A stretch of 33,046 nt of DNA from Deltaproteobacteria bacterium (GTDB lineage Bacteria; Myxococcota_A; Polyangia; JAAYKL01), in the NCBI GenBank assembly GCA_030595125.1, contig JAUVDV010000059.1, positions 1-33,046 of the forward strand, read 5' to 3'. Below are positions 1-33,046 of the stretch, piece after piece. The translations under genes and the position numbers were made by a program. Position 1 is the first letter of the stretch. Each line of letters opens with the position of its first letter. The notes under the pieces are model-generated. The model had not been told where the DNA came from. It searched no databases and worked only from the letters and a program-made list of their open reading frames with translations.

Positions 1-2115
1 AGTGACACCGACAGTGATACCGACAGTGACACGGACACCGACACGGACACCGACAGTGACACCGACACCTTCACCGACACGGAAACCGGGTCGGACACGG
101 ATACGGTCACGGACACAAGTTGTATTCCGCAATCCTATCAGCAATGCGGCTCCGGCGGGGACGTGCACTGGTTCGACTCCTGTGACAACGAGGGAGCCGT
201 TGTGGACGACTGCGCAGATGTCAACGGCATGTGTGAGAACCTCACGCCCACGACCGCGCAGTGCGGCTGCATCAACCACTGGGCGGGTTCCTATTGCAAC
301 TACTGTCCGCCCAACTGGGATGCGACGGCCAACTGCAACGACTGCCTCCCCCACTGGGACATAACGACAGACTGCGGCACGTGCCTGGGTAACTGGGACA
401 TCACAACCGGTTGCACCTCCTGCATCGGCAACTGGGATCCCGCGGCAGATTGCGCCGCGTGCCTGGGCAACTGGGACATCACAACCGGCTGCAGCACCTG
501 CGAGAACCAATGGGTGGACATGGGCGATGATTGCGGCACCTGCCCGCCCAACTGGGATGCCGCTGCGGATTGCGATGCGTGCCTGGGCAACTGGGACATC
601 ACAACCGGTTGCGCCACCTGCGAGACCCACTGGGTGGACATGGGCGACGATTGCGGCACCTGCCCGCCGCACTGGGATGCCGCTGCCGATTGCAACGCGT
701 GCCTGAACCACTGGGTGGACATGGGCGACGATTGCGGCACCTGCCCGCCGCACTGGGATCCACTGGCGGACTGCAACGCGTGCGAAGGCAACTGGGATCC
801 TTCGGCGAACTGCCTGTATTGCCTGGCCCACTGGGATATTTCGGACAACTGCAACTCGTGCCTGGGCAACTGGGACCCGGCGACAAACTGCCTGTCTTGC
901 CTCAACTACTGGGTGGACGAGGGCAACGATTGCGGCACCTGTCTGATCGTCGATACCTGCGTCCCCGAAGTGCCTTCGTGCATGGCGGCCATGGTCAACG
1001 AGTCTCCGGGATACTGTAACGGAGAGGACGACGACTGCGACGGCGAGGTTGACGAGGGCTGTGTATGTACGGTTGGCCAGGTACAGCCGTGTTTCCTGGG
1101 CCCGCCCAACTTCAGGGATCAGGGAACCTGTGCCGATGGGAGTCAGCTCTGCCAGTCGTCCGGCGGGTTTGGGGTGTGGGGCCCGTGTGATGGAGGAATC
1201 TGGCCGCAGGCCGAGCAGTGCGACGACGCGGACAACAACTGCGACGGTTGCGACGACGAGGGCATGTGCTGCGATCCGTGGATCCTGTGCTCGTACGATC
1301 CGGGGACCATCCAGCCTTTCGCCGATCTCGACATCGACGGAACGGACATATACCTCGGCTACGGTGCCACCATGTGGACATGGGAGATGTCCGCCGGGCC
1401 GTGCGGGGATGTGCTCGGCAACCCGCCGTTTACCATGAACGGAACGATCACGACTGTTCTGTCGGGCTCCTCGGCAGATTTCCTGACCCTCAACTTCTCG
1501 CTCTCGGGAGAATATGAACTCACCCTGACCGTGGACACTCCCGCGGGCGAGCTCAGCTGTACGTGGATAATTCACGTGCAGGCCCCGGGCCTGAGAGTGG
1601 AACTCTGCTGGGACACCACCGGATCCGCCGACGTGGATCTGCACATGGGCAAGATCACCACTACCAGCGACTGGTTCAACCAGAACCCGGACACGGAGGC
1701 CGATTGCTTCTACGCCAACTGCAAGGTGAGCAGCTGGAACAGACCCGACTGGGGCTATCCCGATGTACTGGGCGATCCCAACCCGCGCCTGGATCTGGAC
1801 AACATCTCCTCGGTCGGCGTGCCGGAGAATATCAACCTGGACAACCCGGACGACGGCGATCAATTCAGGGTGCTCGTGCACTTCTACTCGGGCCCCTCGC
1901 CCGTCACATATCCGCTTGTCAACGTGTATTGCGACGGCGCGAGGCTCGCCACCTACGGCGAGGTTCCGCAGGTCGTGGGATTCGCAGAGACCTGGAAGGT
2001 CGTGGACGTGACCACCAACGTGGATTCCCTGGGCGATCTCACCTGTGTACTGGATCCAGTGCTCGACATCGGTGGCAACTACGTGCTCGACGACGACAGT
2101 CCCACCTGGCCCTGA
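1..2115 (+). CDS. Partial Cys/Trp-repeat surface protein with MopE-like and YfaP-like (DUF2135) domains
   Basis: The reading frame is open from base 1, so the 5' end lies outside the window; the GTG at 163 is internal. It starts in an Asp-(Ser/Thr) stalk, followed by about 16 short units around Asn/His-Trp-Asp with paired Cys (about 262-945). Next come two acidic Cys motifs of the MopE metal-binding type (around 1016-1065 and 1216-1270), such as CNGEDDDCDGEVDEGC. A PKD/Ig-like stretch follows. The last 180 residues resemble the YfaP/DUF2135 domain (WDTTGSADVDLHMG, then a PENINLDNPDDG-type motif). It is probably an outer-surface lipoprotein like its neighbours, but the signal peptide is not visible. 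The ligand is unknown. The coding call is very secure; domain names rest on motif recognition only. Confidence 0.9.
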   Translation, partial: SDTDSDTDSDTDTDTDTDSDTDTFTDTETGSDTDTVTDTSCIPQSYQQCGSGGDVHWFDSCDNEGAVVDDCADVNGMCENLTPTTAQCGCINHWAGSYCNYCPPNWDATANCNDCLPHWDITTDCGTCLGNWDITTGCTSCIGNWDPAADCAACLGNWDITTGCSTCENQWVDMGDDCGTCPPNWDAAADCDACLGNWDITTGCATCETHWVDMGDDCGTCPPHWDAAADCNACLNHWVDMGDDCGTCPPHWDPLADCNACEGNWDPSANCLYCLAHWDISDNCNSCLGNWDPATNCLSCLNYWVDEGNDCGTCLIVDTCVPEVPSCMAAMVNESPGYCNGEDDDCDGEVDEGCVCTVGQVQPCFLGPPNFRDQGTCADGSQLCQSSGGFGVWGPCDGGIWPQAEQCDDADNNCDGCDDEGMCCDPWILCSYDPGTIQPFADLDIDGTDIYLGYGATMWTWEMSAGPCGDVLGNPPFTMNGTITTVLSGSSADFLTLNFSLSGEYELTLTVDTPAGELSCTWIIHVQAPGLRVELCWDTTGSADVDLHMGKITTTSDWFNQNPDTEADCFYANCKVSSWNRPDWGYPDVLGDPNPRLDLDNISSVGVPENINLDNPDDGDQFRVLVHFYSGPSPVTYPLVNVYCDGARLATYGEVPQVVGFAETWKVVDVTTNVDSLGDLTCVLDPVLDIGGNYVLDDDSPTWP
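262..945 (+). repeat. Tandem Cys-Trp coding repeats
   Basis: About 16 units of roughly 16-17 residues (48-51 bp) encode C-x2-C-x2-(N/H/Q/Y)-W-(D/V)-x(4-5)-C. Two flavours alternate: NWDITTGC-like and HWVDMGDDCGTC-like. Several units are nearly identical at DNA level, for example those at 448-500 and 568-620, which indicates recent unit duplication or gene conversion. Confidence 0.85.
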
Positions 2116-2184
2116 GGGCTCGCGAGAAAGCTGTATTAATTATAAAAGCTTGCAAATTAGCCGCGTAAATATTAATACAAAACC

Positions 2185-2865
2185 ATGTCCCTCTATCGCA
2201 ACCCTGGGGAACGGGCCAGTGAGGCGGTCACCTTCAGATTGACAGTGAACGAGAAGCGCCTTCTCGATCACCTCGCCTTTCGCGCGGAGACAACCCTCAC
2301 TGACCTTTTCAGGGATCTTCTCGCGCAAAGAGCGCGGGAAATCGAAGTGGAGGAGCTTCCTCCCGAGCCCGTTCGCAGGAGGCCGGGGCGTCCCAGAAAA
2401 ACCCCGATTGAAACAAAAACGGCAGTCCCCGCGACGCCGCTCACACCTGTCAGTGAACCGGAGGAGGATGTGAACGCTCCCATGGCGACCTTCGGCGAGC
2501 TCGTCGAGGGTTTTCGTGGGCACTTCTCGGACAGGGCGGAAGGTACGCGCAAGGAACTGGACGAGGCCATCCGGTATCTGCGGGACAATACTGCCCTCAC
2601 TGCTCTTCTGCGCAGAAACATGCCGCTTTCGGATTTGACATCCGACAGGCTCGCCTCGGTTCGCGACGCCATGAAGAACATGGAGATGAGGTTTTCAAAG
2701 AGAAATCTGCACCTCACCTACCTGAGGATGATGCTCCAGTGGGCCATGCGGCAACCGGACGTCACATTAAATATTGACCCGAAGACGGACCTGGAAGCAT
2801 TTTCTATAAAGGAGATCTCAAACGCTTGGCCGGGCCCCCTTGGGACTGAACGGAGGTCGACATGA
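2185..2865 (+). CDS. RHH-like / AT-hook protein with integrase core-binding-like C-terminus
   Basis: A 226-residue protein. Residues 11-50 look like a ribbon-helix-helix type DNA-binding segment (VTFRLTVNEKRLLDHLAF). Residues 66-72 (RPGRPRK) form an AT-hook. A Pro/Thr linker leads to residues 101-195, which resemble the SAM-like core-binding domain of tyrosine recombinases (PLSDLTSDRLASVRDAM, then a helix with LQWAMRQ). No catalytic domain follows. The start is fixed by in-frame stops just upstream. No Shine-Dalgarno is visible before the ATG, so translation may be leaderless. The stop overlaps the next gene's start (ATGA, 2862-2865), implying coupling to the lipoprotein downstream. It is most likely a small DNA-binding regulator; the function is inferred. 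Confidence 0.75.
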   Translation: MSLYRNPGERASEAVTFRLTVNEKRLLDHLAFRAETTLTDLFRDLLAQRAREIEVEELPPEPVRRRPGRPRKTPIETKTAVPATPLTPVSEPEEDVNAPMATFGELVEGFRGHFSDRAEGTRKELDEAIRYLRDNTALTALLRRNMPLSDLTSDRLASVRDAMKNMEMRFSKRNLHLTYLRMMLQWAMRQPDVTLNIDPKTDLEAFSIKEISNAWPGPLGTERRST

Positions 2866-3563
2866 TCAGTTTAAAAGTCCGACATGGAATTTCAATTCTC
2901 GTCGTCATTCTCTCGACGTGCCTGGCCTCTTGCTGGATAGAACAGGCGGTAGTATGGGGCGGGCCGACCGATACCGATGCGGACACGGACACGGACGCGG
3001 ACTCTGATTCGGACACGGACGTGGACTCTGATTCGGACACGGACGCGGACACCGATTCCGACACGGATACCGGTCCGGTGGATTGCGAGGAGATCTCGGA
3101 TCACTGCTGCCACGAGGACTGTCCGTGCGCCGATGACGATTTTTCACAGTGCGTGCTCACCGAATGGAGCTGGGAGGACGGTATGCTCGGGGTCTGCAAG
3201 GAGCCGGTTCCGGACGGAGGCGCCTGCTGGGGGATCGCCGATTGCTGGCTTCCCGAGCATGTGTGCATGGACGTGTTCGTATGCGGGTGCGACGTCCTCT
3301 GCTATGAAGAGGATTACTATGGATACTGCGTTTCCGGCATCGACGCTTGTTGCGATTCGTCATCGGGAAACACGTGTCCGGAGGGATACTTCTGCATGCC
3401 CTTTGCCGACGGTTTTGACGTATGTCACGCTGAGTTCAACGACAATCTTCAGTGCTGGACCGACGACGACTGCGCCGGCGGCATGGGCACCTGCGAGGGC
3501 GCTTTTTTACACAGTTGCAACGAGTACGGTTTCTCGACCGTGGGGCATTGCGACTACGATTAG
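2862..3563 (+). CDS. Cys-rich lipoprotein with Asp-Thr/Ser stalk (paralogue of 15500-16186)
   Basis: A 233-residue protein. The signal peptide ends in the lipobox LASC with Cys24. An Asp-(Thr/Ser/Ala) stalk (about residues 36-70) precedes a domain rich in Cys (CCHEDCPC, CGCDVLC, CCDSSS). The start has a good ribosome binding site, GGAGGT at 2852-2857, and shares ATGA with the upstream regulator-like gene. The whole protein is homologous to 15500-16186, including the signal peptide. Compared with that copy it lacks two Cys near the C-terminus (His217 and Gly223 stand in their places). The domain is not one I can name. It is probably displayed on the outer membrane. It converges with the next gene, with only 4 bp between stops. 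Confidence 0.88.
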   Translation: MISLKVRHGISILVVILSTCLASCWIEQAVVWGGPTDTDADTDTDADSDSDTDVDSDSDTDADTDSDTDTGPVDCEEISDHCCHEDCPCADDDFSQCVLTEWSWEDGMLGVCKEPVPDGGACWGIADCWLPEHVCMDVFVCGCDVLCYEEDYYGYCVSGIDACCDSSSGNTCPEGYFCMPFADGFDVCHAEFNDNLQCWTDDDCAGGMGTCEGAFLHSCNEYGFSTVGHCDYD

Positions 3564-3567
3564 TGGT

Positions 3568-4554
3568 CTAAGGACAATTAGCAGGAACCGGCGTGCACGA
3601 GTCGTCGAGGTTGTCGTGGACACTTATCGAAGTGGGGGCGGTAGTAAGTTGGTCCAGAAGATCGCACACCTCGCAGTCGGGAAGAACGGCGTTGCCCCAA
3701 ATACTCAAGTCTCCACCCACCGAGGTGAGGGCGCCAAGTTCATCCAGGTTGGTTAGGGCGGTGTTGCCCCAAATATCCAGATTCCCACCCAACGAAGTTA
3801 TACCGTTCAGCCCGCCCAGATTGGTGAGGGTGGCGTTCGCGGCGATATTCAAATCCGCGCCCACCGAGCCGGTGATGCCACTCAGGCCGTTCAGGTTAGT
3901 GAGGGCGGCGTTAACGGCAATTTGCAATTCCACACCTACCGAGGTGAGCCCGGTTAGCCCGTCCAGGTTGGTGAGGGCGTCGTTCCCGATGATATTCAAT
4001 TCTCCACCCACCGAGGTGAGCCCGGTCAGCCCGTCCAGGCTAGTGAGGGCGTCGTTGTAAGCGATGTTCAAGTCCAAGCCCACCGAGGTGATGTTGCTGA
4101 GTCCGACCAGGTTGGTTAAGGCGTCATTGTAGCTGATCCACAGTTCAATGCCTACCGAGGTAAGGCAAATCAACTCGCTCAAGTCTGTGCATAAAGGGCA
4201 ATTGATATGCAGGTTTTCCCAGACCGAGGTGTATCCCACGAGGGTTGCAACATCCGATTGCGTATCGATGGTGATATCGCCGCCGTACTCCCCGTTAGGG
4301 CAATCGGTGTCAGTGTCGGTGTCAGTATCGGTGTCAGTATCGGTGTCAGTATCGGTGTCAGTATCGGTGTCAGTATCGGTGTCAGTATCGGTGTCAGTAT
4401 CGGAATCTGTATCAGTGTCTGCATCGGAGTCGGAGTCAGAATCGGAGTCAGTGTCGGAGTCGGTGGTTCCACTTTCGTCGCCGCCCGACGAGCTTTTCGA
4501 GCACCCACCGCAAGCCAGCACGGTCGCAAGCATCATCAGAAGCAAGTATCGCAT
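3568..4554 (-). CDS. Lipoprotein with Asp-Thr stalk and LRR-like repeats
   Basis: A 328-residue protein. The start was chosen at the ATG at 4554 because it gives a clear lipoprotein signal (MRYLLLMMLATVLAC, then GGC) and follows an AAGGATGGGG ribosome binding site; the longer frame upstream is antisense to another gene. Cys15 or Cys18 is the lipidation site. A long Asp-(Thr/Ser) stalk is encoded by a 12-bp minisatellite. The rest holds about seven units of 23-24 residues with the pattern LTSVGxxLxIxxNDALTNLDGL, resembling leucine-rich or receptor-L-domain solenoids. Such solenoids usually bind proteins or sugars. It ends in a short Cys-containing cap. Ligand unknown. Confidence 0.9.
   Translation of the reverse strand: MRYLLLMMLATVLACGGCSKSSSGGDESGTTDSDTDSDSDSDSDADTDTDSDTDTDTDTDTDTDTDTDTDTDTDTDTDTDTDTDCPNGEYGGDITIDTQSDVATLVGYTSVWENLHINCPLCTDLSELICLTSVGIELWISYNDALTNLVGLSNITSVGLDLNIAYNDALTSLDGLTGLTSVGGELNIIGNDALTNLDGLTGLTSVGVELQIAVNAALTNLNGLSGITGSVGADLNIAANATLTNLGGLNGITSLGGNLDIWGNTALTNLDELGALTSVGGDLSIWGNAVLPDCEVCDLLDQLTTAPTSISVHDNLDDSCTPVPANCP
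4309..4404 (-). repeat. 12-bp coding minisatellite in lipoprotein stalk
   Basis: On the plus strand the unit gtcagtatcggt occurs six times perfectly at 4321-4392, followed by an 11/12 match (4393-4404) and preceded by a copy with one change (4309-4320). The unit encodes Asp-Thr-Asp-Thr in the minus-strand lipoprotein, so gain or loss of units changes stalk length without a frameshift. Confidence 0.9.
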
Positions 4555-4585
4555 GACCCCATCCTTCGTCCTATAAGATGAGAAT

Positions 4586-4594
4586 ACTATATCA
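4586..4594 (-). promoter_or_regulatory. Extended -10 promoter motif for the LRR-like lipoprotein
   Basis: The minus strand reads TGATATAGT, an extended -10 element (TGn plus TATAGT), 32 bases before the ATG at 4554. No convincing -35 box is present, as is usual for extended -10 promoters. It overlaps the noncoding gap after the upstream gene. Confidence 0.45.
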
Positions 4595-4601
4595 TGTCTT
4601 A

Positions 4602-4955
4602 TCAGTGGACAGCCACCACCATTGACCGGTCCTTCGGATCGAATTTCACCCGGATCACGGACCCCTTCTTGAACGTCGTGAGGTCCACGGGTGACAGGAC
4701 CATCTCCGTCTCGGACCGGAACGCGGCCTCTCCGGGGGGCTCGACGGACAGGATAACGCGGCAGACCGGATCGTGGTTGCTGCGGCTGCCCGTGTCGATG
4801 ATATTGAGGACGGTCGCCTTTGCCTCGATGCCGTTCTCGCGGATTTGATCCTCCTGCCGATAGCGCATCATTTCCGGTCCCCACAGGAGCGCGGCTCCTC
4901 CGACGACAACGATGAAGACAATTACATAAGCGCGAGCATCTTTTTTGGTTACCAT
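4602..4955 (-). CDS. Small membrane-anchored protein (DUF3592-like)
   Basis: A 117-residue protein. A basic N-terminus (MVTKKDAR) is followed by one transmembrane helix (about residues 10-27). The soluble part runs ENGIEAKATVLNIIDTG, then CRVILSVEPP, then GSVIRVKFDPKDRS near the end. This order, with a small beta domain after a TM segment, resembles DUF3592-type proteins. A GAGGTG ribosome binding site lies just before the ATG. It lies upstream of the LRR-like lipoprotein in the same direction with a 47-bp gap, and is divergent from the sigma-factor gene. Role unknown. Confidence 0.75.
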   Translation of the reverse strand: MVTKKDARAYVIVFIVVVGGAALLWGPEMMRYRQEDQIRENGIEAKATVLNIIDTGSRSNHDPVCRVILSVEPPGEAAFRSETEMVLSPVDLTTFKKGSVIRVKFDPKDRSMVVAVH

Positions 4956-5060
4956 TTTTCACCTCACTGACCTGCGACGAGAAGATCGCCAGTTGCTGCA
5001 AAGAAGTATATCGCAAGGTGAGGATAGAGAAATAGAGAATATCTGAGCCCTCTAGCGAGG

Positions 5061-5732
5061 GTGATGGTACCTCTTTATATGGGAGCGAACCGCGATAGGT
5101 GCGAGAGGATGGCCGATACGATGCGGCGTGTGGACTCTGACGTAGTACGATTGACGCCTCGTACGTATACCGATCGGGAGATCGTTGATGGAATGCTGCG
5201 CGGAGAGCCTGCAGCTGCGGCGGCCCTTATCGATCGTTTCGGCCCGGCGGTCGACCGGCGAGTCTGGCGGTTGCTCGGCGCCGACGATGAGCATGAGGAC
5301 ATAGTGCAGCAGGTGTTCACCAGGATCCTGGAGTCTATCCCCAGGCTCCGAAACCCGGATGCCCTTGAGGACTGGATCTCCGCGATCACGGTCAACTCGG
5401 TGCGCAAGGAGTTGAGGAAAAGGCGGTATCGCCGAATGTTTTTGGTCGCGAGCGTAGAAGATGAGCACGGACACGCGCCGGCGAGCCAGGAGACCATGAT
5501 GGTCCTTCGGCGGGGCTTCACCATACTCGACAGGATGAAGCCCGATGAACGCATCGTATTCATCATGCGCTTTGTGGAAGGATCCGATCTCTCCGAGATC
5601 GCCACCGCCACCGGGCGGTCGCTTGCCACGGTGAAGAGGCATATCAGTCGCGCCAGAGATACGTTCCTGAAGAAGGCGGCGCGCGATCCGGTACTTGCGT
5701 CATTTCTGGAGGAGAGGGTTGATGAACGATAG
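5061..5732 (+). CDS. ECF-type RNA polymerase sigma factor (sigma-70 family)
   Basis: Up to 223 residues. Region 2 is visible as LIDRFGPAVDRRVWRLLGA, then EDIVQQVFTRILESI and a DWISAITVN stretch. Region 4 is visible as a helix-turn-helix (LSEIATATGRSLATVKRHISRAR) near the C-terminus. The reading could begin at the GTG at 5061 (GAGG just upstream) or at the in-frame ATGs at 5064, 5079 or 5109; the conserved part starts well after all of these. The last 11 bases overlap the FecR gene, a sign of translational coupling. It probably directs RNA polymerase to a regulon controlled by the adjacent FecR protein. Which genes it controls cannot be read from the window. Confidence 0.92.
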   Translation: MMVPLYMGANRDRCERMADTMRRVDSDVVRLTPRTYTDREIVDGMLRGEPAAAAALIDRFGPAVDRRVWRLLGADDEHEDIVQQVFTRILESIPRLRNPDALEDWISAITVNSVRKELRKRRYRRMFLVASVEDEHGHAPASQETMMVLRRGFTILDRMKPDERIVFIMRFVEGSDLSEIATATGRSLATVKRHISRARDTFLKKAARDPVLASFLEERVDER

Positions 5733-7023
5733 AACGCGAATCGCGGAGCGAATTGGTCAGGTTCTGGACGAGGGTCTGGGTCCGTCGCCGGGCGAGGAGT
5801 TGCTCGAGCGGCGAAAGCGCGCGCTGGTCGCCTACGTTGCCGCCCGGCCTGTCTCGAACCGGTTAAGATGGGGGCGTCTCGCGGGCGTGGCCGTCGCCGC
5901 CATGGCGCTGCTGGCGCTGGTCGGCACGCTCGTGATGTCGCTTCGACCATCATCGCTGAGTTTTACGATCGGTGAACAGGGCGCGCCGGCCCGGGAGGGC
6001 GTCTGGGTTCGAAGCGGTGCGAACGAGCGGGTCTCCATCGATTTCGAGGACGGCAGTCGCTTTGAGCTCTACGATCGGAGTTCCGCTAGGGTGGTGGAGG
6101 CGACCTCAGCCCGAGTGCAGCTCGATCTCAATAATGGCGTTGTGCACGCTCGGATCGAGGGCCGAGAGAAGGCGAAGTGGGTTGTTCGTGCCGGCCCGTA
6201 TCAGGTTACTGTCCTCGGTACGGTGTTTTCAGTGAGCTGGCACGACGAGTCGGGAGATCTGCAAGTAGAGGTGGACAAGGGGCGCGTCTGGGTCGAGGGC
6301 GCAGAGTTGGGCGAGAGCGGCGTCACCCTGGAGCCAGGATACATTCTGCAAGCGGACAGCGCGCAGGGTCACGTGATTCTACGGTCTTCGCCGACCGAGC
6401 CTGCCGTGAAGGAAGTGATCGGTGAAGTATCACCGGCGCATGATGGGGATGAATCGGATCTCAGTCACGATATGATTGGTGGTGACGCGAGCTCCGAGGA
6501 CCATGAGGAGCCGGCCACAGAAGAACAGAGAAGGGATCGCGGGCGAACTGCCGAACAACGACCGGTCTGGCAGATCCTTTGTGAGGCTGGAGACCTTCGA
6601 GGGGCCGTGGCCGCCGCAGAGCAAAGCGGGCTCAGTGAAGTTGTGCAGCTGGCGGACATGGAGACGTTGTGGAAGCTGGCAAAAAACGCCCGATACGGCC
6701 GGCGTCCGTTAAGTGCAGCACAGTTGCTCGAAGGGATCCGGGCGCGGTTCCCCACCTCAGTCAGAGCGCGGACAGCAGCGTACTTGCTGGCCCGGCTCGC
6801 GCTGGACTCGAAACGTAACCCGGAGGAGGCGCGACGTTGGCTCCGGATATATCTGAAAGAGGCGCCCGGAGGCGCGTTCGCGGGCGAGGCCCTCGGGCAC
6901 CTCGTCGAAGTCTGCACCTCCACCGGGCGAGACGCCGAGGCTGCCTCGACTGCTCGAGTCTATCTGGAGCGGTACCCGCAGGGACCGTTCTGTGCGCGTG
7001 CACGGGAAGTGCTGGAGCGTTGA
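5722..7023 (+). CDS. FecR-domain membrane protein with TPR-like C-terminus
   Basis: A 433-residue protein. The ATG at 5722 follows GGAGAGGG and overlaps the sigma-factor end by 11 bp. Residues 1-50 are cytoplasmic and basic; residues 52-73 form one transmembrane helix. A FecR domain follows (about residues 95-195: ANERVSIDFEDGSRFELYD, GPYQVTVLGTVFSVSW, VEVDKGRVWVEG). After an acidic linker the last 150 residues are helical repeats resembling TPR or YbgF/BamD-like modules (RYPQGPFCARAREVLER at the end). By family knowledge it is a sigma regulator that senses a periplasmic or outer-membrane signal. No TonB-dependent receptor gene is nearby. Confidence 0.92.
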   Translation: MNDRTRIAERIGQVLDEGLGPSPGEELLERRKRALVAYVAARPVSNRLRWGRLAGVAVAAMALLALVGTLVMSLRPSSLSFTIGEQGAPAREGVWVRSGANERVSIDFEDGSRFELYDRSSARVVEATSARVQLDLNNGVVHARIEGREKAKWVVRAGPYQVTVLGTVFSVSWHDESGDLQVEVDKGRVWVEGAELGESGVTLEPGYILQADSAQGHVILRSSPTEPAVKEVIGEVSPAHDGDESDLSHDMIGGDASSEDHEEPATEEQRRDRGRTAEQRPVWQILCEAGDLRGAVAAAEQSGLSEVVQLADMETLWKLAKNARYGRRPLSAAQLLEGIRARFPTSVRARTAAYLLARLALDSKRNPEEARRWLRIYLKEAPGGAFAGEALGHLVEVCTSTGRDAEAASTARVYLERYPQGPFCARAREVLER

Positions 7024-7057
7024 GCGGCGATCGCACTTCCCCAAAGGAGCGGGCATC

Positions 7058-8137
7058 GTGACCCGCCCGTGGATAGTCATAATCACTCTGATCTCGATCA
7101 TGCCGTGCGCGGTTTCGACTTCCCATGCGCAGGATTCCACCGAAGGTTCTCCTGCGGTCGGAGGTGTCGTGCTTGTCAGCATGACCGGCTGTTGTCCGGA
7201 CGAGGCCTGGCCCGAAGCGGAGCGGGCGCTTGTCGACGAACTCGCGGTGCTCGACATTCCGGTGATCGTTGCCTCCGGGGCGGCCATCGGCGATCGCGAT
7301 CGGCGCCGAGAGCTGGAGGTGCTTGCGCAATCGCGAGACGCGGCTGCGGCGATGCGAATCGTTCGACCCGAAGAGGGGATGATCGGCGGTGTTGAGTTGT
7401 GGCTCACCGACCGGGTCACCGGCAAGACGATCTTTCGTCACCTGGCCCAGGGAGATTCGAGAGGAAAGGACGCTGCGACGATCATCGCCGTGCGCGCTGT
7501 GGATACGCTTCGAGCCAGCCTTCTCGAGTTGCGGATCCGGGGACGGCGGCAGCCCGAAGTCGAACCTTCCGTTGCGATCGCTGAATTGGCAGAGGATACG
7601 CCCCTGGAAACCGACACCTCGCGCACCGTCGGGATTGCAGCCAGGGGTGTTGTTCTAGGTTCACCTGGCGGCGCCAGGGCCCGGGGAGGCTTTGCGGTCG
7701 GACTCGGCTGGCATCCGGCTACATGGGGGGGCGTGGAGCTTGACGGACTGTGGGCGCCGTTGGGCCGTGATATCTCGACCAGCGAGGCCAGCTCGTCTAT
7801 CGATGTGGCCTTGCTTCGCGGCTGGTTTGTCTGGCACGTGCGAGACGAGGGCTTCGCGCGCCCGTCGTTGGCCCTGGGCGGCGGCGCATTATTCGTCTGG
7901 GGAGAGGGTCTCCGGGCGGACAACGCTCCTTTGCGCTCGGACTACACCGTTGTCGGTTACGGGGGCATCGCGGCGCGCCTGGATCTGGTCTTCACCGAAC
8001 GGCTACGCCTGTTTCTCGGCGGTCGGGTCGGTCTCGCCATCCCCGAGGTACGGCTGTTTCACGGAACGCAGGAGGCGGCAAGCCTCGGCCGGCCGCTGAT
8101 GGAGGGCTCGCTTGGTCTTGAGATACGAATTCCATAG
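7058..8137 (+). CDS. Exported protein, probable outer-membrane beta-barrel at C-terminus
   Basis: A 359-residue protein. The GTG at 7058 was chosen because AAAGGAG (7044-7050) lies at the right distance and a clean signal peptide follows (cleavage after SHA, residue 24). The first 150 mature residues look like an alpha/beta domain (VVLVSMTGCCPDEAWPEAER, VELWLTDRVTGKTIF) of a kind found in helper proteins that bin Myxococcota FecR loci; I cannot name it. The C-terminal half alternates short amphipathic strands with Gly turns (GGFAVGLGWHPATWGG, RLRLFLGGRVGLAIP) and ends in an aromatic-free strand, as in small barrels. Its position 34 bp after fecR suggests it is the outer-membrane partner of the FecR signalling pair. 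Confidence 0.85.
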   Translation: MTRPWIVIITLISIMPCAVSTSHAQDSTEGSPAVGGVVLVSMTGCCPDEAWPEAERALVDELAVLDIPVIVASGAAIGDRDRRRELEVLAQSRDAAAAMRIVRPEEGMIGGVELWLTDRVTGKTIFRHLAQGDSRGKDAATIIAVRAVDTLRASLLELRIRGRRQPEVEPSVAIAELAEDTPLETDTSRTVGIAARGVVLGSPGGARARGGFAVGLGWHPATWGGVELDGLWAPLGRDISTSEASSSIDVALLRGWFVWHVRDEGFARPSLALGGGALFVWGEGLRADNAPLRSDYTVVGYGGIAARLDLVFTERLRLFLGGRVGLAIPEVRLFHGTQEAASLGRPLMEGSLGLEIRIP

Positions 8138-8159
8138 CGAACGGCCACTTGTCTTGCGA

Positions 8160-8189
8160 TTGCTCTTTTCTCGATGCTGCTGTTACGAT
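8160..8189 (+). promoter_or_regulatory. Promoter for the TPR lipoprotein gene
   Basis: TTGCTC (8160-8165), an 18-bp spacer, and TACGAT (8184-8189) preceded by TGT give an extended -10 promoter, 30 bp before the ATG at 8219. Confidence 0.55.
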
Positions 8190-8218
8190 GTGGTTCATCT
8201 TTAAAAAGGGAGGTTGAT

Positions 8219-9127
8219 ATGCGATCGATACTTCTTCGCGTCACCGCCGCGATCGGGCTCGCCGCGCTCTTGGCGGCCTGCGGTCCGGCCGCTACACAGC
8301 AGGGCAAGACTACCGATCCGGGTGAAGGTTCGTCCGTCGGGGTGGCTTCGGGAGATGCCCTGGCCGAGCACGACCGGGCGGTCAAGCTCAAGAACAGCGG
8401 CGATCTCGACGAGGCCCTCGAGGCTGCCGACGCGGCGATCGAGATCCAGACCGACTTCGCCCGGGGCCACTTCACTCGTGGCTCGATCCTTCGCAAGCTC
8501 GAACGATACGAGGACGCGGCCGCGGCGTTCAAAACTGCTCGCGAGCACGATCCGCAGTACGCGATGGCCTGGTCGATGGAAGGCGCGATGCTTATTCGCG
8601 TGGAGCGGGAGGAAGAGGCTGTCGAGTCACTCAAGAAGGCGCTCGAACTCGAACCGGACGAGATGCAGAACTACCTCAATCTGGGCACCGCGCTTCGACG
8701 TCTCAAGCGGCTGGAGGAGGCAGTAGATCTGTACAAGACCGGCCTCGAGAAATCCCCCGAAGATCTGGATCTGTTGAGCAACCAGGCCGTGGCCCTGTCC
8801 AAACTGCGCCGATACGAGGAGGCGATCGTCCTGCTCGAAACCGCCATCGAGAAGGATCCGAAGCACGCCGAATTCCGCATCAACATGGCCGTGGCCCTGC
8901 GCAGCGCAAAACGGTTCGACGAGGCCGCGGCGCAATACGAGAAGGCTATCGAGCTCGGCGCCGTTGAATCCGGGCTGCTCTTCGACCTGGCCTACTGCTA
9001 CGAAAATATGGGCAAGAAGAAGAAGGCCATTGCAACCTACGAGAAGTACCTCGCCGAGATCGGCAACACCAACCCGAAGGCCCATGCGCGCGTGATGAAG
9101 ACGCTCAAACGCCTCCAGAGCAAGTAG
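8219..9127 (+). CDS. TPR-repeat lipoprotein
   Basis: A 302-residue protein. The ATG at 8219 follows GGGAGG and gives a lipoprotein signal ending LLAAC (Cys21). There is no Asp-Thr stalk. From about residue 55 to the end there are seven or so 34-residue TPR helices pairs (EHDRAVKLKNSGDLDEALEAA, AMLIRVEREEEAVESLKKAL, LGTALRRLKRLEEAVDLYK, NQAVALSKLRRYEEAIVLLE, NMAVALRSAKRFDEAAAQYE, LAYCYENMGKKKKAIATYE). TPR lipoproteins usually serve as assembly or scaffold factors in the periplasm. A separate promoter lies upstream, so it may be regulated apart from the sigma-fecR genes. Confidence 0.92.
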   Translation: MRSILLRVTAAIGLAALLAACGPAATQQGKTTDPGEGSSVGVASGDALAEHDRAVKLKNSGDLDEALEAADAAIEIQTDFARGHFTRGSILRKLERYEDAAAAFKTAREHDPQYAMAWSMEGAMLIRVEREEEAVESLKKALELEPDEMQNYLNLGTALRRLKRLEEAVDLYKTGLEKSPEDLDLLSNQAVALSKLRRYEEAIVLLETAIEKDPKHAEFRINMAVALRSAKRFDEAAAQYEKAIELGAVESGLLFDLAYCYENMGKKKKAIATYEKYLAEIGNTNPKAHARVMKTLKRLQSK

Positions 9128-9257
9128 TTTCACTCTCGGCCCAGAACGGGCCCGCTCTGGATCCAGAAGAATTTATTTGAGCCGTGAAAGGAGTCCATGG
9201 GTCTTCTCTTAAGAGGCCAGGCAATGAGCAGGCGTGACCAGAGGGAGAGGCGAAGGG
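9128..9257 (+). other. Intergenic region with short hairpin and a possible 22-residue leader ORF
   Basis: A GGCCC-AGAAC-GGGCC hairpin (9138-9152) has no T-tract. A short ORF at 9197-9265 (MGLLLRGQAMSRRDQRERRRDD) follows AAAGGAGTCC and ends inside the next gene's start region. It could be a coupling leader or chance. The bases 9244-9261 recur exactly before the remnant at 14489. Confidence 0.3.
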
Positions 9258-9833
9258 ATGATTGAGACGACAAGACCACTGACTATTTGGGCGATTGCGA
9301 CGTTGTTCGCGACTTGTTGGGCCGTGAGTTGCTCGGACGGCGAGGTGAGAACCGTTGGAGAAAGCGACTCCGATGCTGATTCCGACACTGACACGGATAC
9401 CGACACCGATTCTGATTCTGACACGGATGCCGACACCGATTCTGATTCTGACACTGACACCGACACGGATACCGATACTGATGCCGACACAGACGCCGAC
9501 TGTGACGGCGTGCTCGAGGGCGGAGCCTGCTGGTACCTGGGCGATCCGGGGCAGGATTGTACCACGGTGTGCAGCAGCCACGGTGGTTACGACGAAGCTA
9601 CAGTTTTCCACGCGGGCAGCGGCGGGACCATCGCCAACTGTACGGCGGTGCTGTCTTCGTTAGGGGCGGAAGGAGTTGCCAGTACCCAGGAGATCACCGG
9701 TTTTACATCCGGGGTAGGTTGCGTCTCGGCCGCGTGGACCATCCCAGCTATCTGGGCGTGGGTGAGTGATCCCGTCACTACCGAGAGCGGCGCCGATGCG
9801 GACTGCTCCCGCGCCTGTGCATGCGACAACTAA
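9258..9833 (+). CDS. Stalked lipoprotein with Cys-rich CWYLG domain, copy 1
   Basis: A 191-residue protein. The ATG at 9258 follows GGAGAGGCGAAGGG. The signal peptide ends WAVSC (Cys25). An Asp-(Thr/Ser/Ala) stalk runs to about residue 83. The C-terminal 110 residues form a Cys-rich domain: GVLEGGACWYLG, CTTVCSSHGGYD, GSGGTIANCTAVLSSLG, GVGCVSAAWTIP, CSRACACDN, with nine Cys counting the first. A second copy of the domain is at 12677-13306, which has Gly where this one has Cys in DCSRAC. I do not recognise the family; a disulphide-stabilised binding domain is a guess. The stop is followed at once by GGAGG and the next lipoprotein gene (11-bp gap). Confidence 0.9.
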   Translation: MIETTRPLTIWAIATLFATCWAVSCSDGEVRTVGESDSDADSDTDTDTDTDSDSDTDADTDSDSDTDTDTDTDTDADTDADCDGVLEGGACWYLGDPGQDCTTVCSSHGGYDEATVFHAGSGGTIANCTAVLSSLGAEGVASTQEITGFTSGVGCVSAAWTIPAIWAWVSDPVTTESGADADCSRACACDN

Positions 9834-9844
9834 GGAGGATTGAC

Positions 9845-11542
9845 GTGAAACTTGGCACTACTTTTTCTCACTTGCTTGGCTGTGCGGCGCTGGTTCTTAC
9901 ATGCTGGTCTTATTTGGGCTGCGAGGCGGCAAACACAACGGGCAACGGCCACACTGACGGGGACACAGACACTGACACCGACGGGGACACTGACACCGAC
10001 GGGGACTCCGACACCGACTCGGATAGCGACACCGACTACAATGGCCCGTCGATCCCGGAGACCTGTGAGGACGCAGCGCTGGCGAAGACGTCGGTGGGCT
10101 GCGAGTTCTTCACGGCAGATCTCGACAACTACGGAAGCAGCGACGATCAGGTCTACGGCATCGTGGTTTCCAACCCGCAGGCGGATCAGCAGGCCGAGGT
10201 AACGTTGGAAGACGGAAACACAGGCCAGATCTACCAGGAAACACTCGCACCCGGACAGCTCGAGGTCATCTATGTCACCTGTACCCCGATTTATGGTTCT
10301 TGCCTGTTGACGCCGCATGAGATCGAAGCACAGGGGGTTGGTTTTGCAAGAGGCTTCCGACTGTCTTCGGACGTGCCGGTCCTGGCCTACCAGTGGAATC
10401 CGTATGGGAACGAGTTCTGGACCAGCGACGCCTCTCTGCTCATTCCGGTAACCAGCCTGGATGGAACGTACATCGTGGCCGCATGGGACTTCGGGCCGTG
10501 GGGTGTGGGCAACTACGCCTCACAGGTTACGGTGATCGCGACGGAGGATGATACCAGCATCAGCTACATCCCGAAGACCGACGTGCCGAACTATGGCGGC
10601 GTGGGGCCGATGGCCGAGGGAGTGGTGTCAGCCCCAATTACGTTGAACGCGTTTGACGTCGTTACCATAGGTCCCGCCGAGCTCGACGACGATCTCACCG
10701 GCACGGTTGTCATGGCGGACAAGCCGGTGGTCGTTTTCGGCGGCCACTCCTGCGCTTTCGTACCCGGGAGCGCCCAGTCGTGCGACCACGTTGAAGAGCA
10801 GTTGCTGCCGCTCGCCGCCTGGGGCACCGCGACGGTGCTGGCTCGCCACGCGCCCCGGCCTACCTGCACGCCGCCCAACTCGGACGATCCGGTGCTGTGG
10901 AGGATCATCGCCGGGGCGGATGACATGCACGTCACCTTCGATCCACCGGCGCCGGATCCGGTCGGCGCCGAGCACCATTTCGTCGAGCAGGGTGAATTGC
11001 TCGAGTTCATGAGCACAGAGGATCATTACGCGGAAGGGATCCTGGACAATCCGCCCGATCCCGCTGAGCCCGAGGCCTCGTTCTTCGCCTACCAGATGAT
11101 GACCGGATGTATGCACTGCAACCCGAACGGCACAGGAGAATTCCCTCCCACATTCGAGGACCAGCCGGGCGACCCGATGATGCTTTTTTCACCACCTGCC
11201 GGCCAGTTCCTGGATCGGTATGTGTTCAACACAGATAACGTTTATGATTTCGACTACGATCATATCATCATTGTCCGCCCGATCGGCGCCGAGGTGACCC
11301 TGGACTGCCTCGGGGTTCTCCCGGATTCGTCCTTCGACCAGGTTGGAAGCAGCGAGTGGGAGGTAGGCAGGGTCTTCATCGACAACCCGGAAAATTCCAC
11401 CGGATGCCTGGATGGAACCCATTTGCTCACGTCCGTTGATCCGGTAGGGCTTTCGGTCGTAGGCGTGGCGCCGGCCAACTCCTACGGTTACGTGGGAGGG
11501 ATCGGCGTGAAGTCCATCAACCCCGACCCGATTATAGAGTGA
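9845..11542 (+). CDS. Stalked lipoprotein with IgGFc-binding-like domain
   Basis: A 565-residue protein. The GTG at 9845 has GGAGG 6 bp upstream and gives a lipoprotein signal ending YLGC (Cys26), followed by EAAN. A stalk of Asp-(Thr/Ser/Gly) runs to about residue 65. The rest matches the IgGFc-binding N-terminal domain seen in many Myxococcota surface proteins: YGIVVSNPQADQQAEVTLED, FRLSSDVPVLAYQWNPYG, SLLIPVTSLDGTYIVAAW, MADKPVVVFGGHSCAFVP, CDHVEEQLLPLAAWG. The family was named from an IgG Fc-binding mucus protein; the bacterial ligand is unknown. It shares its signal peptide and leader with 13318-14433, whose C-terminal domain is different. Confidence 0.93.
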   Translation: MKLGTTFSHLLGCAALVLTCWSYLGCEAANTTGNGHTDGDTDTDTDGDTDTDGDSDTDSDSDTDYNGPSIPETCEDAALAKTSVGCEFFTADLDNYGSSDDQVYGIVVSNPQADQQAEVTLEDGNTGQIYQETLAPGQLEVIYVTCTPIYGSCLLTPHEIEAQGVGFARGFRLSSDVPVLAYQWNPYGNEFWTSDASLLIPVTSLDGTYIVAAWDFGPWGVGNYASQVTVIATEDDTSISYIPKTDVPNYGGVGPMAEGVVSAPITLNAFDVVTIGPAELDDDLTGTVVMADKPVVVFGGHSCAFVPGSAQSCDHVEEQLLPLAAWGTATVLARHAPRPTCTPPNSDDPVLWRIIAGADDMHVTFDPPAPDPVGAEHHFVEQGELLEFMSTEDHYAEGILDNPPDPAEPEASFFAYQMMTGCMHCNPNGTGEFPPTFEDQPGDPMMLFSPPAGQFLDRYVFNTDNVYDFDYDHIIIVRPIGAEVTLDCLGVLPDSSFDQVGSSEWEVGRVFIDNPENSTGCLDGTHLLTSVDPVGLSVVGVAPANSYGYVGGIGVKSINPDPIIE

Positions 11543-11580
11543 TGGCCCGAAGCGGCCCAATAACCTCGAGGGAAGTATCA

Positions 11581-12666
11581 ATGATAAAAAAAACACCTGA
11601 CATTGTTAGTATTCACGTGATTTGCCAGGCCGTTCTGATCATGGCCTGCTGGTTCCATCTGGGCTGCGAGGCTGCCGGCACACCGGCCAACGGCGACACC
11701 GACGGGGACTCCGACACCGACGGGGACACCGACACCGATTCGGATGGCGATAGCGACACCGATTCGGATAGTGACCTGGAAGATAACCCACAGAATATTC
11801 TGGTTATTGATTTTCGTTCCGGTTGGTGGTCGGGAGGTGGAGGAACCCTGTTTATGGATTTGAACGACGGTTGTATCGCGCTGGAAGTAATGGCGAATAC
11901 ACGTGATGATATCACTGTCGAATATCACCATTTTCAAAAAACCAAGAGAATCAACTGTCTTTACTTGCCGGGCGAGAACCCCCAGTGCAGTGAACATGAC
12001 GGCAGTTTCGTAGGTATTTCATATGAAGAACTCATAGGGTTTTTCGAAAATGATTGGGAAGACTATACACAGTTCTGGTTCCTTTCCGGATCAGACATGG
12101 ATCCGGACGACATCCAGGTAAGTGACCAGCTATTTGTCAATATTATTGATGATACGATGGAACTGTGCACTCCAATCCTCCTCGGCGCGGGAGATGGATT
12201 CATCGACCATGCAAATGTCATAAGCCAGGGGCTTGGAATGGGCGATACCATGACAACGGAGCTTGCCTCGCCGGGCTTCTTCATATTCATGCAAAATGGT
12301 TCGACGGAAACCTATATGGAGATGGACCAGGAGCTTCAACCGCATCTCTTGTTCGATGGTGTTACAGAAATTGCAGATACATTATCCAATTTCATCGATC
12401 AAACCGTACATGGCGATTCTCTCCTAGAGAGTACTTTCTACGAGGTTATTGCCCACGACACGGATGGGAGACCGGCGATAGCTGTAGGCGAGACCCCGTC
12501 GTCGGTGGGCGAAGAAGAGCCGCGCCCGATTATTCTGGATTCCGGCTGGCAACGTTTCTACTCTCTCGGGATCCCTGAATCCGAAAACGAAGGTACTCAG
12601 ATGTATCTTCAAAACCTCGTTATATATCTGTCCGAACACGGCTGCCACGCGCCTGTGGTGGAATAG
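11581..12666 (+). CDS. Stalked lipoprotein with unrecognised C-terminal domain
   Basis: A 361-residue protein. The ATG at 11581 follows GAGGGAAG. The signal peptide ends HLGC (Cys29) followed by EAAG, the same module as in the neighbours at 9845 and 13318. An Asp-(Thr/Ser/Gly) stalk follows to about residue 63. The C-terminal 300 residues have no motif I can place; stretches such as LGAGDGFIDHANVIS and RPIILDSGWQRFYSLG, and a final NLVIYLSEHG, are weakly reminiscent of Rossmann-like or glutamine-amidotransferase-like (ThuA-type) folds. The domain-coding DNA is visibly more AT-rich than its neighbours. The stop is 10 bp before the next ATG, so it probably belongs to the same transcript. Confidence 0.88.
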   Translation: MIKKTPDIVSIHVICQAVLIMACWFHLGCEAAGTPANGDTDGDSDTDGDTDTDSDGDSDTDSDSDLEDNPQNILVIDFRSGWWSGGGGTLFMDLNDGCIALEVMANTRDDITVEYHHFQKTKRINCLYLPGENPQCSEHDGSFVGISYEELIGFFENDWEDYTQFWFLSGSDMDPDDIQVSDQLFVNIIDDTMELCTPILLGAGDGFIDHANVISQGLGMGDTMTTELASPGFFIFMQNGSTETYMEMDQELQPHLLFDGVTEIADTLSNFIDQTVHGDSLLESTFYEVIAHDTDGRPAIAVGETPSSVGEEEPRPIILDSGWQRFYSLGIPESENEGTQMYLQNLVIYLSEHGCHAPVVE

Positions 12667-12676
12667 GGGATTATCA

Positions 12677-13306
12677 ATGACAATAAATTTACCCGGCGGA
12701 GCCAATTTATCACTAATCGCGTTACTTATTGCTGTCATGTTCGTCGGTTTTTCCTGCGCCGATAGTGTCGTCGATGCAAATGCCGACGACGACGCTTCCG
12801 GCGATACGGACAGCGACAGCGATTCGGACAGCGACAGCGATTCGGATAGCGACAGCGATTCGGATAGCGACTCAGACACGGATACTGATACTGAAACCGA
12901 TACGGACACTGATACTGGAACAGATACAGGCACTGATACTGGAGAAGATACGGGCACCGATACGGACACAGACTGTGCCGGCGTGCTCGAGGGCGGCGCC
13001 TGCTGGTACCTGGGAGTGCCGGGTCAGAATTGTACCACGGTGTGCAGCAGCCACGGTGGCTACGATACAGCGACGCTGACTTACGCCGGCAGCGGCGGGA
13101 CCATGGCCAACTGCACGGCGGTGCTGTCTTCACTGGGTGCGGGAGGAATTCCCTCCACTATAGAGATCACCGGCTATGCCTCCGGGGTGGGTTGCGTCTC
13201 GGCCGCGTGGACCATCCCCTCGATGTGGGCGTGGGTGAGCGATCCGGTTACCACCGAGGGGGGCGCCGACGCGGACGGTTCCCGCGCTTGCGCTTGCGAC
13301 AACTGA
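12677..13306 (+). CDS. Stalked lipoprotein with Cys-rich CWYLG domain, copy 2
   Basis: A 209-residue protein with a signal peptide ending GFSC (Cys27), unlike copy 1. The stalk has two parts: Asp-Ser repeats, then Thr-Asp-Thr-Gly repeats. The C-terminal domain is near-identical to copy 1 at 9258 (GVLEGGACWYLG to SRACACDN). One Cys in copy 1 is Gly201 here (ggt at 13277). As in copy 1, the stop is followed by GGAGG and a lipoprotein with an LGCEAA signal, so the two pairs form a segmental duplication. A 42-bp segment at 12961-13002 is repeated exactly at 14518-14559. Confidence 0.9.
   Translation: MTINLPGGANLSLIALLIAVMFVGFSCADSVVDANADDDASGDTDSDSDSDSDSDSDSDSDSDSDSDTDTDTETDTDTDTGTDTGTDTGEDTGTDTDTDCAGVLEGGACWYLGVPGQNCTTVCSSHGGYDTATLTYAGSGGTMANCTAVLSSLGAGGIPSTIEITGYASGVGCVSAAWTIPSMWAWVSDPVTTEGGADADGSRACACDN
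12809..12862 (+). repeat. 18-bp coding repeat in lipoprotein stalk
   Basis: GACAGCGACAGCGATTCG occurs twice (12809-12826, 12827-12844) and once with one change (12845-12862). It encodes Asp-Ser repeats in frame. Confidence 0.85.
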
Positions 13307-13317
13307 GGAGGACTAAC

Positions 13318-14433
13318 ATGAAACCAAACACTACATATTCCCACATGATTGGCTGGGCGGCCTTGGTCGCGGCTTGCTGGTTTCATTTGGGCTGCGAGGC
13401 TGCAGACAATTCCGTTAAATACAGCGATAGCGATACGGATACAGATTCCGATACCGACACGGACGCCGATACCGACACGGATGCCGACACGGATTCCGAC
13501 GGTGACTCGGACGCGGACGGGGATGGAGGACCTATCGAGATGGACTGCTCGAACTGTCCCGCTGTGGGACCGTCACTCGACAACATGGTCTGCTCCATCG
13601 ATCTGTGCGACGTTGGTGTAGTAGCCCAGCAGGAATATTCCAGCCCGATGCCCCTCGTCAACTGCACCCTCGAGGACACCTACGAGGCGGTGAATCACTT
13701 CGGTAGCGTGAGTAACGGCCTCGCGCCTTTGCTCAATAATTCGTACGCGCTCATGGCGAGCGGGTTGGCTACAGGCACGGCTCATACCACATCGTGCTGC
13801 GATGACATGCTGTCCGGTTTGCCAGATCCATGGAGTTCGGATGGATACGATACCTACGACGTGATCGAGTGGAAGCTCACATTGAAGGCGCCTGCGGAGG
13901 CCAAGTCGTTCAGGTTCAAGTATGTGTTCTTTTCCGAGGAGTACGATGAGTTCATTTCCACTGAGTTCAACGATAGGTTCTACGTCATCCTCGAGGCGAC
14001 AAGCACCGACGGGGGGCAACCGAAGGTCATCAACTTCACCGAGTGCCGCGAGCCGAGTGTCTATCACGATTTCATCTGCCAGGTGGGCGACACGGGCTGC
14101 GATGTGGGCGAAAAGTACTGCTACATAGCCATCAATACCTCGCTGTCCGACTGCTGCTGGTACAACGGATGCCCGGACGGGTACAGTTCCGCAGTGGGCA
14201 CCGACATCACCGGCACCGGTTACGAGTGCGTCGCGAATGAGTTGGACGACTGGGACATATATGGGTCGTCAACCGGCTGGCTTAAAACTGCGTGGCCGAT
14301 CGATGGCGACGAGGTGTTTGTTCTCACTTTCCACATTCACGACACAAGCGACGGGATTTTCGACTCGCAGGTCATCCTCGATTCTTTCGAGTTCCTGAAG
14401 GACGCAGAGCAGGGAACGACCCCAATCGAATAG
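13318..14433 (+). CDS. Stalked lipoprotein with choice-of-anchor-L domain
   Basis: A 371-residue protein. The ATG at 13318 has GGAGG at 13306-13310 and gives the signal peptide WFHLGC (Cys26) followed by EAAD; the longer frame upstream overlaps the previous gene. An Asp-(Thr/Ser/Ala) stalk runs to about residue 68. The rest matches the choice-of-anchor-L domain: LAPLLNNSYALMASGLATG, then FRFKYVFFSEEYDEFIS, EFNDRFYVILEATS, and a C-terminal FILTFHIHD-like stretch with VFVLTFHIHDTSDGIFDSQV. Such domains sit in surface or secreted proteins with varied anchors. Several Cys may form disulphides. Position in the tandem mirrors the IgGFc-like gene at 9845, with the same signal and leader but a different domain. 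Confidence 0.92.
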   Translation: MKPNTTYSHMIGWAALVAACWFHLGCEAADNSVKYSDSDTDTDSDTDTDADTDTDADTDSDGDSDADGDGGPIEMDCSNCPAVGPSLDNMVCSIDLCDVGVVAQQEYSSPMPLVNCTLEDTYEAVNHFGSVSNGLAPLLNNSYALMASGLATGTAHTTSCCDDMLSGLPDPWSSDGYDTYDVIEWKLTLKAPAEAKSFRFKYVFFSEEYDEFISTEFNDRFYVILEATSTDGGQPKVINFTECREPSVYHDFICQVGDTGCDVGEKYCYIAINTSLSDCCWYNGCPDGYSSAVGTDITGTGYECVANELDDWDIYGSSTGWLKTAWPIDGDEVFVLTFHIHDTSDGIFDSQVILDSFEFLKDAEQGTTPIE

Positions 14434-14474
14434 ATTCCGTCAAAGAGGCCTGAAGAAAACAGGTATTGGCAGAA

Positions 14475-14560
14475 GGAGAGGCGAAGGGATGACCACGGCG
14501 AGAAATCATAGCATACCTACGGACACAGACTGTGCCGGCGTGCTCGAGGGCGGCGCCTGA
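14475..14560 (+). pseudogene. Chimeric remnant of a CWYLG lipoprotein gene
   Basis: The bases 14475-14492 match 9244-9261 exactly, including ribosome binding site and start codon. The bases 14518-14559 match 12961-13002 exactly (end of stalk plus GVLEGGA). Between them is a short unrelated join. The result is a 23-codon ORF (ATG at 14489, TGA at 14558) encoding MTTARNHSIPTDTDCAGVLE and then GGA. The signal peptide, the stalk and nearly all of the domain are missing. It looks like the product of internal deletion or recombination between paralogues. It may still be translated, coupled to the gene at 14581. Confidence 0.8.
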
Positions 14561-14580
14561 TGACAAGAAAGGAAGAGGAA

Positions 14581-15378
14581 ATGAAAGAACAGCGAAATAT
14601 CCTTCACATTGTACTTGCGTTGCTCTTTGTCGCAGGCTGTGGATCCAGCCCGCCGACGATGGCTCCGGGCGGAGACGCCGGGTACGATTCCGGTCCGGAT
14701 GCAGACACGGATAGTGACTCTGATTCCGATACCGATACGGATACGGACACCGATAACGATACCGACTCCGACACGGATGGGGACTCGGACTCGGATTCGG
14801 ATACCGATCCATGCGATATTGATTGGCTGGCGGATTTCGAGGCGGACGACGGGCAGATGGTGGAAGATCCCACCGATAGCTTGTGGGAATGGGGAGCGAT
14901 CGTCGCGGGAGCGCCGGAGGAAGGTCACGGCAACGTGTGGGCCACCAACTTGTCGGGCGACTACGGGGTCTGCGACTCGGCATTCCTCACGTCTCCGGCA
15001 TTCGATCTGTCTGAATGTGGCGGCCTTACCCTGAGCCTCGGTTTCGACATTTGGTATGAATACGAGGGTGACTACGGCAACTGGGACGGCCTCCTGGTGG
15101 AGTTCTACGACGGAAGCCAGTGGGTGCAGATCGATCCCGATGGGGGATGGGACGCCGCTTCGATCAACGCGCACCAGCAATGTGACGGAACAACGCCCTA
15201 TATAGACGGCAAGCCGGGGTTCACGGGCGAGAGCGGCACATGGGTATCCAAGCTGTTCGAGTACGCGCCCACCGCCTTCTCGTCAGAGTTCAGGTTCAGA
15301 TTCGCCCACGGGACCGACGGCATGTCATACTATTTCGCGGGCGCATATATCGACAACCTGAGCTTGACCTTCCAGTAG
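14581..15378 (+). CDS. Stalked lipoprotein with MAM/choice-of-anchor-J-like beta-sandwich
   Basis: A 265-residue protein. The ATG at 14581 follows AAAGGAAGAGG; an ATG at 14560 is in frame but has no good ribosome binding site. The signal peptide ends FVAGC (Cys20). A Gly/Pro segment and an Asp-(Thr/Ser) stalk run to about residue 77. The C-terminal part (WLADFEADDG, SLWEWGAIVAGAPEEGHG, CDSAFLTSPAFDLS, LVEFYDGSQWVQI, SEFRFRFAHGTDGMSYYFAG, YIDNLSLTF) has the order of MAM or choice-of-anchor-J beta-sandwiches that bind sugars or proteins. The immediate upstream DNA is the remnant at 14475-14560. Assignment of the fold is by motif order only. Confidence 0.85.
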   Translation: MKEQRNILHIVLALLFVAGCGSSPPTMAPGGDAGYDSGPDADTDSDSDSDTDTDTDTDNDTDSDTDGDSDSDSDTDPCDIDWLADFEADDGQMVEDPTDSLWEWGAIVAGAPEEGHGNVWATNLSGDYGVCDSAFLTSPAFDLSECGGLTLSLGFDIWYEYEGDYGNWDGLLVEFYDGSQWVQIDPDGGWDAASINAHQQCDGTTPYIDGKPGFTGESGTWVSKLFEYAPTAFSSEFRFRFAHGTDGMSYYFAGAYIDNLSLTFQ

Positions 15379-15442
15379 AGGGGTATCTACGATAATCCAA
15401 CCAGCTATCCGATACACTCGATCCGAGTTGTCGCGTCATCGA

Positions 15443-15471
15443 TTGGCAAGTCGCATCTGGTTGAGTACAAT
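15443..15471 (+). promoter_or_regulatory. Sigma-70-type promoter for the Cys-rich lipoprotein gene
   Basis: TTGGCA (15443-15448), a 17-bp spacer and TACAAT (15466-15471). The -10 lies 28 bp before the ATG at 15500. A TATAAT at 15477-15482 is a second possible -10 but has no -35. Confidence 0.6.
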
Positions 15472-15499
15472 TAAAATATAATCTTGAACGGAGGCCGTC

Positions 15500-16186
15500 A
15501 TGAATATTGTAAGAGCCCGGTATGGCATTTCAATCCTCGTCGTTGTTCTCTCAGCGTGCCTGGGCGCGTGCTGGACGGAACAGCCGGTGTTATTGGTCGG
15601 GGCAACCGACGCCGACATGGACGCGGACACGGACACGGATTCCGACACGGACACGGATTCCGACACTGACGCGGACACCGATTCCGACACGGACACCGGC
15701 CCGGTGGATTGCGAGGAGATCCCCGATTATTGTTGCCACGAGGATTGCCCGTGCAACGATGACGATTTTTCACAGTGCGTGCTGACCTCATGGAGCTGGG
15801 AGGACGGTATGCTTGGTGTATGCAAGGAGCCGACTCCGGACGGAAACGTCTGCTGGATGGGAACCGATTGCTTCTCCGAGCATGTGTGCGCAGGCGCGTT
15901 TGTGTGCGGGTGCAACATGGACTGCATGGAGGAAGATTCCATGGGATACTGCGCTGCCGGAACCGGCGGTTGTTGCGACTCGTCGTCAGAAAATTCGTGT
16001 GATGAAGGTTACTTCTGCATGCCCTATGCTGACGGTTTTGACGTCTGTCACCATGTGCTCAACGATAATCTCCAGTGCTGGACCCACGACGATTGTGCCG
16101 GCGGCGCGGGCACCTGCGAGGGCGCTCAGCTGTGCAGTTGCAACACGAACTGCATCTCGGTCGTGGGGCACTGTGACTACGACTAG
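15500..16186 (+). CDS. Cys-rich lipoprotein with Asp-Thr/Ser stalk (paralogue of 2862-3563)
   Basis: A 228-residue protein. A GGAGG ribosome binding site lies just before the ATG. The signal peptide ends LGAC (Cys24) and begins like its paralogue (RYGISILVVVLSACLGAC against RHGISILVVILSTCLASC). The stalk covers about residues 36-66. The Cys-rich domain is almost co-linear with the other copy, with DCEEIPDYCCHEDCPC, VCGCNMDC, CCDSSSENSC and, at the end, QLCSCNTNC. The last motif keeps two Cys lost in the other copy. The function is unknown. It has its own promoter, and its stop is 16 bp from the convergent sahH stop. Confidence 0.9.
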   Translation: MNIVRARYGISILVVVLSACLGACWTEQPVLLVGATDADMDADTDTDSDTDTDSDTDADTDSDTDTGPVDCEEIPDYCCHEDCPCNDDDFSQCVLTSWSWEDGMLGVCKEPTPDGNVCWMGTDCFSEHVCAGAFVCGCNMDCMEEDSMGYCAAGTGGCCDSSSENSCDEGYFCMPYADGFDVCHHVLNDNLQCWTHDDCAGGAGTCEGAQLCSCNTNCISVVGHCDYD

Positions 16187-16202
16187 CTAGCCACCAGGTC
16201 TC

Positions 16203-17636
16203 TCAGTACCTGTAGTGATCGGGCTTGTAGGGTCCCTCGACCTTGACGCCGATGTAATCGGCCTGCTCCTTCGAGAGCTCGGTCAACTTGACGCCGAGTT
16301 TGCCGATATGGAATCGAGCGACCTCCTCGTCGAGAGCCTTGGGCAGCATGTAGACGCCCAATTCCGGTTTGTCCCTCGCCAGCGCAATCTGCGCGAGGCA
16401 CTGGTTGGTAAACGAACTGGACATCACGAAGCTCGGGTGCCCCGTCGCGCAGCCCAGGTTTACCAGGCGTCCCTCGGCGAGCATGAAGATCGCGTGCCCG
16501 TCAGGGTAGAGCCACTTGTCCACCTGGGGCTTGATGTTGATCTTCTTGATTCCGGTCCAGGTCTCGAGCTTGTCCATCTGAATCTCGTTGTCGAAATGTC
16601 CGATGTTACACACGATGGTCTGGTCCTTCATTTTCGACATGTGATCGGCCGTAATGACGTCCTTGTTGCCGGTGGCGGTCACGAAGATATCAATCTCGTG
16701 GAGCGCGTCCTCGGTGGTGGTTACCTCGAAACCCTCCATGGCGGCCTGTAGCGCGCAGATGGGGTCGATCTCGGTTATCAGCACCCGTGCGCCGAAGCCG
16801 CGCATTGACTGGGCGCAGCCCTTGCCCACGTCCCCGTATCCGCAGACCAGAACGACCTTGCCGGCGACCATGACGTCGGTGGCGCGCTTGATGCCGTCGG
16901 CCAGAGACTCGCGGCAACCGTAGAGGTTGTCGAACTTGGATTTGGTAACCGAATCGTTGACGTTGTACGCGGGGAACAGAAGCGTGCCGTCCTCCATGCG
17001 CTGATAGAGCCGGTGCACTCCGGTGGTTGTCTCCTCGGACGCGCCCAGAATCTCGGGCACCGCCCTGTGCCAGCGACTGTTGTCCTTTGCGATGATCTCG
17101 CGCAGGAGCTCCTCAATTTCGATCTCTTCGGCCACGGTGGTGGTTATCTTGGGCAGTGCGCCGTCTTTTTTCAGAATAGCTTCCAGCTCATAACCCTTGT
17201 GGACAAGCAGGGTGGCGTCGCCGCCGTCGTCCACGATGAGGGTGGGTCCCACGCCCCCGGGGAAGTCCAGCGCCCGGTTGGTGCATTGCCAGTATTCCTT
17301 GAGGGTCTCGCCCTTCCACGCGAAAACCGGGATGCCCTTAGCGGCGATGGCAGCGGCCGCGTGATCCTGCGTGGAGAATATGTTGCAGCTGGCCCATCGC
17401 ACCTGAGCGCCGAGGATCTCGAGGGTTTCGATGAGCACGGCGGTCTGTACGGTCATGTGCAGAGATCCCATGACACGGTGGCCCGCGAGCGGTTTCTCCG
17501 CGCCGTATTTCTCACGCACGGACATCAGGCCGGGCATCTCCTGCTCGGCAATTTCGATCTCCTTGCGTCCGAAGTCGGCCAGGGACAGATCCGCAACCTT
17601 GAAGTCAGTGAAATCAGCCTTGCTGGAAGCTTCCAT
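16203..17636 (-). CDS. ahcY: S-adenosylhomocysteine hydrolase
   Basis: A 477-residue protein. The ATG at 17636 was chosen since GGAAAGGAT lies upstream; an in-frame start 33 bases earlier is less likely. It hydrolyses S-adenosylhomocysteine to adenosine and homocysteine, clearing the inhibitor of methyltransferases in the cytoplasm; it uses tightly bound NAD. Family signatures are visible: [19 protein letters not shown], the NAD-binding [35 protein letters not shown], and the conserved C-terminal Lys and Tyr in PYKPDHYRY. The length and the helical insert (residues about 180-215) are typical of bacterial enzymes. It is the last gene of a minus-strand run behind two lipoprotein genes, 37 bp from the previous stop. 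Confidence 0.97.
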
Positions 17637-17673
17637 TTTTTTGCGATCCTTTCCGCGTGAATACTTCACAAAA

Positions 17674-18612
17674 TCAACGAGCCACCTTTTTATCTTTTTC
17701 CCTTTCCGTCAAGTGATCGGGTGAAGATCGCGGAGCTTTTATGCCCTTAGGGAAGACGATGATGTACGAGTTCTTGCCTGTCTCAATGAGCGCCGCCGTT
17801 TCCCGTGACGCCAGGCTTGTGACCTTGTCGTACCAGATTTCTTCACGGGCGGTGCTTGCGGCCTGAACGAACTCCGGCACGTAGATGTCAATCTCCACGT
17901 ATTTTCCGCGCGCCGCCTTTTGCATGGCCGGCCCGTAAGAAAAGGTCTTCCAGTCCTTCGCCGGAGAGAGATCGTTGTGGATGGCGCCGCTGAACACGGC
18001 GATCATCCGGTGGTCGTCCGGGGGTCTCTTTTCGATGATCTTGCCGGTCGTCTCCATCAGGCGCCGTGCGACGAGCTCCAGCATCTCCAGGTAATCGACC
18101 CCGCCGTCCGCCATGTGCACCTTTTCGTAGTCCGCGCACTCCATCTTGAGGATGTGGGGTTGTACGCCCAGAACCCTGGCCGCCTTGAGCATTCTCAGGT
18201 TCTCGTCTTCGGTCTCGTCCGGGCGCTTCGACACCTTGTTCACGTCGGACACCACCTGCTTTTCCACCTCGCCGCAATGTCCTTCGCTGACCCACGCCTC
18301 CACGACGAGGTCGGAAGTTCGTTGCGCCATCACCGGTAGCAGCTGGTCCGCGAAACGCTCGATGGTGGACAGGGTGCCGACGGTTCCGGTTTGCTGGTGA
18401 AACTCTCCGAAGCCGACAACCGAGGGATCGGTCTCATCGAGCACCGCCTCGAGCGCCTTTGCCGCGCTACTGAAGATCCGGTGGGGCAGGGCATCCGGGG
18501 GGGCTTCACGCGTTGTCTCGACGGGGTTCGCTTCACGAGGCTTCTCGCCGCACGCGAGCCCGGTCGTGAAGGGCAAGAGCGCTGACAAAAGTAAAAATGC
18601 GGGTGTTTTCAC
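17674..18612 (-). CDS. Lipoprotein, ChaN/TIKI/EreA-like superfamily
   Basis: A 312-residue protein. The start is a GTG (18610-18612) directly abutting the upstream stop (TGAGTG), suggesting translational coupling. The signal peptide ends TGLAC (Cys21). The mature part contains [12 protein letters not shown], a Gly-Glu-x-His motif typical of ChaN (haem-binding), TIKI and erythromycin-esterase-like folds, and a second His in [12 protein letters not shown]. Other features are an amphipathic C-terminal tail rich in Lys/Arg/Glu. The enzymatic or binding role is unknown; the metal/haem site is inferred from the His motifs. It has no Asp-Thr stalk, unlike its upstream partner. Confidence 0.85.
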
Positions 18613-19926
18613 TCAGTAGTCGATGATGATGTTGGGCTTGTTGCTCACCACACTGCTCGCGGTGGTTGGGCTAGCCGGGTTGCAGTTTGTACTATCGCTG
18701 TAGTGGTATATCGAGGAGTTGCCTGACACGGTATAGGTATCAAAGGTGGGACCCGAGTAGTAGGTTCCCATGTTCCGGTCCACGGCAATTACCAGATTGT
18801 CCGTGCCGTTGTAGGCAAACGCGGTATCCAGATTCACCTCCAGCCACAGAGCCACCGATCCCAGGGTGACGTTTCCGGCGAAGACCTGAGTCATCGCGCT
18901 GGTGGGCACCCAGTCGGTGGTACCCGAGAATGCGGTCTTGGTGGTATTGCCCATGTAAATCACTATCGGCTCTGAGGACGAGCCCGATCCGTTGAAGTCC
19001 CAGGCCACCTGCGTGATGTTGCCAGCACCACAGAGTTCCGCCGCCGTGTAAATGGTCTGGGAGTATGAGTAGTTGTAGAACGAGTACATGGGGAGGTACG
19101 AATAGGCCATTGTCCCCGTACTCAACTCACACTCATTGACCACGAAGATCTCAATTTCGTAGGCCTCATCAATCGGGATGCCACACGCCTGGTCGATGGC
19201 CGAGGTCTCCACGGTGAGAGTGTACGCGTCGCCGTTTACCACGCCTGAGAACTCCACCTCGAACTCGTTTGCATCGATGGTCGTCAGGGAATCGAGGGTG
19301 CCCGAACCGGTCACCTGCGCCCATGTAAGATCCGACATTGTCAGGGGCACCATGTCCTTGCTGAACGAGATGATGAAGGAGTAGGACGACTCACCCGACA
19401 GGAAGGTCTGGACGGGCGCGCTGGTGACGGTCGGCGGCGTGGGATCCGGGCAGATGGTCTCGAATGTCCACGTGTTACCCTCGGTAAAGCAGCCCTGGTC
19501 GTCTATCGCGACCACCTTCCAGCAGTAGGTTGTGCTCGGCACCAGGGACAGGCCGGTGAGCTCCGATTCGGTTACTGTCTCGTACTCGTCGCCGGGGTAG
19601 TCCGGGGCGGGGCAATCGGTTCCAAGATACACGTCATAATGGGTAGCGAGGTAGGAATCCATCCAGTTGAGTGTGTCTGTGCTCGCGGTGCTCACGCCCG
19701 TGGTTCCGTCGGCCGGAATAGGGTTGGAGGGTTTGAGGGGAGCGGGGACGCAGTGAGGGCCCGTGTCGGTGTCCGTGTCGGAGTCGCTGTCGGAGTCCGA
19801 GTCCGTGTCGGAGTCGCTGTCGGAGTCACTGTCACTGCCGATGTCGAGATGGTCATCATCGTTACCGCAACTCCATGATCCCAGACATGCGCATGTGATG
19901 ATTGCGAGAAATATATATTTTTTCAA
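18613..19926 (-). CDS. Stalked lipoprotein with FnIII/Ig-like and adhesin-like domains
   Basis: A 437-residue protein. The start is a TTG (19924-19926), chosen because AAGGAGAG lies 6-7 bp upstream and no ATG/GTG fits. The signal peptide ends SWSC (Cys20). A short Asp-(Thr/Ser) stalk follows, then a fibronectin-III-like region (residues 60-150: STDTLNWMDSYLATHYDVYLG), an Ig-like SbsA-type domain (PPTVTSAPVQTFLSGESSYSF region) and a C-terminal domain (TAAELCGAGNITQVAWDF, IVIYMGNTTKTAFSG, FAYNGTDNLVIAVDRNMGTY) of a type common in bacterial surface and cleaved-adhesin proteins. The Ig-like domain is homologous to that in the divergent gene 20162. Probably an adhesin-like display protein. Confidence 0.9.
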   Translation of the reverse strand: MKKYIFLAIITCACLGSWSCGNDDDHLDIGSDSDSDSDSDTDSDSDSDSDTDTDTGPHCVPAPLKPSNPIPADGTTGVSTASTDTLNWMDSYLATHYDVYLGTDCPAPDYPGDEYETVTESELTGLSLVPSTTYCWKVVAIDDQGCFTEGNTWTFETICPDPTPPTVTSAPVQTFLSGESSYSFIISFSKDMVPLTMSDLTWAQVTGSGTLDSLTTIDANEFEVEFSGVVNGDAYTLTVETSAIDQACGIPIDEAYEIEIFVVNECELSTGTMAYSYLPMYSFYNYSYSQTIYTAAELCGAGNITQVAWDFNGSGSSSEPIVIYMGNTTKTAFSGTTDWVPTSAMTQVFAGNVTLGSVALWLEVNLDTAFAYNGTDNLVIAVDRNMGTYYSGPTFDTYTVSGNSSIYHYSDSTNCNPASPTTASSVVSNKPNIIIDY

Positions 19927-19987
19927 TGTTCTCTCCTTGGGACTACTTCCCAGACAGATTTCGTTAATTTTTCTGTGCTCGCTCTAC

Positions 19988-19996
19988 ATAGTACCA
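19988..19996 (-). promoter_or_regulatory. Extended -10 promoter for the gene at 19926
   Basis: The minus strand reads TGGTACTAT. The -10 lies about 62 bp before the TTG start. No -35 box is clear. Confidence 0.45.
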
Positions 19997-20080
19997 AATT
20001 CTGTTTGGTTGTTTTTGAAAATTGAAACTTTGCTACCTTCACCAAAGTTGTTTTAGATCCAGACCGCCATATCCCCCGTG

Positions 20081-20089
20081 TGCTACAAT
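20081..20089 (+). promoter_or_regulatory. Extended -10 promoter for the gene at 20162
   Basis: TGCTACAAT (TGn plus TACAAT) lies about 72 bp before the ATG. The same nine bases precede the lytic transglycosylase gene at 29368-29376. Confidence 0.5.
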
Positions 20090-20161
20090 ATTTGTTCCAA
20101 ATGCGTACAAAATGATCGGTCGGCGTACAGAACATTGATCGTTAATTACGAGGTGATCGCC

Positions 20162-22354
20162 ATGATGAATAAGAAAACAATATGGATGCTGTTTGTGATG
20201 GTGATGTTTGTTTTGATGTCTGCCGGTTGTAAAAATGCCATTTTGCCGTTCGAGGACGCCGGCACCGACACGGACACGGACACCGATACGGACACGGACA
20301 CGGACACCGATACGGACACCGACACGGACACCGATACGGACACGGACACCGATACGGACACGGACACCGATACCGAAACAGATACGGGACCGTGCGTCGA
20401 CCCGGTTGCCGGACCTCCGACAGTGACTTCCACCGACCAGTCATATGCGGGAAGCATTGCTTCGGGAACGTACACGCTCACATTCAGCGAGGATGTGACC
20501 GGTGTCGGAGCGCCCAACATTTCATGGGCCCCGGTGACGGGCACGGGCATCATGACAAGTGTTACCGCCGTGGACGCCGCCACCTATACAGTGGCGTTCT
20601 CGGGCGTATCCGGGGGGGACGAGTATACCCTGTCCATAGGCACGGGAGTGGTTGACACATGCGATAATCCTCTGGCCGCCACCGTGGAAATTTCGATAAC
20701 TATCAGCGATAGCACATGGACGAGCTGTTCCAGTTTCGGCACGCTCGTTCTGAGCGTAACGGCGTCACCACCGTCTCTTCCCACCGGAGACACAACAAAC
20801 GACGGTCCCGGTAGTTGCGGCGTCGCCGCGGCCGGCGCGGACATCATAGCCTCATATACGGCGACGTCCGGTGGAGATCTGCTGTTTACCTGGTCAAACG
20901 TCAACACGTCGAGTTCCTGGACCAATTACGAGATATGGCTTGGCGACTGCAATCCGGCAGTGGGAACTCAGCTTTATTGCAGCCTCTCTACAGGCAACTT
21001 CGCCAATTTTGTATACGACGCGAACATTGGAGACGTCTTCTACATGAAGGCAATATCCTATACTGCGGGTAGCGACTTCACCTCCGCCGATTTCCGGGTG
21101 GAAACGTTTACTCCGGTTGCAGGAGAGGTCTGTTCCAGCGCTGTCGACCTTTCCTCGGTGTCCTTTCCGTACACGCTGACCGGGAGCTTCACCATGGATC
21201 CGACCGTGGGCGGGAGTTGCGATACTACTCCCTTCAACGCGTCATGGTTCACCTATACCCCCACGGCGACCGGCTGGTACCAGATCTCGGGTCAGAACCA
21301 GTCCGTCTCTGGCGGGTATCCCCGCATAGCGATTTTCGAGACAGATTCCTGCAGCCCGCTGGGACCGGAGATTGAATGCGAAGCCGGGCTCTATGGGGAT
21401 TCGACGGCTGCTGCGGACCCGGTAGTACTGAGCGCGGGTACCGAATATCTGATCATGTTCTACACAGCGTACGATACTTATCCGATGCTCAACCCCATTA
21501 TCGATATCCAGGCCATGGGTACGCCCGCGGACGGATCCATGTGCGCAACCGCATTCGATCTGAACACCGTGACCCTTCCGTACCAGCTGACCGGGGTGTT
21601 CGACTATGACCCCGCAGTTGGACCGAGTTGCACCACCGGGACTGCAAACGCGGCCTGGTTCACGTACACGCCGCCGTCAAGCGGTTGGTACAACATCATC
21701 GGCGTAAACCACTCCGCCTCAAGCGGTTACGCGCGCATCGCCGTCTTCGCGACCACCGAGTGCGATCCGTACGGGACGGAGCAGAAATGTGCCGCGGGAG
21801 GTTACTCGGACACCACTGCCGAAACCAGCTCGGTCTATCTCAACAGCGGTACGGATTACCTGATCATGTTCTTTACCTATTGGAATACATACCAGATGGA
21901 GGATCCGGAGATCGACATCGTCACCACCGGGCCTCCTCCGGACGGGGACAGTTGTTCCCAGTTGGCGACCACGGGCTCGACGAATTACTACGTGGGCGTT
22001 TCGAGCGAGGATTGCTGGGCATGGACCGCCGACATGAGCAACACGGCCGTGGATCACGCCTTCTCCTGCGATTCCTTCACCGGGGGGGACATGGTGATCG
22101 AGTACACCACGGGGGCATCCCAGACAACGCTCAACTTCGACGGAAGCGTCGCCAACGGATACACGGGTTCGCACATTGCGCTTCAGATCATCGAGTCACC
22201 CTGCGCAACCGGAACTTCACTCTACTGTGCGTCGACTTACGGAGTCTTGAGCGACTCCGGTTCGGTCACGGTGACGCCGAGCACCACGTACTACATCTGG
22301 GTGGGTGAGGGTTACGCGCAATATCTACCCGATATCGACATCTGTCTGTGGTAG
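20162..22354 (+). CDS. Stalked lipoprotein with Ig-like domain and two tandem 125-residue domains
   Basis: A 730-residue protein. The ATG at 20162 (or 20165) follows GAGGTGAT; the longer frame is not needed. The signal peptide ends MSAGC (Cys23). A long Asp-Thr stalk (about residues 35-75) has almost no other residues. Then an Ig-like SbsA-type domain (PPTVTSTDQSYAGSIASG) shares its pattern with 18613-19926. Two tandem homologous domains follow: SSAVDLSSVSFPYTLTGSF and ATAFDLNTVTLPYQLTGVF, each with AxWFTYTPxxxGWYxI, RIAIFET or RIAVFAT, and YLIMFYT or YLIMFFT. A further related half-domain ends the protein. Similar pre-peptidase-like beta-sandwiches occur in secreted proteins. It converges with the next gene (14-bp gap). 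Confidence 0.92.
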   Translation: MMNKKTIWMLFVMVMFVLMSAGCKNAILPFEDAGTDTDTDTDTDTDTDTDTDTDTDTDTDTDTDTDTDTDTETDTGPCVDPVAGPPTVTSTDQSYAGSIASGTYTLTFSEDVTGVGAPNISWAPVTGTGIMTSVTAVDAATYTVAFSGVSGGDEYTLSIGTGVVDTCDNPLAATVEISITISDSTWTSCSSFGTLVLSVTASPPSLPTGDTTNDGPGSCGVAAAGADIIASYTATSGGDLLFTWSNVNTSSSWTNYEIWLGDCNPAVGTQLYCSLSTGNFANFVYDANIGDVFYMKAISYTAGSDFTSADFRVETFTPVAGEVCSSAVDLSSVSFPYTLTGSFTMDPTVGGSCDTTPFNASWFTYTPTATGWYQISGQNQSVSGGYPRIAIFETDSCSPLGPEIECEAGLYGDSTAAADPVVLSAGTEYLIMFYTAYDTYPMLNPIIDIQAMGTPADGSMCATAFDLNTVTLPYQLTGVFDYDPAVGPSCTTGTANAAWFTYTPPSSGWYNIIGVNHSASSGYARIAVFATTECDPYGTEQKCAAGGYSDTTAETSSVYLNSGTDYLIMFFTYWNTYQMEDPEIDIVTTGPPPDGDSCSQLATTGSTNYYVGVSSEDCWAWTADMSNTAVDHAFSCDSFTGGDMVIEYTTGASQTTLNFDGSVANGYTGSHIALQIIESPCATGTSLYCASTYGVLSDSGSVTVTPSTTYYIWVGEGYAQYLPDIDICLW
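20264..20385 (+). repeat. Asp-Thr coding repeats with 6/18/24-bp periodicity
   Basis: The tract is built from gacacggacaccgatacg-type units, each encoding Asp-Thr. Units repeat nearly exactly, so length change by slippage is likely and would stay in frame. Confidence 0.85.
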
Positions 22355-22368
22355 TCGGAGTCTCTGGA

Positions 22369-23139
22369 TCAGAATGATGAAAAAGCCTGGCCCATATTGA
22401 TGCCAGAGAAGGTGTCCGCTCCCGAGGTCCATGTGAAATCGGCGTAGGTGCATCCGGTGCCGGTGAGCTGGAGTGAATGTCCCACAAGGGTTGATGCACC
22501 CTCGCTCACGCCGATATCGATACTGGTCATTCCACTCGCCGGACCGTCGGTCGCGGTGAAGGTTCCACCATAGCTCACAAACTGAAGGACCGCGCTTGTG
22601 TCATCGACGATGGCGACGCCGTCGGGATCGCCGTTCTGGATCCCGTTTGAGCCGTATGAAAGGTGAAGGACTCCCATGGCTCCCTGAAGATTGGAGAAGG
22701 AGCCGTAAAGCGGTGTCGTCGAGTACGCGGATGTGTCCGCTCCGTTGTAGAGAACTATTGACCACCCCGCCACAGATGTACCCGCCGGTCCCGCGATTTC
22801 TATTGCCTCGCCCACGTCGGTGCTGATGTTGTCGTAATGAATTTCGTTGATGAAAACTTCACCCGCAGCGCAGTCCACTTCAGTGTCGGTGTCCGTGTCG
22901 GAGTCCGTGTCGGTGTCCGTGTCCGGGCCGGAGTCCACGTCTGTGTCGGTGTCCGTGTCGGTGTCCGTGTCCGGGCCTGAGTCCGCATCGGTATCGGTGT
23001 CAGTGTCGGTGTCCGTGTCCGTATCTGCGTCGGAATCCGAGTCCCCGCTGGTTCCGAGCTCGGTCCTCGAGTCGGCACAACCGGGTGCGATCGCGACGCC
23101 CATGAGGACCAGTCCAAAGATAATAAGAAACAGTCTCAT
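22369..23139 (-). CDS. Stalked lipoprotein with lamin-tail-like domain
   Basis: A 256-residue protein. The ATG at 23139 follows AAGGGAT and is 8 codons inside the longest frame. The signal peptide ends IAPGC (Cys21). A long Asp-Thr stalk with Gly-Pro interruptions (SGPDTDTD, twice) follows to about residue 95. The C-terminal 160 residues match the lamin tail domain pattern: EVFINEIHYDNISTDVGEAI, then IAGPAGTSVAGWSIVLYNG, NGIQNGDPDGVAIVDD, VSYGGTFTATDGPASGMTS, LVGHSLQLTGTG. These beta-sandwich domains sit on secreted nucleases and surface proteins and probably mediate binding. No enzymatic domain is present. Confidence 0.92.
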   Translation of the reverse strand: MRLFLIIFGLVLMGVAIAPGCADSRTELGTSGDSDSDADTDTDTDTDTDTDADSGPDTDTDTDTDTDVDSGPDTDTDTDSDTDTDTEVDCAAGEVFINEIHYDNISTDVGEAIEIAGPAGTSVAGWSIVLYNGADTSAYSTTPLYGSFSNLQGAMGVLHLSYGSNGIQNGDPDGVAIVDDTSAVLQFVSYGGTFTATDGPASGMTSIDIGVSEGASTLVGHSLQLTGTGCTYADFTWTSGADTFSGINMGQAFSSF

Positions 23140-23169
23140 AGATCCCTTATATGTCAGATTCATATGGAT

Positions 23170-23183
23170 TTCTACGAGCAGGA
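23170..23183 (+). repeat. Direct repeat copy 1 flanking the toxin-antitoxin cassette
   Basis: TTCTACGAGCAGGA, a perfect 14-bp match to 23937-23950. The second copy is the 3' end of ptb (the last two full codons and the stop on the minus strand), so this copy resembles a duplicated end of ptb. Confidence 0.75.
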
Positions 23184-23209
23184 CTTCGTGGTCTTTTTTA
23201 CCTCCGGAC

Positions 23210-23240
23210 TTGATTGTATGTAAAATATGATTATCATATT
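23210..23240 (+). promoter_or_regulatory. Promoter and palindromic operator of the toxin-antitoxin operon
   Basis: TTGATT (23210-23215), 16 bp, then TATCAT (23232-23237). A perfect palindrome AATATGAT-t-ATCATATT (23224-23240) covers the -10 box. Phd-type antitoxins commonly bind such palindromes to repress their own operon. Confidence 0.6.
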
Positions 23241-23260
23241 ATCAGATAGAGGGATACAAT

Positions 23261-23539
23261 ATGACCGAGCAAACAACGATAACGGCGACAGTTCTTGTCA
23301 GATCCATCTCTGACGTCCTCAACCGCGTCTTGTACAGAGGCGAGCGATTTATAGTTCAGCGAGGAGGCAAGACAATTGCCAGGCTTGGACCCATCAAGCA
23401 GGCGCGGCCGATTTCGCTCGCCCAGTTGGCCAGTCATCTCGAGGGGATCGCGGTACCTGACAGGGGCTTTTTCGACGATCTGGAGCAAATCCAGTTGAAC
23501 CAACCGGATGAAGAAGAGATCTCGTGGTCCAGCTCATAG
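23261..23539 (+). CDS. Phd/YefM-like antitoxin
   Basis: A 92-residue protein. AGAGGG precedes the ATG. The N-terminal half follows the Phd/YefM pattern (VLVRSISDVLNRVLYRGERFIVQRGGKTIARLGPI), which dimerises and binds DNA. The C-terminal half is acidic and probably disordered (DDLEQIQLNQPDEEEIS), as expected of a toxin-wrapping tail. It overlaps the toxin gene by 16 bp. It should neutralise the PIN toxin and, with it, repress the operon through the palindrome at 23224-23240. Whether it is a Phd or another VapB class cannot be settled by eye. Confidence 0.8.
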   Translation: MTEQTTITATVLVRSISDVLNRVLYRGERFIVQRGGKTIARLGPIKQARPISLAQLASHLEGIAVPDRGFFDDLEQIQLNQPDEEEISWSSS

Positions 23540-23931
23540 ACACAAGCGTAATCATCGAGCTTGAGCGCAGGGGTATGACTGTAAATGAACTGGCGCGTGT
23601 CGCGCCGGACCAGCCGGTAGCTCTGGCCTCGATTACAGCTTCGGAGCTTCTCGTCGGTGTTCATCGGGCAAATACCCGGGTTCAAAAGACCAGACGAAGT
23701 TTGTTTGTGGAGAAGATCCTGGAGGTGGTTCCGGTTTTCCCCTTTGATCTCGCCGCCGCGAGAATACATGCGAAGCTTGGAGCTTTTCTGATGACCAAGG
23801 GAAAGCGGATCGGCGCTCACGACTTGATCATAGCGGCCACCGCGCTGGCCAATAACTGCTCTGTCCTTACGGGAAACGCAAGAGAGTTCAATAGAGTGCC
23901 CGACCTCGATGTGGTTGTTCCCGGCTGGTAG
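23524..23931 (+). CDS. vapC: VapC-type PIN-domain ribonuclease toxin
   Basis: A 135-residue protein. The start is a GTG inside the antitoxin gene, an overlap of 16 bp. The PIN fold is clear: Asp6 in MVQLIDTSVIIE, Glu41 in SITASELLVG, Asp100 in GAHDLIIAATA and Asn118 in TGNAREFNRV; these acidic residues bind magnesium. VapC toxins cut RNA (tRNA or rRNA) and halt translation when freed from the antitoxin. All catalytic residues are intact. The RNA target cannot be inferred. It ends 7 bp from the convergent ptb stop, next to the second copy of the 14-bp repeat. Confidence 0.92.
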   Translation: MVQLIDTSVIIELERRGMTVNELARVAPDQPVALASITASELLVGVHRANTRVQKTRRSLFVEKILEVVPVFPFDLAAARIHAKLGAFLMTKGKRIGAHDLIIAATALANNCSVLTGNAREFNRVPDLDVVVPGW

Positions 23932-23936
23932 AAACC

Positions 23937-23950
23937 TTCTACGAGCAGGA
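23937..23950 (+). repeat. Direct repeat copy 2, overlapping the ptb 3' end
   Basis: TTCTACGAGCAGGA, identical to 23170-23183. It contains the reverse complement of the terminal TCC-TGC-TCG-TAG of ptb. The distance between copies is 767 bp, spanning the toxin-antitoxin operon. Confidence 0.75.
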
Positions 23951-24835
23951 GAGTCCGAGCAGGATGGAGCAGTACTTGTCGTCGGCGGACGAGGCGCGGG
24001 AGAGCAACACGATGGGCGCGGCGCCGCCTACCACGCACCCGCCGGTTCTCATGCTCCGCGAGAAGTAGATCATGGACTTGCCCATCAGGTTCCCGGCCAC
24101 CACGTCCGGGCAGTGAAGAATGTCCGCGCGTCCCGCAACCTCGCCACTGATTCCCTTGACGGCGGCCGCCTCGGGATCGATGGCTGCGAAGAAGTCGATG
24201 GGGCCGTCGACGATGCCGAAGCCCGCGAGTTCTCCTCCGTCCGAGTTCATCTCCTTCAGCGCCACCGCCTCTCTGGAGATGGGGATCTTGTCGGTGACCT
24301 CCTCGGTTGCGGCGAGGACGGCTACCCTGGGTTCTGGTACGTCGAGCGCGCGCATGGCCTCCACCGCGTTCTTGATGATCTGAACTCGCTGCTCGAGGGT
24401 CGGAAAAGGAACGATGCCGCTGTCGCTCACCATCAACAGTCGCCCGGCCTTTTCGTGATCGAACGCGGCCAGGTGGCTGATGATCCTGCCCTCGCGTTTG
24501 AGGCCGTTCTTGAAACATATTCGCATGAAATCCGGCGTGGGGATCACGCCTTTCATCAACGCGTTTACGTCGCCGGCGCGCACCATCTCCATGGCAGCCA
24601 GGGCGGCCTCGGTGTTATCCGCAATATCCAAGATCTCGTGTCCGGTCAGATCGATGTCCTGGCTTTGTGCGATCTTTTCTATCTCCGGTTTGTCTCCGAG
24701 CAGGACCGGGCTGGCGATTCCGTCCGCTGCGGCCCGCGCCACTCCCTTGAGAATGTTGCTCTCGTGGGCGCCCACAACCACCAGTTTGCGGGGTTCGTTC
24801 GCCCTGGCCCTCGCGGCCATGTCATCGAATCTCAT
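23939..24835 (-). CDS. ptb: Phosphate butyryltransferase (phosphate acyltransferase)
   Basis: A 298-residue protein, the normal length for Ptb. It swaps CoA for phosphate: acyl-CoA plus Pi gives acyl phosphate. Signatures are KLVVVGAHESNILKGVARA, VNALMKGVIPTPDFMR, RIISHLAAFDHEK, LLMVSDSGIVPFPTLEQRV, DGPIDFFAAIDPEAA, and the late ADILHCPDVVAGNLMGKSM region. It overlaps iorB by ATGA and is the last gene of the iorA-buk-iorB-ptb operon, so its substrate is probably the aryl- or acyl-CoA made by IorAB; butyryl-CoA is only the family name. The stop lies next to the inserted toxin-antitoxin cassette. Confidence 0.93.
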   Translation of the reverse strand: MRFDDMAARARANEPRKLVVVGAHESNILKGVARAAADGIASPVLLGDKPEIEKIAQSQDIDLTGHEILDIADNTEAALAAMEMVRAGDVNALMKGVIPTPDFMRICFKNGLKREGRIISHLAAFDHEKAGRLLMVSDSGIVPFPTLEQRVQIIKNAVEAMRALDVPEPRVAVLAATEEVTDKIPISREAVALKEMNSDGGELAGFGIVDGPIDFFAAIDPEAAAVKGISGEVAGRADILHCPDVVAGNLMGKSMIYFSRSMRTGGCVVGGAAPIVLLSRASSADDKYCSILLGLSCS

Positions 24836-25395
24836 TGCTGTGCCTTTCCTTTCTCGTAACCGATCTGGAGCGCGTCCAGATTGTCTGCAAGGAAAGCGGG
24901 TTTGGTAAGCGCGCTGACGGTTTCCTTGATCTCATCGTGCCCGAACGGGATCTCGGATTGAGCGCAAAGGTATCCGATGAGGTACAGGTTGGCGGTGAGC
25001 GGTTTTTTCTTTGCCATGGCAACGCCGTCCGCGTCGAAATTGTGAACTTTGATATCAGACTCCCGAAGCTGCTTCATGGCCGACTCGGGGATGCAGGACA
25101 GGTCCGGCGCGTTGACCAGGTAAATCCCACCGCCTCGAAGGAATTCGAGGTTGCGCAACCCCTCGGTGCGCTCGAGGCCCACGAGAACGTCCGCGGTTCC
25201 CGGGATGACCATGGCGCTGGACTGGTCGCCCATCTTGAAATGCGATACCACCGAACCTCCACGCTGGCTCATCCCGTGGGTTTCGGCGCCCATTACCTTG
25301 TCGCCCCTTTTCATCGCGGCCTCGAAGAATATCTTGCTGGCGAAAAGGATTCCCTGTCCGCCGACTCCTGCAAACAACATATTGAGAGCACTCAT
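24832..25395 (-). CDS. iorB: Indolepyruvate ferredoxin oxidoreductase, beta subunit
   Basis: A 187-residue protein, near the usual length. It is the gamma-type domain subunit of the 2-oxoacid:ferredoxin oxidoreductase that pairs with IorA. Seen motifs are NMLFAGVGGQGILFASKIFF, GAETHGMSQRGGSVVSHFK and VLVGLERTEGLRNLEFL. The pair turns aryl or branched 2-oxoacids plus CoA into acyl-CoA, CO2 and reduced ferredoxin. Its ATG shares four bases with the end of buk and its TGA shares four with the start of ptb, showing tight translational coupling. Confidence 0.95.
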   Translation of the reverse strand: MSALNMLFAGVGGQGILFASKIFFEAAMKRGDKVMGAETHGMSQRGGSVVSHFKMGDQSSAMVIPGTADVLVGLERTEGLRNLEFLRGGGIYLVNAPDLSCIPESAMKQLRESDIKVHNFDADGVAMAKKKPLTANLYLIGYLCAQSEIPFGHDEIKETVSALTKPAFLADNLDALQIGYEKGKAQQ

Positions 25396-26510
25396 GATCG
25401 CTCCTTTTCAAATTTCTTGATGTACGGCCCCATGGATTGCGCCTCGCACTCCCCGGTCACGGCCCGGATCGCTCCGAGGGCCAGGGCGAGCATTTCGTTC
25501 TCGCCGGGCTTAACGACTATTTTGGAACAGATCCAGGTCAGCCTTGGCTTCAGTTCATTGATGAAACGTTCCGAGCGGGCTATCCCGCCGGTCAACACTA
25601 CGGCGTCCACCTCTCCGAGGAGCACAGCCCCCATGGCCGCTGCTTCCTTTGAGATCTGCAACTCGGTGGCGTCGAGAACCATCCTCGCATTCTCGTCGCC
25701 GTCATCGATTCGTTTGTATATTTCGCGTACGTCGTCGGTTCCCAGGTGGGCGACCCAGCCGCCCTGCCCGACTATCAGCTTCTTCATCTCCTTGATGTCG
25801 TACTTGCCGCTGAAACACAGTTTGGCCAGATCCAGCGACGGCAGGGATCCGCTGCGGGTTGGGGCCATTGGGCCGTTTGCAGATGCGTCGTTGGCGTCCA
25901 CCTGCCGCCCCTTGCGGGATGCAGCGACGGTTATTCCCGAGCCGAGGTGCAGCACGATGAGATTGAGGTCCTCGAGCGATCGGCCCAGCTCCCGGGCCAC
26001 TGTCCGGGCAGCCGCCTTGACGTTGAGCGCGTGGGATAAGGCTCGCCTGGATATGGATGGCAGCCCGGTGATCCTGGATTCGTCCACGAACTCGTCCACG
26101 CTGACCGGGTCAACGATGAAGGCATTGCAACCGGCCTCGAGCGCCAGTTCATGGGCCAGCGGGGCGCCGAGCAGGGAGGGGTGCTCCACCATGATGCGTC
26201 CCTGGGAGATGGCCGACAGCATCGCCTCGTCCACTGCGTAGGTTCCGCTGTCCACCGGAGCGACGGGCCCTCCGCGACCGACCACCGCGGCGATGGATCC
26301 CATGTCCACACCGTTTTCAAGGAGCACGTTGCGGATCTTTGAGAGCCGGTAACTCTGCTGATAGTAAACCGAGGAGAACTCCTTGAGCTGTGCTCCCTCG
26401 TGACGGATATCAACCGAGAAGATCTCAGTGTCTCCGTTGTACATGGCAACCTTGGTGGACGTACCGCCGGGGTTGACCACCAGTACTTTTTTATTGGCTA
26501 CCGGAGCCAT
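25392..26510 (-). CDS. buk: Butyrate kinase
   Basis: A 372-residue protein. It belongs to the acetokinase family and makes ATP from acyl phosphate and ADP. Seen motifs are VLVVNPGGTSTKVAMYNGD (phosphate-binding loop), GRGGPVAPVDSGTYAVDEAM, VEHPSLLGAPLAHELA, FIVDPVSVDEFVDESRITG, LGSGITVAASRKGRQVDAND and AVVLTGGIARSERFINELKP near the C-terminus. Its start lies 1 bp after the iorA stop (TGA-G-ATG) and it overlaps iorB by 4 bp. Its position between iorA and iorB argues that it acts on the product of that oxidoreductase, through Ptb. Confidence 0.96.
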   Translation of the reverse strand: MAPVANKKVLVVNPGGTSTKVAMYNGDTEIFSVDIRHEGAQLKEFSSVYYQQSYRLSKIRNVLLENGVDMGSIAAVVGRGGPVAPVDSGTYAVDEAMLSAISQGRIMVEHPSLLGAPLAHELALEAGCNAFIVDPVSVDEFVDESRITGLPSISRRALSHALNVKAAARTVARELGRSLEDLNLIVLHLGSGITVAASRKGRQVDANDASANGPMAPTRSGSLPSLDLAKLCFSGKYDIKEMKKLIVGQGGWVAHLGTDDVREIYKRIDDGDENARMVLDATELQISKEAAAMGAVLLGEVDAVVLTGGIARSERFINELKPRLTWICSKIVVKPGENEMLALALGAIRAVTGECEAQSMGPYIKKFEKERS

Positions 26511-26511
26511 C

Positions 26512-28413
26512 TCAATTCTCCAGGAGCTGTATCGCGCCCCGGTTGCAAACAGGGATGCACTGGCCGCAGTCGGCGCAAACCCGTCGATCGATGACCGTGT
26601 AGAACCGGCCTTCCTTGCCCTCTACCGGATCTCCCTTGACCAGCGCGGTGCACTCGAAGGTCTTCCGGCACAGGCCGCAACCGTTACAGTTGTCGTTGAT
26701 GGTAACCGGGCTCACGTTGGCCCTGGCGGCAGCCTTGTCGTTGATGAGGCACCCGTGCCTGGCGATGATGACCGCCACCCGTCCTTCGGGTCCGCGGCAA
26801 TGTTCCTGCGCCTCCTTCAGCACGTCCCGCATTCCATCCTGATCGTAGGGATCCTGAACGCGCACGAACCTGGCGCCGAGGCCCTTGCATGCGTCCTCCA
26901 GGGGAAGCACCGTTCCGAGGGTCCCGTCGGCCTGAACGCCGAGGGCCAGGGTGGGCTGCATGCCGGTCATGGCCGTGACCAGGTTGTCGAGGATGACCAG
27001 GATGTAGCGCGCGTCCGAGTAGATGGCCCCTGCCAGGGCGGGCAGGCCGCCGTGGTAGAAGGTGGAGTCTCCTATGGTGGCCACGATGGGCGGGATGTCC
27101 CCCTTGTCGTGGTTGTACGCGTGGTAGAAACCGGTGGCCATGGAGATAGCGGCGCCCATGTCGAGGCACGTATCCACCGCGTCCAGGTTGAGTCCCAGCG
27201 TGTAGCAACCGATGTCGGAGGTGTAGATGCCCTTTTTCCCAAAGAGTTTTCTGATGGTGTAGAACGACGATCTGTGTGGACATCCGGGGCACAGGCTGGC
27301 CGGCCTCACCGGGATCTCCAGATCATTGACGACCTCCCGCAGATCTTTTGAGATCGCCCATGGCTCGTCGATCACCCCGGCGTCAGTCAGTACCTTTGAA
27401 AGAACATCGGTGAGAACTTCGCCGGTCAGCTCTCCTGCATCCGGGACGGTGCCGTCGTGCCGGCCCATTACCCGGTTTCGCATGGAGAGTTGCAGTTCGA
27501 TCACCGCGTCGGGCTCCTCGACAACCAGCACCTTGTCGTATTTGGAGGCGAACCCCTCGATGGTCTTTTTGGGATACGGGAAGGCGGTGCCGATCTTGAG
27601 GATCGGGACCCGCTCGAAGGCGCCGTGCTCCTTGAGAATGTCGCGAATGGTGGCATACGGCATGCCCGCGGCTATTATTGCGAAGCTCGACTTTGCGTCC
27701 GCGTTGTCCACGAAATTGAAGGTGGTGTCAGCCTCGAAATCTTCGGTGATCCTGGCCAGCTTCTCGTTCAACTGCTGGTGCAGCTTGAGCCTGTACCTGG
27801 GGGTCGCCGCCCATCGGTGGGTGTCCTTGACGAAGTTGGCCGGACGATCGAGAACCGTGGGCTCTTCCAGCGTGGAACTCTCGCGACCGTGGCATACCCG
27901 CAGAGAAGGCCGCATTATCACCGGGATCTCGTATTTCTCCGAGAGTTCGTAAGCGTAGGGCACCATTCTCCGCGCCTCGTCGGGGGACGCCGGATCGAGA
28001 GCGGGGATCTTGGCGAACAGGGCGAACATGCGCGTGTCCTGCTCGGTCTGGGACGAGTGGGGTCCCGGATCGTCGGCGGTGATGATGAGGAATCCACCTT
28101 TTACGCCCGTATACGCGGAGCTCATCATGGGGTCGGCGGCCACGTTCATGCCCACCTGTTTCATGATCACGGTTGTTCGCTTGCCCGTGTACGACGCGGC
28201 GAGCGCCTCCTCGAAAGCCACCTTTTCGTTGGCGGACCATTCGGAGTGAACGTCGATGTTCTCTACCCTGGCAAACCGGACGAATGACGGCAGGATCTCC
28301 GAACTCGGAGTTCCCGGATACGACATGGCGAGTTGACAGCCGGCCTCGACCAGGCCTCGACCGATCGCCTCGTTACCCAACAGAACCATTGTTTTACCTG
28401 CAAAATCGGACAT
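26512..28413 (-). CDS. iorA: Indolepyruvate ferredoxin oxidoreductase, alpha subunit
   Basis: A 633-residue protein with GAGGT before the ATG. It has the fused pyrimidine and TPP-binding domains of the family: MVLLGNEAIGRGLVEAGCQL, SYPGTPSSEILP, ITADDPGPHSSQTEQDTRMF, SLCPGCPHRSSFYTIRKL, and SDIGCYTLGL followed by IGDSTFYHGGLPALAGAIY (TPP/Mg site). The C-terminus holds two 4Fe-4S clusters: Cys576, 579, 582, 588 and Cys613, 616, 619, 623. It oxidises indolepyruvate and similar arylpyruvates from amino-acid transamination, giving acyl-CoA and reduced ferredoxin. It is oxygen-sensitive in known members, pointing to anaerobic metabolism. It is the first gene of the operon. Confidence 0.97.
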   Translation of the reverse strand: MSDFAGKTMVLLGNEAIGRGLVEAGCQLAMSYPGTPSSEILPSFVRFARVENIDVHSEWSANEKVAFEEALAASYTGKRTTVIMKQVGMNVAADPMMSSAYTGVKGGFLIITADDPGPHSSQTEQDTRMFALFAKIPALDPASPDEARRMVPYAYELSEKYEIPVIMRPSLRVCHGRESSTLEEPTVLDRPANFVKDTHRWAATPRYRLKLHQQLNEKLARITEDFEADTTFNFVDNADAKSSFAIIAAGMPYATIRDILKEHGAFERVPILKIGTAFPYPKKTIEGFASKYDKVLVVEEPDAVIELQLSMRNRVMGRHDGTVPDAGELTGEVLTDVLSKVLTDAGVIDEPWAISKDLREVVNDLEIPVRPASLCPGCPHRSSFYTIRKLFGKKGIYTSDIGCYTLGLNLDAVDTCLDMGAAISMATGFYHAYNHDKGDIPPIVATIGDSTFYHGGLPALAGAIYSDARYILVILDNLVTAMTGMQPTLALGVQADGTLGTVLPLEDACKGLGARFVRVQDPYDQDGMRDVLKEAQEHCRGPEGRVAVIIARHGCLINDKAAARANVSPVTINDNCNGCGLCRKTFECTALVKGDPVEGKEGRFYTVIDRRVCADCGQCIPVCNRGAIQLLEN

Positions 28414-28667
28414 TTTTTACCTCTGAAAAATCGGCGCCCATGTCACTCCCAACTTGTGGGAGGCACGGCGCGTTGAACCTCTTGCCGAGGTCGTTTTGGG
28501 CCCTAGAAGAGGTGTTTTTCGGGGGGCGCGCGGAGGGCTTCCATCTCACCGATGCGCTTGTAGAAGCGGGCATTGCCTGCCTGGCGCACCTTTGAATGGG
28601 GTTGAACTTGCATATTGTTCGTCATACCTTCAGTGTTGAAAAGCGCTACCTTTTGGGGGCAGACGCC
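28414..28667. other. Divergent intergenic region upstream of iorA
   Basis: It includes a CTCCCA-ACTTG-TGGGAG hairpin (28446-28462), 33 bases from the iorA start, possibly in the iorA leader. TTGAAC (28602-28607), then TACCTT (28626-28631) 18 bp later, may be a promoter for the gene at 28668. Nothing else is evident. Confidence 0.35.
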
Positions 28668-29156
28668 ATGCAGATACCAGGAACACTCTTTACTTCGTAC
28701 AATCTCTGGTACGAAAACGCCATGAAAATGTTCTCCATCAACTACAAGAAGGGGGATATCATCCCGGCGGGCACGCTGATGGCCGACGCAGTGCTTCACA
28801 CGGGCCACAAGTCCAGGCTCGATCTCACATGGGGAGAAACCGGCGCGCGGTTTACCATCTACTTCCAGTCCAGGTTTCACCCGGGCATCACCGCCGAGCA
28901 GTTTGCCGGCCGTCTGCTGGTCCGGCAGTCCCTCGAGGAGCTCACCGAGGGGATGAGCGATCATGAGAAGAGCTGCATAGAGCGGGCTGTCGTGGAGCCC
29001 GAAATGTCCGGCAAGGCGGTGCTGGTGTCCTTTGGTTATCCTCCGGAGCACTTCACGCCGTCCGTGCAAGACAACAAATGGTTTTATTGGATGAATCGCT
29101 ACGTCAAGAAGGAACTCCGTTTCGACGAGAACGGCATGACCGTCAACGGAATGTAG
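28668..29156 (+). CDS. Hypothetical protein
   Basis: A 162-residue protein if it begins at the ATG at 28668 (GGGGG about 9 bp upstream, candidate promoter at 28602-28631); a longer reading from the ATG at 28596 is possible but has no ribosome binding site. No signal peptide or transmembrane segment is visible. Composition is mixed, with aromatic clusters (FTSYNLWYENAMKMFSINYK, WFYWMNRYVKKELRF). I do not recognise the family. It runs opposite to iorA, so it is unlikely to be in that operon. Confidence 0.7.
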   Translation: MQIPGTLFTSYNLWYENAMKMFSINYKKGDIIPAGTLMADAVLHTGHKSRLDLTWGETGARFTIYFQSRFHPGITAEQFAGRLLVRQSLEELTEGMSDHEKSCIERAVVEPEMSGKAVLVSFGYPPEHFTPSVQDNKWFYWMNRYVKKELRFDENGMTVNGM

Positions 29157-29246
29157 TTTCGCACTCGCGACTGTTCAATGTTGCTAGCCCTTTCTGCTCC
29201 AGCACCGCGGAAGTGAATCCCGCGGCCAGAAATGAAGAACACAAAA

Positions 29247-29333
29247 GGCCAGAGGCCTCAAGAGAAGACACTTGAGAAGCAGCCCGCAGGGCTTGCGCGC
29301 AGCGCATCGTGGCCGCGGGTTTTATACCCGCGG
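29247..29333. other. Cluster of four short hairpins
   Basis: Inverted repeats in order: GGCC-AGA-GGCC (29247-29257), CTCAAG with CTTGAG (29257-29276), AGCCC-GCA-GGGCT (29281-29293) and CCGCGGG with CCCGCGG (29313-29333). They lie between the stop at 29156 and the promoter at 29368. No T-tract follows, so a standard terminator is unlikely. Confidence 0.5.
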
Positions 29334-29367
29334 GACAGGGTGGATTTCTTCCATATTCGGCTTTATG

Positions 29368-29376
29368 TGCTACAAT
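29368..29376 (+). promoter_or_regulatory. Extended -10 promoter for the lytic transglycosylase gene
   Basis: TGCTACAAT, identical to 20081-20089. The -10 ends only 7 bp before the ATG at 29384 and there is no Shine-Dalgarno, so the transcript would be almost leaderless. Confidence 0.5.
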
Positions 29377-29383
29377 AACCTAC

Positions 29384-30181
29384 ATGTCGTACCTGTTAAC
29401 GCGAAAACTTCTGATCTTGGTTGCGGCGGCAATGCTGGTTGTTGTTGGTGGTTGCGGCGGCGCGTCCACTAAAACGTCCACGAAGACCACCAGCTCTCAC
29501 AAGAAGAAGAGCAGCCACTCAAAGGTTTCCCACAATGGCGACCGCAAGGGCGTCGGGGGATCCGTGGCACAGACGACTCGCGCCGTGACAATGAAGCGAA
29601 AGGGGTCGTGGGGGGTTACTTCCGAGAAGGTCAGGGATGTGGCGCCCCTCGTTTCGAAGGCGGCGAAAAAGAACAATATCTCCGAGGATTTGATCTTCGG
29701 GATCATCTGGGTGGAGTCCAGGTTCAATCGAAAGGCGGTCTCCCCCGTCGGCGCCCGCGGCCTGATGCAGCTGATGCCGAGGACGGCGGACTACCTGGCA
29801 GAGTGCATAGACTGGAAGGGCAGCCACCGCTCTTTCGACCCTGAGTTCAACGTGGCCGCCGGGAGCTACTACATTGCGCGGCTTGTCAAACAGTTCGACG
29901 GCGACGAGGATCTCGCCCTGGCCGCCTACAACGCGGGCCCCACCAAGATCCGCCGGTGGATGAAGGGGGACGGATTGCCCAAAGTGTCAATCGAGTACCA
30001 CACGATGGTCCAGACGGCGCGGGGGTTCTTCGGGGGGACGAGCTCATCTCGGCCCGGCAGCCGCACGGTTGTTCCCACTGACGACGATCTGGATCGCCTG
30101 GGTCTGGCGATCCTCATCTCGGGCCTTTCCGACAAGCAATTCGGGCTCGAGCGCACCGACGACGCCAACCCCTTCGACTAG
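29384..30181 (+). CDS. Lytic transglycosylase lipoprotein (SLT domain)
   Basis: A 265-residue protein. The ATG at 29384 gives a lipoprotein signal ending VVGGC (Cys24). A Ser/Thr/Lys-rich linker leads to the SLT domain (about residues 85-210). Catalytic Glu111 is in GIIWVESRFNRKAVSP; GARGLMQLMPRTA and LALAAYNAGPTKIRRW are the other signature motifs. It cleaves the peptidoglycan glycan strand, forming 1,6-anhydro-muropeptides, in the periplasm. A short tail follows the domain. A start at the GTG at 29309 would add 25 residues and hide the signal peptide, so it is disfavoured. Confidence 0.95.
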   Translation: MSYLLTRKLLILVAAAMLVVVGGCGGASTKTSTKTTSSHKKKSSHSKVSHNGDRKGVGGSVAQTTRAVTMKRKGSWGVTSEKVRDVAPLVSKAAKKNNISEDLIFGIIWVESRFNRKAVSPVGARGLMQLMPRTADYLAECIDWKGSHRSFDPEFNVAAGSYYIARLVKQFDGDEDLALAAYNAGPTKIRRWMKGDGLPKVSIEYHTMVQTARGFFGGTSSSRPGSRTVVPTDDDLDRLGLAILISGLSDKQFGLERTDDANPFD

Positions 30182-30246
30182 ACGAAGTCATCGGTTTCTA
30201 TATACTGCTCGACAATCATCCGAAGTGAAAAAACCTGGGAGGAACC

Positions 30247-31029
30247 ATGGCGATCAAACACGCGATAGCGGCCCTGTCACTGGTTATGTTGTTTCTGGCA
30301 ACTGCGAGGGCGGGCGCCGGGGAGAACGCGAGCCCACAGGGTGGCGATGCCGACACTCCATTTTTCGGCGTGAGCCTGGGTGTCAAGGGCGCTTTCGGGG
30401 GCAACTTCGTTACCGATCCCGACAACGCACCCGACTGGGCTATCATCTACGATGACGGCGCCGGCGGAATAGGGGGCGGCGGCGGCCTGTACACCGAGTT
30501 CAGAATCCTCAAGGGGCACCTGGGTCTGGAGTTCGATCTGATCTTCGAGAAAAACAAGAACTGGAGCAGCATCACCTTCAACAACCTGGTCGAAATGGAC
30601 TGGATCTTCACCTTCAACGCGGTTCGGATGCCCCTTCTACTGGAGGGTAACGTGGAGAACGATCTCGTCAGGGGGAGTCTGAGTGTGGGACCGGAGTTCG
30701 TGGTGGGCACCGGCGCGAGCACCGATATCCAGGTCACGGAGGGCAGCCAGTATATAGACGAAAACGATCTCCAGGCGTTGCGAAACAGGTTCACCGCAAC
30801 CAAGCAAACCGACACCTACATTTGCTTCGGCCTGGGCCTGGCGATCAAGGTATGGAAGCTGGCGATCACGATCGACATGCGGTACGCGTACAACCTGACT
30901 CAACCCTCGGAATACGATGACAGGGTAGAGTATTCGGGAAGCGAAACAGATCTCGATGTCGAGACCATCGCGTCCAACTCAATGGATCTTCGCATACTTC
31001 TCGGAGTGGCCTACGAGCTGGGGTTTTAG
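30247..31029 (+). CDS. Outer-membrane beta-barrel protein
   Basis: A 260-residue protein. GGGAGGAA precedes the ATG. The signal peptide is cleaved near residue 22-24 (ATARAGA). The mature protein alternates short amphipathic strands with Gly and Asn turns (FFGVSLGVKGAFGGNF, GHLGLEFDLIFEKNKN, VKVWKLAITIDMRYAYNL-like stretch with WKLAITIDMRYAYNLT), ending in MDLRILLGVAYELGF, a C-terminal Phe strand recognised by the BAM complex. It resembles PorT-like or general outer-membrane beta-barrels. The stop overlaps the convergent gene's stop by three bases. Confidence 0.88.
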   Translation: MAIKHAIAALSLVMLFLATARAGAGENASPQGGDADTPFFGVSLGVKGAFGGNFVTDPDNAPDWAIIYDDGAGGIGGGGGLYTEFRILKGHLGLEFDLIFEKNKNWSSITFNNLVEMDWIFTFNAVRMPLLLEGNVENDLVRGSLSVGPEFVVGTGASTDIQVTEGSQYIDENDLQALRNRFTATKQTDTYICFGLGLAIKVWKLAITIDMRYAYNLTQPSEYDDRVEYSGSETDLDVETIASNSMDLRILLGVAYELGF

Positions 31030-31595
31030 ATTTCCCAGGTAGCGTGAAATTCGCAAAACTCGTCGCCGGCGACCTTGCACGTGGGATGGGTGATCCGAAC
31101 GTTGTCCGCTCCGGTGAGCAAGAGAGCCTCGGTGAGCCCGCCGACGATGGTCTTGCAGAGATTTCTGGTGGTTCGAACGTCGCCGATCACTCGCGCAATT
31201 CCCACGCCGGGCTTCTCGACGGTGGTTTTCAGGGTTGTTCCCTGAAAGATCATGGTCCACAGGATGTTGGATCTTCTTACCAGCCAGTCGGTTCCGCCCA
31301 CCCGGAAGAATGCCCGGTAGATTGAGTTCATTCCGTCGAAAATGACCTTGCTGCCCATGGAGAAATACGGGTCCGGCATTTTTCTCGTATAGCCCATGTT
31401 GATGGCGTCGAGCAGTTGAAGGTACGACTCCAGTGGGTACCACAGGGCGGGCAGAATTTCCTGATTGAAGAGGTCGCGGTAGTGAACCGGAAGCGCCTGC
31501 AGGGTTTCCTCTTTTTTTTCGTGCTCGTCCAGGAATTCGAACACCGACTTGATACAGGCGCCCTTTATCTGGGCATCAGCCGTGGTATCGGTCAT
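31026..31595 (-). CDS. DUF2378 / 4VR-like protein
   Basis: A 189-residue protein starting at MTDTTADAQ (31595), since the longer frame overlaps the upstream gene. It has the outline of the Myxococcota paralogous family DUF2378 (TIGR02265): a helical first half (FNQEILPALWYPLESYLQLL) and a C-terminal half close to 4-vinyl-reductase (4VR/V4R) domains, ending in PTCKVAGDEFCEFHATW with two Cys and a His that could bind metal or a small ligand. The function in cells is unknown. It follows the small gene at 31604 with an 8-bp gap. Confidence 0.75.
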   Translation of the reverse strand: MTDTTADAQIKGACIKSVFEFLDEHEKKEETLQALPVHYRDLFNQEILPALWYPLESYLQLLDAINMGYTRKMPDPYFSMGSKVIFDGMNSIYRAFFRVGGTDWLVRRSNILWTMIFQGTTLKTTVEKPGVGIARVIGDVRTTRNLCKTIVGGLTEALLLTGADNVRITHPTCKVAGDEFCEFHATWEI

Positions 31596-31603
31596 CCGGG
31601 GTT

Positions 31604-31780
31604 CTATTCGTCCACGATCTCTTCGGCTTCCCAGGCTTCCCATTTGGCTTCGCGAACAGATTTGTCCTCGAAGTCTACCCAGCGACCGAGCACGAAGGCC
31701 TTGTCCGCCAGGGCGTCATAGTCGCCGAGAACCTTGGTGGAACCGTCCGAAAAAGTGGCCAGGAATATCTTGCCGTCCAT
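31604..31780 (-). CDS. Small acidic protein
   Basis: A 58-residue protein. The ATG at 31780 follows a strong GGAGGTAGACTC ribosome binding site, whereas the longer frame does not. The sequence (MDGKIFLATFSDGSTKVLGD, then WVDFEDKSVREAKWEAWEAE) contains a beta-rich start and an acidic amphipathic helix at the end. It is too short to place in a family. It precedes the DUF2378-like gene in the same direction and probably shares its transcript. Confidence 0.7.
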   Translation of the reverse strand: MDGKIFLATFSDGSTKVLGDYDALADKAFVLGRWVDFEDKSVREAKWEAWEAEEIVDE

Positions 31781-31995
31781 GAGTCTACCTCCAGATCTTT
31801 TGATAGCGCGAAACGCAACCATCAACGGTCGTGGCTATCTTTCTATTGTTAGCGCAAGATTGTGTGTGGCTGAAATTTTTGGCTTTTTTCCAGGGATGAG
31901 TTCTTTGACGCCGGGATCTTGACAACATTGTGCAAGAGGGTACCTTCCCCGTGCCCGGCGTGTAACGTCGAGCTGCTGAGCCTCCCGCGAAGCAA
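31781..31995. other. Divergent intergenic region with the tRNA promoter
   Basis: TTGACA (31919-31924), 16 bp, TACCTT (31941-31946), then the tRNA start about 50 bp later; the spacing and GC-rich stretch after the -10 suit a tRNA promoter. Nothing coding is seen. Confidence 0.5.
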
Positions 31996-32068
31996 GCCAA
32001 CATAGCTCAGTTGGTAGAGCAGCGCATTCGTAATGCGCAGGTCTTCGGTTCGAGTCCGATTGTTGGCT
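31996..32068 (+). tRNA. tRNA-Thr (anticodon CGT)
   Basis: A 73-base cloverleaf: acceptor GCCAACA/TGTTGGC, D-arm with AGCTCAGTTGGTAGAGC, anticodon stem GCGCA/TGCGC with loop TTCGTAA (anticodon 32029-32031), T-arm with GGTTCGAGTCC. The 3' CCA is not encoded. It serves as the likely integration site for the element to its right. Confidence 0.95.
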
Positions 32069-32072
32069 CCGC

Positions 32073-32114
32073 AAAGGCCCGGAAAACAAAGAGTTTTTCG
32101 GGCCTTTCTTTTTT
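32073..32114 (+). terminator. Rho-independent terminator after tRNA-Thr
   Basis: A 15-bp stem AAAGGCCCGGAAAAC with loop AAAGA and GTTTTTCGGGCCTTT, followed by CTTTTTT. One G-T wobble pair is present. It should stop transcription before the integrase region. Confidence 0.88.
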
Positions 32115-32138
32115 CTGCCTCTTGCCGATCACCCTCCA

Positions 32139-32255
32139 TGGGGCACTCATGGGGCAATTAACCACAATCAACCACAACAAGACCTTCGGAAACCCGCTCG
32201 TGGGGCACTTTTGGGGCACATTACCCCATGATTACCCCATGGCGAAATGGGGTAA
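32139..32255. repeat. 11-bp-phased TGGGGCA/TTACCCCAT arrays near the integrase
   Basis: TGGGGCA starts at 32139, 32150, 32201 and 32212, each pair 11 bp apart. TTACCCCAT starts at 32221 and 32232, again 11 bp apart, with the inverted copy ATGGGGTAA at 32247-32255. AACCACAA occurs at 32160 and 32170, 10 bp apart. Such helically phased short repeats beside a tyrosine integrase gene resemble arm-type integrase sites. The rest of 32069-32370 holds no gene. Confidence 0.7.
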
Positions 32256-32315
32256 CTGTTTCTGCCCGTTATTATTGGCTTTTCTCGTTTAGACCTGCTG
32301 ATTGTTAGTTTTGGG

Positions 32316-32344
32316 TTGTGGAAAACCGGCTGTTTCGCTACCAT
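32316..32344 (+). promoter_or_regulatory. Promoter for the integrase gene
   Basis: TTGTGG (32316-32321), 17 bp, TACCAT (32339-32344), 26 bp before the integrase ATG. Confidence 0.5.
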
Positions 32345-32370
32345 TTTGGGATAGCTTAAAGGAGGGGAAC

Positions 32371-33046
32371 ATGCCGACAATTGAAAAAAGAGAAAGCCAA
32401 GACGGAGATATCTCCTACCGCGCATCGGTGCGTCTGAGAGGCCATCCCAAGCAGTCGGGGACGTTTAAACGCCTCTCCGACGCGAAGAAGTGGGCGCAGA
32501 AAACCGAGGCCGAGATCCGCGACGGCAGGTACTTCCCCGCGAACGCCGCCAAGAAGCACACCCTGGCCGAGTTGATCGAGCGCTACAAGCAGGATGTGAT
32601 GCCGAACAAGAAGCCCGGCAGCGTGCGATCTCAGGACGCACAGCTCGACTGGTGGAGCGATAAACTCGGAGAGTACACGCTGGACAAGATCACCCCCGCC
32701 CTGATCGCGGAGTACCGCGACAAGCTGGGCCGGAAAAAATTGAAGAAAGGGACAAGGCGATCGGCGGGAACGGTGGCGCGGTACATGGCGTCGCTGTCCC
32801 ACGTGTTCACGGTGGCCATGAAGGAGTGGCAGTGGGTGGAGGACAACCCGTTCCGTCGCGTGACCAAGCCGAAGGAGCCCAGGGGGGTGGTTCGGTTCCT
32901 GAGTGACGACGAACGCAAGGCGCTGCTCAAGGCGTGCAAGAAGAGCAGCTCGAAAGATCTTTACTGCGCGGTGGTGATCGCGCTGTCGACCGGATGCAGG
33001 AGAGGCGAACAGATGAACCTGCGCTGGTCGCACGTGGATCTGAAAC
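32371..33046 (+). CDS. Partial tyrosine recombinase (integrase)
   Basis: The frame is open to the window end (225 codons so far), so the 3' part is missing. GGAGGGG precedes the ATG. Residues 1-60 form the N-terminal arm-binding-like part (YRASVRLRGHPKQSGTFKRL). Residues 64-160 are the SAM-like core-binding domain (LAELIERYKQDVMP, GTVARYMASLSHVFTVAM). The catalytic domain begins with RFLSDDERKALLKAC, and the first catalytic Arg (Arg210) is in LSTGCRRGE. The remaining catalytic residues lie past the edge. It would catalyse integration and excision at tRNA-Thr. The element extends to the right, so its cargo is not visible. Confidence 0.95.
   Translation, partial: MPTIEKRESQDGDISYRASVRLRGHPKQSGTFKRLSDAKKWAQKTEAEIRDGRYFPANAAKKHTLAELIERYKQDVMPNKKPGSVRSQDAQLDWWSDKLGEYTLDKITPALIAEYRDKLGRKKLKKGTRRSAGTVARYMASLSHVFTVAMKEWQWVEDNPFRRVTKPKEPRGVVRFLSDDERKALLKACKKSSSKDLYCAVVIALSTGCRRGEQMNLRWSHVDLK

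What the first reader, a model, noticed from the sequence alone, without database searches (positions are those of the whole stretch)
14475..14560. Chimeric mini-gene that records recombination between lipoprotein paralogues
An 18-bp exact match to the start region of the 9258 gene (9244-9261) and a 42-bp exact match to the stalk/domain join of the 12677 gene (12961-13002) lie 25 bp apart, in one 23-codon ORF. This is direct evidence that start regions and stalk/domain regions recombine here. The remnant lies directly before another lipoprotein gene, as if left behind by a domain replacement.
Basis: partly seen in the sequence, partly recalled or inferred. Interest (0 to 1): 0.6.

Follow-up and report, generated by a model that had tools for sequence, protein, structure and literature searches.

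The report
Gene scrap in lipoprotein-swapping locus
The 86-base stretch is most likely the broken leftover of a third copy of a small surface-lipoprotein gene, and it sits between two genes whose outer domains were joined to new membrane-targeting front ends, which suggests that this bacterium reshuffles the parts of its stalked surface proteins.

Summary
In detail: 14475-14492 equals 9244-9261 (18 bp) and 14518-14559 equals 12961-13002 (42 bp), in order, 25 bp apart, in a 23-codon ORF. Nothing else in the 5.4-Mb genome matches. Best reading: the decayed remnant of a third CWYLG lipoprotein gene that kept its ribosome site, start and stalk/domain join but lost signal peptide, stalk and most of the domain. 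Neither available same-genus genome has it or an intact third copy; the syntenic relative also lacks both flanking genes at this locus.

The scrap alone is weak proof of recombination; its neighbourhood is stronger. Gene 13318 carries the signal peptide of the resident IgGFc-type gene joined, at the lipobox, to an ectodomain that in both relatives lies at another locus behind a different signal peptide. Gene 14581 is also a relocated ectodomain with a different front end. The two intact CWYLG copies share a short gene-conversion-like tract. Genome-wide, 6 of 35 ectodomain pairs (>=70% identity) have unrelated signal peptides, and 77 within-genome pairs have similar signal peptides but unrelated ectodomains. 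This resembles 'terminal reassortment' of effectors, here in aspartate-stalked lipoproteins. Scrap: ordinary. Shuffling: worth following.

The parts
14443..14505 (+). 5' part of the remnant: leader, ribosome-binding site (AAGGAG), ATG and first codons of a copy-1-type CWYLG lipoprotein gene
   Evidence: 22/23 to 9239-9261; collinear AAGAGGCC/CAGG upstream and CACrGyGAGAAA downstream against window and relative copy 1, suggestive only
14489..14560 (+). 23-codon ORF of the remnant, MTTARNHSIPTDTDCAGVLEGGA*; its stop overlaps the ATG at 14560 (TGATG)
14518..14562 (+). 3' part of the remnant: end of stalk and first residues of the CWYLG domain, 44/45 identical to copy 2
9258..9833 (+). intact CWYLG lipoprotein gene, copy 1 (start type A)
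   Evidence: orthologue in G002
12677..13306 (+). intact CWYLG lipoprotein gene, copy 2 (start type B); domain 84% identical to copy 1
   Evidence: orthologue in G002
9845..11542 (+). IgGFc_binding stalked lipoprotein; its signal-peptide type is reused by 13318
   Evidence: PF17517 E=1.1e-61
13318..14433 (+). chimeric stalked lipoprotein: IgGFc-type signal peptide up to the lipobox (near 13394), then an ectodomain that relatives carry at another locus
   Evidence: left of lipobox 75/96 to the relative's IgGFc signal peptide vs 41/96 to its own ectodomain orthologue; right of it 12/30 vs 21/30; ectodomain 86%/83% to G002:C319/G001:C292
14581..15378 (+). stalked lipoprotein directly after the remnant (ORF also open from ATG 14560); ectodomain at another locus, behind another signal peptide, in both relatives
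   Evidence: 71-72% to G002:C209 and G001:C33; signal peptides differ
11581..12666 (+). stalked lipoprotein with IgGFc-type signal peptide; ectodomain has no match in the two same-genus genomes; gene absent from the syntenic relative
   Evidence: (D11)

Best explanation
The stretch is the decayed remnant of a third CWYLG lipoprotein gene, in a locus where stalked lipoprotein genes are built and rebuilt by joining front modules (leader, start, signal peptide, lipobox) to different ectodomains. The third copy had a copy-1-type front and a copy-2-type stalk/domain join. An in-frame internal deletion removed its signal peptide and almost all of the stalk. A second break just after ...GGA(C) removed the rest of the domain, perhaps when the present neighbour 14581 was placed behind it. 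Shown: both fragments, their order, frame and uniqueness; absence from the syntenic relative; the chimeric 13318; the relocated 14581 ectodomain; genome-wide uncoupling of signal peptide and ectodomain. Inferred: that a full third gene once existed, the order of events, and that the repetitive aspartate-codon stalk and the short lipobox sequence served as the places of exchange. The scrap itself probably has no function.
For: Fragments, frame and uniqueness. Position directly before a larger lipoprotein gene, as copy 1 before 9845 and copy 2 before 13318. The syntenic relative G002 (JAUXHN010000045.1) goes from copy 2 straight to the 15500 gene, without 13318, remnant or 14581. Ectodomains of 13318 and 14581 lie elsewhere in both relatives with different signal peptides. 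Breakpoint of 13318 at the lipobox: 75/96 vs 41/96 to the left, 12/30 vs 21/30 to the right. Homology of 13318 to its relatives ends a few bases after the stop, where copy-1-type leader begins. Paralogue-type sites in copies 1/2: run of 8, permutation p=0.0008. Genome-wide uncoupling: 6 of 35 pairs with ectodomain >=70% have background-level signal-peptide DNA; 77 within-genome pairs have signal-peptide DNA >=70% but unrelated ectodomains, vs 0 of 15,000 in codon-shuffled controls.
Against: No genome here contains an intact third copy, so the parent gene is inferred. About 12 bp between the two fragments is unassigned. The extension of the 5' homology beyond the 23-mer is only suggestive alone. 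The three combinations seen can be explained without exchange between the two residents. Upstream leaders of within-genome pairs sharing a signal peptide are mostly not similar (2 of 32 above the 99th percentile), so the shared segment is short and part of that similarity could be older divergence or constraint.
Confidence: 0.62

Rival explanations
1. No full third gene existed: two short pieces of the resident genes were copied separately into the junction (filler DNA from end joining or template switching) when 13318 or 14581 was inserted.
For: Both pieces are short and the junction lies between two genes that the relative lacks at this locus; the breaks show no clear homology.
Against: The pieces are in gene order, orientation and reading frame, with ribosome site and start intact; the 5' piece resembles the relative's copy 1 beyond ATGA better than the window's own copy, suggesting an older gene rather than a fresh patch.
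Confidence: 0.2
2. The remnant is used: the 23-codon ORF with its good ribosome site is a leader cistron that feeds ribosomes into the downstream gene through the TGATG overlap.
For: AAGGAG about 10 nt before the ATG; the stop overlaps an in-frame ATG of the downstream ORF.
Against: Absent from both same-genus genomes; 14581 appears to have its own ribosome site (AAAGGA, read from the sequence); no conservation could be measured.
Confidence: 0.1
3. The join is an assembly error in a fragmented draft genome.
For: The genome is in 203 contigs and the locus is full of repeats.
Against: The pieces are bounded by unique sequence, the longest shared word is 42 bp, and the 5' piece is not identical to either resident beyond 18 bp.
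Confidence: 0.05

Closest known systems
Terminal reassortment of type III effectors (Stavrinides, Ma and Guttman 2006, cited in PMC5895054; original text not held)
   Same: Front parts carrying start and secretion signal are joined to unrelated C-terminal parts; broken leftovers are expected by-products (from general knowledge).
   Different: Here the front part is a lipoprotein signal peptide ending at a lipobox, followed by an aspartate-rich stalk; the genes encode surface-type lipoproteins, not injected effectors.
Crinkler (CRN) effectors of Phytophthora sojae (PMC3726527)
   Same: Large secreted family expanded by duplication and fragment recombination, with pseudogenes.
   Different: Eukaryotic (oomycete) secreted effectors; no lipobox and no repeat stalk.
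Sdr proteins of staphylococci (serine-aspartate repeats; PMC3324548)
   Same: Surface proteins with repetitive aspartate dipeptide stalks whose DNA is mutation-prone.
   Different: There the stalk lies next to the C-terminal wall anchor and mainly its length varies (general knowledge); here the stalk follows an N-terminal lipobox and whole ectodomains are exchanged.

Membership tests
CWYLG lipoprotein family (copies 9258 and 12677) | start region and ribosome site of copy 1 | tested here: met
   22/23 at 14470-14492
CWYLG lipoprotein family (copies 9258 and 12677) | stalk/domain join in frame | tested here: met
   44/45 to copy 2, same reading frame
CWYLG lipoprotein family (copies 9258 and 12677) | signal peptide with lipobox, aspartate stalk, complete domain | tested here: not met
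   absent from the 23-codon ORF: it is a fragment, not a working member
Terminal reassortment | same front attached to unrelated C-terminal parts | tested here: met
   77 pairs in G000 with signal-peptide DNA >=70% and unrelated ectodomains; 0 of 15,000 shuffled controls
Terminal reassortment | same C-terminal part behind different fronts | tested here: met
   6 of 35 pairs with ectodomain >=70%
Terminal reassortment | proteins are type III effectors (as in the original description) | not tested
   the genes encode lipobox-type signal peptides, so effector membership is not claimed; only that it works alike
Programmed antigenic variation cassettes | one expression site with silent donor cassettes switching within a population | not testable with these tools
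   no read data; no silent cassette array matching the remnant seen in the own genome

The most novel reading that the evidence does not exclude
Stalked lipoproteins in this lineage form an open, genome-wide reassortment system: aspartate-codon stalks and the lipobox act as universal joints at which ectodomains are moved between loci and recapped with resident signal peptides, fast enough to distinguish genomes of one genus; the scrap is a by-product.
Probability: 0.4. Interest if true: 0.65.

Novelty: new variant of a known kind. Interest (0 to 1): 0.42.

Why it matters
If correct, bacteria with hundreds of stalked surface lipoproteins can try new outer domains without evolving new export signals, because any ectodomain that lands behind a stalk or lipobox is exported at once. 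The lipobox breakpoint of gene 13318 and the remnant beside it give a concrete place to look for this in populations.

Tried and rejected
Viral contigs: no relative of the CWYLG protein. Pfam: no family at curated cut-off for the CWYLG domain. Structure of the domain from five sequences: mean pLDDT 47, not interpretable, so no fold search was made. Source of the 14581 signal peptide: only weak, largely stalk-driven matches. Rejected: a conserved regulatory leader, because relatives lack it. A plain argument from the three observed start/domain combinations for recombination between the two residents was considered and found insufficient.

Full report
What is there. Together they form the front end and the stalk/domain join of a CWYLG lipoprotein gene, in the right order, orientation and frame, but without signal peptide, stalk or most of the domain. 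In the 5.39-Mb genome no other place resembles the element apart from the two resident genes, and the CWYLG domain itself occurs clearly only three times: the two copies here and one distant copy on contig C88.

Relatives. Two other genomes of the same genus are held. G002 (contig JAUXHN010000045.1, a deltaproteobacterial metagenome-assembled genome) has the same locus. Its order is TPR gene, an extra stalked lipoprotein gene, copy 1, IgGFc-type gene, copy 2, 15500-type gene, a radical-SAM-like gene, and then the adenosylhomocysteinase-like gene onwards (TPR, radical-SAM and adenosylhomocysteinase are names by appearance, untested). It lacks window genes 11581, 13318 and 14581 at this locus, and the remnant. 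G001 has only the distant C88-type copy.

The neighbours. The ectodomain of 13318 is 86% and 83% identical to genes on G002:C319 and G001:C292. Those two loci agree with each other in gene order and in signal peptide (MNAFTN.../MNVFTD...). In the window the same ectodomain carries the IgGFc-type signal peptide. Over 96 bases ending at the lipobox it matches the relative's IgGFc gene at 75 positions but its own ectodomain orthologue at only 41; over the next 30 bases the order reverses, 12 against 21. The breakpoint therefore lies in or next to the lipobox sequence GGGCTGCGAGGC. Its similarity to the relatives ends a few bases after the stop codon, where copy-1-type leader sequence begins. The ectodomain of 14581 likewise lies elsewhere in both relatives (71-72%), behind a signal peptide they share and the window does not. 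So the remnant sits between two relocated ectodomains.

Copies 1 and 2. With the relative's copies as reference, 21 informative sites in the domain group by orthology and 12 by genome; none support the third pairing. Eight genome-type sites are consecutive (permutation p=0.0008), as expected for a short conversion tract between the paralogues. Selection on a few neighbouring residues could also produce this.

Genome-wide. In the stretches fetched, 290 stalked lipoproteins were recognised (178 in G000 and 112 in G002). Of 46 reciprocal-best ectodomain pairs between the genomes, 35 have at least 70% identity, and in 6 of these the signal-peptide DNA is no more alike than in random pairs, while most others keep 0.7-0.97. 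Some of these may be paralogues, since the fetch was incomplete. For the pair L155/L227 the identity starts at the lipobox, as in 13318; in others it starts only in the stalk. Conversely, 77 pairs in G000 share at least 70% signal-peptide DNA but have unrelated ectodomains, against 0 of 15,000 codon-shuffled comparisons. A family around MRYLLLM.LATVLVC is the most widespread.

The scrap as evidence. Calling the copy-1 start A, the copy-2 start B and the two domain types 1 and 2, the locus shows A1, B2 and A2 (the scrap). These three could arise if A2 were the older form and copy 2 later changed its start, so the scrap does not by itself prove exchange between the residents. Its domain piece is closest to the window's copy 2 (44/45; the relative's copy 2 is 93%), while its first codons resemble the relative's copy 1 more than the window's, so its age is uncertain.

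Interpretation. The simplest account is that stalks, which are long sequences shared by hundreds of genes, and the short lipobox serve as joints at which fronts and ectodomains are exchanged, and that the 86-bp element is debris of that process from a third CWYLG gene. The exchange pattern is shown by sequence; the mechanism and the time order are inferred.

Comparison. The nearest known pattern is terminal reassortment of type III effectors (named in PMC5895054) and fragment recombination in Crinklers (PMC3726527). Staphylococcal Sdr proteins share aspartate-dipeptide stalks (PMC3324548). Searches for stalk or aspartate-rich lipoproteins in the myxobacterial literature found nothing on this; most subscription papers are not in that library.

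Noticed in passing
window 9085-9237; L073 (reverse strand): In G002 about 150 bp (3' end of the TPR gene plus leader) is present twice, flanking an extra stalked lipoprotein gene that the window lacks: gain or loss of a gene between direct repeats.
   Followed up: partly
window 2862-3563 and 15500-16186: Two homologous stalked lipoprotein genes 12.6 kb apart, alike in signal peptide and domain (77-83% DNA identity): plain duplicates, unlike the shuffled genes.
   Followed up: no
window 163-2115: ORF with many 13-residue repeats of the type C..CLGNWD...(N/D)C.
   Followed up: no
window 23261-23931: Two overlapping short ORFs that look like an antitoxin and PIN-domain toxin pair (by appearance, untested).
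   Followed up: no
G003 and G007: The CWYLG domain is multi-copy in other genera of the family (13 and 9 matches), partly inside very large ORFs, and the window copies match no Pfam family at its cut-off.
   Followed up: no

Follow-up and report, generated by a model that had tools for sequence, protein, structure and literature searches.

An 11-bp-spaced repeat array between a tRNA-Thr gene and an integrase gene is very probably the left end of a genomic island

Introduction

What are the short, regularly spaced repeats that crowd 117 bp between a tRNA-Thr gene and an integrase gene in a deltaproteobacterial genome? The window examined here, 33,046 nucleotides in length, is the whole of contig C195 of genome G000 (assembly of 5.39 Mb). 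The initial annotation had reported three repeat pairs at 11-bp spacing, an inverted copy and a pair at 10-bp spacing, each of which was found in place, and had read the entire array as the arm-binding region of attL.

It is already known from Cluster K phages, including CrimD, that integrase arm-type sites stand in pairs to either side of a core within a tRNA-like gene and that the arm words drift with the N-terminal residues of the integrase (PMC3203893). No description of the spacing of the integrase group studied here was found among the open-licence papers listed.

Results

The tRNA-Thr(CGT) gene, identified with ARAGORN at 31996..32070 on the plus strand, is the target site, and the element regenerates its 3' part. 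It is followed by an intrinsic terminator with a 15-bp stem (32073..32107, plus strand). The anticodon loop, TTCGTAA, comprises the seven bases 32027-32033, and the att core in attL (32026..32071, plus strand), a 46-bp exact direct repeat with positions 231-276 of contig C199, starts one base 5' of this loop. Further downstream, direct reading and a repeat search located copies of CATGGGGCA at 32137 and 32148, within which the word TGGGGCA occurs at 32139 and 32150; these two words, 11 bp apart, form the putative attL arm pair (32139..32156, plus strand; +112/+123 from the loop). Two copies of AACCACAA, 10 bp apart, follow at 32160 and 32170 (32160..32177, plus strand) and have an inverted counterpart in attR. 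A second TGGGGCA pair at 32201..32218 (plus strand), read directly and by repeat search as copies of TGGGGCAC at 32201 and 32212 with a spacing of 11 bp, provides additional putative Int-type sites. An inverted TGGGGTA pair, 11 bp apart, occupies 32220..32241 on the minus strand, at -149/-138 relative to the start of int, and is a candidate int operator; the repeat search gave ATTACCCCATG at 32220 and 32231 and the inverted TTACCCCAT at 32221 and 32232. The array ends with a single TGGGGTA site, ATGGGGTAA (32247..32255, plus strand), an inverted copy that forms a 9-bp inverted repeat with 32232-32240.

The adjoining gene encodes the N-terminal 225 codons of a tyrosine integrase (32371..33045, plus strand, ATG at 32371). 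Since the window is a complete contig, the protein is cut at residue 225 where the gene meets the contig edge, and a search of the rest of the assembly did not recover its C-terminal half. Matches were obtained to PF00589, Int_N and the phrog_1 integrase, in keeping with a gene adjoining an att site; the N-terminal part of the protein had no Pfam hit. The nearest solved chains include the HP1 integrase (1aih) and 5c6k, which is labelled only 'Integrase' and which we take to be the P2 integrase. A word of the P2 arm sites is TGTGGACA; none of the open-licence papers listed for it was, by its title, about P2 or arm sites. The window integrase in this respect resembles the P2/HP1 type (IntP2 subgroup, PMC8138268), a likeness that covers the core-binding and catalytic parts only and makes it, by sequence matches, a candidate member of that subgroup.

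The initial annotation had proposed looking for a right end bearing a copy of the tRNA 3' end and the same repeats, and both were located within C199:93-276 of the same genome. There, C199:231-276 is an exact 46-bp copy of the 3' part of the tRNA-Thr gene that runs from the anticodon loop to the first base after the gene, and is preceded by 230 bp of C199. The same TGGGGCA pair is present 5' of this attR core, as TGGGGCACTCATGGGGTA at C199:94-111, and TTGTGGTTGATTGTGG, at C199:197-212 near the core, is the inverse of the AACCACAA pair, whose whole inverted counterpart occupies C199:197-216. ARAGORN found no whole tRNA at the C199 right end. Both att sites lie at contig ends, attL on C195 and attR on C199, and no contig joins the two.

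Several other features were observed on C199. A-tracts recur every ~10 bp at C199:122-180, in the stretch that separates the attR arm pair from the core, and are possibly intrinsically bent DNA. Just to the right of attR, two adjoining genes (C199:635-2437 and 2501-3592) encode products that by eye are lipoprotein-like, with long Thr-Asp runs and, after these, leucine-rich-like and FG-GAP-like repeats. A dispersed repeat, CTTCATAGCTCGCGACAGCGAGCGACGAAG (C199:285-331), has several copies in the genome and lies 3' of attR in G000 and 3' of tRNA-Thr in the sister genome G002.

The right arm also has two decayed copies that lack the core, at C199:487-538 and C199:3848-3887. The latter has a counterpart at the orthologous place in G002 (contig C342, locus L041, 494-599), so that this copy is older than the split of the two species. 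The decayed copies are probably scars of earlier insertions at this tRNA. The tRNA-Thr region of G002 matches the window at 89.6% as far as the end of the tRNA and no further, and G002 had no integrase match at 1e-20. The G002 tRNA-Thr is a candidate empty site, but because its C199-like downstream flank includes the dispersed repeat, this counts as weak support.

Both ends were found for five elements, on a single contig in G005, L017 and L015 and on separate contigs in G000 and L010. The integrases of the four relatives are 51-69% identical, and their targets are tRNA-Thr, tRNA-Met, tRNA-Asn and tRNA-Phe, one each. All five elements carry a pair of the same word, in the same orientation and with 11-bp spacing, in both attL and attR, although the word itself varies between elements. 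Relative to the first anticodon-loop base, the attL pair is at +112/+123 in G000, +113/+124 in G005, +112/+123 in L017, +103/+114 in L010 and +92/+103 in L015; the attR pair is at -138/-127 in G000, -138 (degenerate)/-127/-117 in G005, -137/-126 in L017 and L010, and -173/-162 in L015. The right pair is near -138/-127 in four of the five, with L015, ~3.4 turns off, as the exception. Once G000, G005 and L017 had revealed the spacing rule, the right end of L010 was sought and fitted it; that of L015, sought after L010, had the pair and broke the rule. Searches for the right ends of L014 and L073 did not find them, the L014 search matching its own tRNA only. The repeat begins 0-2 bases before the anticodon loop in every one of the five elements, which suggests that loop as the place of strand exchange; on this comparison, we infer that the crossover of the window element maps to TTCGTAA.

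From loop to loop, the elements measure 5.5 kb (L017), 9.9 kb (G005, with a repeat of ~90 bp that by eye has two differences) and 24.3 kb (L015). The G005 island (contig C234, locus L064), which uses the same tRNA-Thr, carries genes at 5231-8014, 11802-13157 and 13243-14727 whose products are an NB-ARC protein, a SIR2-like protein (PADLOC: PDC-S25, LmuA, ThsA) and an AlbA_2/Fic-like_C protein. This cargo looks like a small defence-type set.

The genome collection held nine relatives of the integrase with 46-57% identity, of which only L012 lacked the repeat pair; another, 69% identical, was found in G005, of the same family. One further relative is on a Legionella plasmid, and distant ones occur in phages, plasmids and viral contigs. 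When the viral contigs were scanned with only the window integrase as the query, no relative appeared. Across 19 stretches from 16 loci, taken upstream of int or at att, there were 28 offset-11 repeats of at least 6 bp, a few of them low-complexity or unrelated words, compared to a mean of 2.0 and a maximum of 8 in 300 local shuffles. At offset 10, the same stretches had 16 repeats (shuffle mean 2.05, maximum 7). No offset-11 pair of at least 6 bp was present in L012 or L071, and L070 had a 10-bp pair only. The viral set of 21 loci included 16 with usable upstream DNA; in six of these 16 a family-type word was repeated at offset 11, two of the six (L076 and L077) being nearly identical. The total of nine repeats in these 16 loci, against a control mean of 2.7, equals the maximum of 9 in 500 controls, and the viral set supports the pattern more weakly than the genome set. 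The words were TGGGGCA in the window, L011 and L068, CGGGGCA in G005, TGGGACA in L010 and L018, TGGTGCA in L014, L015, L072 and L073, TGGCACA in L017 and L080, and GTGGACA in L013 and L016. Relatives with intact integrases keep the arrays, where the initial annotation had allowed that relatives of a non-mobile remnant might lack them.

The pairs differ in the gene to which their position is tied. The tRNA-proximal pair starts 47-72 bp past the end of the tRNA in eight of the nine loci with an adjacent tRNA end (in L011 this end was recognised by eye, ARAGORN having found no gene there), and L076 has one exact site 76 bp past the tRNA end. Of 17 loci, eight have a second pair that starts -159 to -149 from int; in L014 it starts at -126, and the other eight lack it. 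In G005, the second pair adjoins int, 3.2 kb from the tRNA, and cargo lies between the two pairs, which indicates that the second pair follows int. These positions suggest that the array splits, one pair travelling with the tRNA and the other, ~150 bp before int, travelling with int. The attL arm region of the initial annotation was accordingly divided: the attL arm site proposed there, linked to the core, most likely corresponds to 32139-32156, whereas 32201-32255, which is int-linked, at a near-fixed distance in about half of the loci, may be mainly an integrase operator.

Discussion

Judged from sequence comparison, the array is very probably the left end of a genomic island in tRNA-Thr, its repeats serving as docking sites for the integrase. 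The right end on C199, with the 46-bp core and the same pair, and the layout conserved in relatives support this reading.

That the repeats arose by chance, or are a dispersed repeat of this genome, is an explanation to which we give almost no credence. The array holds three runs of at least 7 at offset 11 in 117 bp, whereas 5000 shuffles of the 117 bp gave one run in 290 cases, none in 4710 and two in no case at any offset from 6 to 20. Multi-run segments do occur elsewhere: when a 117-bp frame was slid along the window, 31 of 1647 segments, the array itself included, had at least three runs at one offset; repeated codons in genes would be a source of the others. The run count alone is consequently not unique; the specific word pair is. 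With up to 3 mismatches, ATGGGGCACTCATGGGGYAATT is matched five times across the 5.39 Mb of the genome, twice in the array and three times on C199. The two decayed right-arm copies on C199 would suit a dispersed repeat, but all five matches are confined to the tRNA locus and the 3.6 kb next to its right end, and the layout is kept in relatives of other groups. In our view, the two-ended elements refute this explanation. It is also improbable, though less extremely so, that the 11-bp pairs are sites for an excisionase (directionality factor). Such factors bind head to tail to repeats one turn apart: Apl of phage 186 occupies five direct repeats at att that are spaced 10-11 bp, and other factors do likewise (PMC7498355). 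The repeats studied here share with the Apl arrays a direct orientation and a spacing of one helical turn at att sites; a difference is that here the word flanks the core and is also found beside int. The 10-bp AACCACAA pair, present at both G000 ends, would suit an excisionase. Against this assignment of the 11-bp pairs stand the same word near int and at both ends, and a distance from pair to crossover that hardly varies among four of the five elements, whose words differ. Nine small ORFs of the complete G005 element, scanned from among the many listed, included no convincing Pfam excisionase match; this counts weakly against it, since the ORF judged by eye to be the likely factor in L017 had no match either. 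The AACCACAA pair, which is not conserved in those arrays of relatives that were read, may bind an excisionase or a bending protein, or may itself be a bend; compared by eye with the IHF consensus, it did not fit.

A nearly even prospect is that 32201-32255 is only an int operator or attenuator, acting through autoregulation or a transcript hairpin and lying outside the recombination site. The near-fixed distance of the second pair from int, its retention beside int in G005 and a terminator-like hairpin at 32232-32255 favour this, as does KplE1, where IntS and TorI, acting at attL, repress intS; among tRNA-linked integrase genes, 61.5% were predicted to have an attL that overlaps the promoter (PMC2951348). 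KplE1 attL (IntS-TorI) also resembles the window in its order of tRNA, arm sites and int, with the sites between att and int, but its words and integrase differ. However, the pair is missing from that position in 8 of 17 loci, and operator and recombination roles can coexist. Moreover, since a search for a sigma-70-like promoter at 32060-32400 found none, autoregulation in the window, as opposed to KplE1, is something that we infer.

We hold with considerable confidence that the array is the element side of an attL site whose arm pairs would be held by Int, with additional pairs that probably repress int. The catalytic part of the integrase would exchange strands in the anticodon loop TTCGTAA, while its N-terminal part would hold the two TGGGGCA pairs that flank the core, one pair 112-123 bp rightward of the crossover in attL and the other 127-138 bp leftward of it in attR. 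At 11-bp spacing, the two words of a pair face the same side of the DNA. By analogy, the core would be held by the C-terminal domains of Int and the arm pair by the N-terminal domain (PMC8138268, PMC3203893), and looped DNA would bridge arm pairs and core into an intasome. Through the same-word sites nearer int (32201-32255), the integrase would probably repress its own gene, as in KplE1, and these sites may also join the attL complex. The layout resembles that of attP in CrimD and other Cluster K phages, where arm-site pairs also flank a core in a tRNA-like gene; in CrimD, however, the left and right pairs face opposite ways and tmRNA holds the core, whereas in the window element both pairs point the same way and the crossover is in an anticodon loop (PMC3203893).

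A broader generalisation, that this integrase group combines a near-rigid arm-to-crossover ruler with freely drifting arm words that follow integrase residues 5-6, is offered tentatively and is rather doubtful. The correlation was drawn by eye from ~15 integrases with relatedness ignored. E5K6 accompanies TGGGGCA or CGGGGCA in four integrases and TGGGACA in one; E6 after Q or E accompanies TGGTGCA (n = 3), Q5A6 or Q5K6 accompanies TGGCACA (n = 2), and D/N5-K6-H7 accompanies GTGGACA (n = 2). No clean class was apparent for L018 (K5E6, TGGGACA), L068 (E5Q6, TGGGGCA) or L072 (T5Q6, TGGTGCA).

A pattern spotted by eye has become two mapped island ends, and core-linked and int-linked sites can now be told apart, a distinction that is testable. 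For this integrase group, the comparison provides a rule for finding ends in fragmented genomes: a same-word pair at 11-bp spacing flanks an anticodon-loop crossover, roughly 90-125 bp to its right and usually 125-140 bp to its left. If the residue correlation were true, arm recognition would follow a readable code, and arm sites, and hence island ends, would be predictable from the protein.
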